Positions 1-53,748 of a stretch of DNA of 53,748 nt are shown here, in pieces. The notes beneath the pieces are model-generated. The model was not told the DNA's origin and did no database searches. It saw nothing but the letters and a program-made list of their open reading frames with translations. Positions within the stretch are counted from its first letter, which is position 1. Each line of letters begins with the position of its first letter. Origin of the DNA: Desulfovibrionaceae bacterium (GTDB lineage Bacteria > Desulfobacterota > Desulfovibrionia > Desulfovibrionales > Desulfovibrionaceae); the NCBI GenBank assembly GCA_031082225.1, contig JAVHLG010000026.1, forward strand, positions 1 through 53,748, in the 5' to 3' direction. The translations under genes were made by a program, and so were the position numbers.

Positions 1-20
1 CGGGGGGAATCATTCCCCCC
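1..20. repeat. Terminal copy of a G6/C6 palindrome
   Basis: A perfect inverted repeat (six G, AAT, one C, ATT, six C) preceded by C. The identical 20 bases close the window at 53729-53748. It resembles the intergenic hairpins seen near Desulfovibrio gene ends and may be a terminator half or an assembly breakpoint. Confidence 0.8.
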
Positions 21-33
21 GGCGGGAGAGGGT

Positions 34-60
34 CCGGGAGAGGGCGGCGCCCTCTCCCGG
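34..60 (-). terminator. Hairpin downstream of glnK
   Basis: A perfect 13-base inverted repeat (stem CCGGGAGAGGGCG, one-base centre) begins about 10 bases past the glnK stop. No T-tract follows on the minus strand, so it may be a 3'-end stabiliser rather than a classical Rho-independent terminator. Confidence 0.55.
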
Positions 61-70
61 GGGCTTTGTC

Positions 71-1646
<1,576 letters not shown>

Positions 1647-1785
1647 ACCAACCCCCCTTGAACAGTTTGCGCCGCCAAGCGGCCGGTTTGTCCGCCGGTC
1701 ATCCGGGAGTTACGGGCAACGTCCGTTTTCCAACGGCCCTCGGGCGATGTCCGCGCCGCGCCCCCGGCCCGGCCAAGTGGGGAAC

Positions 1786-1814
1786 CAATTAGGGGTATTT
1801 TGACATTTTTGCAA
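1786..1814 (-). promoter_or_regulatory. Candidate amtB promoter in an AT-rich gap
   Basis: On the minus strand a TTGCAA -35 (1809-1814), a 17-base spacer and a TAATTG -10 (1786-1791) stand out in a GC-rich surround, about 140 bp upstream of amtB. The rest of the 1647-1970 gap shows no gene. A sigma-54 -24/-12 site, expected for nitrogen genes, was not convincing. Confidence 0.3.
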
Positions 1815-1970
1815 GATATTTTTCGTAACAAAGCACGGATATGCTGCTCAACGTTTTTGTCCGATATTTTCAGGGCGGCGGTTGCCCCGGGTCTGCACTT
1901 GCCGTTTCAGCGGCAACCCGGCATACAGGGAACAGGCCGCACCAAACCCGGACTCGAAAAGGATCGCCCG

Positions 1971-3443
1971 GTGAGCCCGAAAGCCTCCCTGATTCTGATC
2001 GTCGACGACGATCCCACCCTGCGCGAGAGCGTGGCCCTGTGGCTTTCCCACACAGGCTACCGCACGGCCCAGGCCGAAAACGGCCGACAGGCCCTTCTGG
2101 CCATGAAGGAACAGCGGCCGGATCTGATCCTGCTCGATTTGCGCATGCCCGTGCTGGACGGATTCGGATTTCTGGCCGAACTGGCCCATGTCGCCGACCC
2201 GCCGCCGGTGGTGGTCATCTCCGGGCGGGGCGAGGTGCGCGACGTGGTGGAGAGTTTCCGGCGCGGGGCCACGGACTTCATCGTCAAGCCCATCGAAAGC
2301 TACGAACTGCTGGAGCATGCCGCCGCGGCCGCCCTCACGGCCGCCGAGACCCGGCGGCGCATGCTGCGGGCCGAGGCCCGCTATTTCGAACTGGTCCAGA
2401 ACCTGCCGCTTCTGGTCTTCGCCCTGCGCCCTGACCTGACCCTGGAATTCATCAATAAAAACTGCCGCGCCATGTTCGGCCAGTCCCGGGCCACGGCCCT
2501 GGCCGCCCCAGGCTGGTTCGTGGAGCAGGCCCACGCCGAAGACCGCCAGGCCGTCCGCGAGGTCATCGGCCGGGCCTTTTCCGGGGCATCCCGTCCCCTG
2601 TCCCTGGACTGCCGTTTCCTGCGCCCGGACGGGACCGTCATGCACGGCATCCTCAAGATCCTGCCCGCCACCCAGGCCCCGGATGGCGACGGCATGCTGG
2701 CGGAGGGCCTGCTGTTCGACATCACCGACCGGGTGGAACTGGAGCGGCTCATGGTGCAGCAGGAAAAGCTCAAGACCCTGGGGGCGGTGTCCGCCGAGGT
2801 GGCCCACGAGATCAGAAATCCCCTGTTCGCCATCGCCGGGTTCGCCAAAAGGCTCCACGACCGCCTGCCCGAGGCCCACGAGACCGGGATCATCCTGGCC
2901 GAGGCGGCCCGTCTGGAGGCCCTGGTGGACCGCATCCGGACCTATCTGCAACCGGCGGACCAGCATCCGGTGTGCCTGGGGATGGGCGGGGCGGTCGGCC
3001 AGGTGCTGCAGGATCTGGGCCCCGAACTCAAAGGCCGCGACATCGTGTGCCGCACGGATTTTTCCCGGGCCGCCGCCGTCGTGGAGGAAGACCCGCTGCT
3101 TTTGGGCCAGGTGGTGACGGCCATGGTGCGCCACGCCGTAGCGCAGATGCCCCGGGGCGGGACCATGGAGGTGACGGCCTGGTCCGACGACGCCTTTTCC
3201 CGCCTGACCGTGGCCTATCCCGAGGCCCATCCGGCCCGGGAGCCCGAGAGGCTGTTTCTGCCCTTCGAGGAGTCCGGCCTCGGCCCCGGGCTGGCCCTGG
3301 CCAGACGGCTGGCCCAGGACATGGGCGGTTCCCTGGCCTATGCCCACGACGCGGGCCGGGCCGTGTTCACCCTGACGCTGCCCCTTTTTCGCCATGCCCA
3401 CGCCTCGGGCCAGCCCAAGGACGCATCCGACGGGGCTTCCTGA
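1971..3443 (+). CDS. Receiver-PAS-histidine kinase-like protein with a degenerate ATP-binding domain
   Basis: About 490 residues. The GTG start at 1971 is chosen because AAAGGA lies 8-10 bases upstream and the receiver begins right after it; the frame is open back to 1800. The order is a CheY-like receiver (about 7-122; acidic VDDD, phosphoacceptor Asp56 in LLDLRMP, Lys in VKP), a PAS domain, then a dimerisation helix with the H-box VAHEIRNPL. The C-terminal ATPase domain is eroded: the N-box reads MVRHAVAQM with His in place of the essential Asn, and no DxGxG G1 box is seen, although a GPGLALAR G2-like segment remains. It may accept phosphate without being an active kinase, or signal by another route. 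A short gap separates it from the FkbM gene. Confidence 0.85.
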   Translation: MSPKASLILIVDDDPTLRESVALWLSHTGYRTAQAENGRQALLAMKEQRPDLILLDLRMPVLDGFGFLAELAHVADPPPVVVISGRGEVRDVVESFRRGATDFIVKPIESYELLEHAAAAALTAAETRRRMLRAEARYFELVQNLPLLVFALRPDLTLEFINKNCRAMFGQSRATALAAPGWFVEQAHAEDRQAVREVIGRAFSGASRPLSLDCRFLRPDGTVMHGILKILPATQAPDGDGMLAEGLLFDITDRVELERLMVQQEKLKTLGAVSAEVAHEIRNPLFAIAGFAKRLHDRLPEAHETGIILAEAARLEALVDRIRTYLQPADQHPVCLGMGGAVGQVLQDLGPELKGRDIVCRTDFSRAAAVVEEDPLLLGQVVTAMVRHAVAQMPRGGTMEVTAWSDDAFSRLTVAYPEAHPAREPERLFLPFEESGLGPGLALARRLAQDMGGSLAYAHDAGRAVFTLTLPLFRHAHASGQPKDASDGAS

Positions 3444-3452
3444 CCCGACCCC

Positions 3453-4160
3453 GTGCATTTCGCCATGCCACATCCCCTGCCTGACGATCCCGATCCTGCC
3501 CTGGTGCGCGACACCCCGCCCCTTGACCGGCTGTTTGCCCTGTGCCCCGTCACAGACCCCGTGATCGTGGACGGCGGGGCCAACAAGGGCCGCATCACGG
3601 ACCGGTTCCTCGCCCTGTTCCCTCACTGCCGCGTCCTGGCCTTCGAGCCCCAGCCCTCCCTGGCCCGAAAGCTTGCAAAGCGCTTCGCCGCCAAGGCCCG
3701 GGTCACGGTCCGGGCCTGCGCCCTGGGGCCGCATGACGGCACGGCCGAGCTGACGGTCCTAAGCCGCCGCACCCTGTCCTCCATGCTCCCGCCCACGGGC
3801 ATCCATGAAAAATACGCCGGACAGGACCTCCGCGAAACCGGCCGGGTCACAGTCCCGGTGGTCCGCCTGGACACGGCCCTGCCGGAAGGAGCGGACATCA
3901 TCAAGCTCGATCTCCAGGGCTTTGAACTGGCCGCCCTGCGCGGGGCGACGGGCATCCTTGGCCGGGCCCGCCTCGTCCTGGCCGAGACCGCCTTCTATCC
4001 CCTCTACGACGGCCAGCCCCTTTTCCCCGAACTGCGGGATTTCCTGGCCGCCCACGGCCTGGCCTTCGAGGGCCTCTACGATCCCTTTCACGACGCCAGC
4101 GGCCGCTTGGCCTCGGGAGACGCCCTGTTCGCGGCGAAAAGCGCCTGTCCCGGACTATGA
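3453..4160 (+). CDS. FkbM family SAM-dependent methyltransferase
   Basis: About 235 residues. The SAM-binding fold is clear: motif I IVDGGANKG, then FEPQP at the end of beta-2, VVRLDTALP and IIKLDLQGFELAALRG, which is the FkbM signature. Such enzymes usually O-methylate sugars or other glycan and secondary-metabolite groups in the cytoplasm. The GTG at 3453 gives the listed start; an ATG at 3465 is an alternative, and neither has a strong ribosome site. It lies 9 bp after the kinase-like gene, suggesting cotranscription. Given the glycan genes across the window, a surface-sugar substrate is plausible but inferred. Confidence 0.88.
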   Translation: MHFAMPHPLPDDPDPALVRDTPPLDRLFALCPVTDPVIVDGGANKGRITDRFLALFPHCRVLAFEPQPSLARKLAKRFAAKARVTVRACALGPHDGTAELTVLSRRTLSSMLPPTGIHEKYAGQDLRETGRVTVPVVRLDTALPEGADIIKLDLQGFELAALRGATGILGRARLVLAETAFYPLYDGQPLFPELRDFLAAHGLAFEGLYDPFHDASGRLASGDALFAAKSACPGL

Positions 4161-4321
4161 GTCCCCCGTCTGCCGCCCCCATGGCCGTCCCCGCCGGGCA
4201 TTGACCAAGCCTGCCTGCACTGCGTAAGAAAGGCCGATGGTCACGACACCATGCAGTGCTGGCCGTGACCAACACCCGCAGGCAGGCCGGTCACGGTCAT
4301 GCCCAAGGAGGCGTCAGCTTC

Positions 4322-5548
4322 ATGCCGCGAGCATCCGCATTCCTGCTCATCCTGCTCATCCTCCTCTTCGGCGCGCTGGCGACCCGGGCCATCCCCCCGG
4401 CCCTGGCCGCCGAGGCCGACGCCCCGGCCCGCACCGCCGCCTCGCGGTCCATGGACAGGACCAAGATCGCCATCCTTGAATTCGAGCCGGTCACGGCCAC
4501 GGCCCGCAAAAACGAAAAAGGCCGTCTGGTTTCGGAGATGCTGACCACGGCGGCGGTCAAATCCGGCCGCTTCGAGGTCGTGGAGCGCCGGATCATCAGC
4601 CGCCTCCTGGAAGAGCTGGAATTCGGGGAACGGGGCCTGACCTATACCTCGGCGGCCCTCAAGGTGGGGGCCATGGCCGGGGCCACGGCGATTTTGAGCG
4701 GCTCCGTGGCCGAGGACGACGGCAAAACGCGCATCGACGCCCGGTTCATCGACGTCGAGACCGGACGCATCCTGTGGGCCGGGGTGGCCATGGGCGGAGG
4801 CAGCCTGTCCGGGGTCTCGGACGCGACCAACCGGATTTTTCGCGACCTCGACGCCTATGCCGCCGCATCCGGTCCCGCCCTTGCCCCCCGGACCGGGAGG
4901 GAGGCTGCCCCGGCGGAGGCCCTGCCTTCCCCCGGGGACGACGCACCGGACAGCGGCCTCGGCCTCCCCCAGGACGAGGATATCCCCGGCCCCAGGCCGG
5001 ACACCCCTTCTTCCCGTCTCGGGGGCGATGGTCCGGGAGGCGGGGCCCAGGCGCCGGACATGGCCCCCCCCGACCCGGAAAAGGCGCGCCGGGCCGCCGC
5101 CCACCACCAGGCGGCCAGGGAGCACGGCCGGGCCAAGCGCTACGCCAAGGCCGCCCGGGAGATGGATCTGGCCCTGGCCCTGGACCCCGGCCGGGCCGAA
5201 TACCATGCCGCCCGGGGACATGCCCGGTACTTTCTGGGCAGATACGCCGAGGCCCTGGCCGACTACGACCAATCCCTGGCCCTGGACGCCGGGACGGCCG
5301 CCGTGCATTCCATGCGGGCCCTGTGCCTGACGGCGCTGCACCGGCCCGCCGAGGCCGCCGAGGCCTACGACCAGGCCGTGGCCCTCTCCCCCGGCAACCC
5401 TGATCTGCTGATCCGGCGCGGCAGGCTGCGCGGCGCAATGGGGCTTTCACAGCCCATGTGCCAGGATCTCCTCGCGGCCTGCGACCTGGGACAGTGCCAA
5501 CCCCTTGAAAACGCTCGCAAGGAGGGCACATGTCCCGCCGCCCCGTGA
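4322..5548 (+). CDS. Exported CsgG-like protein with TPR repeats
   Basis: About 408 residues. The ATG at 4322 is preceded by AAGGAGG and starts a clear signal peptide (Arg, then a Leu/Ile-rich core, then Ala-rich). Next comes a CsgG-like domain (DRTKIAILEFEP ... FEVVERR ... ILSGSVAEDDGKTRIDARFIDVETG, about 45-185), then a Pro/Gly/Asp-rich linker, then two to three tetratricopeptide repeats (AKAAREMDLALALDPGRAEY and following). The CsgG domain is known from outer-membrane secretion and penicillin-binding-protein activator (LpoB-like) proteins; the pairing with TPRs suggests a periplasmic scaffold. The 3' end overlaps the next gene by 19 bp, so the two are probably translated together. Confidence 0.85.
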   Translation: MPRASAFLLILLILLFGALATRAIPPALAAEADAPARTAASRSMDRTKIAILEFEPVTATARKNEKGRLVSEMLTTAAVKSGRFEVVERRIISRLLEELEFGERGLTYTSAALKVGAMAGATAILSGSVAEDDGKTRIDARFIDVETGRILWAGVAMGGGSLSGVSDATNRIFRDLDAYAAASGPALAPRTGREAAPAEALPSPGDDAPDSGLGLPQDEDIPGPRPDTPSSRLGGDGPGGGAQAPDMAPPDPEKARRAAAHHQAAREHGRAKRYAKAAREMDLALALDPGRAEYHAARGHARYFLGRYAEALADYDQSLALDAGTAAVHSMRALCLTALHRPAEAAEAYDQAVALSPGNPDLLIRRGRLRGAMGLSQPMCQDLLAACDLGQCQPLENARKEGTCPAAP

Positions 5549-5961
5549 CGCTTTTCATGACCATGCTTCTGGCCTGGGCCTGCCTGTCCGCCTGCTCGGT
5601 GAGCATCGGGACCACAACCGCCCCGGCCCCGACGCCCGCCCCGGCCGCTGCGGCGGCGCGCACCGAGCGGGTGACCATCCAGGGCCTGAACCTGCGCCAG
5701 GGGCCGTCGGCCAAAAGCGCCGTGATCGGCGGCCTGAATCGGGACGAGATGGTGACGGTGCTTGAGCGGCAGGAAAACTGGATCAGGGTCCGCACCGCCG
5801 ACGGCCGGGAGGGCTTCGCCTACGGGGCCTATCTGACGGGATTTGACATCCGTCCCGCCAAGCCCCGCCCAGGCAGGGGGCCTGCTGCGCCAGGCGGCCC
5901 GGACCGCCCGGAGCGGGCGGACGGCATGACCGACGAGGAGGAACAGGAACTCTGGAACTGA
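5530..5961 (+). CDS. SH3-domain lipoprotein
   Basis: A 143-residue protein. AAGGAGG sits ahead of the ATG. The signal sequence ends in a lipobox, LSAC, so the mature protein should be lipidated. A Pro/Ala/Thr spacer follows, then a bacterial SH3 domain (about 45-105: VTIQGLNLRQGPSAKSAVIG ... WIRVRTADGREGFAYGAYL), a fold that often binds cell-wall peptides. The tail is acidic (DEEEQELWN). It is coupled by overlap to the CsgG/TPR gene, which suggests a joint role at the envelope or peptidoglycan. Confidence 0.88.
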   Translation: MSRRPVTLFMTMLLAWACLSACSVSIGTTTAPAPTPAPAAAAARTERVTIQGLNLRQGPSAKSAVIGGLNRDEMVTVLERQENWIRVRTADGREGFAYGAYLTGFDIRPAKPRPGRGPAAPGGPDRPERADGMTDEEEQELWN

Positions 5962-6356
5962 ACCGCCAAACAGGGTGACCCGCCCCATGTTCCCCTTTCC
6001 CGCATATCGGAAGTGATGCCGCCTGGCGTCGCGACCCGGCGCTTATGCAAGACATGTGCATGGCGCATGTCCCTCTCGTTTCGCGTCCTGCCCAAAACCT
6101 TTGTCTCCAGGACGTCCCGCTGTCCGAAACAGACTCCGTTATGCCGTTCAAACACAGTACGGCGCGGCCCATCGAACGCAAACCATACTTTCGAAGTCAA
6201 TTTTTTTCGCGCCTCCCCAAAAAAAGTCCTCCGGAACGTTGAAAAAGAGACGGGCATGCCGTATGGTGCTACATAATCAGTTGTTTTTTGTTTGAATCCG
6301 CGCTTCCGGGTCCGTTCCGCCCGTGCGCCAACCTTGCCTGCAGGGAGCGGACTCGC
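5962..6356 (+). other. 395-bp gap upstream of the chemoreceptor with a candidate promoter
   Basis: No gene is seen here. Near its right end a TTGAAA -35 (6239-6244), a 17-base spacer and a TATGGT -10 (6262-6267) could drive the chemoreceptor gene. The surrounding 6180-6300 segment is richer in A and T than its neighbours. No flagellar sigma-28 site was recognised. Confidence 0.3.
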
Positions 6357-8798
6357 ATGTTCAAAAAAATGGGGATCGGAATCAAACTGTCGGTGTGCGT
6401 GGGACTGGTCGTAACGCTCATTCTGGCGGGCATCACCCTGTATTTCGCCCGGACGCTCAACGATTCGGCCAAGCTGAGGGTGGAGGAGGCGGTCAAGATG
6501 GAGGCCGCCGCCAGCGGGGCCATCATCAAGGCCGAGTTGGATGAGGGATTGAGCGCGGCCCGGGGCCTGGCCCAGGCCCTGGCCTTCGTGGACGACCTGC
6601 CCCCGGAGGTGCGCCGGACCCGGGTGAGCAACATGCTGCGCGGCCTTTTGGAGCACAACCCCGATTTTTTAGGGGTGTGGACCGTGTTCGAGCCAAACGC
6701 CCTGGACGGCCTGGACGGGGAGAACGCGGGCGCAGACGGCAGCGACGCCAAGGGGCGTTTCGTGCCCTACTTTAACCGGGTGGGCGGCATCCATCTGGAG
6801 CCCTGCACGGACTACGACACCCCGGGGAAAAACGACTATTATGTCAAGCCGTTGCGTTCTGGAAAGGACGTGGTCATGGACCCGGTGGAATATACCGTGG
6901 GCGGCCAAAAGACCATGCTGGTCAGCCTGTGCGCGCCCATCCGCCAGAACGGCAAGATCGTGGGCGTGGCCGGGGTGGACATCAGCACCGAACTCCTCAA
7001 GAAGATCGTCCTGGGGATCAAGCCCTTCGGCACGGGCTATGCCTTTTTGTTTTCCAACGACACCACCTACGTGGCCCATCCCAAGGCCGAATTCGTGGGC
7101 AAGAAGATTCTCGACGTGCGGGCCGACGCCACGGCCCGGGACAAGGACGTCCGGGCCGGAAAGCACCGGGTGGAGGAAAACACGTCCCTGGCCACGGGGG
7201 AGACCTCCTACTATTACCTGTCGCCCTTCACCATCGGCGAAACCGACACCCCCTGGAGCATGGTCCTGACCGTGTCCCTGGACGCCCTTCTGGCCGATGC
7301 CCAGCGTAGCGTGAACATGAGCTTCGCGGCTGGAGGCCTGGGCATCCTTGTGCTCTTGGCCATCCTTTTCACCCTCTCCCGGCTGATCGTCACCAAACCG
7401 CTCTCCCGCATCGTGGAGGCGGCCCAGCGCTTCGCGGCCGGGGACTTCACCGCCCGGCTGGCCGTGACCTCGGGCGACGAGGTGGGACAGGCGGCCGAAA
7501 ACCTGAACACCGCCTTCGACATCGTGGTGGACAAGGCCTTCTGGTACGAGTCCATCCTGGACTCCATCCCCTTTCCCATCTCGGTCACGGACCTGAACCA
7601 ACGCTGGACCTTCATCAACAAGCAGGCGGAAGACGCCACCGGAAAGAAACGGGCGGACATCGTGGGCCGTCACTGTAAGGAATGGGGCGCGCCCATCTGC
7701 GGCACGGACCGGTGCGGCGTGGAATGCCTGCGCCATGACAACCCCGTGACCTCCTTCACCCAGCCGGGCATTGAGAAGGATTTCCAGGTCAACTCCGCCT
7801 TCCTCTTCAACACCAAGGGAGAAAAGACCGGGCACATCGAGGTGGTCCAGGACGTGACCGAGGCCAACGCCCTGCGGCGCAAGGCCGAGCAGGCCCTGCA
7901 CGAGGGCATGTTGTCCGCCGCCGGGAGGCTCGAAGGCATTGTGGAACGGGTGACGGTCTCTTCCGAGGAGATCTCGGCCCAGATCGACGAAATCAACCGG
8001 GGTACGGAACTGCAGAAAGAGCGCATGGGCGAGACGGCCACGGCCATGGAGGAGATGAACGCCACGGTCATGGAGGTGGCCAAAAACGCCGGGCAGGCGG
8101 CCGAGTCCGCCGACAAGGCCAAGGCCAAGGCCGCAGAGGGTTCGCATCTCGTCGAGGAGGCCATGACGGCCATTTCCGAGGTGCGGCGCATGACCCAGGC
8201 CATGAACGCCAACCTGGCCGATCTGGGGCGTCAGGCCGAATCCATCGGCCAGGTCATGAACGTCATCAACGACATCGCCGACCAGACCAACCTGTTGGCC
8301 CTCAATGCCGCCATCGAGGCCGCCCGGGCCGGAGAGGCCGGACGCGGCTTCGCCGTGGTGGCCGACGAGGTGCGCAAACTGGCCGAGAAAACCATGGGCG
8401 CGACCAAGGAGGTGGGCGACAACATCCGCTCCATCCAGTCCGCCACGCGCAAAAACATCGAGGACATGAACCAGGTCGGAACCATGGTGGAAAAGGCCAC
8501 GGACCTGTCCACCACCTCAGGCAAGTCCCTGTCCGAGATCGTGTCGTTTTCCGACGAAAGCTCCTCCCAGGTGCAGAGCATCGCCTCGGCGGCCGAGGAA
8601 CAGTCGGCGGCCTCGGAGGAGATCAACCGCTCCATCGAGGAGGTCAACCGGGTGGCCATGGAGACGGCGGACTCCATGGAGCAGTCGGCCCATGCCGTAA
8701 GCGAACTGGCGTCCATGGCCGGGGAGCTGCGGCGGCTCATCGAGGAGCTCAAGGGCGACACGGGCGGCACGGCAGGCCCGCGCCGACTCGGCAGATAG
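6357..8798 (+). CDS. Methyl-accepting chemotaxis protein (dCache-HAMP-PAS-MCP)
   Basis: About 813 residues. The ATG at 6357 follows GGGAG and leads straight into a first membrane helix ([16 protein letters not shown]). A large periplasmic Cache-type sensor follows (about 35-315), then a second helix ([18 protein letters not shown]), a HAMP linker, a PAS domain with a Cys cluster ([19 protein letters not shown]) and a long coiled-coil signalling domain. Its hairpin tip ([19 protein letters not shown]) matches the family. The cysteines in the PAS could bind a metal or cofactor, which is inference. No CheR-tethering pentapeptide is seen at the C-terminus. The gene stands alone and ends in a strong terminator. 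Confidence 0.93.
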
Positions 8799-8834
8799 CC
8801 TCCCTACGCCTCGCATCCAGCGCCAGCGAAAATC

Positions 8835-8874
8835 CGGCCCCCGTCGCAGCTTGCGGCGGGGGCCGTTTTTTTTT
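8835..8874 (+). terminator. Rho-independent terminator of the chemoreceptor gene
   Basis: A GC-rich stem (CGGCCCCCG/CGGGGGCCG with an inner CGC/GCG) is followed by nine T residues, about 36 bp after the stop codon. Confidence 0.93.
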
Positions 8875-9002
8875 GCCGTGTCGTGTCCGGGTGGCGACTA
8901 CTCCACGACCGGCACTTTCCGTTATGGGCCACCCCGTAGCAACACCGCGAATTCATGCTTTCTATTCACACAAATACAGGCATGTTTTTTGTGGACGCCA
9001 TA

Positions 9003-9110
9003 CTCGTGTCGCGTTTTGCAAACGGCCAGGCGTTCCATTGCGGTCGTGGCTAGCAAAGAATGGCTTACAAACTGTGCTTCCGGCCAAACGAGCACATGCG
9101 TATGTGTTGG
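9003..9110 (+). repeat. Copy 1 of a 108-base dispersed noncoding repeat
   Basis: This stretch matches the reverse complement of 34246-34353 over its whole length, by eye at roughly 70% identity. Shared blocks include GTGTCGCG, TTGCGGTCGTGG, AATGGCTT and CGGCCAAACGA. It lies just past the 3' end of the marR gene. The rest of the 8875-9118 gap holds nothing I recognise. Confidence 0.75.
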
Positions 9111-9118
9111 AGATCAGA

Positions 9119-9535
9119 CTAGAACTGGGCCATGATCTTCGTGAGCATCTGCGGAAAGCGTTCGACCTCTTCCGGGGTGAGGGCCCCGGCGATGTCCTGG
9201 GACAGTTGCAGGTGCAATAGGTGGTGGCCCTCGAAGTGCTTGCGGCCCTCGGGGGTCAGCCCCACCCGGATGGAACGGCGGTCCTTTGCGTCGGGTTTGC
9301 GTTCCACCAGCCCGGCCCGCACCAGCCGGTCCACCAGGACCGTGAGCGACCCCGTGGTCACGCCCATTTTTTCGGCCACCTCCTTCATGCGCAGGTTGCC
9401 CGTGGCCCCGATGATCTCCAGGGTATGCATCTGGGGCAGGGTCAGCCCCGTCTCGCGCACCACGCCCTGCTCCCAGGAGGAAAAGCGCTCGTAAAACTCG
9501 ATGAGCAGCCGGGTCAGTTCCTCAATGTTGTCCAT
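9119..9535 (-). CDS. MarR family transcriptional regulator
   Basis: About 138 residues, starting at the ATG at 9535 behind a GGAGG ribosome site; the frame is open further upstream. The winged-helix core is clear: LTLPQMHTLEIIG, MKEVAEKMGVTTGSLTVLVDRL (recognition helix) and the wing RKPDAKDRRSIRVGLT, with the conserved DxRS pattern. MarR proteins bind DNA as dimers and usually repress until a ligand, oxidant or metal releases them. It lies downstream of the metal ATPase on the same strand with a 143-bp gap, so it may control that gene or itself. Its ligand cannot be told from sequence. Confidence 0.9.
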   Translation of the reverse strand: MDNIEELTRLLIEFYERFSSWEQGVVRETGLTLPQMHTLEIIGATGNLRMKEVAEKMGVTTGSLTVLVDRLVRAGLVERKPDAKDRRSIRVGLTPEGRKHFEGHHLLHLQLSQDIAGALTPEEVERFPQMLTKIMAQF

Positions 9536-9570
9536 TGGCCCTCCGCCTTTCACGCGTTTTCGGCGCGGGA

Positions 9571-9588
9571 TGGCCCACACGTGGGCCA
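9571..9588. promoter_or_regulatory. Perfect palindrome upstream of marR
   Basis: An 18-base sequence with 8-base arms TGGCCCAC and GTGGGCCA lies 36-53 bp upstream of the marR start. MarR-type operators are typically palindromes of about this size, so autoregulation is possible. A simple RNA hairpin is the alternative; no T-tract follows. Confidence 0.35.
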
Positions 9589-9678
9589 CCCGCACCCCCG
9601 TGGCGGGTTTCCAAGGAGCAACCCCCTTCGGCCACCGGCCTCCGGAGGGTTCCCTTCAGCCCGCCCGCCTGCACCCTG

Positions 9679-11604
9679 CTATCGCATTCCGGCCCGGGCC
9701 GGGGCAAGCCCGGCCTCGCCGCGCCCCGAGGCGAAAAACAGCGCCGCCGAGGACATGACCACCAGGATGGACCCGGCGTTGTGAAAGACCGAGGCCGCGA
9801 TGGGGCTCAAAAGCCCATACGAACTGCCGAACACGGCCAGGCCGTTGGACACCACGCCCAGGACGATGTTGACCTTGATCACCAGCCGCATGCGCCGCGA
9901 CAGCCCCATGAGCAGGGGCAGCCGCCCGATGTCGTCGCGGGTCAGCGCCACCTGGGCCGTCTCCAGGGCCACGTCCGTGCCTGCCGCGCCCATGGCCACG
10001 CCCACGTCGGCCTTGGCCAGGGCCGGGGCGTCGTTGATGCCGTCGCCCACGAACATGACCCGGCCCCCGGCATTTTGAAACGCCTCCACGATGCGCGGCT
10101 TGTCGCCGGGCTTGAGTCCCGGCCAGGACTCGGTGATGCCAAGGGCCGCCGCCACGCCAGCCACGGAGCGGTCATGGTCGCCGGAGAGGATGCCCACCCG
10201 GGCCACGCCCAGGGCGCGCAGGGCGGCCACGGCATCGCGGGCCGAGGGCCGTATGGTGTCGGTGACGGCCAGAACGCCCAGGGGTTCCCCATCGCGCAGG
10301 ACCACCAGGGGCGTGGCCCCGCGCGCCGCCGCCGCCTCCAGGGCCCGGGCCAGGACCGGCGGCAGATTCCCGGCGGGGGCCAGGGCCGCCCCGCCCACCT
10401 CGATCTCCCGGCCATCCATGCGGGCCCGTACCCCGGTTCCGGCCTCGCTTAAAAACGCCTCGGCCCGGGGCGCGGCTACTTTTTCCCGGGCGGCGGCATG
10501 CAGCACGGCCCGGGCCAGGGGATGGGTGGAATGTTCCTCGGCGCAGGCGGCGGCGGCCAGAAGTTCGGAGGCGGCCACGCCCGGGGCGGGCACGATCTCG
10601 TCCACCACGGGTTCGCCCAGGGTCAGGGTGCCGGTCTTGTCGAAAAGCACGGCGTCCACCCGGCCGACTTCCTCCAGGGGACGGCCGCCCTTGACCAGGA
10701 TGCCCCAGCGGGCGGCCCGGGCCACGGCGGCCACGGCGGCCGTGGGCGCGGCCATGAGCAGGGCGCAGGGGCACCCGGCCACCAGCACGGCCACGGCCCG
10801 GTCCATGTTCCCGGAGGCCCACCAGGCCAGCCCGGCCAGGGCCAGGACCACCGGGGTGAACCACTTGGCGTAGGCGTCCACCACCCGGGCCACCTGGGGA
10901 CGATGGGCCTCGGCCTCGGTCACCAGCCGGATCACCGTGCCCAGCGTGGTGTCCTGGCCCACCCGGGTGGCCACAATCTCGATCACCCCGTTGTAACTCA
11001 AGGTTCCGGCCAGCACCTCGTCGCCCACGCCCCGGTTCACGGGCATGGCCTCGCCGGTCACCGTGGATTCGTCCACGGCCGTGATCCCGGCCACCACCTG
11101 GCCGTCCACGGGTATCCGCTCCCCGGGCCTGATCTCCAGCCGGTCCCCGGCCGCCAGCGCGCTGACCGGCGTCTGCCGCCGTCCGCCGTCGGCATCGACC
11201 AGGGTGGCCGTGTCCGGGGTCATGCGGGCCAGGGCCTGGATGGACTTGCGGGCCGAGTCGCTGACGATACCCTCCACCTGCGCCCCCAGGGTCATGATGA
11301 AGGCCACCACGGCGGCGGTCAGGTATTCGCCCTGATAGACCGAGGCCACGATGGCCAGGCTGACCAGTTCGTCCACATTGAGGCGTTTTTCGAAAAGCCC
11401 CCGCAACGCGCCCCAGACAATGGGCAATCCGTTGATCAGCACCGAGGCCACGGCCAGGGCCATGGCGATATCAGTCGGCCGCCACCCGAAATGCCCCCAC
11501 AGGAAGGAGGCCAGGGCCAAGACCCCGCCCAGGGCGCAGGAGGAGAACTCCTTGAGGTCCACGAGGTCTTTGTAAGCCCCGGGACTGGCGAAACGTCCGA
11601 TCAT
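9679..11604 (-). CDS. P1B-type heavy-metal-transporting ATPase without an HMA domain
   Basis: About 641 residues. The ATG at 11604 follows AAAGGAG. It has the P-type ATPase order: actuator TGEAMPV, membrane metal site GCPCAL, phosphorylation loop [12 protein letters not shown], nucleotide loop with HP (EEHSTHPLARA) and hinge [11 protein letters not shown]. The usual N-terminal metal-binding domain is missing; the protein goes almost directly into membrane helices. Near the C-terminus the membrane segment carries Lys-Val-Asn (VIKVN) and His-Asn (VFHNAG) instead of the Asp of zinc pumps or the Tyr-Asn/Met-Ser-Ser of copper pumps. This CPC plus HN combination is found in CtpC-like pumps, so zinc, manganese or another ion is possible. 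It is paired with a MarR regulator. Confidence 0.92.
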   Translation of the reverse strand: MIGRFASPGAYKDLVDLKEFSSCALGGVLALASFLWGHFGWRPTDIAMALAVASVLINGLPIVWGALRGLFEKRLNVDELVSLAIVASVYQGEYLTAAVVAFIMTLGAQVEGIVSDSARKSIQALARMTPDTATLVDADGGRRQTPVSALAAGDRLEIRPGERIPVDGQVVAGITAVDESTVTGEAMPVNRGVGDEVLAGTLSYNGVIEIVATRVGQDTTLGTVIRLVTEAEAHRPQVARVVDAYAKWFTPVVLALAGLAWWASGNMDRAVAVLVAGCPCALLMAAPTAAVAAVARAARWGILVKGGRPLEEVGRVDAVLFDKTGTLTLGEPVVDEIVPAPGVAASELLAAAACAEEHSTHPLARAVLHAAAREKVAAPRAEAFLSEAGTGVRARMDGREIEVGGAALAPAGNLPPVLARALEAAAARGATPLVVLRDGEPLGVLAVTDTIRPSARDAVAALRALGVARVGILSGDHDRSVAGVAAALGITESWPGLKPGDKPRIVEAFQNAGGRVMFVGDGINDAPALAKADVGVAMGAAGTDVALETAQVALTRDDIGRLPLLMGLSRRMRLVIKVNIVLGVVSNGLAVFGSSYGLLSPIAASVFHNAGSILVVMSSAALFFASGRGEAGLAPARAGMR

Positions 11605-11631
11605 GAGCAACTCCTTTTGAACACAAATATT

Positions 11632-11674
11632 TTGATGTCGAGAAATCTCTATATATGAAAATCTTGATAGTCAA
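11632..11674 (-). promoter_or_regulatory. Promoter with TTGA-N3-TCAA operator for the metal ATPase
   Basis: An AT-rich patch. On the minus strand TTGACTATCAA (11664-11674) is an inverted repeat that also contains a -35-like TTGACT; TATAGA or TAGAGA near 11646-11653 could be the -10. A related half-conserved copy lies at 11632-11642, centred 32 bp away. The flavodoxin promoter at 44.6 kb has the same arrangement. The bound regulator is unknown; the nearby MarR protein or a Fur-family protein are candidates. Confidence 0.4.
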
Positions 11675-11756
11675 ACTATTTTTACAGCCTTTTCCCTGGA
11701 GCATCCGGCCCGCCGCCGCACCATGCCCCAGACAGGAAAACGCAGGAACGCGGAGA

Positions 11757-12956
11757 TCAGGGGGTTTTCGATCCGGACATGCCCGCCGCCATCCCCCACT
11801 GCCGCAGGATGCGGGCGGTCTCGGTCGCGCCGTCCAGGCGCACTGCTGTTCGCGGCGGCGGCGGCGCGGCCAGGAGGCCCTCCAGGCGGGAGAGGAGTCG
11901 GGCGGGTTCGAGGTCGACGGCCTCAAGCATCCCCACAAGCCCCAGTTCGGCCAACCGGGCGGCGCGCAGGCGTTGTTCCCGGTTCTGCTCGAAGGGCCGG
12001 ACCAGGGCCCGGACCCCGGCCCGCAGCACGGCCATGACCGTGTTGTAACCGGCCAGACTCACGGACAGGTCGGCGGCGCGCAGGATGGCCGGGAAATCGG
12101 CGGCGAAGCGATCCACCCGGGCGTCGGGAAGGGCGGCGGCGGCGGCGCACAGGGCGGCGTATTCCTCCGGCGGGGCATAGGGCCCGGAAAAGACGCGCAG
12201 GCTCACAGGGCCAAGCCCAGCCGCCTGGGGCAGGGCCAGGGCCGCAAGGACCGCGGCCAGCACCTCGCCCCCCACCCGGCCGCCCCCGGCGCTGGCCGCC
12301 AGGAGCCGGTTTCCCGGCGGCACGCCGAGCCGGGCCCGGACCGCCGCCGCATCCCTGTCCGCAGGGGCCTCCGGCGGGGCCACGTAGCCGGAATAGCGCA
12401 CCGGGGGGTCAATGTCCGCCACCCGGGAAAACGTGGCCGAAAGGGGAAACAGGGCCGGATCGGCATGGACCGCCACCAGGTCGAAAAAGGCGTTGAGGCG
12501 CTTGATGACCCTGGTCTCGTAGGCCGCCTGGTCCGCCTTCTCCACCAGGATGTCGCGCAGGCCGCAGACCGTGCGCACCGGACCGAAGCGGCCTTCCCGA
12601 ATGGCCGAAAGGGCCGGGACCAGTTCGAATTCGAAGGCCTTGCGGCCGAAGGGATACAGCTCCACGAAAAAGACGTCCGGCCGCTCGGCGTCCAAAAGGG
12701 ACACAAGGAGCTCGCGCCGTTTTTCCTTGACGGCCGCAAGCCCCCCGCCGTCCGTGGCCGACAGGCGGGTAAAATCAGCATCCATCTCCAGGGCGGGCAG
12801 CCGGACCTCGCGGACATGGGGCGGCAGGGGCACGGGCACGGGCGGGCCGCCCGAGACCAGGACCACCCGGTCCGGGGCCAGGGCGGCGACGATCTCCAGG
12901 CTGCGCATGAAATGCCCAAGCCCCAGCACATGCTGGCAATAAAAGAGGATGTTCAC
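11757..12956 (-). CDS. MurG/MGT-like glycosyltransferase
   Basis: About 399 residues. The GTG at 12956 is chosen because it falls just after the previous stop and leads directly into the beta-strand NILFYCQHVLGLGH. The GLGHFMRSLEI motif and the C-terminal donor-site region (LAGYNTVMAVLRAGVRALVRPFEQNREQRLRA) mark a GT-B fold enzyme of the MurG/UDP-glycosyltransferase type. A distant paralogue with the same two landmarks is at 23361-24647. It is last in a run after the hybrid kinase and a phosphatase, 16 bp after the phosphatase stop. A role in building a surface or exported glycan is inferred. Confidence 0.82.
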   Translation of the reverse strand: MNILFYCQHVLGLGHFMRSLEIVAALAPDRVVLVSGGPPVPVPLPPHVREVRLPALEMDADFTRLSATDGGGLAAVKEKRRELLVSLLDAERPDVFFVELYPFGRKAFEFELVPALSAIREGRFGPVRTVCGLRDILVEKADQAAYETRVIKRLNAFFDLVAVHADPALFPLSATFSRVADIDPPVRYSGYVAPPEAPADRDAAAVRARLGVPPGNRLLAASAGGGRVGGEVLAAVLAALALPQAAGLGPVSLRVFSGPYAPPEEYAALCAAAAALPDARVDRFAADFPAILRAADLSVSLAGYNTVMAVLRAGVRALVRPFEQNREQRLRAARLAELGLVGMLEAVDLEPARLLSRLEGLLAAPPPPRTAVRLDGATETARILRQWGMAAGMSGSKTP

Positions 12957-12972
12957 GGCAGATCCGCCCGGC

Positions 12973-13566
12973 TCACAGGGCCACGTTGATGTCGCCAAGG
13001 ACGAGCGCGCCCTCCTTGACCCGTACCCAATGGGCGCATCCGGGCTTGAGGATTTTTGGCTCGTGCGGCAGATAGCTGCGGCCGAGGAGCCGGTACACCA
13101 GGGCCTTGATGACCCCTTCGTGGGTCACGGCCAGGATTTTTTTCCCGGACCAGTGCCGGGCCGCCTCAATCAGGGTGCGCTCGGCCCGGCCGAAGACCTC
13201 GTCCCGGCTCTCCCCGTTCGGCGGCCGAAAATCCCAGCCCAGGGCCACCTGTTCCTCCAGGCCGTGCCCGCGCAGATCAGCCACGAGCCTTCCGGTCCAA
13301 TCCCCGAATTTTTGCTCGCGAAGCCCCCGCTCCAGGGTCATGGGCAGCTTCAGGCGCACGTTCATGATGCCCGCCGTGGTCTTGGCCCGGGTCAGGTCGC
13401 TGCTGAGAATCCGGGACAATCCCAGGCCCGCCAGGGTCTCGGCGAAACGCGTGGCCTCGGCGATCCCTTCCGGGCACAGTTCCGAATCCCAATGGCCCTG
13501 GATGCGTTTTTCCTGATTCCAGTAGGTGGCGGCGTGGCGCACGAGGGCGAAATCAGCGGTGCTCAT
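12973..13566 (-). CDS. Histidine phosphatase family protein
   Basis: A 197-residue phosphoglycerate-mutase-like phosphatase. The catalytic motif appears as LVRHAATYWN (RHA in place of the common RHG, an accepted variant). The second Arg is in SSDLTRAKTTA, the acid residue in LREQKFGDWTG and the second His in VTHEGVIKALV. It resembles the GpmB/CobC-type phosphatases that act on small phosphometabolites. Its start codon overlaps the stop of the hybrid kinase by four bases (ATGA), so it is translationally coupled. The substrate could be a sugar phosphate or a cobalamin precursor; nothing here decides. Confidence 0.88.
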   Translation of the reverse strand: MSTADFALVRHAATYWNQEKRIQGHWDSELCPEGIAEATRFAETLAGLGLSRILSSDLTRAKTTAGIMNVRLKLPMTLERGLREQKFGDWTGRLVADLRGHGLEEQVALGWDFRPPNGESRDEVFGRAERTLIEAARHWSGKKILAVTHEGVIKALVYRLLGRSYLPHEPKILKPGCAHWVRVKEGALVLGDINVAL

Positions 13567-16500
13567 CCCTGATCGGTCCTTGTCGGTTCAAAGGTCGGCC
13601 CGGGTTCGTATTCGGCCGCAAAGGCGGCCAGGGCGTCCAGCGTCCTTTTGACGCCGACGGCCAGAAGGGGCACGAGCCGGGCCACCCGGGCGGCGTCTCC
13701 CCTCGCGGCGGCCTCCTCGGCCAGGGCGGCGTCGCGGCGCAGGGGACCGGCCCCGAACATGGCCGCATTGCCGCGCAGGGTGTGGGCCAGACGGGCGACG
13801 GACTCCAGATCCCTGTCCCGCAGGGCCGCCTCCAGATCCGAAAGACAGCCCGGCGCGGTCCGCGCGAATTCCCCGGCCAAAAGCCGCAACAGTTCGATTT
13901 TCCTTCCGTACTGGGCGGCAAGCCCGGCCCGGTCCACGGCCTCCTCCGCCTGCGGCGCGTCGTTTGCAGTGCGGGGGGTGGCGGCCCCCGGAGGGGCCGC
14001 AACCCGCGCCCGGCCCTGGCTGATCCGGGAGACGACCTCGAAAAAGGATTCGATGTTCACGGGTTTGGTGATGTAGCCGTCAAGCCCGGCGTCGAGAAAA
14101 CGTTCCCGCTCCCGGTCCAGGGCGTAGGCCGAAAGCCCGATCACCGCCACGGCGGGGTCGATGCCGCCGTGCCCGGCCCGGATGGCCCGGGTGGCGGTCA
14201 ATCCGTCCATGACCGGCATCTGGATGTCCATGAGCACCACGTCGTAGTCCTCCCGGGAAAGCCGCTCCAGGGCCTGCACCCCGTTTTCCGCCGTGACCAC
14301 GGCATGGCCGTTGCTGGTCAGGAGATCCTCGGCGAACATGCGGTTGATGCGGTTGTCCTCCACCAGGAGCACCCGCAGGGGACGCTTCCCGCCCAAAAAG
14401 ACGCATGGTTCGCAGCCCGCCAGGGCGGCCTGGGCATCCGGGGCGTCCCGGCCGTCCACCCGCAGGGTCACCCGGAAGCGGAAGGTGCTGCCCTGGTCCA
14501 GGCGGCTGTCAAAGGAAAGGTCGCCGCCCAAAAGTCCGGCGATTTTCTTGCAAATGGCCAGGCCAAGGCCCGTGCCCGCATATTTTTTGGTCAGCCCGGA
14601 ATCGACCTGGGTGAAGCTGTCGAACACGGCGTCCCGGCTGTCCTCGGGAATGCCGATGCCCGTGTCGGACACGGAAAAAACCAGGGTCGCCGTCTCGCCC
14701 CCTCCCCGCAAGGCCTCCGGCCCCACGGGATCGGCCCGGGACAGTTCCACCGCCACGCCGCCGTGCTCGGTATATTTGATGGCGTTGCCCACCAGGTTGA
14801 GCAGGATCTGCTTGAGCCGCATGGGATCGGCAAAGACCCGGTGCGGCACGTCCGGGGCCACCCGGCAGGTCAGGACCAGGCCCTTGTTCTTAGCCAGCAC
14901 CTCCTGCTGCCGGGCCAGGGAGGCGGCCATCTCCCGCAGGTCCACGCTGGTCTCCCGCACGTCGAGCTTTCCGGCCTCGATCTTCGAATAGTCCAGGATG
15001 TCGTTGATGACCGACAAAAGGTTCTGGGCCGATTCCTCGGCCACGCTTAAGCGCTGCCTGGCCCGGGGGGACAGCTCCTCGTGCAGCACGAGCTGGATGT
15101 AGCCCAGAACGGCGTTGAGCGGGGTTCTGATCTCATGGCTCATGTTGGCCAAAAAGCGGCTCTTGGCCTGATTGGCGGCGTCGCTCTGGTGCATGGCCCG
15201 CATGAGCTCCCGCTCCAGGCGCTTGCGTTCGGTGATGTCGCGCACAAACTCCACCACGCCCTTGACCCGGCCCAACGCGTCGCGAAAAGGATAGGAAAAA
15301 AGCTCGATGAACCCGGGCGGTCCGCCCTCGTCGTCCGCCCGGGACACGGCCTCGGAATGCATGCGCCCGTCGGCCATGGCCCGGATGCTCGGGCAACTCG
15401 GACAGGGGGACGCCCGCCCCCGGAAGGCCTCATGGCAGGTGCGGCCCACAAGGGGTGCGGTGGATTCGTACATGGCCCGCATGGCCGCGTTGACCTTGAT
15501 GACGTTTAAATCCGCGTCCAGGACGCTGATGCCGTCCTGGATGGTGTCCAGGATGGTCTCCAGAAAGATCGCGTTTTCCTTGAGCTTCTCCTGGGTCTTG
15601 GCCCGGGCCTCGATCTCCTGGCGCAGGGAGGCGTTGGCTGCGGCCAGTTCCGCCGTACGCGCCGCCACCCGTATCTCGAGTTCGGTGCGGACCCGCTCCA
15701 GGGCCTCTTCGGTCTGCTTGCGTTCGGTGACGTCGTTGCCCACGGCCTGGTATTCCACCACCTCCCCGGCGTCGTCGAAGATGCCCCGGTGGGTCCAGTG
15801 ATGCCAGCGGATGACGCCGCCGGGCATGACCACGCGGTGCTCGAAATCGACCACGGGGTTGGCCATGGAGATGGCGCCCAGTCCCCTGCCGATCATGGCC
15901 ATGTCGGCGTCGGGGATGTGCGGGATGAAATTGGCGCCGACAAGCTCGTCGCGACTTTTGCCGAAGTAGCGCACGTAGGCCTCGTTGACGAAGGTCAGGC
16001 GGCCGTCGGGACGGTAGCGGCAGATGAGTTCGGTCTGGTCCTCGACGATGGACCGGTAGCGGGCCTCGCTACGGGCCAGGGCCAGTTCGGCGTTCTTGCG
16101 GCCGGTGATGTCCAGGCAGATGCCCTCCACCCTGGTCGGTCGGCCTTCCGCATCGCGAAACAGCCTGGCCGTGCAGGACACCCACAGCATGTCGCCGTCG
16201 CGACGCCGGAACTGGGCCTCGAAGGTATACGGGCCCTCCACCCGGGACAGGATGTCCAGGATCTCGGCCCGCCTGCCGGGCTCGGCGTAGAGCTGGGTTC
16301 CGATGTCGCGCACCGTGTGCGTCAGTTCCTCGGGGCTGTCGTAGCCGAACATCCTGGCCAGGGCCGGGTTGGCCTCCAGGATGCGCCCGTCAAGGGCGGT
16401 GCAAAAAATGCCCTCCATGGCGCTGACGAAGATGTTGCGGTAGCTCTCCTCCTTTTCCCGGATGATCTCCTTGAGCACGCCGATGTATTCCCACTCCATG

Positions 16501-17255
16501 GCGTTGACCACGTCGGACTGGGTGACCAGCCCGGCCAGCCGCCCCTGCCCGTCAACCATGACCAGACGGCGGATGCCGTTTCGGCGCATGAGCGACAGGC
16601 CCTCGTGGACCGGGAGATCGACGGCGACCGTCAGCACCGGCGAGCGCATGACGTCGCCGAGGGAAAGGGTGCAGGCCGCCTGGCCGACCAGAATCACCGA
16701 GGCGGCGTCGCGCTCGGTGATGATGCCCACGGGACGGCCGTCATCAACGGCCAACAGGCAACTGATTTGTTTTTGGGCCATGACGCCCAGGGCCTCGGGC
16801 AGCGGGGTGGCGGGCGCGGCGGACACCACCTCGCGGACCATGATCCGGGACAGGCGGCGCAATTCCACGAAATATTCGTAGCCCAGATGCTCCACCAGAT
16901 CGGACTGGGAGACCACGCCGCAGGCCGTGCCGTCGGCGCGCACGACCACCAGGTGGCGCAAATGGTGCTTTTGCAGAAGGGTATAGGCCTCGTGGGCGGT
17001 CGTATCCGGGGTGGCCGTCAACACCGGGGAGGACATGACGGCGGACACGTAGGCCCGGCCCACGCCGGGATCGGCGGCCACGGCCCACAACAGCCGCCGC
17101 TCGGTGATGATGCCCACGGGACGGCCGTCGTCGAGCACCGGCAGGCAGGACAGGGCCCGTTCGCGTAAAAGCGCGGCGACATCGGCCACCGTGGTCCTGG
17201 GACCGACGGCGACCAGGTCACGGGAATGGATTTCGTCCAGTCGTTTGCGAAACAT
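13563..17255 (-). CDS. CBS-PAS hybrid histidine kinase with receiver and Hpt domains
   Basis: About 1230 residues; the start at 17255 (GGGGAA upstream) opens directly into the first CBS motif. In order: four CBS motifs in two pairs (about 1-260), which usually bind adenine nucleotides; three PAS domains; a HisKA helix with MSHEIRTPLNA; a complete ATPase domain (NLVGNAIKY, SDTGIGIP, GTGLGLAI); a receiver (VVLMDIQMPVMDG, KPVN); and a C-terminal Hpt domain with AHTLRGNAAMFG. All phosphorelay residues look intact. No membrane helix is seen, so it should be a cytoplasmic sensor. The third PAS carries a CPSCP motif that might bind metal or respond to redox. It heads a coupled run with a phosphatase and glycosyltransferase. 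Confidence 0.95.
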   Translation of the reverse strand: MFRKRLDEIHSRDLVAVGPRTTVADVAALLRERALSCLPVLDDGRPVGIITERRLLWAVAADPGVGRAYVSAVMSSPVLTATPDTTAHEAYTLLQKHHLRHLVVVRADGTACGVVSQSDLVEHLGYEYFVELRRLSRIMVREVVSAAPATPLPEALGVMAQKQISCLLAVDDGRPVGIITERDAASVILVGQAACTLSLGDVMRSPVLTVAVDLPVHEGLSLMRRNGIRRLVMVDGQGRLAGLVTQSDVVNAMEWEYIGVLKEIIREKEESYRNIFVSAMEGIFCTALDGRILEANPALARMFGYDSPEELTHTVRDIGTQLYAEPGRRAEILDILSRVEGPYTFEAQFRRRDGDMLWVSCTARLFRDAEGRPTRVEGICLDITGRKNAELALARSEARYRSIVEDQTELICRYRPDGRLTFVNEAYVRYFGKSRDELVGANFIPHIPDADMAMIGRGLGAISMANPVVDFEHRVVMPGGVIRWHHWTHRGIFDDAGEVVEYQAVGNDVTERKQTEEALERVRTELEIRVAARTAELAAANASLRQEIEARAKTQEKLKENAIFLETILDTIQDGISVLDADLNVIKVNAAMRAMYESTAPLVGRTCHEAFRGRASPCPSCPSIRAMADGRMHSEAVSRADDEGGPPGFIELFSYPFRDALGRVKGVVEFVRDITERKRLERELMRAMHQSDAANQAKSRFLANMSHEIRTPLNAVLGYIQLVLHEELSPRARQRLSVAEESAQNLLSVINDILDYSKIEAGKLDVRETSVDLREMAASLARQQEVLAKNKGLVLTCRVAPDVPHRVFADPMRLKQILLNLVGNAIKYTEHGGVAVELSRADPVGPEALRGGGETATLVFSVSDTGIGIPEDSRDAVFDSFTQVDSGLTKKYAGTGLGLAICKKIAGLLGGDLSFDSRLDQGSTFRFRVTLRVDGRDAPDAQAALAGCEPCVFLGGKRPLRVLLVEDNRINRMFAEDLLTSNGHAVVTAENGVQALERLSREDYDVVLMDIQMPVMDGLTATRAIRAGHGGIDPAVAVIGLSAYALDRERERFLDAGLDGYITKPVNIESFFEVVSRISQGRARVAAPPGAATPRTANDAPQAEEAVDRAGLAAQYGRKIELLRLLAGEFARTAPGCLSDLEAALRDRDLESVARLAHTLRGNAAMFGAGPLRRDAALAEEAAARGDAARVARLVPLLAVGVKRTLDALAAFAAEYEPGPTFEPTRTDQG

Positions 17256-17503
17256 GGTTCCCCGCGCCGTGTGGCGTGCCTGGCGGCAGGCCGTATGGCC
17301 CGCGTGCGGCCGCAGGCCGTTTCGGTCCATTCACCGCCCCGGACGACGAAGGCGGCCAGTCCGGACCGGACTGCGGGTCGTCACCCGCGCCCCCGAAACA
17401 GCCTCCGAATATCACGACGGTCGCCGCACCCGCCAGCACATTTTCCCGCAGCGCACCCACCCCCTTGCCCCGGACGGCCAGATGCGGCTACCATGCCCGG
17501 GCC

Positions 17504-18373
17504 ATGAAGCGCCTGTGCCTGATCCACGCCAACTGCCAGGGCGAGCCCCTGGCGGAACTGCTGGCCGGACACGAGGCGTTCGGGGGGGAGTTCGAGATAC
17601 GGCATGTGGTCAACTACGCCAGGCAGCCCATCCTCCCGGACGACCTCGCCCGGTGCGGACTCTTCTTGCACCAGCGCCTGGAGACGGAATGGGGGGAATT
17701 GGCCAGCCAGGCGCTTGTGTCCCGTCTGCCCGCCGGATGCCCGTCCCTGTGTCTGCCCAACCTCTTTTTCCTCGATTATTGGCCGTTTTGGTCCTCCAAC
17801 GCGGCCTTCGCCTATTCCGATTTTTTCCTGGACGAACTGCTCTCCCGCGGGTTGTCGGATCGCGAGATCATGCACCTGTATCTGCACACCGACCCCGCAC
17901 GCTACTATGATCTGGAGGCCATCATGGAAAAATCCAGACGCCGGGAGGCGGACAAGGAAAGACACTGGGACATCAAGCTGTCCCATGTGGTGCGCGACCG
18001 GTTCCGGGACACCCTGCTGTTCCACACCGTCAATCATCCAGGCCGGGAACTGTGTCTGGCCGTGGCCGACGGGGTGCTGGAGCGGCTCGGGATGGCCCCC
18101 CTGTCCGCAGCGGTGCGCGAGGCATTCCCCGATCCCTTCGGGGAATTCACCATGCCCATCCACCCCCGGATCGCGGCCCGGCTGGGGCTGGCCTTTCTAC
18201 CTGAAAAGCCCCTTTTCCCGGTCTACGGCCGGGACATGGGCATTGAGGAATACGTGGGGTGCTATCTGGCCTGCAAGCGGCTGAAGGAAACGGATTTCAT
18301 CGGTTTTTTGCGCCTGTGGGCGGCCCTTGGCGGACAAAAAGCTCCCGCAGGGGACGGTCGGCCAGGGCCGTGA
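17504..18373 (+). CDS. WcbI family polysaccharide biosynthesis protein
   Basis: About 289 residues from the ATG at 17504; the longer open frame upstream has the composition of noncoding GC-rich DNA. The N-terminus MKRLCLIHANCQGEPL and later LCLPNLFFLDYWPFW match the WcbI family, whose founding member is needed for a Burkholderia capsule and binds CoA in an acetyltransferase-like manner. HTVNHPGREL and FTMPIHPRIA are further family-like blocks. It is divergent from the hybrid kinase and converges on a GT4 gene, overlapping its 3' end by 77 bp. No strong ribosome site is seen. Confidence 0.8.
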   Translation: MKRLCLIHANCQGEPLAELLAGHEAFGGEFEIRHVVNYARQPILPDDLARCGLFLHQRLETEWGELASQALVSRLPAGCPSLCLPNLFFLDYWPFWSSNAAFAYSDFFLDELLSRGLSDREIMHLYLHTDPARYYDLEAIMEKSRRREADKERHWDIKLSHVVRDRFRDTLLFHTVNHPGRELCLAVADGVLERLGMAPLSAAVREAFPDPFGEFTMPIHPRIAARLGLAFLPEKPLFPVYGRDMGIEEYVGCYLACKRLKETDFIGFLRLWAALGGQKAPAGDGRPGP

Positions 18374-19460
18374 GCACGGCCTCGGCTGCGGCGTAGTTGA
18401 CTCCCAGGTCATGGCGCTCACGCACCCGGGCCTCGGCCCGCTCGCCCATGGTCCGGCGCAGATCCCTGTCGTCCAGCAGGCGGCCTATGGCGGCCGCAAA
18501 GGCCGCATCGTCGAAGGGCGGCGTCAGAAACCCGGTCTCGTCCCGGCCCACCACCTCGGGCACCCCGCCGTTGTCGAAGGCCACCACCGGCAGGCCCACG
18601 GACTGGGCCTCCAGGTAGACCATGCCCAGGGATTCCCGGATGCCCGGGAAGGCGAACAGATCAGCGGCGCTCAAGGCCCCGGCCATCTCCTCACGCGGTA
18701 CCCGGCCCAGGAAAAAGGCCCGCCCCGGCAGTTCCCGCCGGGCCAGTTCCATGACCTCCTCCCGGCAGACCCCGTCACCGGCCACCAGCAGCCGGAACCG
18801 CCGCCCCTCACGGGCCAGTTCCCCGAGGCGCATGATGAGGTAGCGCAGGCCCTCCACCTTGACCCCGGGCCGGAACATGGCCGCCGTGGCCACGACCGGG
18901 CCGTCCCCGGTGAGTTCGGCGCGAAGCGCCTTGCGGGCCGCCGGATCGAAGACGAACTGCCCGGGGAAGATGCCCGGGGGCACATGACTCAGCCGGTCTT
19001 CCGGGATGATCCGGCGCAGGTTCTCCAGATCGAGCAGGCGGTTGGTGAAGACGTGGGCCGCCGCCAGCAGGCTTTGGCGGTTGAGGAGAAACCCCAGCCG
19101 GGTGCCCAGGGTCTTGGCCCGTTTGGTGGAATAGATGCCCTGAAAGATGGCGTAGGGGACGTTCGCCCGTCTGGCGCACCAGGGGCCGATGACGTCCGGG
19201 GCCTTGTAATAGGCGTGATAGGTCAGCCACAGATCGGACCGGGCGTCCGCAAGGCGCATCCCGGCCTCGCGCCGCTCCCACAACGCCTCTGGCCACCGCC
19301 AGGGCTTTTTGAAGATCCACCGGGCCCGCAGTTCGCTGATCTCCAGCACCTCGTGCCCCCGCGAGCGCAGAAACGCCACCAGCCCCTTGGCGATGGTGGC
19401 GTCGCCCGACGGGGTGGGGTCGGACAGGGGCTTCATGGGGGCGTAGAAGGCGATTCTCAC
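18297..19460 (-). CDS. GT4 family glycosyltransferase
   Basis: A 387-residue GT-B enzyme with a GTG start. N-terminal MRIAFYAPMKPL ... GDATIAKGL and the C-terminal nucleotide-sugar region (ADLFAFPGIRESLGMVYLEAQSVGLPVVAF, with the E-x7-E pattern) are typical of GT4. No membrane helix is seen. Its start overlaps the stop of the upstream GT4 gene by four bases (GTGA), so the two are coupled. Its 3' end overlaps the convergent WcbI gene. Transfer of a hexose onto a lipid-linked or surface glycan is the likely job; the sugar is unknown. Confidence 0.9.
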   Translation of the reverse strand: MRIAFYAPMKPLSDPTPSGDATIAKGLVAFLRSRGHEVLEISELRARWIFKKPWRWPEALWERREAGMRLADARSDLWLTYHAYYKAPDVIGPWCARRANVPYAIFQGIYSTKRAKTLGTRLGFLLNRQSLLAAAHVFTNRLLDLENLRRIIPEDRLSHVPPGIFPGQFVFDPAARKALRAELTGDGPVVATAAMFRPGVKVEGLRYLIMRLGELAREGRRFRLLVAGDGVCREEVMELARRELPGRAFFLGRVPREEMAGALSAADLFAFPGIRESLGMVYLEAQSVGLPVVAFDNGGVPEVVGRDETGFLTPPFDDAAFAAAIGRLLDDRDLRRTMGERAEARVRERHDLGVNYAAAEAVLTALADRPLRELFVRQGPPTGAKNR

Positions 19461-20749
19461 GGCCGGGTCGCCCCCCCGGCGTCCGATCCCGCCGCCGCGA
19501 ACATCCCGGGCGGATTCCCGGCCCCCTCCCGGAAGATGTCCGCCAGCCGCGCGGTATGGACCACGTTGTCGAAGTCGGCCCGCACCTTGTCCCGACCCGC
19601 CGGGATGATCCGGTCCCGCAGCCCGGAGTCGGTCAGCAGGCGGGAAACCGCCCGGGCCAGGGCCTCGGGGTCGCCGGGCGGAACCAATAGACCGGTTTTC
19701 CCTTCCTCCACCAACTCCGGGATGGCCGAGACGTGGGTTGCGGCCACGGGCACGCCCATGGCCATGGCCTCCACCAGCACGTTGGGGATGCCGTCGCGGT
19801 CGCCGTTTGGCAGCACCTGGCAGCCCAGGACGAACACGTGGGCGGTGCGGTAGAAATCCAGCACCTGCTCATGGGGCATGGCCCCGTGGAAGCGCACCCT
19901 GGTGGCCAGCCCGGAATAGCCCGCCAGGGCCTCAAGCTTCTGGCGGTCCTCGCCCTCGCCGATCAAGTCAAAGGTGAAGTCCAGCCCCTGTCCGGCCAGA
20001 AGGCCCAGAGCCCGGATCACCGTGGGCAGGCCCTTCTTGGCCGTCAGCCGGGCCACGGTGAGGATGCGAAACGGAGAAACCAGGGGCGGCGGCGGGCCGG
20101 GGGTAAAAAGGGACAGGTCGATGCCGTGGTAGACCAGATGCACCGGGGTGCGTCCGGCGGCCAGGCGCTCCAGATATTCGCGGTTGTGTCCGGTGCAGGT
20201 CACGGCGAAGGCGGCGTGGCGCAGTTTTTCGGCCAGGCTGGCGGGATTTTGGGTGTAGACGTCCTTGGCGTGGCCGGTAAAGCTAAACGGCAGCCCCGTG
20301 AGCATGGCCGCGTAGCGGGCCACGGAGCCCGGGGAATGGGCGAAATGGGCGTGAAAATGGGCCGCCGGGGGATCGGATTTCGGGTCTTGCAGGAGATATC
20401 CGGCCTGGAGCAGATGCTTGAGGGAGGCCGAGCGCCGGGTTTTGATGAGCTGGCGCAGCATGCGGGCCGTGGCCTTGAGATAGGCCGCCGGGCGGGCGCG
20501 CAACTGCCTGAGGTTGCGCCTGAGAAATTCGCCCCAGTGCCCGGAGAGCATCTCCGGCAGATAGACCACCTCGGCCGTGATGCGCGACACCGAGGCGTGG
20601 GCGAAGGATTCGCGGGGCCTGCGCATGGAGATGATCCGGATGCGCAGCCCCATCTCTTCCAAGAGCCTTATTTCGTTTGAAATAAACGTCTCGGAAATGC
20701 GGGGATAGCCCTTTAAGACCATGGCCAGAACGGGCCTTTGATCGGCCAT
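19457..20749 (-). CDS. GT4 family glycosyltransferase (exopolysaccharide type)
   Basis: About 430 residues. The ATG at 20749 has GGAG about ten bases upstream and starts the fold at VLAMVLKGYPRISETFI. Donor-site hallmarks are VYHGIDLSLFTPG, ILTVARLTAKKGLPTVI and DGIPNVLVEAMAMGVPVAA. The ISETFISNEI motif is common in colanic-acid-type enzymes that work on polysaccharide precursors. It is first in a two-gene run with the next GT4. The Pro-rich C-terminal tail after FREG looks disordered. Confidence 0.9.
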   Translation of the reverse strand: MADQRPVLAMVLKGYPRISETFISNEIRLLEEMGLRIRIISMRRPRESFAHASVSRITAEVVYLPEMLSGHWGEFLRRNLRQLRARPAAYLKATARMLRQLIKTRRSASLKHLLQAGYLLQDPKSDPPAAHFHAHFAHSPGSVARYAAMLTGLPFSFTGHAKDVYTQNPASLAEKLRHAAFAVTCTGHNREYLERLAAGRTPVHLVYHGIDLSLFTPGPPPPLVSPFRILTVARLTAKKGLPTVIRALGLLAGQGLDFTFDLIGEGEDRQKLEALAGYSGLATRVRFHGAMPHEQVLDFYRTAHVFVLGCQVLPNGDRDGIPNVLVEAMAMGVPVAATHVSAIPELVEEGKTGLLVPPGDPEALARAVSRLLTDSGLRDRIIPAGRDKVRADFDNVVHTARLADIFREGAGNPPGMFAAAGSDAGGATRP

Positions 20750-21177
20750 GAAACGTGATCTCCTTGAGAAATTCGTCGAGTTCCGGACGGGCAGGCGGCC
20801 CGTGCCGCCTCCACGATCACGCCAATGCGCTTTTCGCCATGCATCTGTTGGCGCTGTTTGTATGATCGCCTCGTGTCCGGTCAACGGCACGCGATAGGTT
20901 ATCACCTCGGGTGGTGGGGGTAAATCAGCATTGCCCAACCCCATATCGCCACGGATGGGCATTCTCGCACTTTTCAAGCGTGTTCCGCTGGTATACTGTT
21001 TTTGCGCCCAGTCGCAATCTCCCGATCATTTAGACTATTTTTGGGGGAATAATGATCGTGGGGGAGTCAGATCGAAAATCAACCAAGCCTGTGGGGTTTT
21101 CTGAACTCAGGCGCCAATGACCACCTTCTTTCCCTGGCGGGGAAACACGCCGGGCTGAAATTGAAGGAGCGAACGAT
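20750..21177. other. 428-bp gap before the Septu-like module
   Basis: No gene is seen. The left part is GC-rich and probably holds the promoter of the leftward GT4 pair; from about 20960 composition shifts to lower GC, continuing into the ATPase gene. A short AAGGAG precedes the ATG at 21178. The composition shift marks the likely left border of the acquired segment. Confidence 0.5.
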
Positions 21178-22470
21178 ATGATAAAACATCTAAAAATGAT
21201 AAATGTCGGCCCAGCTCCTTCGATGGAGTTAGAGTTCGCCAGGAGACTCAATCTCCTCACGGGCGACAATGGGCTAGGAAAAAGCTTCCTGCTCGACATT
21301 GCTTGGTGGGCGCTCACCCGGAGATGGCCTGCCGAAGTCAATAAAAAACTTCCCGCTGGACTCATGGCCAAGCCCAATGAGACGGGGAAGGGCATTATAG
21401 AGTTTTCCCTAACGGCACAGACCAGACCAATCACCTACACAAGTATCTTTGACCGTCAAGCCCAGGCTTGGACAGGAAAAGCTGGGCGGCCATGGAATCC
21501 CGGACTCGTTCTTTATGCGCAGGTCGATGGGAGCTTTGCGGTTTGGGATCCTGCTCGAAACTACTGGCGCAAAAGAGGCAATGTGGATGTACAGGACCGG
21601 CCCCCCGCGTACGTCTTCAATTCTCGAGAAGTCTGGGATGGACTATGGGATGAGGCGCGAGGATTGCTTTGCAACGGTCTCATCGCTGACTGGTCTGGGT
21701 GGCAGAAGGAAAAAGGTTCCGTTTTCAAAATATTGTGCAACGTACTGCAATCATTGTCCCCCTCTGATGAGGAAAAAATTGAGCCGGGTTCATTAACTAG
21801 AATTGGGTTGGATGACCCTAGGGATATCCCTACCCTGAAGATGCCCTATGGGCTGTCGGTACCCGTTCTCCATGCCTCCGCAGGCATCCGTCGCATTATA
21901 GCCCTTGCCTATCTCTTGGTCTGGAGTTGGGAAGAGCACAAGAAAGCTTGTAAAATTCTCGACCAGGGAACCGCGTCGCAGGTTGTCTTATTGATTGATG
22001 AAATTGAAGCACATCTACATCCGAAGTGGCAAAGAAGAATCATCAAATCCCTTTTGAGTGTCATTGTTTCTCTGACACGCAAAAAGAATGTTCAGATAAT
22101 CGCAGCTACCCATTCTCCATTAGTTATGGCCTCCGTCGAACCATTTTTTGATCAAAAGATTGATGCGTGGTTTGATCTGGATTTTACCACTGCAAATGGA
22201 GAACCACCCCAGGTTGTACTTTCCAATCGCCCCTTCATTCGGCGTGGGAATGCCGCAAACTGGCTGACAAGCGAGGCTTTCGACATGCTCAGCGCTGGGT
22301 CCCTGGAGTCCGAGACGGTGTTGCAAAAAGCTGCTCTGGCAATGAGCGATGAGAAGTTTGGGGCAAAAGAAGCAAAACAATTGGATAAGGAGTTGCGAGA
22401 GACTTTGGGAGATACTGATCCCTTCTGGATTCGATGGCGGTTTGTAGCCGAGAAGAAAGGATGGCTGTGA
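21178..22470 (+). CDS. AAA ATPase of a Septu-like defence system (PtuA-like)
   Basis: A 430-residue ABC/SMC-type ATPase. The Walker A is GDNGLGKSF, the signature-like motif is SAGIRRIIALAY, the Walker B is VVLLIDEIEAHLHPKWQRR and the switch His is in AATHSPLVM. This arrangement, an N-terminal MIKHLKMINVG strand and a late lid region, is the form found in OLD-like/PtuA defence ATPases. AAGGAGCGAACGAT precedes the ATG. It overlaps the HNH gene by one base (TGATG), giving tight coupling. Its GC content is visibly lower than flanking genes, a sign of transfer. In known Septu systems the ATPase holds the nuclease in check until phage infection. Confidence 0.85.
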   Translation: MIKHLKMINVGPAPSMELEFARRLNLLTGDNGLGKSFLLDIAWWALTRRWPAEVNKKLPAGLMAKPNETGKGIIEFSLTAQTRPITYTSIFDRQAQAWTGKAGRPWNPGLVLYAQVDGSFAVWDPARNYWRKRGNVDVQDRPPAYVFNSREVWDGLWDEARGLLCNGLIADWSGWQKEKGSVFKILCNVLQSLSPSDEEKIEPGSLTRIGLDDPRDIPTLKMPYGLSVPVLHASAGIRRIIALAYLLVWSWEEHKKACKILDQGTASQVVLLIDEIEAHLHPKWQRRIIKSLLSVIVSLTRKKNVQIIAATHSPLVMASVEPFFDQKIDAWFDLDFTTANGEPPQVVLSNRPFIRRGNAANWLTSEAFDMLSAGSLESETVLQKAALAMSDEKFGAKEAKQLDKELRETLGDTDPFWIRWRFVAEKKGWL

Positions 22471-23069
22471 TGATTCCTGTTGACGCTCAACCGGAGCCCG
22501 CCAGCTTCGATGCCAAAGTACGTCAAAAGGGCTTGGCATATCTGAAACGGAAGGGTTTTGACCCAGGCTCGGTGCCTCCTCATTCCCCAAAACTTCATCC
22601 TTATTGGCGAGATTGTCTGGACGAACTCCACCAAAGTTATAATGGAATTTGCGCATATCTTTGTGTTTATATCGTAAAGGTCACAGGTGGTTGCTCGGTT
22701 GACCACTTTGTTGCCAAATCAAAGCAGCCGGACTTGGCATACGAATGGGGAAATTACCGGCTAGCCTGCTCCAGGATGAACAGTCGTAAGCGAGAGTACG
22801 ATGATGTGTTGGATCCATTCACTGTTGGCAAGGACTGGTTTCACATTGAACTTGTCAGTGGACGTATTTATCCCAATCCGGAGTTGAAAAACAGACAACG
22901 ACTGGCCGTTCAGAAAACCATCGACCGGCTTGGCTTAGACGATGCCGGAAATCGGGAAATGAGGGCAGGCCATTATCAGGGATACTGCGAAAATAAATAC
23001 ACCTCCGAATATTTACAAGAACAATCACCTTTTGTCTGGCAAGAGGCACACAGGCAAGGCCTTTTATAA
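22470..23069 (+). CDS. HNH endonuclease of a Septu-like defence system (PtuB-like)
   Basis: About 199 residues. The ATG at 22470 overlaps the ATPase stop and has GAAAGGA upstream; in-frame starts at 22434 and 22461 are less well placed. The core reads CAYLCVYIVKVTGGCSVDHFVAKSK, then YEWGNYRLACSRMNSRK: the VDHF and NYRLAC..MN blocks are the PtuB-type HNH nuclease signature. The first zinc-type pair appears as C-x3-C (CAYLC) rather than C-x2-C, a possible departure. It should cut nucleic acid when released by the ATPase. I see no reverse transcriptase or retron RNA nearby, so this looks like a stand-alone two-gene system. Confidence 0.8.
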   Translation: MIPVDAQPEPASFDAKVRQKGLAYLKRKGFDPGSVPPHSPKLHPYWRDCLDELHQSYNGICAYLCVYIVKVTGGCSVDHFVAKSKQPDLAYEWGNYRLACSRMNSRKREYDDVLDPFTVGKDWFHIELVSGRIYPNPELKNRQRLAVQKTIDRLGLDDAGNREMRAGHYQGYCENKYTSEYLQEQSPFVWQEAHRQGLL

Positions 23070-23085
23070 AATACGCGCAGTTGTT

Positions 23086-23352
23086 TTATGCCTTGGCTGC
23101 GGCTGCCGCCAGCCGGTGGGCGGCAGAAGAAATGCGGATATTGAATTTCCCGGAATACGGCTTGTCCGGAGTTTTTCCGATCTCCTGGCACAACTCCAGA
23201 TAGTCTTCGACGGAATCGGCCAACGCCGTTTCAAGCTCGGCAATCGACCGCCCCTCGAACGTCACCACACCCTGGATATTCACCACCCGGCCGTGAAATA
23301 TCCGCTCCTTTGCGTCATATTCGAATTCACCAAGAAAATCTTTGTAGCGCAT
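23086..23352 (-). CDS. HicB-like antitoxin with a shortened C-terminus
   Basis: An 88-residue protein. The HicB fold is clear: MRYKDFLGEFEYDAKERIFHGRV, VTFEGRSIAELETALADSVEDYLELC and the linker YSGKFNIRISSAAHRLAA that opens the ribbon-helix-helix DNA-binding part. In complete family members this part continues with a second helix; here the stop follows at once, after AAAKA, and 16 bp further lies the end of the HNH gene. No HicA toxin is adjacent. The protein is probably unable to bind DNA normally. It lies 8 bp after the glycosyltransferase gene. The border position suggests that arrival of the Septu-like pair clipped it. Confidence 0.78.
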   Translation of the reverse strand: MRYKDFLGEFEYDAKERIFHGRVVNIQGVVTFEGRSIAELETALADSVEDYLELCQEIGKTPDKPYSGKFNIRISSAAHRLAAAAAKA

Positions 23353-23360
23353 CGCACCCC

Positions 23361-24647
23361 CTAGCCGTCGGCACCGCCCCGGCCCCCGGCAGCGCCCGCC
23401 GCATCCCCGGCCCGCTTCTTCTTTGGCCGCGCCGGGGCCTCGCCCCCCTCGCCCTCCTGGGCGGCGCGAAACTCCGCCACCCGGGCCGAGATCACGTCCA
23501 GCCCGCAGAACCGAAACGCCCCCATGGCCCGGCAATACGGCTCCGGATCGTCCAGAAGCGCCCCGAGCTTGTCCCGCAACGAATCCGGCGACAGATCCTC
23601 CCAGGGCAGAAACTCGATCAGCTTGCGGCGGCTTAACATCTCCGCCCGGATGCGCTGCTCCAGGCGCGGCACCTCCCGGGGAATCACCAGCGAGGGCTTG
23701 ATCTGGCTCAATATCTCGCAGGTGGTGTTGTAGCCGCCCATGGTCACCACCGCGTCGGCCAGCCCCAAAAGCACCTCCATGCGCCGGTAGAAATGGTAAA
23801 ACCGCACCCGAAGGCCCGCCGCGCGCCGGGCGATGGCCTCGCGCTCGGGCCGGGGCATGAACGGCCCCGACACCAGCACGCTGCGAAACGGCGGCTCCCC
23901 CATGTCCTCAAGCATGTCCAGGTAGGCCTCCATGAGCGGATAGCCGTCGCCGCCGCCGCCCGTGGTCACCAGGACCAGCTTCTCCTCCCCGGAGATGCGC
24001 TCCTCGCGCCGGACCGCGGCCATGGAATGGCGCAAGGGCACCAGGCGCGGGATATAGCCCGTGAACACCATCTTTTGGCTTATGCTTTCAGGGATGTCGT
24101 ATTCCACGATGGGATCGTAGAGATCCCGGTCGCCGTAGACCCAGATCTCGGAATAATACTTCTCCAGCACCTCGTAGACGCCCTTGTCCCGCCAGTCCTT
24201 GCGGGTGGTCTCGGCGTCGTCCATGATGTCCCGCAGGCCCAGGATGGTGCGGGTCTTGGGCAGACGGCGCTTGAGCCACTTGAGCGTGGGGATGACCTCG
24301 CGCTTGAGGCCCATGGGGGCCTTGTCCACGATGAAAAGGTGCGGCTGGAAGGCCTTGGCCGTGGCCACGATGATGTTGCGCCGGATGTTTAGGGCGTGGC
24401 GGGCGTTGATCTTGATGGACAGGGGCAGATATTCTTCGTTGGTTTTTTTTATCATGCCCGGGATGCGCACGAAGTCCACGCCGTCGGGCGAGGAGAACCG
24501 CCCGGCCAGGGGCGAGCCGGTGAGGATGAGGATGTTCACCCCCTTCTGGCGCATGTGCGAGGCGATGGCCAGGGTGCGGCGGATGTGTCCCAGTCCGAAG
24601 GTGTCGTGGGAATACATCAGGATATTGAAGGTCGTGGGCTGGGCCAT
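23361..24647 (-). CDS. MurG/MGT-like glycosyltransferase
   Basis: A 428-residue GT-B enzyme. MYSHDTFGLGHIRRTLAIA is the acceptor-side motif with GLGH; the donor side has VTTGGGGDGYPL and VVTMGGYNTTCEILSQ plus the Gln/Arg basic segment PRLEQRIRAEML. It is a distant paralogue of the enzyme at 11757-12956 and of monogalactosyldiacylglycerol synthase-like proteins. The C-terminal 40 residues are Lys/Arg/Gly/Ala-rich and probably disordered. It follows the NtrC-type activator by 67 bp on the same strand, so the two may be cotranscribed. Its acceptor is unknown. Confidence 0.82.
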   Translation of the reverse strand: MAQPTTFNILMYSHDTFGLGHIRRTLAIASHMRQKGVNILILTGSPLAGRFSSPDGVDFVRIPGMIKKTNEEYLPLSIKINARHALNIRRNIIVATAKAFQPHLFIVDKAPMGLKREVIPTLKWLKRRLPKTRTILGLRDIMDDAETTRKDWRDKGVYEVLEKYYSEIWVYGDRDLYDPIVEYDIPESISQKMVFTGYIPRLVPLRHSMAAVRREERISGEEKLVLVTTGGGGDGYPLMEAYLDMLEDMGEPPFRSVLVSGPFMPRPEREAIARRAAGLRVRFYHFYRRMEVLLGLADAVVTMGGYNTTCEILSQIKPSLVIPREVPRLEQRIRAEMLSRRKLIEFLPWEDLSPDSLRDKLGALLDDPEPYCRAMGAFRFCGLDVISARVAEFRAAQEGEGGEAPARPKKKRAGDAAGAAGGRGGADG

Positions 24648-24714
24648 GCGGCACGAGAGCCTTGTGGTTGGCGTTTGGGAAAAAGGTGGCGGGTCGGACG
24701 AAAAAAACCGGCGG

Positions 24715-26274
24715 CTAGGGGATGTCCATGCCCAGCTTGCGGTATTCGTTGAGCTTGTTGCGAAGCGTGCGCACGGAGATGCCCAGAAGCTGGGCCGCCT
24801 GGGTGCGGTTGCCCTCGGTCTTGTCCAGGCTTTTCATGATCATGCGCCGCTCCATGACGTCCAGGGTCTCGATGTCTCCGGTCGGCGCCCCGGCCAGGGC
24901 CGAAAAGCCTCCCAGAGGCACAAGCCCGCCTTCGGCGTCCGGGACGTCGCCCGACGCAGCGCCCGGGACGGGCGCGGCCGCCGCATCCGTCGGAATGGGC
25001 GTCTCCGGGGCCAGGGTCTCCTGCGCGTCGTCGCCGCCGGATTCCAGATCCGGCCAGTTGTCGGCGTCGAGCAGGAAGTGGGCCTTTTTGATGGCCCCGC
25101 CCCCGGCCAAAAGCACGGCCCGCTCCATGAGGTTTTGCAGCTCGCGCACGTTGCCCGGCCAGTCGTAGGCGGTCAGCCAGTCCATGGCCTCGGCCGTGAA
25201 CCGGATCTTGTCCAGGCCGTAGGCCCGGCAGTATTTTTCCGCGAAATAGGCGGCCAGCCCCGGGATGTCCTGGCCGCGATCCCGCAGGGGCGGCAGCTTC
25301 AGGGGGATGACGTTTAGGCGATAGTACAGATCCTGGCGGAACTTCGCCTCATCGACGTATTCCTCCAGGCGGCGGTTGGTGGTGGCCAGGACGCGCACGT
25401 CGGCCCGCACGGTCTCCGTGCCGCCCACCCGGTCGAACTCGCCCTCCTGCAGCACGCGCAAAAGCTTGGCCTGAAGCCCAAGGTCCATCTCGGAAATCTC
25501 GTCCAGGAGGATGGTGCCGCCCTGGGCCAGCTCGAACTTGCCCATCTTGCGGGCGATGGCCCCGGTAAACGCGCCCTTCTCATGGCCGAAAAGCTCGCTC
25601 TCCAAAAGATGCTCGGGGAGCGCGGCGCAGTTGATGGCCACGAACGGCCCCGCCGCCCGGTCGCTGTGGGCGTGCAGGAAGCGGGCGAACATCTCCTTGC
25701 CCGTGCCGGACTCGCCGGAAATGAGCACCGTGGCCCGGGACTTGGCCACCTGCCTGGCCAGGGCCAGGACACGGCGGATGGCCGGGTGGTCACCGATGAT
25801 GGCGAAACGCCCGCACGGGGCGTCGCTGTTGCCTGTCACCCCGGCCGGGGCGCGCCGGGCCGCAGGAGCGGCATCGCCGCGTACCTCGGCCTCGCCCGGA
25901 TGCCCCCCCGGGCCCGGTTCGCCCTGGCGCGGCATGACCGCCCGGATCTTCTCCCAGGACAGGGGTTCCAGCCAATAATCCTTGGCCCCGAGCTCCAGGT
26001 AGCGCTGGGCCTCGGCGGCCGACCCCCGGTCGGTGAAGACCACCGTGGGCGGAAAGTCCCCGGCCTCGCGGCCCTTGGCCAGAAGCGACTCCGCCGAATA
26101 GATGCCGATCTTGGCCTGGGTAAAAATCAGGATGGGCCTGGATTTCTTGAGAAACGCCAACGCGCCGGACAGGGAGTCGGCGATTGCGCCAGTCACCCCG
26201 GCCTCTTTGAGGCTCTGGAAGAGCGCCGTCACCGCCTGCGCCTGGGCGACAAAAAGTATTGTCTTTTCCGGCAT
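24715..26274 (-). CDS. Sigma-54-dependent activator with a pseudo-receiver
   Basis: A 519-residue NtrC-family protein. The AAA+ core is intact: Walker [11 protein letters not shown], the sigma-54 contact loop GAFTGA, Walker [11 protein letters not shown] and the Arg finger region. The C-terminus is a Fis-type helix-turn-helix ([20 protein letters not shown]). The N-terminal domain is receiver-like in length and layout, but the acidic pair is replaced (FVAQAQ), the phosphoacceptor Asp position reads IFTQAKIG and the conserved Lys-Pro reads LEP. So it cannot be phosphorylated in the usual way and should respond to protein or ligand binding, or act constitutively. Just downstream lie a glycosyltransferase and HicB. 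Confidence 0.92.
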
Positions 26275-26659
26275 GAAGGCCCTTTTAGCCCCAAGTCAAA
26301 CGCTTTTCAATCCACATTGGGCCTTTTTCGCCCACGCCGCCCGGAAAAAAAACGCCGCCGCCACGCCGCACGACACGACGCCCTGACGCATCCCGGACAA
26401 TGGCGCATGACCAGGACCGATCAACGCGGCATGCGGACGACCGATCAACCGGGACACGGTCAAGGCTGCCGTGGCGCATCCCGGACACCGACAGACGAAA
26501 ACGACCGCTTGCGGTGGCGCACAACGTGACCGACCTGGGGCCATGGCCAAGGGAGCCGAGGCGCATCCCTTGACCGCCTTTCGCGGATCGGACTACTCTT
26601 GCCCCCGCAAACATGCGCGGCGCCGCACCACACGCCGTGACCGAAAAAAGGATGCCCCC
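26275..26659. other. 385-bp divergent gap with short repeated words
   Basis: The gap separates the leftward activator from the rightward DUF2333 gene. No gene is seen. It repeats short words, for example GACCGATCAAC twice (near 26418 and 26437) and GCGCATCCCGGACA-like strings twice (near 26389 and 26472), which could be binding sites or decayed repeats. AAAAAAGGA precedes the next start. Confidence 0.4.
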
Positions 26660-27649
26660 ATGCAAAGCCCCGACAGCAATCCGTCCGACGCCGGCCCAAA
26701 ATCCATCTTCGCCCGCCGCATTCCGGCCAGATACCTGATCATCGCCGCCGGATTCATCCTTTTTTGGCCCGTGGCCTTCTACGCCATGGGAATCTTAAAC
26801 AGCCTCTACGACGCCGTGGACCCCACACGTTTTGCCGAGGTGGACGAATCCGTCAAGGCCCTGACCCAAAACGTGGGCGAAAATTCCCCGCCCCAGGAAA
26901 AAGGGGCCATCCTGGCCGAGGCCATCATCCATCAGCTCGAACGCGAATTGGGCTCCACCTTCGGCTGGTCCGCCAACGACATCCTGCCCACCCGTTTTCT
27001 GGACAACCGCGCCTCGCGGCAAAAAGGGGTCATCTTCTCCACCCGCATGCTCATCCGCTTCTTCTCCACCCGCTGCAGCAAACACGGGGCCATGGGCGCG
27101 GAGCACGAGGGCTTGAAGGCCGCCCGGGAAAAACGCCTCGTCTATGCCGAGGACATCTGGGGATTCTTCCATTCCTCCACGGAAAGCGAATACAAAAAGG
27201 GCATCGAACTGGTGCGCCAGTACCAAAAGGAACTGGCCGCCGGAACCGCCGTGTTCAACCTGCGCACCGACGACATCTACGACCTTATGACCTACATCAC
27301 CGGCAGGGAGTTCCTGGACCAGCCCATGGGGCTGCTCATCCAGTCCGGCGACGTGGTCTCCTTCTCCGAGGAAGACGACCACGTCTACTACGCCCAGGGG
27401 GCCATGCTCGTGGTGCGCGACTTCCTCTACGCCCTGGTCAAATGCTATCCGTCCATCGGGCAAAAGGGCGGCGAGGAAAACCTCAAGGAGGCCTTCCGGG
27501 CCATGGACAAGATCTGCTCCTTTGACCCGCCGTTTGTCGTCGAAGGCTCCCACGACTCCATGCTGGCCGACCACCGGGGCAAGATGGCCCGCTACTACGT
27601 GACCGTGCTGACGAGGCTCAATGATGTCACCCAGTCGGTGAACAGGTAA
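26660..27649 (+). CDS. DUF2333 family membrane-anchored protein
   Basis: About 329 residues from the ATG at 26660, which follows AAAAGGA; the frame is open upstream to 26471. One N-terminal membrane helix (LIIAAGFILFWPVAFYAMG) precedes a large soluble domain presumably in the periplasm. Blocks such as NDILPTRFLDNRASRQKGV, TESEYKKGIELVRQYQKELA and FNLRTDDIYDLMTYI agree with DUF2333 as I know it. The function of the family is not known. It stands alone and ends at a hairpin. Confidence 0.78.
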   Translation: MQSPDSNPSDAGPKSIFARRIPARYLIIAAGFILFWPVAFYAMGILNSLYDAVDPTRFAEVDESVKALTQNVGENSPPQEKGAILAEAIIHQLERELGSTFGWSANDILPTRFLDNRASRQKGVIFSTRMLIRFFSTRCSKHGAMGAEHEGLKAAREKRLVYAEDIWGFFHSSTESEYKKGIELVRQYQKELAAGTAVFNLRTDDIYDLMTYITGREFLDQPMGLLIQSGDVVSFSEEDDHVYYAQGAMLVVRDFLYALVKCYPSIGQKGGEENLKEAFRAMDKICSFDPPFVVEGSHDSMLADHRGKMARYYVTVLTRLNDVTQSVNR

Positions 27650-27655
27650 GATATC

Positions 27656-27685
27656 GGGGGAAACTTTTTGAAAAAAGTTTCCCCC
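27656..27685. terminator. Bidirectional hairpin after the DUF2333 gene
   Basis: A long stem (GGGGGAAACTTTTT with its complement) starts six bases after the stop. It is the characteristic G5-AAAC-T5 hairpin of Desulfovibrio-type intergenic regions, and a CCCCTTTCCAAAAC tail follows. A/T runs within the stem could serve either direction. Confidence 0.75.
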
Positions 27686-27860
27686 GAACCCCTTTCCAAA
27701 ACTTTTTACGGGGTGGTGGGAGCCCCGGGGACGAAAAACATGCGGCATGTTTTTCGTGGGGTTGGGGTATGGGGAACGGGGCATGGGGAATGGGAGCGTT
27801 TTGCCGAAGGGCCGGGCAAGGGCTGGAACGCGAAAGAAGGGGCCGGGCAAGGAAATCGTG

Positions 27861-28580
27861 ATGCAAAAAGGCGGGATGGTCACGCTGCGGCCTGCCGTGC
27901 AGGCCGACCGGCGGCGTTTCTACGACTGGCTGCGCCGCTTTGACGGCACGCCCGCCCACGACGGTCTGCCGGATTTTACGGCGTTTTCCGGGCAGGAGCA
28001 GGATTTTTTCTTTGACGGCTCGGCCCCGGAAAAAGGCCGCTATTTCGTCATCGTGGCCACGGACGCCCCGCCGGACGCCTCGCCGACCGCCGCCCAAGAC
28101 GGCGCGCGCCTGTCCGGTCAGGCCGCCCCCCCTATCCAGCCAGTCCAGCCAGTCCCGCCGGTCCCGCCCGCCACGGCAGGGCAGCCGGGCCGACCCGGCC
28201 CGTCCGGCCGCGACATAGGCTGCATCTCCTACACCTGCTTCCACCTGCGGCCGGGCGTGGCCGAAATCGACCTGTGGCTGGCGGACGAATCCCTGTGCAG
28301 CAAGGGATACGGCACGGCGGCCATCCGGACGCTTTTGGACGGGCTTGCCCGGGAGCTTGGCATCCATACCGCGATCATCCGGCCGTCCAGGGAGAACGCC
28401 CGGGCCATCCGGGCGTATGAGAAGTGCGGCTTTTCCCCCATGCCGGGGGATATCGCCGATTACATGCTGCCGGAATATCTCGCGCCGTACGGCGAAGGGG
28501 ATTTCGGGGAGGGGGGGACCGTGAACCTGGCGCTTCGGCTGGAGCGTCCGGAGTCGGCCGCCTACAAAAACACCCGGTAA
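27861..28580 (+). CDS. GNAT acetyltransferase with a Pro/Gln/Val-rich insertion
   Basis: About 239 residues; the ATG at 27861 has AAGGAA upstream. N-terminal VTLRPAVQADRRRFYDWL and the CoA-binding region SKGYGTAAIRTLLDGLA followed by RENARAIRAYEKCGF are typical of the AAC(6')/RimJ-like branch. Between beta strands, about residues 70-115, sits an unusual spacer with PVQPVPPVPP-type repeats that looks like a coding expansion. The C-terminal part is duplicated at 29897-30035. It may acetylate a small amine, a protein N-terminus or an aminoglycoside-like compound; the substrate is open. Confidence 0.85.
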   Translation: MQKGGMVTLRPAVQADRRRFYDWLRRFDGTPAHDGLPDFTAFSGQEQDFFFDGSAPEKGRYFVIVATDAPPDASPTAAQDGARLSGQAAPPIQPVQPVPPVPPATAGQPGRPGPSGRDIGCISYTCFHLRPGVAEIDLWLADESLCSKGYGTAAIRTLLDGLARELGIHTAIIRPSRENARAIRAYEKCGFSPMPGDIADYMLPEYLAPYGEGDFGEGGTVNLALRLERPESAAYKNTR

Positions 28581-28689
28581 TCCACGCCGAGCGCCTTGGA
28601 GAGCCGCCTCGCCATCTCCTTGCCGATGACCCGGCGGCCGTGCTCCATCTACGCGACAAACTCCCGGCGCACGCCGATGGCCGCCGCCA
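28442..28689. repeat. Copy A of a 248-bp direct repeat flanking fic
   Basis: It matches 29897-30144 at a constant offset of 1455 bases with no visible indel. It covers the 3' end of the GNAT gene and the 3' end of an XRE antitoxin gene on the other strand. A second, shorter shared stretch (about 45 bp) follows each copy further on, at about 28743-28790 and about 30838-30885. Confidence 0.92.
28562..28689 (-). pseudogene. Remnant of an XRE antitoxin gene
   Basis: The minus strand codes the C-terminal part of the antitoxin found intact at 30017-30379, ending MEHGRRVIGKEM ... DYRVFL. An in-frame TAG at 28649-28651 replaces the Gln codon just before MEHG, and homology ends at about 28689, so the N-terminal half and the toxin gene are missing. 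This copy cannot make a working antitoxin. Confidence 0.85.
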
Positions 28690-28799
28690 TTCCCATCGCG
28701 GTCCCATGTCCTGATGCCAGACGCCGTCACGATTCCGCCCGTGGCGGCCCTGGACTTATGGGTGAATATGGGTGTATTTTTGGGTGAGGAGACACACCC

Positions 28800-29849
28800 G
28801 TGCTGCGAACCGACACCATCCGCATCACCCCGGAGCTTTTGACGCTCATCGCGGCGTGCGACGAATTCAAGGGGGCATGGCGTGCCCTCGGCATGTTGGC
28901 CCCCGACCGACTGCACGCCCTGCGCCGCATCGCCACCATCGAAAGCGTGGGATCGTCCACCCGCATCGAAGGGGCGAGGCTCTCCGACAGCCAGGTCGAA
29001 AAGCTTCTTTCGCGTCTCACCATCACCCCCTTCGCCACCCGCGACGAACAGGAGGTGGCCGGATACGCCCAGACCATGGAGACGATCTTCGAATCCTGGG
29101 CGGACATCCCTTTGACGGAAAACCACATCCGGCAGTTGCACCGCGATCTGTTGCGCCACAGCGACAAGGACGCCCGGCATCGCGGGGAATACAAGACAAC
29201 GTCCAACAGCGTGGCCGCCTTCGACGCCTCCGGACGGCAGATCGGCGTCGTCTTCGAAACCGCGTCGCCGTTTGACACGCCTCGGCGCATGGCCGAGCTT
29301 GTGGCCTGGCTCACCGCCGAGGCCGGGCGCGGCAATCTGCACCCGTTGCTGCGCATTGCCGTCTTTGTCGTGGTCTTCCTGGAAATCCACCCCTTCCAGG
29401 ACGGCAACGGGCGCTTAAGCCGTATCCTGACCACACTGCTTTTGCTGCAAAGCGGCTATGCCTATGTCCCGTACAGTTCGCTGGAAAGCGTCATCGAGAA
29501 CAGCAAGGAGGCGTATTACCTCGCCCTGCGCCGGACCCAGGGCACGATCCGCACGGATACGCCGGACTGGCAGCCCTGGCTCGTCTTTTTTCTGCGCGCC
29601 CTGGAGCAGCAGACGCGCCGTCTGGCGGCCAAGGTGGAACGGGAGAGGATCGTGCTTGCCGCCCTGCCCGAGCTTGCTGTGCGGACCGTCGAACAGGCCC
29701 GGATGCACGGCCGGGTCACCATGGGGGAGATGATCGCCATGACCGGGGCCAGCCGCAATACGCTCAAGGAGCATTTCCGCAGGCTCGTCGGAAAAGGGCT
29801 GCTTCTCCGGCATGGAAGCGGCAAAGGGACATGGTACACGTTGCCGTAA
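28800..29849 (+). CDS. Fic family protein (class II, self-inhibited)
   Basis: A 349-residue Fic protein. The GTG at 28800 follows GAGGAG. The catalytic motif HPFQDGNGRLSR is complete, so it should transfer AMP (or another phosphate-containing group) to a target protein. An N-terminal STRIEG matches the inhibitory (S/T)xxxE(G/N) helix, placing it in class II, where inhibition is internal. The C-terminus is a winged helix-turn-helix (VTMGEMIAMTGASRNTLKEHF), so it may also bind DNA. It sits alone between two copies of a 248-bp repeat, with broken gene pieces on either side, and was probably brought in by rearrangement. Confidence 0.93.
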   Translation: MLRTDTIRITPELLTLIAACDEFKGAWRALGMLAPDRLHALRRIATIESVGSSTRIEGARLSDSQVEKLLSRLTITPFATRDEQEVAGYAQTMETIFESWADIPLTENHIRQLHRDLLRHSDKDARHRGEYKTTSNSVAAFDASGRQIGVVFETASPFDTPRRMAELVAWLTAEAGRGNLHPLLRIAVFVVVFLEIHPFQDGNGRLSRILTTLLLLQSGYAYVPYSSLESVIENSKEAYYLALRRTQGTIRTDTPDWQPWLVFFLRALEQQTRRLAAKVERERIVLAALPELAVRTVEQARMHGRVTMGEMIAMTGASRNTLKEHFRRLVGKGLLLRHGSGKGTWYTLP

Positions 29850-29896
29850 CATCGCGACGTCCTCGGAGGTGGCGGGAAAAGGTGGGTCGGTCCAGG

Positions 29897-30035
29897 GCCG
29901 GGGGATACCACCGACTCCATGCTGCCGGAATTTCTCGCGCCTTACGGCGACGGGGATTTCGGGGAGGGGGGGACGGTGAACCTGGCGCTTCGGCTGGAGC
30001 GCCCGGAGTCGGCCGCCTACAGAAACACCCGGTAA
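29897..30035 (+). pseudogene. 3' fragment of a GNAT acetyltransferase gene
   Basis: The plus strand reads in frame MLPEFLAPYGDGDFGEGG ... AAYRNTR then stop, matching the last ~43 residues of the intact GNAT protein at 27861-28580 with a few changes. No start or catalytic region is present. Confidence 0.85.
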
Positions 30036-30144
30036 TCCACGCCGAGTGCCTTGGAGAGCCGCCTCGCCATCTCCTTGCCGATGACCCGGCGGCCGTGCTC
30101 CATTTGCGAGATGTGTTCCCGGCGCACGCCGATGGCCGCCGCCA
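29897..30144. repeat. Copy B of the 248-bp direct repeat
   Basis: The partner of 28442-28689. Here the antitoxin part belongs to a complete gene, while the GNAT part is only a 3' fragment, the reverse of copy A. Confidence 0.92.
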
Positions 30145-30379
30145 GAACGGCCTGGGTCATGTTCTCCTTGACCCGCGCCCCGCGCAACGCGTCGCCCGCC
30201 CCCATGGCCGGAAAGACCTCCTCCAGGCTGTAGGTCGCCTCGTCGCGAAATTCGTCCACGACGGACGCGCCGAACATCTTCGCGAGCGTGGCCCGAACCT
30301 CCCGCTCCCTTGAGCGCGGCACCCGCACCACCACATCAACACAGCCGCCCGTAGTCGGCTTTTTCATGCGTTCCAACAT
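30017..30379 (-). CDS. XRE family antitoxin
   Basis: About 120 residues; the ATG at 30379 has GGAG eight bases upstream, and an in-frame ATG at 30367 is possible. The C-terminal half is a Cro/CI-type helix-turn-helix (TQAVLAAAIGVRREHISQMEHGRR). The N-terminal half (VDVVVRVPRSREREVRATL, then DEATYSLEEVFP) is the likely toxin-binding part. It overlaps the upstream toxin gene by 44 bp, so order is toxin then antitoxin, as in higBA systems. It should neutralise the toxin and repress the operon. Confidence 0.85.
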   Translation of the reverse strand: MLERMKKPTTGGCVDVVVRVPRSREREVRATLAKMFGASVVDEFRDEATYSLEEVFPAMGAGDALRGARVKENMTQAVLAAAIGVRREHISQMEHGRRVIGKEMARRLSKALGVDYRVFL

Positions 30380-30638
30380 ACCGGAACTCCACAATCCTCT
30401 CTTTCTGGTTCACAACCTGCCAAACAGCGACGTAGGTAGGATTTCCCTTACGCAAATGGCAGTGATGACAATTCGTCTTTCCCTTGATCTTCCCATAGTT
30501 GGCCCAATTCGCCCTGGCCGGGCCACTGACGGCGATTTCCAGGGCCAGGGTCCGCACCGCCTGCCGCAACGGCTCAGGCAAAGCCTTCACCTGCTTTGCC
30601 GTTCTGCCGGGAAACTGGACCACCCACTTCATGGACAT
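30336..30638 (-). CDS. RelE/HigB-like toxin
   Basis: About 100 residues starting MSMKWVVQFPGRTAKQVKALP. The Lys/Arg-rich core (KIKGKTNCHHCHLRKGNPTYVAVWQV) and the closing EFRYVGTHEKADY agree with RelE/ParE-superfamily mRNA interferases. It is a small basic protein directly followed by, and overlapping, an XRE antitoxin gene. The start could also be two codons later (30632). Two His-Cys pairs (NCHHCH) are unusual for the family and might bind metal. A promoter with a palindrome lies just upstream. Confidence 0.8.
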   Translation of the reverse strand: MSMKWVVQFPGRTAKQVKALPEPLRQAVRTLALEIAVSGPARANWANYGKIKGKTNCHHCHLRKGNPTYVAVWQVVNQKERIVEFRYVGTHEKADYGRLC

Positions 30639-30639
30639 G

Positions 30640-30667
30640 CAAGTACCAATTTTTGGCACTCTGTCAA
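30640..30667 (-). promoter_or_regulatory. Candidate promoter/operator of the toxin-antitoxin pair
   Basis: On the minus strand a TTGACA -35 (30662-30667) is followed after 16 bases by TACTTG (30640-30645), almost at the toxin start. Between them an inverted repeat CCAA-N3-TTGG (30646-30656) could be the antitoxin operator. The rest of 30668-30906 shows no intact gene. Confidence 0.4.
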
Positions 30668-30906
30668 GGGGCCGAATTGAAAGGGGAGACTCAAGATATT
30701 CTACGATTGCGCTGAAACCAGGACTTGGTGTTGTGCGATATGGCCCTGACCCGGCCGAAAGAGCAAAAGGAGGTACGCCCGCCGGTACATCAAGCCCTTC
30801 CTGCGGCACGGCAATCACCTGTACCGGAGCACTGCGGCGGCCCTGAACGTATGGGTGAATAGGGGTGTCTTTTCGGGTGTGGCTGTGCACGCCGCCCCAC
30901 TACTCC

Positions 30907-31113
30907 TCACGCCGCTCCCGCCGCCAGGGCCGGTCCGAGGGAGCGTTCCCGAAAGGACTTGCGGTCCTGCAGCCGCAGGAGACGCTGCAACGCCTCGCGC
31001 GACATCTCGCCGTCCATGGCCAGCAGCAGTTGTTCGACTTGGGGGGTGACTTGTGGGGTGACTTGGGGGGCAAAGGCGGCAAGGACGTCGCTGGCCGCCA
31101 GCCAAGCCAGGGG
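30907..31113 (-). pseudogene. Remnant of a TPQV-linker winged-helix C-terminus (Fic/AlbA type)
   Basis: A minus-strand frame open between a TAG and a TGA codes 68 residues with APQVTPQVTPQVEQLLLA, then MSREALQRLLRLQDRKSFRER. This tail, with its repeated TPQV linker, is what I know from the C-termini of Fic and AAA_4 (AlbA-type) DNA-binding proteins. No start codon or upstream catalytic part is present, so I read it as a broken end of a second such gene. Confidence 0.55.
31036..31071. repeat. Three tandem 12-bp units
   Basis: The unit GACTTGKGGGGY is repeated three times head to tail. On the minus strand it encodes the (T/A)PQV repeats of the remnant at 30907-31113. Confidence 0.85.
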
Positions 31114-31151
31114 CTAAGGCGGGAAAAAGCCGACGAAAAGCGGAGAACGAA

Positions 31152-32324
31152 TCAGCCCAGCCCCACAGCGGCCAGCAGCCCGGACAAGACCCTGGCCGCG
31201 TCGAAATGTTCCTCGGCGATCCTCCGGGCGGCCCGGCCATGGCGCACGGGATCGGCCTCCACGGCCCGGATGGCGGCGATGGCCGCGTCTGGCCCCTCGA
31301 AGGCGAAAAGCCCCTCGCCCGTGGGCAGGGCCGCGCCAAACCCCGTGTCCTCGTCGATGACCGGCTTCCCGGCCGCCAGATAGCTGGCGCTTCGGTCCGA
31401 GAACCAGCCGCTTTTCAGCAGCACGTTCTGGTCCTTGGCCAGGGAGAAATGGGCCTTGGAGCCCATGATGTAGTCGCGGTAGACGTCAGGGTCGGCGGAC
31501 ACGGCCAGGGCGTCGCGCACGATCCACCCGGCGTGGGCGAAGCGCGGCGCGGCCTCCTTCATGCCGCTCATGGTCAGTTCCAACTCCACCCCGGGCAGAC
31601 GGGCGGGCAGGTCGATCATGGCCTCGTATTTCAGGCTCTTGCGCCAACTGAGGTGGCGGCCGCCGATCTCGAGATCCCGGTCCTTGGCGTCCCAGGTGCC
31701 GATGGTGGTGTAGCCCCGGCCGGGCGATGCCCCGCCGTCCCACAGGTCGAGCGCCACGGGCGGGGCCAGGGGCCTCCAGTCCAGACCCGACAGGGGCACG
31801 TCCGCCACGCCGCCTGCGGGGATGTTCAGGCCGTAGGTGAAATGGTGCTCGTGGGCCAGGACGTAGTCGCGCATGCCCTGGTCGCGCTCGATCTTGACCT
31901 GGGTGAAGACCGGATCGGTGTCGATAAAGACCCGCACCCGGGGGGCCAGGTATTGCTCACGCAGCGGAACCACCCCGGAGACGTTGAGGAAAAGGTCGGC
32001 CTGGGCGCAAAACCGGCGCATCTCGTCCGGGCTTATGCCGAAGGTGCGGCCCTCGATGTCGCTACGGTAGAAAAAGCGTCCGCACAGGTCATGCCGGGCC
32101 AGCATGTCCGCCAGGACCGCCCGGCCGTGGCTGGAATCGTCCACGCCATGCCCCACGGCCGGATCGAAGGGATAGGCCCAGTCCGAGGCGTCCTCCAGGA
32201 AAAGCACCTCGTGGCCCAGGCGGGAAAGCCCCACCAGATAGTGCAGGATCATCCAGGCCTGCCCGCCCAGGGGAAAGCCCACGAAAAAACCGGCCACGAC
32301 AATGCGCAGGGGACGCGGTCTCAT
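31152..32324 (-). CDS. Glycosyltransferase
   Basis: About 390 residues; the ATG at 32324 overlaps the deacetylase stop by four bases (ATGA). The N-terminal strand RIVVAGFFVGFPLGG ... WMILHYLVGLSRLGHEVLFLED and the C-terminal SASYLAAGKPVIDEDTGF with LPTGEGLFAF are family-1-like GT-B features. No signal peptide is seen. Coupled translation with an exported polysaccharide deacetylase suggests that both act on the same glycan. The donor sugar cannot be told. Confidence 0.82.
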   Translation of the reverse strand: MRPRPLRIVVAGFFVGFPLGGQAWMILHYLVGLSRLGHEVLFLEDASDWAYPFDPAVGHGVDDSSHGRAVLADMLARHDLCGRFFYRSDIEGRTFGISPDEMRRFCAQADLFLNVSGVVPLREQYLAPRVRVFIDTDPVFTQVKIERDQGMRDYVLAHEHHFTYGLNIPAGGVADVPLSGLDWRPLAPPVALDLWDGGASPGRGYTTIGTWDAKDRDLEIGGRHLSWRKSLKYEAMIDLPARLPGVELELTMSGMKEAAPRFAHAGWIVRDALAVSADPDVYRDYIMGSKAHFSLAKDQNVLLKSGWFSDRSASYLAAGKPVIDEDTGFGAALPTGEGLFAFEGPDAAIAAIRAVEADPVRHGRAARRIAEEHFDAARVLSGLLAAVGLG

Positions 32325-33319
32325 CCATTGCCCCGGGGGATCGACTTGTCGCCGAAAAAGCGGCGGACGCCTTCGGAAATGGTGACCACCTCCACCCCGT
32401 TTTTCTTGAGCCAGACGGCCAAGGCCTCCAGATTCTGCGCAGACCAGGGCTCCCAGCCCACATCGTCGCCCACCCCGTGCAGGCACAACACCAGCCAGCC
32501 GTCCTGGTCCATGACTACCTTTTGCGTCAGGTCGATGATGGCCTGGACCGGATCGGCCGTATGCACCACATGGCGCTTGATCCACCAGCGATCCGTGCGG
32601 CCGGGGAAATTGCCGTCGTCGCCGCCCGTGACCACCTGGTCGTACAGGGAACGGCTCAAATCGCGCATGTGCGTGGTCCAGTAGTTGTGGGGGGTGATGT
32701 AGGTGCGCGCGGGGAAGCCCAGTTCCGCCAGAACCTCGCGCGACTCCTCCATCTCCCGCTGGTAGGAGACGGCCCGGATGCTGCCGTCCTCCACGTCGTC
32801 CGGATCCAGGGGCCGAAACACCACCTCGCCGATCAGTTCGTCGAAGTGGTAGCTTCCCGGGGTGTTTTTGACGTCTTTTTCGTTGTCGAGCTCCTTGAGA
32901 CGCCGCCCGTCCTCGGTCAGCCCGGCCAAATCCTCATAGTCATATTTGACCTCGAACACATCGTGGCTGCCTTTGACGCGTCGACAGTTTTTCAGCGGCT
33001 CCTGGGCGTATCCCTCGGGGATGTCCACGGGCCGCTTGTGGGTCAGGCCGTGGGAGGCCACCTCCCAGCCGCCCTGCGCCAACTCCCGCACCTGGGCCAC
33101 GTTCATGAAGTCGTCGTCGCCGTTTTTCAGGCGCGCGGCGATGATGCCCGTGGTGGCCGGGATGCCGTATTTTTTGAGGATGGGAAAGGCGTGGGCATGG
33201 ACGCTGACCAGTCCGTCGTCAAAGGTCAGGGAGAGCATTCCCGCCCTGGCGGCGTCGCCCCCGGTCCAGGCCGTGAGCAACGCCGCCGCGAGACAGCAGA
33301 CGAAAAGGAACCGGCGCAT
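32321..33319 (-). CDS. Exported polysaccharide deacetylase
   Basis: About 332 residues. GGGGAGG precedes the ATG at 33319 and a signal peptide follows (MRRFLFVCCLAAALLTAW). The NodB-type motif LSLTFDDG is clear, with SHGLTH supplying the metal-binding His pair, and later VLCLHGVG. Such enzymes remove N- or O-acetyl groups from surface or exported polysaccharides in the periplasm. An insertion with many charged residues (about 110-190) separates the motif regions. It is first in a two-gene run with a glycosyltransferase. Confidence 0.88.
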   Translation of the reverse strand: MRRFLFVCCLAAALLTAWTGGDAARAGMLSLTFDDGLVSVHAHAFPILKKYGIPATTGIIAARLKNGDDDFMNVAQVRELAQGGWEVASHGLTHKRPVDIPEGYAQEPLKNCRRVKGSHDVFEVKYDYEDLAGLTEDGRRLKELDNEKDVKNTPGSYHFDELIGEVVFRPLDPDDVEDGSIRAVSYQREMEESREVLAELGFPARTYITPHNYWTTHMRDLSRSLYDQVVTGGDDGNFPGRTDRWWIKRHVVHTADPVQAIIDLTQKVVMDQDGWLVLCLHGVGDDVGWEPWSAQNLEALAVWLKKNGVEVVTISEGVRRFFGDKSIPRGNG

Positions 33320-33658
33320 AGGCCTCCCCGACGTTGCAGCGTTTTGCGGCCTGCCGACCGCCATGGCCCGGAGGTAGGACAGCGGCGTGAAAAGTCAATG
33401 GCGACGCCCAAAAAGCCGCCATGCCGCCTGTCTCGAAAATTCTCCCGCCTGCGGGACGACGGCCACGGCGGTCTGCCGGGCGGGCGTGTCCCGTTCCCCG
33501 ATCATACCTGGTTTTCCCGACGGTTCCAAGAAGGACCGTCTCCGGGCCAGGAGACCGGCCCGCTTTGCCGGGGCGGGAAAAAGCTGGTAGGAACCGGCAT
33601 CCCGTGTCGGCGGGCTTGCATGCCGTCCAAGGATTCGTCGTTACCCGGAGGCTGACTC
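33320..33658. other. 339-bp divergent gap
   Basis: It lies between the leftward deacetylase and the rightward small secreted protein. I see no gene or clear hairpin; a GGAGG precedes the start at 33659. Confidence 0.5.
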
Positions 33659-34108
33659 ATGAAAAAACCGCTGGCCGTTTTCGCCCTGGCCTGCGTGATC
33701 CTGGCCCAGGCCGCCTCGGCCCAGGCCTCGGCCAAGCATTTCCGCTCCTCCCACGAGCATTTCAGGGAATACACCGCCATGGCCTCGGACCTGTTTTTGA
33801 GCGCCGACGATCCGGCGGAAAAAAACACCCTGGGGCTTCTGGCCGCCTCGTCGAGCTTCTATGCCGAAAGGGCCTATCTGGTCATGCAACTGACCGATAT
33901 TCTTGAGAACATGATTGACCCGTCGGATGTCGCCTATGTGGAAAAACGGATCCAGGACATCAAGGAATTCGTGCTGGAGGTCATCCGCTCGGAAATCAAG
34001 CGCGTCGGGGATCTGACCATGAGCCAGAACAACCCCGACATCAAGAAGGTGGGCAACCTCATCGTCAACGAACTGCGGGTCTTCGAGCGCAACACCGGCA
34101 ACCTCTGA
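33659..34108 (+). CDS. Small secreted protein of unknown function
   Basis: A 149-residue protein I do not recognise. CCCGGAGG precedes the ATG. A signal peptide (KKPLAVFALACVILAQAASAQA) is followed by a mostly helical mature part of about 120 residues with alternating charged and hydrophobic positions (YVEKRIQDIKEFVLEVIRSE), no cysteines and no repeats. It could be a periplasmic helical-bundle protein. It is alone between the polysaccharide genes and the acetolactate decarboxylase. Confidence 0.78.
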   Translation: MKKPLAVFALACVILAQAASAQASAKHFRSSHEHFREYTAMASDLFLSADDPAEKNTLGLLAASSSFYAERAYLVMQLTDILENMIDPSDVAYVEKRIQDIKEFVLEVIRSEIKRVGDLTMSQNNPDIKKVGNLIVNELRVFERNTGNL

Positions 34109-34245
34109 GGCATCCCCCCGACCCGGCGTTGCGGCGGCGTATCCGCTGACGCCGCGTCCCCCGATGTTAGCCGCCCGCGCTTTTCCCGGCTTGTCTCCTG
34201 ACCATGCCGACGCCTGCGGAAAACGGGCCGGCCTCGTGCACCATT

Positions 34246-34353
34246 CCACAAACAGGCATGTGCTTCGTTTGGCCGAAAGCAGTGTTGTCAAGCCATTGCG
34301 TGGTGGCCACGACCGCAAGACAATACCTCGCTATGTGCAAAGCGCGACACTAG
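34246..34353 (-). repeat. Copy 2 of the 108-base dispersed repeat
   Basis: The reverse complement matches 9003-9110. Its left end on the minus strand includes the TAG stop of the acetolactate decarboxylase gene (ACTAGTGTCGCG), so the repeat starts exactly at the gene end. The rest of 34109-34349 holds no gene. Confidence 0.75.
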
Positions 34354-35159
34354 TCGTGCCCCACGGCCTCGCCCTTGATCGGCTTCGCCGCCCCGGCCTC
34401 GGGCGCGGCGTCGAAATCGCCCAGCTTCGGGAACACCATCTCCACCCGCCGCACATCCGCCACCTCCGCCGTGACCGCCCCGGTCCGCCCCGCCAGCACA
34501 TGGCCGCCCACACGCCGACCCGAGGCGTCGGGGTCGGAGATAAAATGCAGATGCCAGCCGGGCACGTTGAGGCCCCCCACGTTTTTCGGGCAGCGAAAAC
34601 CCACCATGGTCCCGGACACGTTGTCCAGTTCGAACACGCTCTGCTCGGCCAGGGCCTTGGCCAGGGGCGGATAGGGACGGGCCTGGCCCGGCACGCTGCG
34701 GACCTTGAGACGAGGGAAGGTCCCGGTCAGGCGCACGGCGTAATAGATGTTTTTCGTGGGCAGCGCGGCCTCCAGGACGTCCGTGGCCTCGGCCAGGGAT
34801 GCCCCGTCGGACAGGGCCACCACGCGGTCGGGGGAGAAAAAGACCACCATGGCGAAGGGTGACCGGGTGGCCGGGTCGATGACGCTCACCGAGCCGTCGT
34901 AGGCCACGCGGTAGAACGCCCCATGGGCGACCACCATCTCGCCGTCCAGACCGTCCACGGTGCCCAGGCCCGTGTCGCCGCGCCGGGAGAGTTCGCGGAT
35001 GTCCACCCCGCCGTCCAGGGCCCCGGCGGACAGGGAGTCGATGGTGGCGGCCTGGAACAGGACGTTTTTTCCGGACTTCCCCGCGCAGCCCGCCGCCAGG
35101 ACGGCCAGACACAGCACAAGCGCCGCCAGACGCAGGCCCCGGATGGATGCCTTCTTCAT
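34350..35159 (-). CDS. Lipoprotein acetolactate decarboxylase (BudA-like)
   Basis: A 269-residue protein. The mature part aligns with alpha-acetolactate decarboxylase: [43 protein letters not shown], then MVGFRCP and the zinc-binding GWHLHFISD with a later GGHVL. The enzyme normally turns acetolactate into acetoin in the cytoplasm. Here the N-terminus is a lipoprotein signal (LAVLAAGC), so the enzyme should be anchored in the envelope, where acetolactate is not expected. It begins 1 bp after an ABC ATPase gene. The substrate in the periplasm may differ. Confidence 0.88.
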
Positions 35160-35160
35160 G

Positions 35161-35922
35161 TCATGACTCCCTGACCGTCTCCGGTTCTTCCTCCCCGGCC
35201 AGAAACCGGGTCACCACGGGCATGTCCGTGGCCTGGACATCATCGGGGGTTCCGTCGAAGACGATGCGCCCGCCGTCCAGCAGGGCCACCCTGGCCGCAA
35301 TGCGAAAGACGTCGGGGATGTCGTGGCTGACCATGAGCGCCGTAAACCCGAAGGTCTGGCGGGACTGGGCGATGAGCGAGAGCACGCCGTTTTTGCGGAT
35401 GGGGTCGAGGCCGGTGGTGGGCTCGTCGAAGAGGATGACCCGGGGCTCGTTGACCAGGGCCCGGGCCAGGGCCACGCGCTTCTGCATGCCCCCGGAGATC
35501 TGCGAGGGATACTTCTCCGTCACGGCCGTAAGCTCCAGGCGCTCGATCTTGTCCATGACCCGGGCGGCGATTTCCTTCTCCCCCTGCCTGGTCTTTTCGC
35601 GAAGCGGCAGGGCGATGTTCTCGAACACCGTCAGGGAATCGAAAAGGGCCATGTTCTGGAACATGAAGCTCATGGAGCGGGCCAGGGCCCCCCGCTCGGA
35701 CCGCCGCATGTCCGTCAGGGACCGCCCCTGGAATAAAATTTCCCCGGAATCGGGCTGCAAAAGGCCCACAATATGCTTCAAAAGGACGCTTTTGCCCTCG
35801 CCGCTCTTGCCGATGATCAGCGTGATGCCGCCCTCGGGCACGGAAAGATTCACCCCGCGCAGCACCTCCTGGCCCTGGAACGATTTGCGGAGGTTGCGGA
35901 TCTCGATGAGCGCGTGGTTCAT
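35161..35922 (-). CDS. MlaF-like ABC transporter ATPase
   Basis: About 253 residues from the ATG at 35922. Walker [13 protein letters not shown]-loop [14 protein letters not shown], signature [15 protein letters not shown] and Walker [14 protein letters not shown] are all present. The [15 protein letters not shown] and [12 protein letters not shown] forms are typical of MlaF/Ttg2A ATPases that move phospholipids between membranes. The usual permease, MCE and periplasmic partners are not next to it, so they lie elsewhere or it serves another permease. It sits directly before budA on the same strand. Confidence 0.85.
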
Positions 35923-36140
35923 GGCGTGGCGTTGTTCCGGCGGCGGGTTGGCGAAGTGCTCCGGAGACGACAGGGACTGCCGGAGGCGCTGTCCGTCGCC
36001 CGTCACAGGCGGCCTGCGGGACAGCCGTGGCACTGTGAACATTTTTTCCGCCCTTGGCAAGACGACGACAGACGGCGGCGGGCGATCCGGCCACCGCAAA
36101 CGGACGCCCCTCCCCCCTGGCCCGCCGGACGGACGCAGGA

Positions 36141-36169
36141 CTTGCCCTTTTTGCTTCAAGGCGTACATA
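36141..36169 (+). promoter_or_regulatory. Candidate MerR-type promoter of copA
   Basis: CTTG (36141-36144) and CAAG (36157-36160) form an inverted repeat across a promoter-like spacer, followed by TACATA (36164-36169) close to the ATG. Copper-responsive MerR proteins bind between elongated -35 and -10 boxes in this way. No such regulator gene is nearby, so this is weak. Confidence 0.25.
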
Positions 36170-36175
36170 TGTCAC

Positions 36176-38719
36176 ATGAAAAAAGCAGCACCCCCTGGCG
36201 GCAAACGGATCACCATGCCCGTTTCGGGCATGCACTGCGCGGCCTGCGCGGCGCGCATCGAAAAAATCGTCTCCGGCATGGCGGGCGTGGACGCGGTGTC
36301 CGTGAACCTGGCCGACGAATCCATGCACCTGGCCTTCGACCCGGACACCGTGGACCTGGACGCCGTGATCAGCCGCGTGGCGGACCTGGGTTTCACGGCC
36401 ACGGCGCCCCAAAGCCAGGCCAGCCTGGAACTGGCCGTCACCGGCATGCACTGCGCCGCCTGCTCGTCGCGCATCGAGCGGGTGGTGGGGGCCATGCCCG
36501 GCGTGACCCAGGCCAGCGTGAACCTGGCCGCCGAGACCGGAAAATTCGTCTTCGATCCCCAGACCATTACGCCCCGGGACATCCGCCGGGCCATCCGCGA
36601 CCTGGGTTTTTCCTCCGAGTCCCTGACCACCACGGATTTTTTCAAGGCCCGGCGCACCGAGGCCGAAAACGCCCTGCACGCCCTGCGCCGGGAGCTCGTC
36701 CCGGCCATGGTCCTGGCCGGACTTCTGCTCTACGTGTCCATGGGCCACATGCTGGGCCTGCCCCTGCCGCCGTTTCTCGACCCGCACCACTCCCCGGCCG
36801 GGTTCGCCCTGGCCCAGTTCGTCCTGGTGGTTCCCATCATGTGGGCCGGACGCCGTTTCTACACCATCGGCATCCCGAGCCTTGTGCGCGGCGCGCCGAA
36901 CATGGACTCCCTGGTGGCCGTGGGCACGGGCGCGGCCTTTCTGCACAGCCTGTGGAACCTGATCGAGATTCTTTTGGGCGTGGACCCGGCGGCCCGGGCC
37001 ATGGACCTCTATTTCGAGTCCGCAGGCGTTTTAATCGCCATGATTTCGCTCGGCAAGTACCTGGAGGCCGGGGCCAAGTACAAGACCTCCGACGCCATCG
37101 CCGCGCTCATGCGGCTGGCCCCGGACACGGCCACCCTGGTCAAGGACGGCGAGCACATCCCCATCCCCCTGGAAGAGGTGGTGGCCGGGGATGTCCTTCT
37201 GGTGCGGCCCGGCGACCGGGTACCCACGGACGCGGCGGTGGTCGAGGGCCAGTCCGGGGTGGATGAATCCATGCTCACGGGCGAGCCCCTGCCCGTGACC
37301 AAGCGGCCCGGGGACACGGTCACCGGCGGCACGCTCAACACCACCGGGGCGCTTGTGGTGCGGGCCGTGCGCGTGGGCGCGGACACCACGCTGTCGCGCA
37401 TCGTGGCCCTGGTGCGCGAGGCGCAGGGGTCCAAGGCCCCCATCGCCGACCTGGCCGACCGGGTGAGCTTTTATTTCGTGCCGGCGGTCATGGCCTGCGC
37501 CGTGGTCGCGGCCCTGTCCTGGTACGTTTTCGGCGGCGCGACCTACACCTTCTCCCTGCGCATCTTCACCGCCGTGCTGGTCATCGCCTGCCCCTGCGCC
37601 ATGGGGCTGGCCACGCCCACCTCCATCATGGTCGGCACGGGCCGGGGGGCCAGACTCGGCATCCTGGTCAAAAGCGGCGCAGCCCTCCAGGGGGCCGGAG
37701 GGCTGACGGCCATGGTCTTCGACAAGACCGGCACCCTGACCCACGGCCGCCCATCCCTGGACGAGGTACGCGTGGCCCCCGGGACCGACGGCCTGGACGA
37801 AAACACGGCCCTGGCCCTGGCGGCGGCGGCCGAGAGCCTGTCCGAGCATCCCCTGGCCCAGGCCGTGGTACGCGAGGCCGCCCGGCGCGGCCTGGTCCTG
37901 GCCAAGCCCGCCGCCTTCGAGGCCATGCCGGGCAAGGGCGTGGTGGCCCTGGTGGGCGAAAAAAAAGTCTTGGTGGGCAACCGGGAGTTTCTGACGGAAA
38001 ACGGCGTGACCGGCATGGACGCGGCGGACGCGGCGGCCGTCGGCCTGGCCGATCAGGGCAAGACCCCGGTGCACCTGGCCGTGGATGGGGAATTTGCCGC
38101 CATTTTGGCCATCGCCGACAAACTTCGGCCCGAGTCCCCGGCGGTGGTGGCCGAGCTTGCCAGACGCGGCATCGCCGTGGTCATGCTCACGGGCGACGCG
38201 GAGCGCACGGCCAGAGCCGTGGCCGCCGCAGCCGGGATATCCCGGGTGGTGGCCGGGGTTTTGCCCGACCGCAAGTCGCAGGAGATCGAGCGGATTCAGG
38301 CCGAGGGGTACCGGGTGGGCATGGTGGGCGACGGCATCAACGACGCCCCGGCCCTGGCCCGGGCGGACCTGGGCGTGGCCATGGGCTCGGGCATCGACGT
38401 GGCCATCGAGTCCTGCGACGTGGTGCTCATGCGCAACGACCTGCGCGGCGTCCTGGCCGCCCTGGATTTGAGCCGCGCGGTCATGGGCAACATCCGGCAG
38501 AACCTCTTCTGGGCCTTTGCCTTCAACACCATCGGCATCCCCGTGGCCGCAGGCGTGTTGCACCTCTTCGGCGGCCCGACCTTAAACCCCATGCTGGCCG
38601 GCACGGCCATGGCCCTAAGCTCCTTTACAGTGGTGACCAATGCCCTGCGGTTGCGGTTTTTCACGCCGAAGGAACTGACCGTGCCCCAGGCCGGGAGTTC
38701 GGTTGTCTCTGCAACCTGA
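36176..38719 (+). CDS. copA: Copper-exporting P1B-type ATPase (CopA)
   Basis: About 847 residues. The frame is open far upstream, but family similarity begins at MKKAAPPGG; an ATG at 36215 is an alternative. Two N-terminal HMA domains each have GMHCAAC. Then come the transport site [11 protein letters not shown], actuator [28 protein letters not shown] and [12 protein letters not shown]. The seventh helix reads AFNTIGIP (Phe in place of the common Tyr) and the eighth MALSSFTVV, which is close to the copper set. It should export Cu(I) from the cytoplasm. Its 3' end overlaps the convergent AraC gene by 59 bp. Confidence 0.95.
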
Positions 38720-39578
38720 CGAACCGGCCCGGGGGTATGCCCACGGCGCGGCGAAACTGCCGGGAAAAATGGCTCTGGTCGGCGAACCCGGCCAGGGTGG
38801 CGGCCTGAACCACGCTGTGGCCCGCCTCCAGGGCGGCCAGGGCCAGACGCAGCCGGTGGCGCATGACAAAGGCGTGGGGGGCCAGTCCGAACCGGGCGAC
38901 AAACAGCCGGTGCAGATGAAAGGGGCTGAGGCCCGCATGCCGGGCCGTCTCGTCCAGGCTGGGATTGCGCCGGGCCTGCCCGGCCAGATAGCTGGCGGCC
39001 CGCTCCACCTCGACCCGGAGGCCACCCGCTGCCGGATCAGACCCGGCCCGACCTGACGGTCCGGACGGGCCGGACGGCCCAGGCGGCCCGAACTGCACGG
39101 TCGCCGCCGCCAGTCCGGACAGCGCGCCAAGGGCCTCGGCCAGGGCCGTACGCCGGGCCTGGGCCGGGGCATCCGCATCCACCAGTTCGAAAAAGCGGCG
39201 AAGCCACGCGGCCGCGCCGCCGGGCGCGTCGTCGGACACGTCACGGTCTGCTGTCCCGGCCAAGTCCCGAAAGGTCTGCCCAGACAGGCACACGGCCCGG
39301 TGGGCGTGGGGCGGCGGGCCAAGGGGGACGCAGGCATGGGGGGTGTCCGGGGGGATGATGTAGATTCCGCCCCCGGGCACGTCGAATTCCCCGCCGGGAA
39401 GCGACATGCGCCGTCTGCCCCGCTCCACAAGCCCGACGATCCAACTGGCGTGGGCATGCCGGGAAAAATCCGGGGGCACGCCCACGGCCGCCACCGTGCG
39501 CACGTCGTAGGCGTAGGGCTCGTGCCCGAAACGCACCATTGCGCCGTCGTTCATATCCCTCACCCCGAAGCGCGTCAT
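38661..39578 (-). CDS. AraC family transcriptional regulator
   Basis: About 305 residues from the ATG at 39578; an ATG at 39554 with GGTGAGG upstream is nearly as good. An N-terminal cupin-type sensor ([15 protein letters not shown] ... [10 protein letters not shown]) is followed by a spacer with [10 protein letters not shown] repeats and the double helix-turn-helix ([19 protein letters not shown] and [17 protein letters not shown]). Such proteins usually activate a nearby gene when a small ligand binds. A free-standing cupin gene lies 133 bp upstream on the same strand and is the obvious partner. Confidence 0.9.
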
Positions 39579-39711
39579 ATCGCCGGGACCATTTCTCCAG
39601 CGACAGGCGGGCGTGCGCCCTTTGCAATCCCACATCGATCCGGGCTGGCCCGGCCATGCCCATACCGGAGGCCCAAGACGGCGGCCTGCCCAGCGCAGGA
39701 ATTGCGATCCG

Positions 39712-40098
39712 TCAGCCCAAAGCCGGGGCGAACTCCGCATACAGCACCAGGCCCTGGTCCCCGGCCCGGACCTCATGCCGGGCCCCCTTGGGGATGACCG
39801 CCGCCACCCCGGGCCGATATTCCGCCTGTCGGCCGTCGATGACGGCCACGCCGCTTCCGGCCGCCACCCGATGCACCTCCCATTGCCCCTCGTGGACATG
39901 GGCGTCAAGGCGGCATCCCGGCGCCACCCGGACCAGGTGGAGGCTGAGCGTGCCCCCGGTCTCCCGTCCCGGGACCAGACAGCGCATAAACACCCCGGCA
40001 AAGGCCGGATGGGGCTTTTCCGGGATATCGGCAATACGGATCGTCCCGTCCGGCAACACGCAGCACCCCTCCTCGAAACCACGCCCGTTCTCGTTCAT
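39712..40098 (-). CDS. Cupin domain protein
   Basis: About 128 residues; GAGGAGG lies ahead of the ATG at 40098. A single cupin barrel is seen with the metal-ligand pattern HVHEGQWEVH in motif 1 and AAVIPKGARHEV in motif 2. It may bind a metal and a small acid or sugar, as an isomerase, dioxygenase or sensor. It is upstream of an AraC regulator that itself has a cupin sensor, suggesting a shared ligand. No closer family could be named. Confidence 0.85.
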   Translation of the reverse strand: MNENGRGFEEGCCVLPDGTIRIADIPEKPHPAFAGVFMRCLVPGRETGGTLSLHLVRVAPGCRLDAHVHEGQWEVHRVAAGSGVAVIDGRQAEYRPGVAAVIPKGARHEVRAGDQGLVLYAEFAPALG

Positions 40099-40353
40099 GG
40101 CCGCTTCCTCCTCACGTCTGTGTTTCGGGAAGCCTGCCCAAAACCGCCCGGCCGGTCTTGAACGATCCTGCTTTTTTTGCAGCGGCAGACCGGACTTCGT
40201 GAGAAAAATAACATATTCACCCCCAAACGCCTTCAAAAATCCGACGAATGCCGCTATCATGCCGTCAAAAGAGGCGTTTTCCAGACTGCGCCCGTCGGGA
40301 ACGGCCCGGTGGGGCAACAGGCCTTCACACCTTCAACCACTTGGCGAACCGTC

Positions 40354-40815
40354 ATGAAAGTTTCCGACCTGATGCGCAAAAACCTCATCAGGGTGCGGCC
40401 CGAGGCCCATATCGGGCACGTGCTCATCTGGTATAACGGCCTGACCGACACCTCGCGCAACACCTATGTGGTGGATGATCGCGGCGGGCTCTTGGGCGTG
40501 GTGACCATTTTCGATTTCCTGTTCATGCTGGTGCCCGGTCCGGTCACCGAAGAATGCCTGGCGGGGCGGCTTGAGGGCCGCGAGGCGCTCATGCGGGCGC
40601 TTCGGCGCAACATGGCGGCCATAGCGGACACGGAGGTGGGCAGCATCATGGATACCCAGTTCCCCACGGCCCAGGCCGACGACCTGTTCGTCACGGCGCA
40701 TGGGCTGATCATGGAGCAGCGGGCCAATGCCGTGCCGGTCCTGGACGAGCAGGGCATTTTGGTGGGAGAGCTGTCGCGGCGGATGATACTGGGGTTTTTG
40801 GTGCAGAATCTGTAG
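40354..40815 (+). CDS. CBS-pair protein
   Basis: About 153 residues from the ATG at 40354. Two CBS motifs are seen ([19 protein letters not shown] ... [18 protein letters not shown] and [18 protein letters not shown] ... [20 protein letters not shown]), the usual pair that binds adenine nucleotides. No other domain is attached, so it is probably a stand-alone regulator. It is divergent from the cupin gene and shares a terminator with the convergent metE. Confidence 0.88.
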
Positions 40816-40834
40816 CTTGCCCGCACACGACGAC

Positions 40835-40866
40835 AAAAAAGGCGGACCCTGCGGCCCGCCTTTCAT
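40835..40866 (-). terminator. Terminator between the CBS gene and metE
   Basis: Stem GGCGG(A/G)CC with its complement; on the minus strand it is followed by six T, so it ends metE transcription. On the plus strand a weaker TTTCATCATTT follows. The same design is seen after porB (50061-50095). Confidence 0.9.
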
Positions 40867-40899
40867 CATTTATTCGCATCACTCCGTCAGATCACGTCC

Positions 40900-43179
40900 T
40901 CATTGCCCGGCCGCGATCTCCGCCCGAAGCGCCTTCGCCGCCACCACCATATTTTTCAGCGACGCCATGGTCTCGGGCCAGTCCCGGGTTTTTAAGCCGC
41001 AGTCCGGATTGACCCACAGGCGATCCGCCGGAATCACGGCCATGGCCTTGCGCAAAAGCCCCGCCATCTCTTCCACCCCGGGAACCCGGGGGCTGTGGAT
41101 GTCGTAGACGCCCGGCCCGATGTCGTTCGGGTATTCGAACTCCCCGAACACCGACAATAGCTCCATCCTGCTGCGGCTGCATTCGATGCTGATGACGTCC
41201 GCATCCATGGCCGCGATCCAGCGGATGATGGTCCCGAATTCGCTGTAGCACATGTGGGTGTGGATCTGCGTGGCGTCGGACACCCCCGAGGCCGCCAGCC
41301 GGAAGCACTCCACGGCCCAGGTCAGGTAGGCCTCCTGGTCCGCCCGGCCAAGCGGCAGGCCCTCCCGGAAGGCGGCCTCGTCGATCTGGATGATGGGAAC
41401 CCCGGCCCGCTCCAGGTCGAGCACCTCGTCGCGCACGGCCAGGGCGATCTGGCGGCAGACCTCGCTGCGCGGGATGTCCTCGCGTACGAAGCTCCAGTTG
41501 AGGATGGTCACCGGCCCGGTCAGCATGCCCTTGACCGGCTTTTCGGTCAGGCTTTGGGCATGGCCGATCCAGTCCACGGTCATGGGATGCGGCCGCGACA
41601 CGTCGCCGAAGATGACCGGCGGCTTCACGCACCGGCTGCCGTAGCTCTGCACCCAGCCGTTTTCCGTGAAGCAGAAACCCGCCAGCATCTGCCCGAAATA
41701 TTCCACCATGTCGTTGCGCTCGGGCTCGCCGTGCACCAGGACATCCAGCGAAAGCGCCTCCTGCCGGGACACGGCGTCGGCGATGGCCGCCTGCATGGCC
41801 GCCCGGTAGGCCGACTGGTCCATCTCCCCCCGGCGCAGGGCCAGCCGCGCGGCCCGGATGGCGGCGGTCTGCGGGAAGGAGCCGATGGTGGTGGTGGGCA
41901 GAAGGGGCAGGCCCAGGCGCTCCTGTTGGGCCTTTTTGCGCTCGGCAAACGGACTTTTGCGCGACAGCATGGTCGGGACGACGCCCTCCAGGCGACGGCG
42001 CACGGCCGGGTCGCGGGCCTGGGGGTTGTCGCGACCGGCCGCCAGATCGGCGGCGGTGCGGGACAGGATGGCGGCATGGTCCCAGCCCTCGGCCGCCTCG
42101 GCGATGACCGCCGCCTCGCGGCACTTCTGCACGGCAAAGGCCATGGTCCGGCGCACGACCGGATCAAGCGCCGTCTCGCGTTCCAGGTCCACGGGGCAGT
42201 GCAGAAGCGAGCAGCTTGAGCCCACCATGACCCGGTCGGGGCCAAGCAGGTCGGCCATCCCCCGCGCAGTTTCCACGGCCCGGGCCAGATCCGTCTTCCA
42301 GATGTTGCGGCCGGAGACGAGGCCAAGCGACAGGGACATGGCCGGAGGCAATCGCCGCGCCACCTCCGATAGCTCATGCCCGGCCCGGGTGGCGTCCAGG
42401 TGCAGGATGTCGAACCCCGACGAAAGGGCCAGGTCCAGGTTTGAGCCCAGCCCGCCGAAATACGTGGCCAATACAAGCCTGGTTTCCTCGGCGGCGGCGC
42501 GCAGCATCTCGCAGGCAGGCCTGAAGTAGGCCTTGGCCTGCCGTTCCATGTCCGTGCACAGGATGGGCTCGTCGATCTGGATGACCGGGCACAGGGGGGA
42601 CAACTGCTGCACGAGCTCGCGATAGGTGGCCATGATCCCGGGCAGCAGCTCAAAGCGATCCGCCCCCTCCTCCTCCCGGCACAGGGACAAAAAGGTCAAC
42701 GGCCCCACAAGCGCGGCCTTGGGCCGATGCCCCAGGGACACGGCCAGGCGGGCGTCATCCACCACCGTGGCCCGGCCCAGGCGCGGGGTCATGCCCGGGG
42801 CGATCTCGGGCACGATGTAGTGGTAATTGGTGTCGAACCACTTGGTCATGTCCATGGCCGGAAGGTTGCGGTCGGCGTCCCCCCGGGCCATGGCGAACAA
42901 GACGTCCGGGAATAAAGGCCGATCCAGGGCGGCGAACCGCCCGGGCACGAGCCCGAACATGACGGCCGTGTCCAGCACATGATCGTAGAAGGAAAAATCC
43001 CCCACGGTCACGTAGGTCAGCCCGGCGTCGCGCTGGACGTTCCAGTGCCGCACCATCAGGTCGCGGCCCACGGCGGCCAGATCCGACGCGGAGAGTTCCC
43101 CGCGCCAGTGCCGTTCCAGGGCGAACTTGAGTTCGCGGGCGGCCCCCATGCGGGGAAAGCCAAGGACATGCGTTTGCAT
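40900..43179 (-). CDS. metE: Cobalamin-independent methionine synthase
   Basis: A 759-residue MetE: it transfers the methyl group of 5-methyltetrahydropteroyltri-glutamate to homocysteine in the cytoplasm, without B12. N-terminal [15 protein letters not shown], the central [10 protein letters not shown], and the zinc-site blocks HTHMCYSEF and [10 protein letters not shown], with PDCGLKTR near the end, match full-length enzymes. The gene is preceded by a cobalamin riboswitch and a hairpin that covers the ribosome site, so it should be shut off when B12 is plentiful. It ends at a strong terminator. Confidence 0.97.
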
Positions 43180-43188
43180 TGCGGAATG

Positions 43189-43220
43189 CTCCTTTCAGAA
43201 ATGGGTTTCGTGAAAGGGAG
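43189..43220 (-). promoter_or_regulatory. Hairpin masking the metE ribosome-binding site
   Basis: On the minus strand CTCCCTTTCA (43211-43220) can pair with TGAAAGGAG (43189-43197) with a single bulge, covering the AAAGGAG site nine bases before the metE ATG. It is a natural OFF state for the riboswitch. A GC stem further upstream (about 43255-43308) ahead of TTTTT might act as a terminator instead. Confidence 0.6.
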
Positions 43221-43342
43221 CGAGGACACCCCAGGCGAGAACACGCGGAGAGAAAAAGCACGGTGGACGACGCCCCCGGGAAGGGACGCGGGACATGCTT
43301 TCCACACACGCCTGTCTGTTTCGCGAGACAGCCCTGCTCCTG

Positions 43343-43496
43343 GGACAGGACGTCTTCTGGCTTCCGGCCCCCCGCATCGGTCGATGCGTGCCCGGTCCTT
43401 CCCGTTTCGCAAGCGAAACAGTGGCCCGGGCGGGGGATCATGCCGGTTACAGCGGCGCGTCCGCGACGGAGTTTCACCGTCTTCCGTTTCCTGTCC
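43343..43496 (-). promoter_or_regulatory. Cobalamin (adenosylcobalamin-type) riboswitch
   Basis: On the minus strand, P1 strands GGACAGGA (43489-43496) and TCCTGTCC (43343-43350) enclose the conserved blocks GGTGAAACTCC (43468-43478), GCTGTAACCGGC (43442-43453), GCCACTG (about 43419-43425) and GCCAGAAGACG (43351-43361). All are hallmark cobalamin-aptamer elements in the right order. It lies about 165 bases upstream of metE. Confidence 0.95.
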
Positions 43497-43678
43497 GAGT
43501 AAGGGGGGAAGATAGCCGGACCCGGCGGGAAAGTCAAAACAGCGCGGGAGATGATTCCTAAACCACCCAAAACGCAAGGCGCACCCAACGGCCCGCCTTG
43601 TCGATTTCGCATCGGCGATCCGTCAAAGGCCACCGCCCTCTGTCATGCCGCGCGGGAACGCCGCCGCCCGGCGGCGCG

Positions 43679-44005
43679 TCAGGCCAGGGCCTGGGCGAAA
43701 TCCCCGAGGATGGTCCGGTAAAGCCTGCTGCCGCACCCGGCCCGGTCCCGGGCCAGCCCAAGCGCCATCTCGAAATGCCTGGCCGCCTCGTCAAACCGGC
43801 TGGCCTCATGCAGCACCAGGGCCAGCCGGTAGGCGCTGTGGGCCGTGCTCACCTCCGGCGAGCCCCCCATGCGGGACAGATCCATGGACCGGGTCAGCAG
43901 GGTCACGGCCAGTTCCGTATCCCCCGCCTGATGGGCCTCGACCCCTGCCCGGCGCAACTGCCGGACCTGCCCGCTCAATGCGCAGACGCCGTTTTCGCAG
44001 GCCAT
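43679..44005 (-). CDS. Small TPR-like protein
   Basis: A 108-residue, mostly helical protein. It has a Cys pair near the N-terminus (MACENGVCALSG) and two TPR-like helix pairs (AGVEAHQAGDTELAVTLL and SAYRLALVLHEASRFDEAARHFEMAL). No signal peptide is seen. It lies 81 bp downstream of the flavodoxin gene on the same strand and may be cotranscribed. I do not know its function; a binding partner for flavodoxin or an electron-transfer protein would be a guess. Confidence 0.7.
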   Translation of the reverse strand: MACENGVCALSGQVRQLRRAGVEAHQAGDTELAVTLLTRSMDLSRMGGSPEVSTAHSAYRLALVLHEASRFDEAARHFEMALGLARDRAGCGSRLYRTILGDFAQALA

Positions 44006-44086
44006 GCATCGTCTCCTCGTACGCAGGCCGCAATCCCGCCCCTCCTGGCAAGGGACGCCGGGACTGCGGCAGGTTCTCGGGCGTCC

Positions 44087-44624
<538 letters not shown>

Positions 44625-44805
44625 TATCATATTTATCCGATGAGGAAGACTCAACTCAGGGGTGCGCCGCATGGCGGCATCACTCGTGGGGCTTCTCCGG
44701 GTCGACGCGCGACAGCGGGCACGCAGGCTGCGTTTCCGACGTCTCCATCGCCGGATAACGTCGAATTCCATATCACGCCATTTACGATGCGACAGACCGC
44801 TCGGG

Positions 44806-46890
44806 TCACTCTCCCGCGTCGCCCACACAAGCCTGCTGCACCTCGCAGGGAAAAAGCCGGTTGCGCGTGCCTCCGGAGACAGGATCGAACAATCCGTCAT
44901 TACAGAGAACATTGATATTGGCTTTTCCATCTGACGGGTTTCCCCAACCGAAATCTATCCACACCAACCCGGGAGTCGTCCTCTCGCTGAGCCTGGCCTT
45001 GACCGTTATGGTTCCCTGGGGCGATGTCACTCTCACCGTATCCCCCTCCTGGACGCCACGGACGATGGCGTCTTCCGGATGCATGCGCACCAGCGGCTCG
45101 GGATAGGAGGTGGTTATCGCCCCGAGGGTTTTGAACTTGGTATGTACGAACTGGGAGGGCCGTCGACTCGTGCCGCGCAAGGGAAATCCCTTCTCAAGAC
45201 ACCTGTCCCGCGACAAGGATTCCCCGGCAGGCTCGTCATATGTCGGCATGGGCCGTGCTCCTGCCTGCGCAAACCACCGGGAATAAAATTCAACCTTCCC
45301 GGACGGGGTGCTGCAGGGGCTGTCCATGTATTTCCGGTAGCGAACCCCCGGGAGGGCGAAGACAATCTGTTCCTCTTCCAGACGCCGCACGGTCGCGCCA
45401 TGGGCCCTGACCATGTAATCAACCCATCCACGGTCATCCTGAAATGGATAGTCCCGGTGCAGTCCCATTCGACTGGCCAACGCATATTCGACATCAAAAA
45501 CCGGCCTCGCATCTCCGACAGGCTCCACAATGGGGCGAGCCAGGGCAAAAAATCCGCCTTCGACACTCGAATAGGCGCGATATCCATAGCATTCAAACGC
45601 GGAGGCCATGGGCAGAACCAGGTCGGCGAGTTCCGTGGTGGCCGTGGGAAACAACTCGGTGACCAGCAGGAAATCCAGTTTCTCCAGAGCCATCCTGGTC
45701 CGCCGCTCGTTGGCTTGCACCAGAACGGGATTGCCGTGATGGACGATCATGGCCCTGGGCCGGTTTTCCTCCCCGCCCAGGATGGCCTCCTTGATGGCCG
45801 GAAAGGGGACATGCGGCAAAAGGGGAAAACGATCAAACCACACCCGGCGATTGATCGGCAACGCTTTGGTCGGAAGCGGCGCGGGATGAGGAAACGGCAT
45901 GAAAACGTTCCCGCCGGGAACGTCCAGATTCCCGGCGAGGCAGACCAACGTGGCGATGGTGCGCACCGCATCCACCCCGTTGGCGTACATGTCCAGCCCG
46001 TTGCCTTCATAGATGACCGCAGGCTTGGCAGCGGCATACGTTCTGGCCAACAAATCGATGACATCCGCCGGGATTCCCGTCAGTCCCTCGGCCCATCCGG
46101 GGGTAAAGTCCCTTACATGCCCGGCGAGTTCCGCCAGACCGACGGAATACCCGGCCACAAACTCTTTATCATAGATTTCGTTTGCCACGAGCACATGGAT
46201 CATGGCCAACCCCAGCGCGGTGTCCGTGCCCGGGTTGATGCGTATCCACTGGTCGGCCTCCTGGGCTGTCTCCGAGAAATAAGGATCAATGCAGATGATT
46301 TTCACTCCCCGCTCCTTGAGCCGGGGAAGAATACGATTCATGCCGCCATGGGCTGCATAGGAAGCGAAACGTTTCACGCCCACGGGGTTCGCGCCCCAGA
46401 AGATGGCAAGATTCGTAGCGTCGTAGTCGGGCTCGGTTCGCGCTCCACCAGTGACCGCCCGATAGGCCGTCATCCGAGGCGCCATGCACAGATTGCCGAT
46501 GCCCGTAAGATTTGGCGATCCCACCTCACCCATGAATTGGAGGAATCCGTCACGGGCATGGTAGGACACCGGGGCTCCCGTGCATCGCGCCAGACTCAAC
46601 GGGCCATGCGTAGCAAGAATCTCGCCCAATCTGTCCGCTGCAAAGTCCAGGGCCTCGTCCCAGGATATCCGCTGGAAGCCCGCACGCGTTTTCCGCAACG
46701 GGTACTTCAGGCGGTCATCAGCGAGAAGGATCTCTGCATTGGCCTGCGCCTTTGGACAACACCACCCCCGGTTCGTGGGATGCTCCGGATCACCGTGAAT
46801 ACGCAGACTTCCGGAAGTGCTTTTGCGTACCAGCAGGCCGCAGTTGTTATGGCAGAACTGACAAATCGTCCGCAGGGATTGGTCACCCAT
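44806..46890 (-). CDS. Molybdopterin-dependent oxidoreductase, cytoplasmic
   Basis: A 694-residue member of the DMSO reductase family. The N-terminal 4Fe-4S site is C10-x2-C13-x3-C17 with C44/C45 in GWCCPKA; the conserved Lys follows. Cys135 in GIGNLCMAPRM is the likely Mo/W ligand. The C-terminal dinucleotide domain (RMHPEDAIVRGVQEGDTVRV) is complete. No twin-arginine signal is present (start MGDQSLRTICQFC, ribosome site CAGGAG), so it works in the cytoplasm, unlike most respiratory relatives. No electron-transfer or membrane subunit is next to it; instead an ABC importer is. Reduction, hydration or hydroxylation of an imported compound is possible. Base composition is lower in GC than the neighbours. 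Confidence 0.88.
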   Translation of the reverse strand: MGDQSLRTICQFCHNNCGLLVRKSTSGSLRIHGDPEHPTNRGWCCPKAQANAEILLADDRLKYPLRKTRAGFQRISWDEALDFAADRLGEILATHGPLSLARCTGAPVSYHARDGFLQFMGEVGSPNLTGIGNLCMAPRMTAYRAVTGGARTEPDYDATNLAIFWGANPVGVKRFASYAAHGGMNRILPRLKERGVKIICIDPYFSETAQEADQWIRINPGTDTALGLAMIHVLVANEIYDKEFVAGYSVGLAELAGHVRDFTPGWAEGLTGIPADVIDLLARTYAAAKPAVIYEGNGLDMYANGVDAVRTIATLVCLAGNLDVPGGNVFMPFPHPAPLPTKALPINRRVWFDRFPLLPHVPFPAIKEAILGGEENRPRAMIVHHGNPVLVQANERRTRMALEKLDFLLVTELFPTATTELADLVLPMASAFECYGYRAYSSVEGGFFALARPIVEPVGDARPVFDVEYALASRMGLHRDYPFQDDRGWVDYMVRAHGATVRRLEEEQIVFALPGVRYRKYMDSPCSTPSGKVEFYSRWFAQAGARPMPTYDEPAGESLSRDRCLEKGFPLRGTSRRPSQFVHTKFKTLGAITTSYPEPLVRMHPEDAIVRGVQEGDTVRVTSPQGTITVKARLSERTTPGLVWIDFGWGNPSDGKANINVLCNDGLFDPVSGGTRNRLFPCEVQQACVGDAGE

Positions 46891-47061
46891 TGCAGCTCCT
46901 GACCCTTATCCGGCCTCGACCCCCCTCATGCGCCGTGATCGAAGCCAATGCGTATTGCACGGCGTCACTCCATCTCCAGCCATGCCGCCTATCCGCAGGG
47001 CCAAGGCCCGCCGCAGCACCCATGCGGTCAGGCCCTGGCGGGCTTACTGACGCCATTGCCC

Positions 47062-48096
47062 TTACTGACTTGCGGCAGCCTTTTTTTGATATGACATGTC
47101 CACAACGCTCTCCATGGGAACCGGCTTGCTGATCAGACCGACGCTCAGAGATTGCTTCTCGATGGCCTTATGCCCCTCGGCGGTGACCAGTCCGGAGTGG
47201 CTGAAAGCCCTCCGGATGTCGTCAACCACTTCCGGATTCACCGAACCCAGGAAATACTCCGCGACCTTCTCGGCGATTTCCGCACTGCTGTGCGCCTTTT
47301 CCCACTGCATGGCCCGATACGCCGCAGTGACGAACTTCTGCGCGATCTCCGGATTGGTCTTCAGATAGTCGTCCGTAGCCAGGACCACCTTCAAAGGAAA
47401 CGTGTCCGCCTCCAGGATGGCCTTATGCTGGGCGGAGTCGTTCATATCGGCCAGCACCACGGCCCCTCGGCTCAACATTTCCGCTTTCCGGATGCCGCTG
47501 CCCACTGTGGCGTCGATGTCGCCATTGATATAGGCAGGAAGAATGGCTGTTTCCGGCAGGTCGACAAAGGTCACGTCCGCATTGGGGTCGAGACCGCCAT
47601 GGATGACGATGCTGGTCGCAAAGGCGCGCGGGCCGGAGCCAGGCATTTTGGCTGAGATGGTCTTCCCCTTCAGGTCTTTGAGAGACGCGATCTCAGGCCG
47701 GGCCAGAAGGCACCAGGGATGCTTCTCCGTGGTGGTGAGCACGATCTTCAGTATTTTTCCCTTTTCGAACGTTTTCAAAGCCTGATCGTAGCTGGTGAGA
47801 CAGAATTGGATTTCACCCGCCAGCAGGGACGCGACGGACAAAGGACTCGATTTGAAGTTCATGAACTGCACCGCAAGCCCCTCTTCCTTGAAATATCCGA
47901 GCTTGTCGGCAAGATAGAGCGGGATTCCGTAATCGTCATGCCCAGGTTGTCCCACAATGATCTGTTGCAACGACTTGCCGTCAGCCGGTGAGGACGCGAC
48001 ATCTTTTTCATTACTGGCATACGCGGGCACAGAAAGAAATACTGTCACAAAAAATAATGACGCGCACCATTTCATCAAACTCTTTGCCTTATCCAT
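47062..48096 (-). CDS. NMT1/SsuA-type ABC substrate-binding protein
   Basis: About 344 residues; GAGGAGAGG precedes the ATG at 48096. A signal peptide (KWCASLFFVTVFLSVPAYA) leads to a periplasmic binding protein with IIVGQPGHDDYGIPLYLADKLGYFKEEGL, SLLAGEIQFCLTSYDQALK and LKDLKGKTISAK, all standard for the NMT1/nitrate-sulfonate-taurine family. The ligand cannot be read from this. It is third of a tight permease/ATPase set. A 170-bp gap, with a GC hairpin, separates it from the molybdoenzyme gene. Confidence 0.9.
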   Translation of the reverse strand: MDKAKSLMKWCASLFFVTVFLSVPAYASNEKDVASSPADGKSLQQIIVGQPGHDDYGIPLYLADKLGYFKEEGLAVQFMNFKSSPLSVASLLAGEIQFCLTSYDQALKTFEKGKILKIVLTTTEKHPWCLLARPEIASLKDLKGKTISAKMPGSGPRAFATSIVIHGGLDPNADVTFVDLPETAILPAYINGDIDATVGSGIRKAEMLSRGAVVLADMNDSAQHKAILEADTFPLKVVLATDDYLKTNPEIAQKFVTAAYRAMQWEKAHSSAEIAEKVAEYFLGSVNPEVVDDIRRAFSHSGLVTAEGHKAIEKQSLSVGLISKPVPMESVVDMSYQKKAAASQ

Positions 48097-48106
48097 GGTC
48101 CTCTCC

Positions 48107-48901
48107 TCATGTTGTTGAATCATTCATCTGCGGCCTCCATTTGAGAAGCCTTGTTTCCACCACACCCAGAACAGTGTTGAGCGAAGCCATGAGCAGCATG
48201 AGAACTATGATGCATGTAAAGACACGCGCAATATCATACATTCCACCGGCATACTCCACCATCCAGCCCAGCCCGGAATTGGCCCCGATGTATTCACCCA
48301 CAACCGCTCCGAGTAGAGCAGCCCCCAACCCCGCCTTGATGCCTGCCAGCATCCAGGGAATCGAAGAAGGCAACACCACTTTCAGCATGATCTGCCTGTT
48401 GCTTGCGCCCATGAGTTTGACGGCGTTGACCAGACTCTGGTCAACATTTTTGAAACCGGCGTAGGAGTTGAAAAGGACAAGGAAATAGACCATGAGCGCG
48501 GCCAGAAATATCTTCGATTCGATCCCCAGACCGAACCAAAGGATGAAGATCGGACCAAGCGCCAGTTTGGGAATTCCGTACAAAGCCATGATGATGGGGT
48601 CCAACACCCTCGCTGCGGTTTCCGCCTTTTCCAGAAAAAGCGCCGTGAGCACCCCCGCAAGCGTTCCGAAAAACAGCCCGGCCAAGGCTTCCTTCAACGT
48701 CACGACAATATGGGGAATGATTTCCCCGGAGAAAAACGCCTCCTTCATATCGATGAGGATGGCGGTTGGCTGGCTCATGAAAAAAGGGTCGAGAATCTTG
48801 AACCTGGTGAGCATCTCCCATACGGCCAGGACCGCGAAGATGAACAGCAACCGGAGGAGAAACACCCTTTTCCCGGATAGGGGGCCCGGCGCACTATGCA
48901 T
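48107..48901 (-). CDS. ABC transporter permease (SsuC/TauC type)
   Basis: A 264-residue inner-membrane protein with about six helices and the EAA-type loop ending in LMGASNRQIMLKVVLPSSIPWMLAG, where it contacts the ATPase. ALYGIPKLALGPIFILWFG is the family signature. Its start overlaps the ATPase stop by 8 bp, and the binding-protein gene begins 10 bp after its own stop, so the three are translated as one set. Confidence 0.93.
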   Translation of the reverse strand: MHSAPGPLSGKRVFLLRLLFIFAVLAVWEMLTRFKILDPFFMSQPTAILIDMKEAFFSGEIIPHIVVTLKEALAGLFFGTLAGVLTALFLEKAETAARVLDPIIMALYGIPKLALGPIFILWFGLGIESKIFLAALMVYFLVLFNSYAGFKNVDQSLVNAVKLMGASNRQIMLKVVLPSSIPWMLAGIKAGLGAALLGAVVGEYIGANSGLGWMVEYAGGMYDIARVFTCIIVLMLLMASLNTVLGVVETRLLKWRPQMNDSTT

Positions 48902-49757
48902 CCTGGCCGCCCTTGGTCTTTACGACCTCCTCCCGCAAGTCATTCCAGATAAGTTTCTGCAAGGCGACGAACTCGGGCTGAAACCGTGTTTCAAGGGCCG
49001 ACCTGGGACGGGGAATGGGGATATCGTATTCGTTTTTGACCGTAGACGGCCTCGCCGTCAGAAGCACAACGCGATCGGAAAGAGTGATCGCTTCCGCAAG
49101 ATCATGCGTGACAAAGACAATGGTTTTTTTCGTTTCCTGCCAGACCTTTAGTATCTCGTCCTGAAGCATCTCTTTGGTAAAGACATCAAGAGCGCCAAAC
49201 GGCTCATCCATAAACAACACTTCCGAATCCGCCGCCAGGATGCGGATGATCACGACCCGTTTCTTCATGCCCCCCGAGAGTTCATGGGGATAACTTTTCT
49301 CAAAACCGCTCAAACCGGCTTTATGGATCAGATGCCTGGCCCGTTCACGGCGCTCAGCCTTGGGCATTCCACGGATCTCCAAGGACAGTTCGACATTCTC
49401 TAACGTGTTTCGCCATGGCATCAGGGTATCTGCCTGAGACATGTACCCGATACGCTGGGTCACTCCGAGAAGTCGACATCCGTCAAGGAAGACGTCCCCC
49501 GCACCGGGCCTTATCAAACCCGACATGATGTTGAGGAGCGTGCTCTTGCCGCATCCGCTCGGCCCCACAATGGCGACGAATTCCTGATCACGGATATTGA
49601 GATCAACGGATTGAAGGGAGACCGTGGCGGCCCCTGACGGGGATGCGTACACATGACTTATCCCGCAGACCGACAACTTAACGCCCTCAGAGAGCACCGC
49701 TTCGCCTGGATTTCTGGCTATCCCTCGTATCGCCTTCCCGGCGGAACCATCTTGCAT
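48894..49757 (-). CDS. ABC transporter ATPase (SsuB/TauB type)
   Basis: About 287 residues. The ATG at 49757 is picked because GTAGG lies six bases ahead; ATG 49763 and TTG 49775 are in frame. Walker A GPSGCGKSTLL, Q-loop MSQADTLMPWRNTLENV, signature LSGGMKKRVVIIRIL and Walker B LFMDEPFGALD are complete. The MPWRN form is typical of nitrate/sulfonate/taurine importers. It is first in the four-gene unit (ATPase, permease, binding protein, molybdoenzyme) behind a long AT-rich leader. Confidence 0.93.
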   Translation of the reverse strand: MQDGSAGKAIRGIARNPGEAVLSEGVKLSVCGISHVYASPSGAATVSLQSVDLNIRDQEFVAIVGPSGCGKSTLLNIMSGLIRPGAGDVFLDGCRLLGVTQRIGYMSQADTLMPWRNTLENVELSLEIRGMPKAERRERARHLIHKAGLSGFEKSYPHELSGGMKKRVVIIRILAADSEVLFMDEPFGALDVFTKEMLQDEILKVWQETKKTIVFVTHDLAEAITLSDRVVLLTARPSTVKNEYDIPIPRPRSALETRFQPEFVALQKLIWNDLREEVVKTKGGQDA

Positions 49758-49979
49758 GTTCATCCTACCAGACAAATCAAATTATATGCTCATGAAAACA
49801 TATTCTACGGGGACGAATGCAGGTCATTTGAATGTTGCCTCACCTGGTACAACAGGATTCATCACCTATTTTGGCACACACCTTGAACAATATCCTGGCG
49901 AACAGACCGCATGTCACATGTCAATATCGCCATTCTCATCTCGCTTGAACTGATGCATCAATGCTTTCAAAGCCAACTC

Positions 49980-50008
49980 TGGATATATTCATGAATCCTA
50001 TTTGTCAA
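49980..50008 (-). promoter_or_regulatory. Candidate promoter of the ABC-molybdoenzyme unit
   Basis: On the minus strand TTGACA (50003-50008), a 17-base spacer and TATCCA (49980-49985) lie in a very AT-rich gap (49758-50060), leaving a leader of about 220 bases. The gap also has a TTCATGAA palindrome in the spacer and a doubled ATGTCA word at about 49913-49922. No gene is seen in it. Confidence 0.45.
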
Positions 50009-50060
50009 ATAGATATAATCTATATTTCCACAGGCAATGTATCGCATCCGTCTATTTCTC

Positions 50061-50095
50061 AATAAAAAAGGCGGACCCGAAGGCCCGCCTTTCGC
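50061..50095 (-). terminator. Terminator of the porDAB operon
   Basis: Stem GGCGGGCC/GGTCCGCC with a TTCG-type loop; six T follow on the minus strand, about 30 bp after the porB stop. Confidence 0.93.
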
Positions 50096-50125
50096 ATTGT
50101 CGTTTGCTGGTGCGAGATGTCGCGC

Positions 50126-51106
50126 CTAACCCTCCGTGGGCGGCTCGGCCACCTCTTCCAGGGGCGCGGTGGCCTTCTCGAAGGCCTCCAGCCGGGCATA
50201 TTCCTCGTCCACGCGGCTTTGGATGTATTCCACCGCATCCGGCGTCAGGTGCCGGAAGCGCCGCTGCAACTTGAAATAGTCCGTCACGGGTTTCGGTTTT
50301 TTCACCTTCTGGGTGATGATGTACTGGCCTCCGACAACCTCATAGAGCGGAAACACCTTGCTCTGCACCGCCAGGCGGCACAGTTCCACGCTCTTGGCCG
50401 GATCGCTGCGCCAGCCCGTGGGACAGGTGGCGAAGATGTGCAGATAGGCCGGGCCTTCCACGGCCAGAGCCTTTTTCACCTTGTTGAAGAGATCCAGATG
50501 GTAGGCCGGGGAGGCCGTGGCCACGTAGGGAATCTCGTGGGCCGCGGCGATCATGGCCATGTTCTTTTTCCAGGTGCGCTGGCCGATGCTCTTTTTGCCC
50601 GGGGGCGAGGTGGTGGTCATGGCCCCGTACGGAGTGGAACTCGACCGCTGGATGCCGGTATTCATGTAGGCCTCGTTGTCCAGACACACGTAGACGAAGT
50701 CGTGCCCACGCTCGAGCGCCCCGGACAGGGCCTGAAGCCCGATGTCCGCCGTGCCGCCGTCGCCCGCAAAGGCGATGATCTTGGGCCGCTTTTTCAGCTT
50801 GCCCTTGCGCTCCAGGGCCCGGGTGGCGGATTCCACCCCAGACGCCACAGCCGCCGCGTTCTCGAAGGCCACGTGCAGCCAGGGCACAGTCCAGGCCGAC
50901 TGGGGAAACGGCGAGGTGATGATCTCCATGCAGCCCGTGGCGTTGCACACGATGGTCTCGGGACCGGCCGCCTTCATCACCATGCCCATGGCCAGCACCT
51001 CGGCGCAGCCCTGGCAGGCCCGGTGGCCGGAGGTGATGAACTTCTCCCAGGGAATGTTCTTGGCGGTGACTTTTTCGTACCCGCTCAGATCGACGTCACG
51101 AAGCAT
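50126..51106 (-). CDS. porB: 2-oxoacid (pyruvate) ferredoxin oxidoreductase, beta subunit
   Basis: A 326-residue TPP-binding subunit. The motif GHRACQGCAEVLA with later C-residues NATGCMEI binds a 4Fe-4S cluster; FAGDGGTADIGLQAL ... VCLDNEAYMNTG is the TPP/Mg motif (GDG-x-N form), and GIQRSSSTPYGAMTTTSP is typical of PorB. It catalyses oxidative decarboxylation of a 2-oxoacid with CoA, passing electrons to ferredoxin or flavodoxin. It overlaps the porA stop by 11 bp. Its sequence suggests pyruvate over longer acids, but this is not certain. Confidence 0.93.
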   Translation of the reverse strand: MLRDVDLSGYEKVTAKNIPWEKFITSGHRACQGCAEVLAMGMVMKAAGPETIVCNATGCMEIITSPFPQSAWTVPWLHVAFENAAAVASGVESATRALERKGKLKKRPKIIAFAGDGGTADIGLQALSGALERGHDFVYVCLDNEAYMNTGIQRSSSTPYGAMTTTSPPGKKSIGQRTWKKNMAMIAAAHEIPYVATASPAYHLDLFNKVKKALAVEGPAYLHIFATCPTGWRSDPAKSVELCRLAVQSKVFPLYEVVGGQYIITQKVKKPKPVTDYFKLQRRFRHLTPDAVEYIQSRVDEEYARLEAFEKATAPLEEVAEPPTEG

Positions 51107-52271
51107 GGCTTTCCACCCCCCACATCATATAGTTGCCGGAAAGCTTTCCGGACCCGGCCAGGGCGAACATCTCCTTGAATTCCCGCACGGTCACGTCGCG
51201 TCCGCCAAGGCCGGCGATGACGTTTATGATCTCGGGAGCGCCCGGACGGCCGTAGAACAGGCTTTTGAGCTCCGAGGCCACGGGTCCGCACACCGCGCCG
51301 GGCGACAGGGCCCGGTCGATGACTACCAGCTTTTCGGCCCCGGCGCAGGCCGCCAGGAATTCCTCCTCCGGGAACGGCCGCCACAGCCGGATACGGGTCT
51401 GGCCCGCGTCCTGGCCCTCGGCCATCAGCTCGTCCACCGCCGTCATGCACGTCTCGCCCAAAGAACCCATGGTCACGAACAGGGTCTTGGCCCCGATCTT
51501 GCCGTTTTGCTCCACCAGCTTGTACTGGCGGTCAAAGGCCGCGCCGAATCCGGCCAGCACCTCGTCCACCACGGGTTTTGCGCCAATGACCGCCTGCTCG
51601 AGCTGCTTTCTGGCCTCGGTGTACACCTCGGGCACGCCCACCGGGCCAAACGTCACGGGGTTTTGCGTGTCCAGCTTGAGAACCGGCTGATACGGCGGCA
51701 AAAAGGCGTCCACCTCGGCATGATCCGGGATGATCACCGGCTCGATGACGTGGCTTAAGGTGAAGCCGTCGATATTGACGATCATGGGCAGAAGCACCCG
51801 CTTGTCCTCGGCGATCTTGAAGGCGCACAAGGTCAGGTCCAGGGCCTCCTGGCCGTTTTCGGCAAAGATCTGGATCCAGCCGATGTCGCGCTCGGCCATG
51901 ATGTCGCCGTGGTCGTTCCAGATGCTGATGGGCGCGGACAGGGCGCGGTTGGCCACGGTCATGACCATGGGCATGCGCATGCCCGAGACGATGAACAGGA
52001 TCTCGTGCATCAGCGCCAGGCCTTGGGAGGCCGTGGCGGTGTACACCCGGGCCCCGGCGGCGGCCGCGCCCAGGGCCGCGCTCATGGCCGAGTGCTCGGA
52101 CTCCACAGGGATGAATTCCGCGTCCAGTTCGCCGCTGGCTACGTATACGGAAAGCTCTTCCACGATATGCGTCTGAGGAGTGATGGGATAGGCGGAGACG
52201 ACATCCACATTGGCAAGTTTCACCGCTTCGGCCACGGCCAGGGACACTTCAAGTCCGACGCGCTTGCCCAT
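51096..52271 (-). CDS. porA: 2-oxoacid (pyruvate) ferredoxin oxidoreductase, alpha subunit
   Basis: About 391 residues from the ATG at 52271, which shares a base with the porD stop (TAATG). Family blocks include VVSAYPITPQTHIVEELS, FIPVESEHSAMSAALGAAAAGARVYTATASQGLALMHE and SIWNDHGDIMAERD. A C-terminal domain (TLFVTMGSLGETC) completes the normal alpha subunit. It is the middle gene of porD-porA-porB. The gamma subunit gene usually found in such operons is not in this window. Confidence 0.94.
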   Translation of the reverse strand: MGKRVGLEVSLAVAEAVKLANVDVVSAYPITPQTHIVEELSVYVASGELDAEFIPVESEHSAMSAALGAAAAGARVYTATASQGLALMHEILFIVSGMRMPMVMTVANRALSAPISIWNDHGDIMAERDIGWIQIFAENGQEALDLTLCAFKIAEDKRVLLPMIVNIDGFTLSHVIEPVIIPDHAEVDAFLPPYQPVLKLDTQNPVTFGPVGVPEVYTEARKQLEQAVIGAKPVVDEVLAGFGAAFDRQYKLVEQNGKIGAKTLFVTMGSLGETCMTAVDELMAEGQDAGQTRIRLWRPFPEEEFLAACAGAEKLVVIDRALSPGAVCGPVASELKSLFYGRPGAPEIINVIAGLGGRDVTVREFKEMFALAGSGKLSGNYMMWGVESHAS

Positions 52272-52561
52272 TACTCGCCCTCCTTGCCCATCGTGATGGC
52301 GTCCTTGGGACATTCATTGGCGCAGACACCGCATCCCTTGCAATAATAAAAATCCGGCCGATAGAAGCCTTCCGCATCTACGCTGATGCAGAACTCTGGA
52401 CAGTACATGGCGCACAACGAGCACTTGATGCACTTCTCTTCATCCAGTTTGGGCTTGAGACTCCGCCAGTCGCCGGTCCGGAGTTCCTTGGCGTTGCCCG
52501 GCGACAAGATCGCCGTGCCCAGCGCCAAGTCCTCCCAGGCCATGATCGCTTGCTTGGACAT
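52271..52561 (-). CDS. porD: 2-oxoacid ferredoxin oxidoreductase, delta (ferredoxin-like) subunit
   Basis: A 96-residue protein; AGGAGGAG precedes the ATG at 52561. Two 4Fe-4S motifs are seen: CIKCSLCAMYCPEFC and CKGCGVCANECPKD, both C-x2-C-x2-C-x3-C. It passes electrons from the TPP site to the outside carrier. It is first in the operon with porA and porB. Confidence 0.94.
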   Translation of the reverse strand: MSKQAIMAWEDLALGTAILSPGNAKELRTGDWRSLKPKLDEEKCIKCSLCAMYCPEFCISVDAEGFYRPDFYYCKGCGVCANECPKDAITMGKEGE

Positions 52562-52960
52562 ACACTCCTCCTGTTCATTCGGAAAAAAATCCCCGTCCCG
52601 CCTCCTGCCGACCGGATGCGGTCCGCGAACCGTTTCGCGTCTCGTGGGATGTCGATACGCTGCGAAGACATCGTCAAAACATGCTCCGGGTGCTCGATAC
52701 ACCCGACGCGGCCGTCCGGCGCCCCCGGCCTTCCCCCCGGCCCCCCGGCCGGTGGGACTGGCTCATGCCGGACTGTAGTGATTTCATCAAAGTGACAAGG
52801 AAAAATCAAGAGGCCTGACGCCATTTCATGAAAAAATACCCCCTGGCCCCATCCATCTCCGTCGCGATGCCCGTGCAACATCCAGACATCCGGATTTCAT
52901 GAATATCGTCCGCCTCTACTATACTTGTGAAAAAAGTTGCATGGCGGCCGTGTCGCGTTG
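52562..52960. other. 399-bp gap upstream of porDAB
   Basis: No intact gene is seen. A minus-strand TTGTCA at about 52789-52794 in an AT-rich spot (52770-52810) may be part of the porDAB promoter. The right part faces the 3' end of the ATPase-like gene. No gamma-subunit piece was found here. Confidence 0.4.
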
Positions 52961-53641
52961 TCAGGCCTCCCGACCTGCCGCCTCCGCCGTCCGGTCTAGA
53001 AGCACCTCCACCGCAACTCCCGTCTCCCGGCTCTGGCGCAGCAAAAACACCTTGGCCGCCTCGCCCATGAAATGGTCCACAGGATGATGGCTGATGTAGA
53101 GCACCTGAAAACCCAGCCGGTCCCCGATCTTGCGGATCAGCTTGGCGAACCTGGGCACCAGGTCCGGTCGCAGCCAGCAGTCCTGCTCGTCCAGGACCAG
53201 AAACGGCCGGTGCCGCGAGGCGTCGAGCTGGGACAGGGCCAGAAGCCGCAGGCCCACGGACAGGATGTTGCACACCGAGCCGCCCTGGCCGGACAGGATA
53301 TCCTCGGGACCGCCCTGGTTGAGCATCTCGAAATGGATCGACAGCCGGTTGCCCTTCACCTCGCGCCGGGCCTTGACCTCCCGGTCCTGGGCCAAGATCT
53401 CGCGCACGGCGTGGGTCAGGTTCACCTCGATTTCGTCCATCACCTCCCCGAAAAGCTCCCCCGTCAGCACCTCCAGCCGCGCCGCCGCAACAGGGGCCAG
53501 GCCCAAAAACGCCTCCACCCCGCGTTGCGCCTCCCGAACCTCCAACAATTCCCGCACCCGGGACGCTGCCACGCCCGACAGCCGGTCCAGCCGCCGCACA
53601 AGCCCCCGGCGTTCATCCTGCAGTTCCTTCCATGCGTCCAT
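52961..53641 (-). CDS. ABC/SMC-type ATPase head protein without a P-loop
   Basis: A 226-residue protein. GGGAGGA precedes the ATG. The N-terminal ~90 residues are helical and charged, then LSGQGGSVCNILSVGLRLLAL is an ABC signature and FLVLDEQDCWLRPDL a Walker B with catalytic Glu-Gln order (DEQ), followed by a switch-type ISHHPVDHF. No Walker A is present, so it is only the second half of an SMC/RecN-like head. A partner coding the first half may lie just past the window edge, giving a split ATPase. DNA repair is a guess from the fold. Confidence 0.7.
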   Translation of the reverse strand: MDAWKELQDERRGLVRRLDRLSGVAASRVRELLEVREAQRGVEAFLGLAPVAAARLEVLTGELFGEVMDEIEVNLTHAVREILAQDREVKARREVKGNRLSIHFEMLNQGGPEDILSGQGGSVCNILSVGLRLLALSQLDASRHRPFLVLDEQDCWLRPDLVPRFAKLIRKIGDRLGFQVLYISHHPVDHFMGEAAKVFLLRQSRETGVAVEVLLDRTAEAAGREA

Positions 53642-53728
53642 AGTTTCACATCCTCCCAGATGGCCTCCGGCGACCCTCCCCTCCCAAAACTGTTCGCGGC
53701 TTCGCCCCGCGCCCCCGTCGGGGGGGTC

Positions 53729-53748
53729 CGGGGGGAATCATTCCCCCC
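53729..53748. repeat. Terminal copy of the G6/C6 palindrome
   Basis: Identical to positions 1-20. The preceding 53682-53728 segment is a run of C- and G-rich words of the type found beside Desulfovibrio terminators. Confidence 0.8.

Follow-up and report, generated by a model that had tools for sequence, protein, structure and literature searches.

An NMT1/SsuA-type ABC importer and a predicted cytoplasmic Mo/W-bisPGD enzyme encoded in one four-gene unit of Desulfolutivibrio

The window, meaning the whole 53,748-nucleotide stretch of DNA analysed, carries on its minus strand, from 49775 to 44806, genes for an ABC transporter ATPase, a permease, a binding protein and a DMSO-reductase-family enzyme, in that order; the DNA belongs to the sulfate-reducing genus Desulfolutivibrio. 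The features are as follows.

50009..50023, minus strand: candidate operator-like inverted repeat, ATAGA-N5-TCTAT
49776..50125, minus strand: AT-rich leader upstream of the unit (350 nt, GC 0.429)
48894..49775, minus strand: ABC transporter ATPase (PF00005, 103 bits; candidate starts 49775, 49763 and 49757)
48107..48901, minus strand: ABC transporter permease (PF00528, 108 bits)
47062..48123, minus strand: NMT1/SsuA-family periplasmic binding protein (PF09084, 95.3 bits; N-terminal signal-like segment, by eye)
44806..46890, minus strand: single-subunit Mo/W-bisPGD enzyme, 694 aa (PF04879, PF00384, PF01568)

The ATPase frame opens with a TTG at 49775, and the 49757 of a previous sequence-only reading is an internal ATG in the same frame. 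The ATPase, permease and binding-protein ORFs overlap by a few bases, and a 171-nt gap separates the binding-protein gene from that of the enzyme. Consistent with the sequence-only reading, which described four same-strand genes in a lower-GC block behind a long AT-rich leader, all these elements are present and agree with Pfam and composition. GC content is 0.597 in the enzyme gene, 0.551 in the binding-protein gene, 0.535 in the permease gene and 0.546 in the ATPase gene, and the GC3 of the four genes (0.635–0.691) lies below that of three flanking genes, labelled metE, korA and korB by eye (0.835–0.885). The importer-plus-enzyme unit was probably acquired horizontally and, since GC3 is lowered in all four genes, the enzyme gene, like the importer genes, looks acquired on compositional grounds. 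A cobalamin riboswitch lies upstream of metE in all three Desulfolutivibrio genomes, and MetE was therefore treated as unrelated rather than as a pathway member. A flavodoxin-like gene (by eye; 44087–44584) lies on the same strand 0.2–0.3 kb downstream of the enzyme gene; its counterpart in genome G002 is about 2.2 kb away and none was matched in the 17 kb examined in G001, so that a flavodoxin serving as dedicated redox partner was rejected as a fixed part of the unit.

No Rfam family, riboswitches included, reached its gathering threshold in the 350-nt leader. The inverted repeat is exact in the leaders of the window, G001 and L065 and has one mismatch in G002; its right arm, together with the following TTGACAAATAG, contains a -35-like TTGACA, a site that the consensus promoter scan did not list. 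Genome-wide, the operator pattern occurs at three places, against two for a reversed control, which is uninformative. So is a scan for promoters and terminators, in which 4 promoter-like sites were listed where 2.7 were expected, and 8 terminator-like sites where 5.8 were expected.

The three importer proteins all score above curated Pfam cut-offs (ABC_tran for the ATPase, BPD_transp_1 for the permease and NMT1 for the binding protein), and the margin of the binding protein over the PF09084 gathering score of 20.5 places it in the NMT1/SsuA family. The unit thus has the three-gene NMT1 architecture common to SsuABC, TauABC and other importers of this type; it differs from them in that the substrate-specific models examined fall below cut-off and in that the importer is joined to a molybdoenzyme gene. 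All 17 NCBIfam matches of the permease are below cut-off, and among the best 25 of the 187 matches of the ATPase none reaches its cut-off.

The enzyme scores above cut-off for Molybdop_Fe4S4 (43.9 bits), Molybdopterin (133.3 bits) and Molydop_binding (81.6 bits), and by these three domains and its 4Fe-4S cysteine motif the predicted protein is a member of the DMSO reductase (bis-PGD) family. Its predicted cluster ligands, C10, C13, C17 and C45, align with the cysteines of acetylene hydratase and formate dehydrogenase (FDH), and Cys135, the predicted metal ligand, is kept in 15 of 15 rows of the enzyme clade described below, which bears out the 4Fe-4S site and cysteine ligand proposed from the sequence. 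Formate dehydrogenases carry a motif of Cys or Sec followed by His. In the window enzyme the second position is Met136, and in the clade it is M, H, F, A or S, with His in 4 of 15. The open frame spans 699 codons, only five more than the 694 of the ORF. Judged by eye, the N-terminus has neither a Sec nor a Tat signal, and no gene for an Fe–S or membrane partner was seen within the four-gene unit, as the sequence-only reading had held. Structure models of the binding protein and the enzyme (mean pLDDT 33.8 and 33.4, from alignments of 2 and 3 sequences) were of too low quality and were set aside.

The same four-gene order is found in G000, G001, G002, G159 and L022, which comprise the three Desulfolutivibrio genomes searched, one genome of another genus of the family and the MAG DeMMO2_24, whose contig (L022) begins inside the ATPase gene. 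An ATPase ortholog occurs in five of five linked genomes, the window included (cut by the contig start in L022), and permease orthologs occur in the other four at 75–92% identity. Between genera, the binding protein and enzyme share about 60–64% identity, and the permease and ATPase are closer (73–80%). A close binding protein was detected in 3 of 395 genomes of the phylum (684–703 bits; a fourth, distant match in G351 reaches 205 bits) and in two of seven further genomes carrying the enzyme. In the plasmid collection 883 records matched, all below 60% identity, and the first-ranked among the best 60 of these 883 shows 31.0%.

These observations suggest, with a probability of about 0.6, that the unit combines an importer for one small organic compound with a cytoplasmic Mo/W enzyme that converts that compound. 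In this mechanism, the compound would be captured in the periplasm by the NMT1-type protein and pass into the cytoplasm by way of the permease and ATPase. The enzyme converting it there would be soluble and consist of a single subunit, with one 4Fe-4S cluster and a bis-pyranopterin site in which Cys135 is a ligand of the Mo or W.

Phylogeny bears on which chemistry might be involved. The enzyme clade comprises 15 tree rows with support of 100/100, and is set off by a gap in search scores (7 of 395 genomes at 811–1,477 bits, the next best at 455). The reference families in the trees included polysulfide reductase (PSR), formate dehydrogenases and acetylene hydratase but no catechol dehydroxylase; L105, a truncated sequence, is in neither tree. 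A second tree, built by a quick method, retained 41 of the 59 rows of the first; the 18 dropped (own_L004 to own_L008, Ec_NapA, X_L023 and eleven others) were incomplete or probably wrong-frame rows, long branches or close relatives. Among them, own_L005, own_L006 and own_L007 had entered the first tree as the longest ORF per locus; they are partial or were probably read in the wrong frame (15–22% identity). Formate dehydrogenases stand apart from the clade in both trees, and joining the clade with polysulfide reductase (2vpw) is rejected in the quick tree (p-AU 0.0004). The clade and acetylene hydratase (2e7z) form separate groups in both trees, with joining at a borderline p-AU of 0.051. As judged from these trees, the clade is separate from PSR and formate dehydrogenases and less firmly so from acetylene hydratase; an enzyme outside known families, as first supposed, thus holds for the former two among the characterised families compared and is borderline for the third.

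That borderline value leaves some room for an acetylene-hydratase-like, redox-neutral hydratase acting on the imported compound, which is unlikely overall; it overlaps with the preferred reading, and the odds given to the readings do not sum to one. The acetylene hydratase of Pelobacter acetylenicus (2e7z) is the second-best PDB match by sequence (about 28% identity over aligned pieces), shares one 4Fe-4S cluster, a Cys ligand and a Lys at position 47 with the window enzyme, and a hydratase would need no redox partner gene. However, where it has Asp13, all but one of the 15 clade rows have His (His14 in the window enzyme) and the remaining row has Tyr; PMC12096430 describes Asp13 as specific to the acetylene hydratase subfamily, its change to Ala abolishing activity.

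It is also unlikely that importer and enzyme, each with a compound of its own, lie side by side merely because they were acquired together. At 11 of 16 enzyme-clade loci this ABC importer is missing from the DNA examined (L116, the same contig as L021, being counted once), and the five of these genomes that were searched whole yielded no close binding protein; the enzyme clade is not tied to this importer, and the gap between binding-protein and enzyme genes would also fit separate roles. Against this, three lineages keep the gene order at identities down to about 60%, and in five of five genomes, the window included, the close binding protein adjoins the enzyme; it was never found without it. 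The reading of importer and enzyme as one conserved unit is supported on this evidence.

That the enzyme is a cytoplasmic reductase of thiosulfate or polysulfide, supplied by an importer of sulfur compounds, has little probability. Among PDB entries, 2vpw matches the window enzyme best by sequence (about 30% identity over aligned pieces) and shares its LCxAPR motif around the ligand Cys, and the genus includes D. sulfodismutans, listed in PMC12998232 among strains that disproportionate sulfur compounds; on the other side stand the rejected tree, the grouping with PSR of two further enzymes from this genome, and the organic-compound loci in which some clade relatives sit. Polysulfide and thiosulfate reductases have B/C partner subunits and an export signal; neither was seen here, in the unit or by eye. 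Import of an organosulfonate or other organosulfur compound followed by its cleavage is equally doubtful, since the taurine/sulfonate models found among the matches of binding protein, permease and ATPase all fall below cut-off (TIGR01728, the aliphatic sulfonate SsuA model, gives the binding protein 82.5 bits against 163.5) and no desulfonation gene was seen in the unit.

For import coupled to conversion of one compound, the surroundings of other clade members give some context, within a survey whose seeds were drawn from the same loci and in which transporter genes are common in general. DctP lies near the clade enzyme in L068 and, with an MtaA/CmuA-like methyltransferase, in L021; TAXI-TRAP genes occur in L067 (by Pfam) and L105 (by BLAST), and a partial LivF/UrtE-like ATPase in L113. 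No convincing importer was seen among the neighbours examined in L066, L069, L104 and L115. Across the clade, a common enzyme scaffold appears to be combined with importers that can be exchanged. In L106, whose enzyme is 46% identical, the surroundings resemble aromatic degradation. FmdE and 6-hydroxycyclohex-1-ene-1-carbonyl-CoA dehydrogenase (437 bits against 339) exceed their cut-offs there, whereas likenesses to an acyl-CoA ligase, to a corrinoid protein and, in two genes, to UroD-type methyltransferases fall below NCBIfam cut-offs; the nearest model of an MFS transporter at this locus is an aromatic-acid symporter (324, below its cut-off of 419). The aromatic context comes mainly from this single clade member. 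Nine control loci of more distant enzymes include one with a corrinoid protein (L026) and one with an acyl-CoA ligase (L032), so such neighbours are not specific; together with the transporter's score, this weakens the aromatic reading. A tentative candidate substrate is an oxygenated carboxylic acid, aromatic or related, which might undergo reductive dehydroxylation, with electrons from ferredoxin or flavodoxin, or redox-neutral transhydroxylation or hydration.

The sequence-only reading considered import followed by cytoplasmic molybdoenzyme conversion unusual, which is not supported as stated, a precedent having been published. According to PMC12771579, the catechol dehydroxylases of Gordonibacter and Ellagibacter (Eadh and others) are cytoplasmic bis-PGD enzymes that, like the present one, lack an export signal and are encoded close to a transporter presumed to bring in the substrate; PMC7028382 reports catechol dehydroxylases as nearest to acetylene hydratase. 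In those systems the neighbouring genes encode a 4Fe-4S protein and a transporter of the MFS type. The present unit has an ABC importer of the NMT1 type instead and lacks a partner gene, no 4Fe-4S protein gene of the Gordonibacter type having been seen within its four genes; the likeness between the two is one of description. With such systems published, the unit is a variation on an arrangement already known in kind. Literature searches for a Desulfovibrio NMT1 importer with a molybdopterin oxidoreductase, for work that brings together at least four of molybdopterin, O-demethylation, corrinoid, dehydroxylation and TRAP transporters, and for polysulfide reductase residues found nothing, which does not prove absence from print.

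More speculatively still, the clade might be an as yet undescribed class of Desulfobacterota enzymes, cytoplasmic and of the Mo/W-bisPGD type, which act on phenolic or aromatic acids after import and take off, shift or introduce a hydroxyl group, with importers differing by lineage. Many bis-PGD enzymes of sulfate reducers and related MAGs are without an assigned substrate, and here the binding protein offers a direct handle, as its ligand would probably name the substrate of the enzyme. Were that substrate aromatic, dehydroxylase-type chemistry of gut Actinobacteria would be extended to a sulfate-reducing genus; and if the clade is such a class, Desulfolutivibrio would have a so far unsuspected way of using aromatics from plants, for instance as electron acceptors.

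The ABC importer and DMSO-reductase-family enzyme that the sequence-only reading joined in one unit are confirmed as four genes on the minus strand of the window (49775 to 44806), in the order ATPase, permease, NMT1/SsuA-type binding protein and enzyme, each of which exceeds its curated cut-off in a Pfam search. The three importer genes overlap one another, and 171 nt separate the binding protein gene from that of the enzyme. GC3 of all four genes is 0.635–0.691, compared with 0.835–0.885 in three flanking genes, labelled by eye and presumably metE, korA and korB, and the leader of the unit (350 nt) has a GC content of 43%; given these low values, the entire unit appears foreign to the DNA around it, the enzyme gene being no exception. 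The pattern ATAGA-N5-TCTAT is exact in three of four leaders compared and carries one mismatch in G002, another Desulfolutivibrio genome. In the Desulfolutivibrio leaders a −35-like hexamer lies within the right arm of this repeat and the following TTGACAAATAG, and it is not listed as a promoter by a consensus scan. Across the genome the pattern occurs at 3 places and its control at 2, hardly a difference, so that a dedicated regulator of the unit is only a suggestion. An ordinary cobalamin riboswitch (43330–43541, minus strand) lies 5′ of metE, as in both other Desulfolutivibrio genomes. The window genome has eight Molybdopterin-domain matches, two of which bear one in-frame TGA each (C127 and C61) and are probably selenocysteine formate dehydrogenases.

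In G002, a 10-kb segment of the second contig matches plasmid NZ_CP045505.1 of Desulfolutivibrio sulfodismutans DSM 3696 at 100% identity; since a genome search places G002 in the same genus as the window, the latter derives from a Desulfolutivibrio species. The unit occupies the same korAB-to-metE interval in both other Desulfolutivibrio genomes searched (enzyme identity 94% and 78%). The clade enzyme occurs in 4 of 297 genomes of the order (2 of 55 genera) and a close binding protein in 3 of 395 genomes of the phylum, all Desulfolutivibrio, both counts being lower bounds from samples of larger groups with two to five candidates scored per genome. The fourth order genome, G159, from another genus of the family, carries the complete four-gene set with its order unchanged, and a tRNA gene adjoins the 3′ end of the enzyme gene (L065:9665–9748, plus strand); tRNA genes are a common spot for island insertion. 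Gene order is also the same in MAG DeMMO2_24, whose contig begins inside the ATPase gene. A distant binding-protein match was found in G351, a genome not among the matches listed in the phylum enzyme profile search; there, apparently two tandem distant relatives of the binding protein accompany a permease and an ATPase (L103:8464–12127), near a gene that by eye resembles thiM. A close binding protein is present in two of seven further genomes that carry the clade enzyme. In all five genomes with a close binding protein it adjoins the enzyme, a linkage stronger than the sequence-only reading could know.

A five-sequence profile retrieves the enzyme from at least 7 of 395 phylum genomes at 811–1477 bits, the next best match scoring 455, and all searches combined bring the clade to 16 loci from 15 genomes. 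Its 15 full-length members are united in a 59-row tree (support 100/100). Polysulfide reductase falls with L001 and L002, two of the window genome's own enzymes, and, with less confidence, with a third, L008; formate dehydrogenases form a separate group, and acetylene hydratase clusters with other enzymes of Desulfobacterota. A quick tree reduced to 41 rows retains the clade (14 rows, SH-aLRT 100), rejects its union with polysulfide reductase (p 0.0004) and leaves union with acetylene hydratase borderline (p 0.051). The five importer-linked enzymes group together (support 99/95, 59-row tree), as would be expected if the linkage arose once. Other orphan bis-PGD enzymes have neighbours of their own: one related group adjoins a gene that is UbiD-like by eye and 72% identical between its two loci (L070:4234–7721 and L074:6236–9754), and another set (L072, L078, L084) lies beside genes that by eye are xanthine-dehydrogenase-like (those of L072 and L084 86–87% identical to the L078 copy), accompanied in L078 and L084 by TAXI-TRAP and acyl-CoA-ligase-like genes.

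By alignment, Cys10, Cys13, Cys17 and Cys45 of the enzyme occupy cluster-ligand positions, and Cys135 the metal-ligand position of acetylene hydratase, polysulfide reductase and formate dehydrogenase; we infer that Cys135 would bind Mo or W. Cys135 and Arg139 are present in all 15 clade rows. Acetylene hydratase has Asp13 where the clade has His (14 rows) or Tyr (one row). The residue following Cys135 is variable and is His in 4 of 15 rows, so that the clade does not conserve the Cys-His pair of formate dehydrogenases.

Neighbours of other clade enzymes are as follows.
L021 (MAG HGW-Deltaproteobacteria-15): the gene for an MtaA/CmuA-like methyltransferase (URO-D by Pfam) diverges from that of the enzyme and is followed by DctP and, by eye, DctQ and DctM.
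L021, converging on the enzyme: AcsV-like activator, corrinoid protein, second UroD-type methyltransferase, MtrH-family protein. Of the NCBIfam matches at this locus, that of the MtrH-family protein is over its cut-off and the rest are below.
L068: enzyme preceded by DctP and an FAD oxidoreductase.
L105: a run of genes on one strand for FAD oxidoreductase, TAXI binding protein and permease (by BLAST and eye), gamma-glutamyltransferase (match over cut-off) and enzyme.
L113: upstream, a partial LivF/UrtE-like ATPase at the contig end; downstream, an Amidohydro_2 protein.
L067: TAXI genes (Pfam) a few kb from the enzyme, in the other orientation.
L114: SBP_bac_5 protein and MFS protein.
L115: MFS fragment.

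No importer was seen at L066, L069 and L104 among the neighbours examined, part of which were compared with a library. Seed BLAST finds importers of the seeded types within 7 kb at 10 of 16 clade loci, 5 of 21 next-best enzyme loci (TRAP/TAXI) and none of nine more distant ones, a contrast that is biased and descriptive only because the seeds were drawn from the first two sets.

We propose that the substrate may be an aromatic or oxygenated acid, mainly on the basis of another clade locus, L106 (2876–13398), corrinoid-methyltransferase-like genes and published parallels. L106 encodes an MFS transporter that among NCBIfam models scores highest with the aromatic-acid symporter family (324 bits, cut-off 419). 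It also encodes a 6-hydroxycyclohex-1-ene-1-carbonyl-CoA dehydrogenase (437 bits, cut-off 339) and FmdE, with below-cut-off matches to acyl-CoA ligases, two UroD-type methyltransferases and one corrinoid protein. The corrinoid-methyltransferase-like genes, present in L021 as well as L106, would fit O-demethylation of methoxylated aromatics. Against the proposal count the absence of an Fe-S partner gene from the unit, the fact that no dehydroxylase sequence is among the rows of either tree, and the corrinoid protein (L026) and acyl-CoA ligase (L032) among the nine distant loci. So does the fact that D. sulfodismutans is known for sulfur disproportionation rather than aromatic use. This species is listed as disproportionating (PMC12998232). 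As for the published parallels, catechol dehydroxylases are reported to be closest to acetylene hydratase, and listed homolog carriers include anaerobic aromatic degraders such as Desulfobacula (PMC7028382). Dehydroxylases of the cytoplasm have been described together with co-located transporters whose presumed role is uptake of the substrate (PMC12771579).

What the analysis shows are the unit, its conservation, the enzyme clade and the residues. In the proposed mechanism, the binding protein would capture the substrate in the periplasm, the importer would carry it into the cell and the enzyme would convert it in the cytoplasm. The unit noticed in the sequence-only reading is real. The pathway which that reading called unusual, import followed by conversion, has a published precedent in outline; the apparent novelty lies in the clade of enzymes, in the fact that it is paired with an NMT1-type ABC importer and in its repeated occurrence near importers of other kinds.
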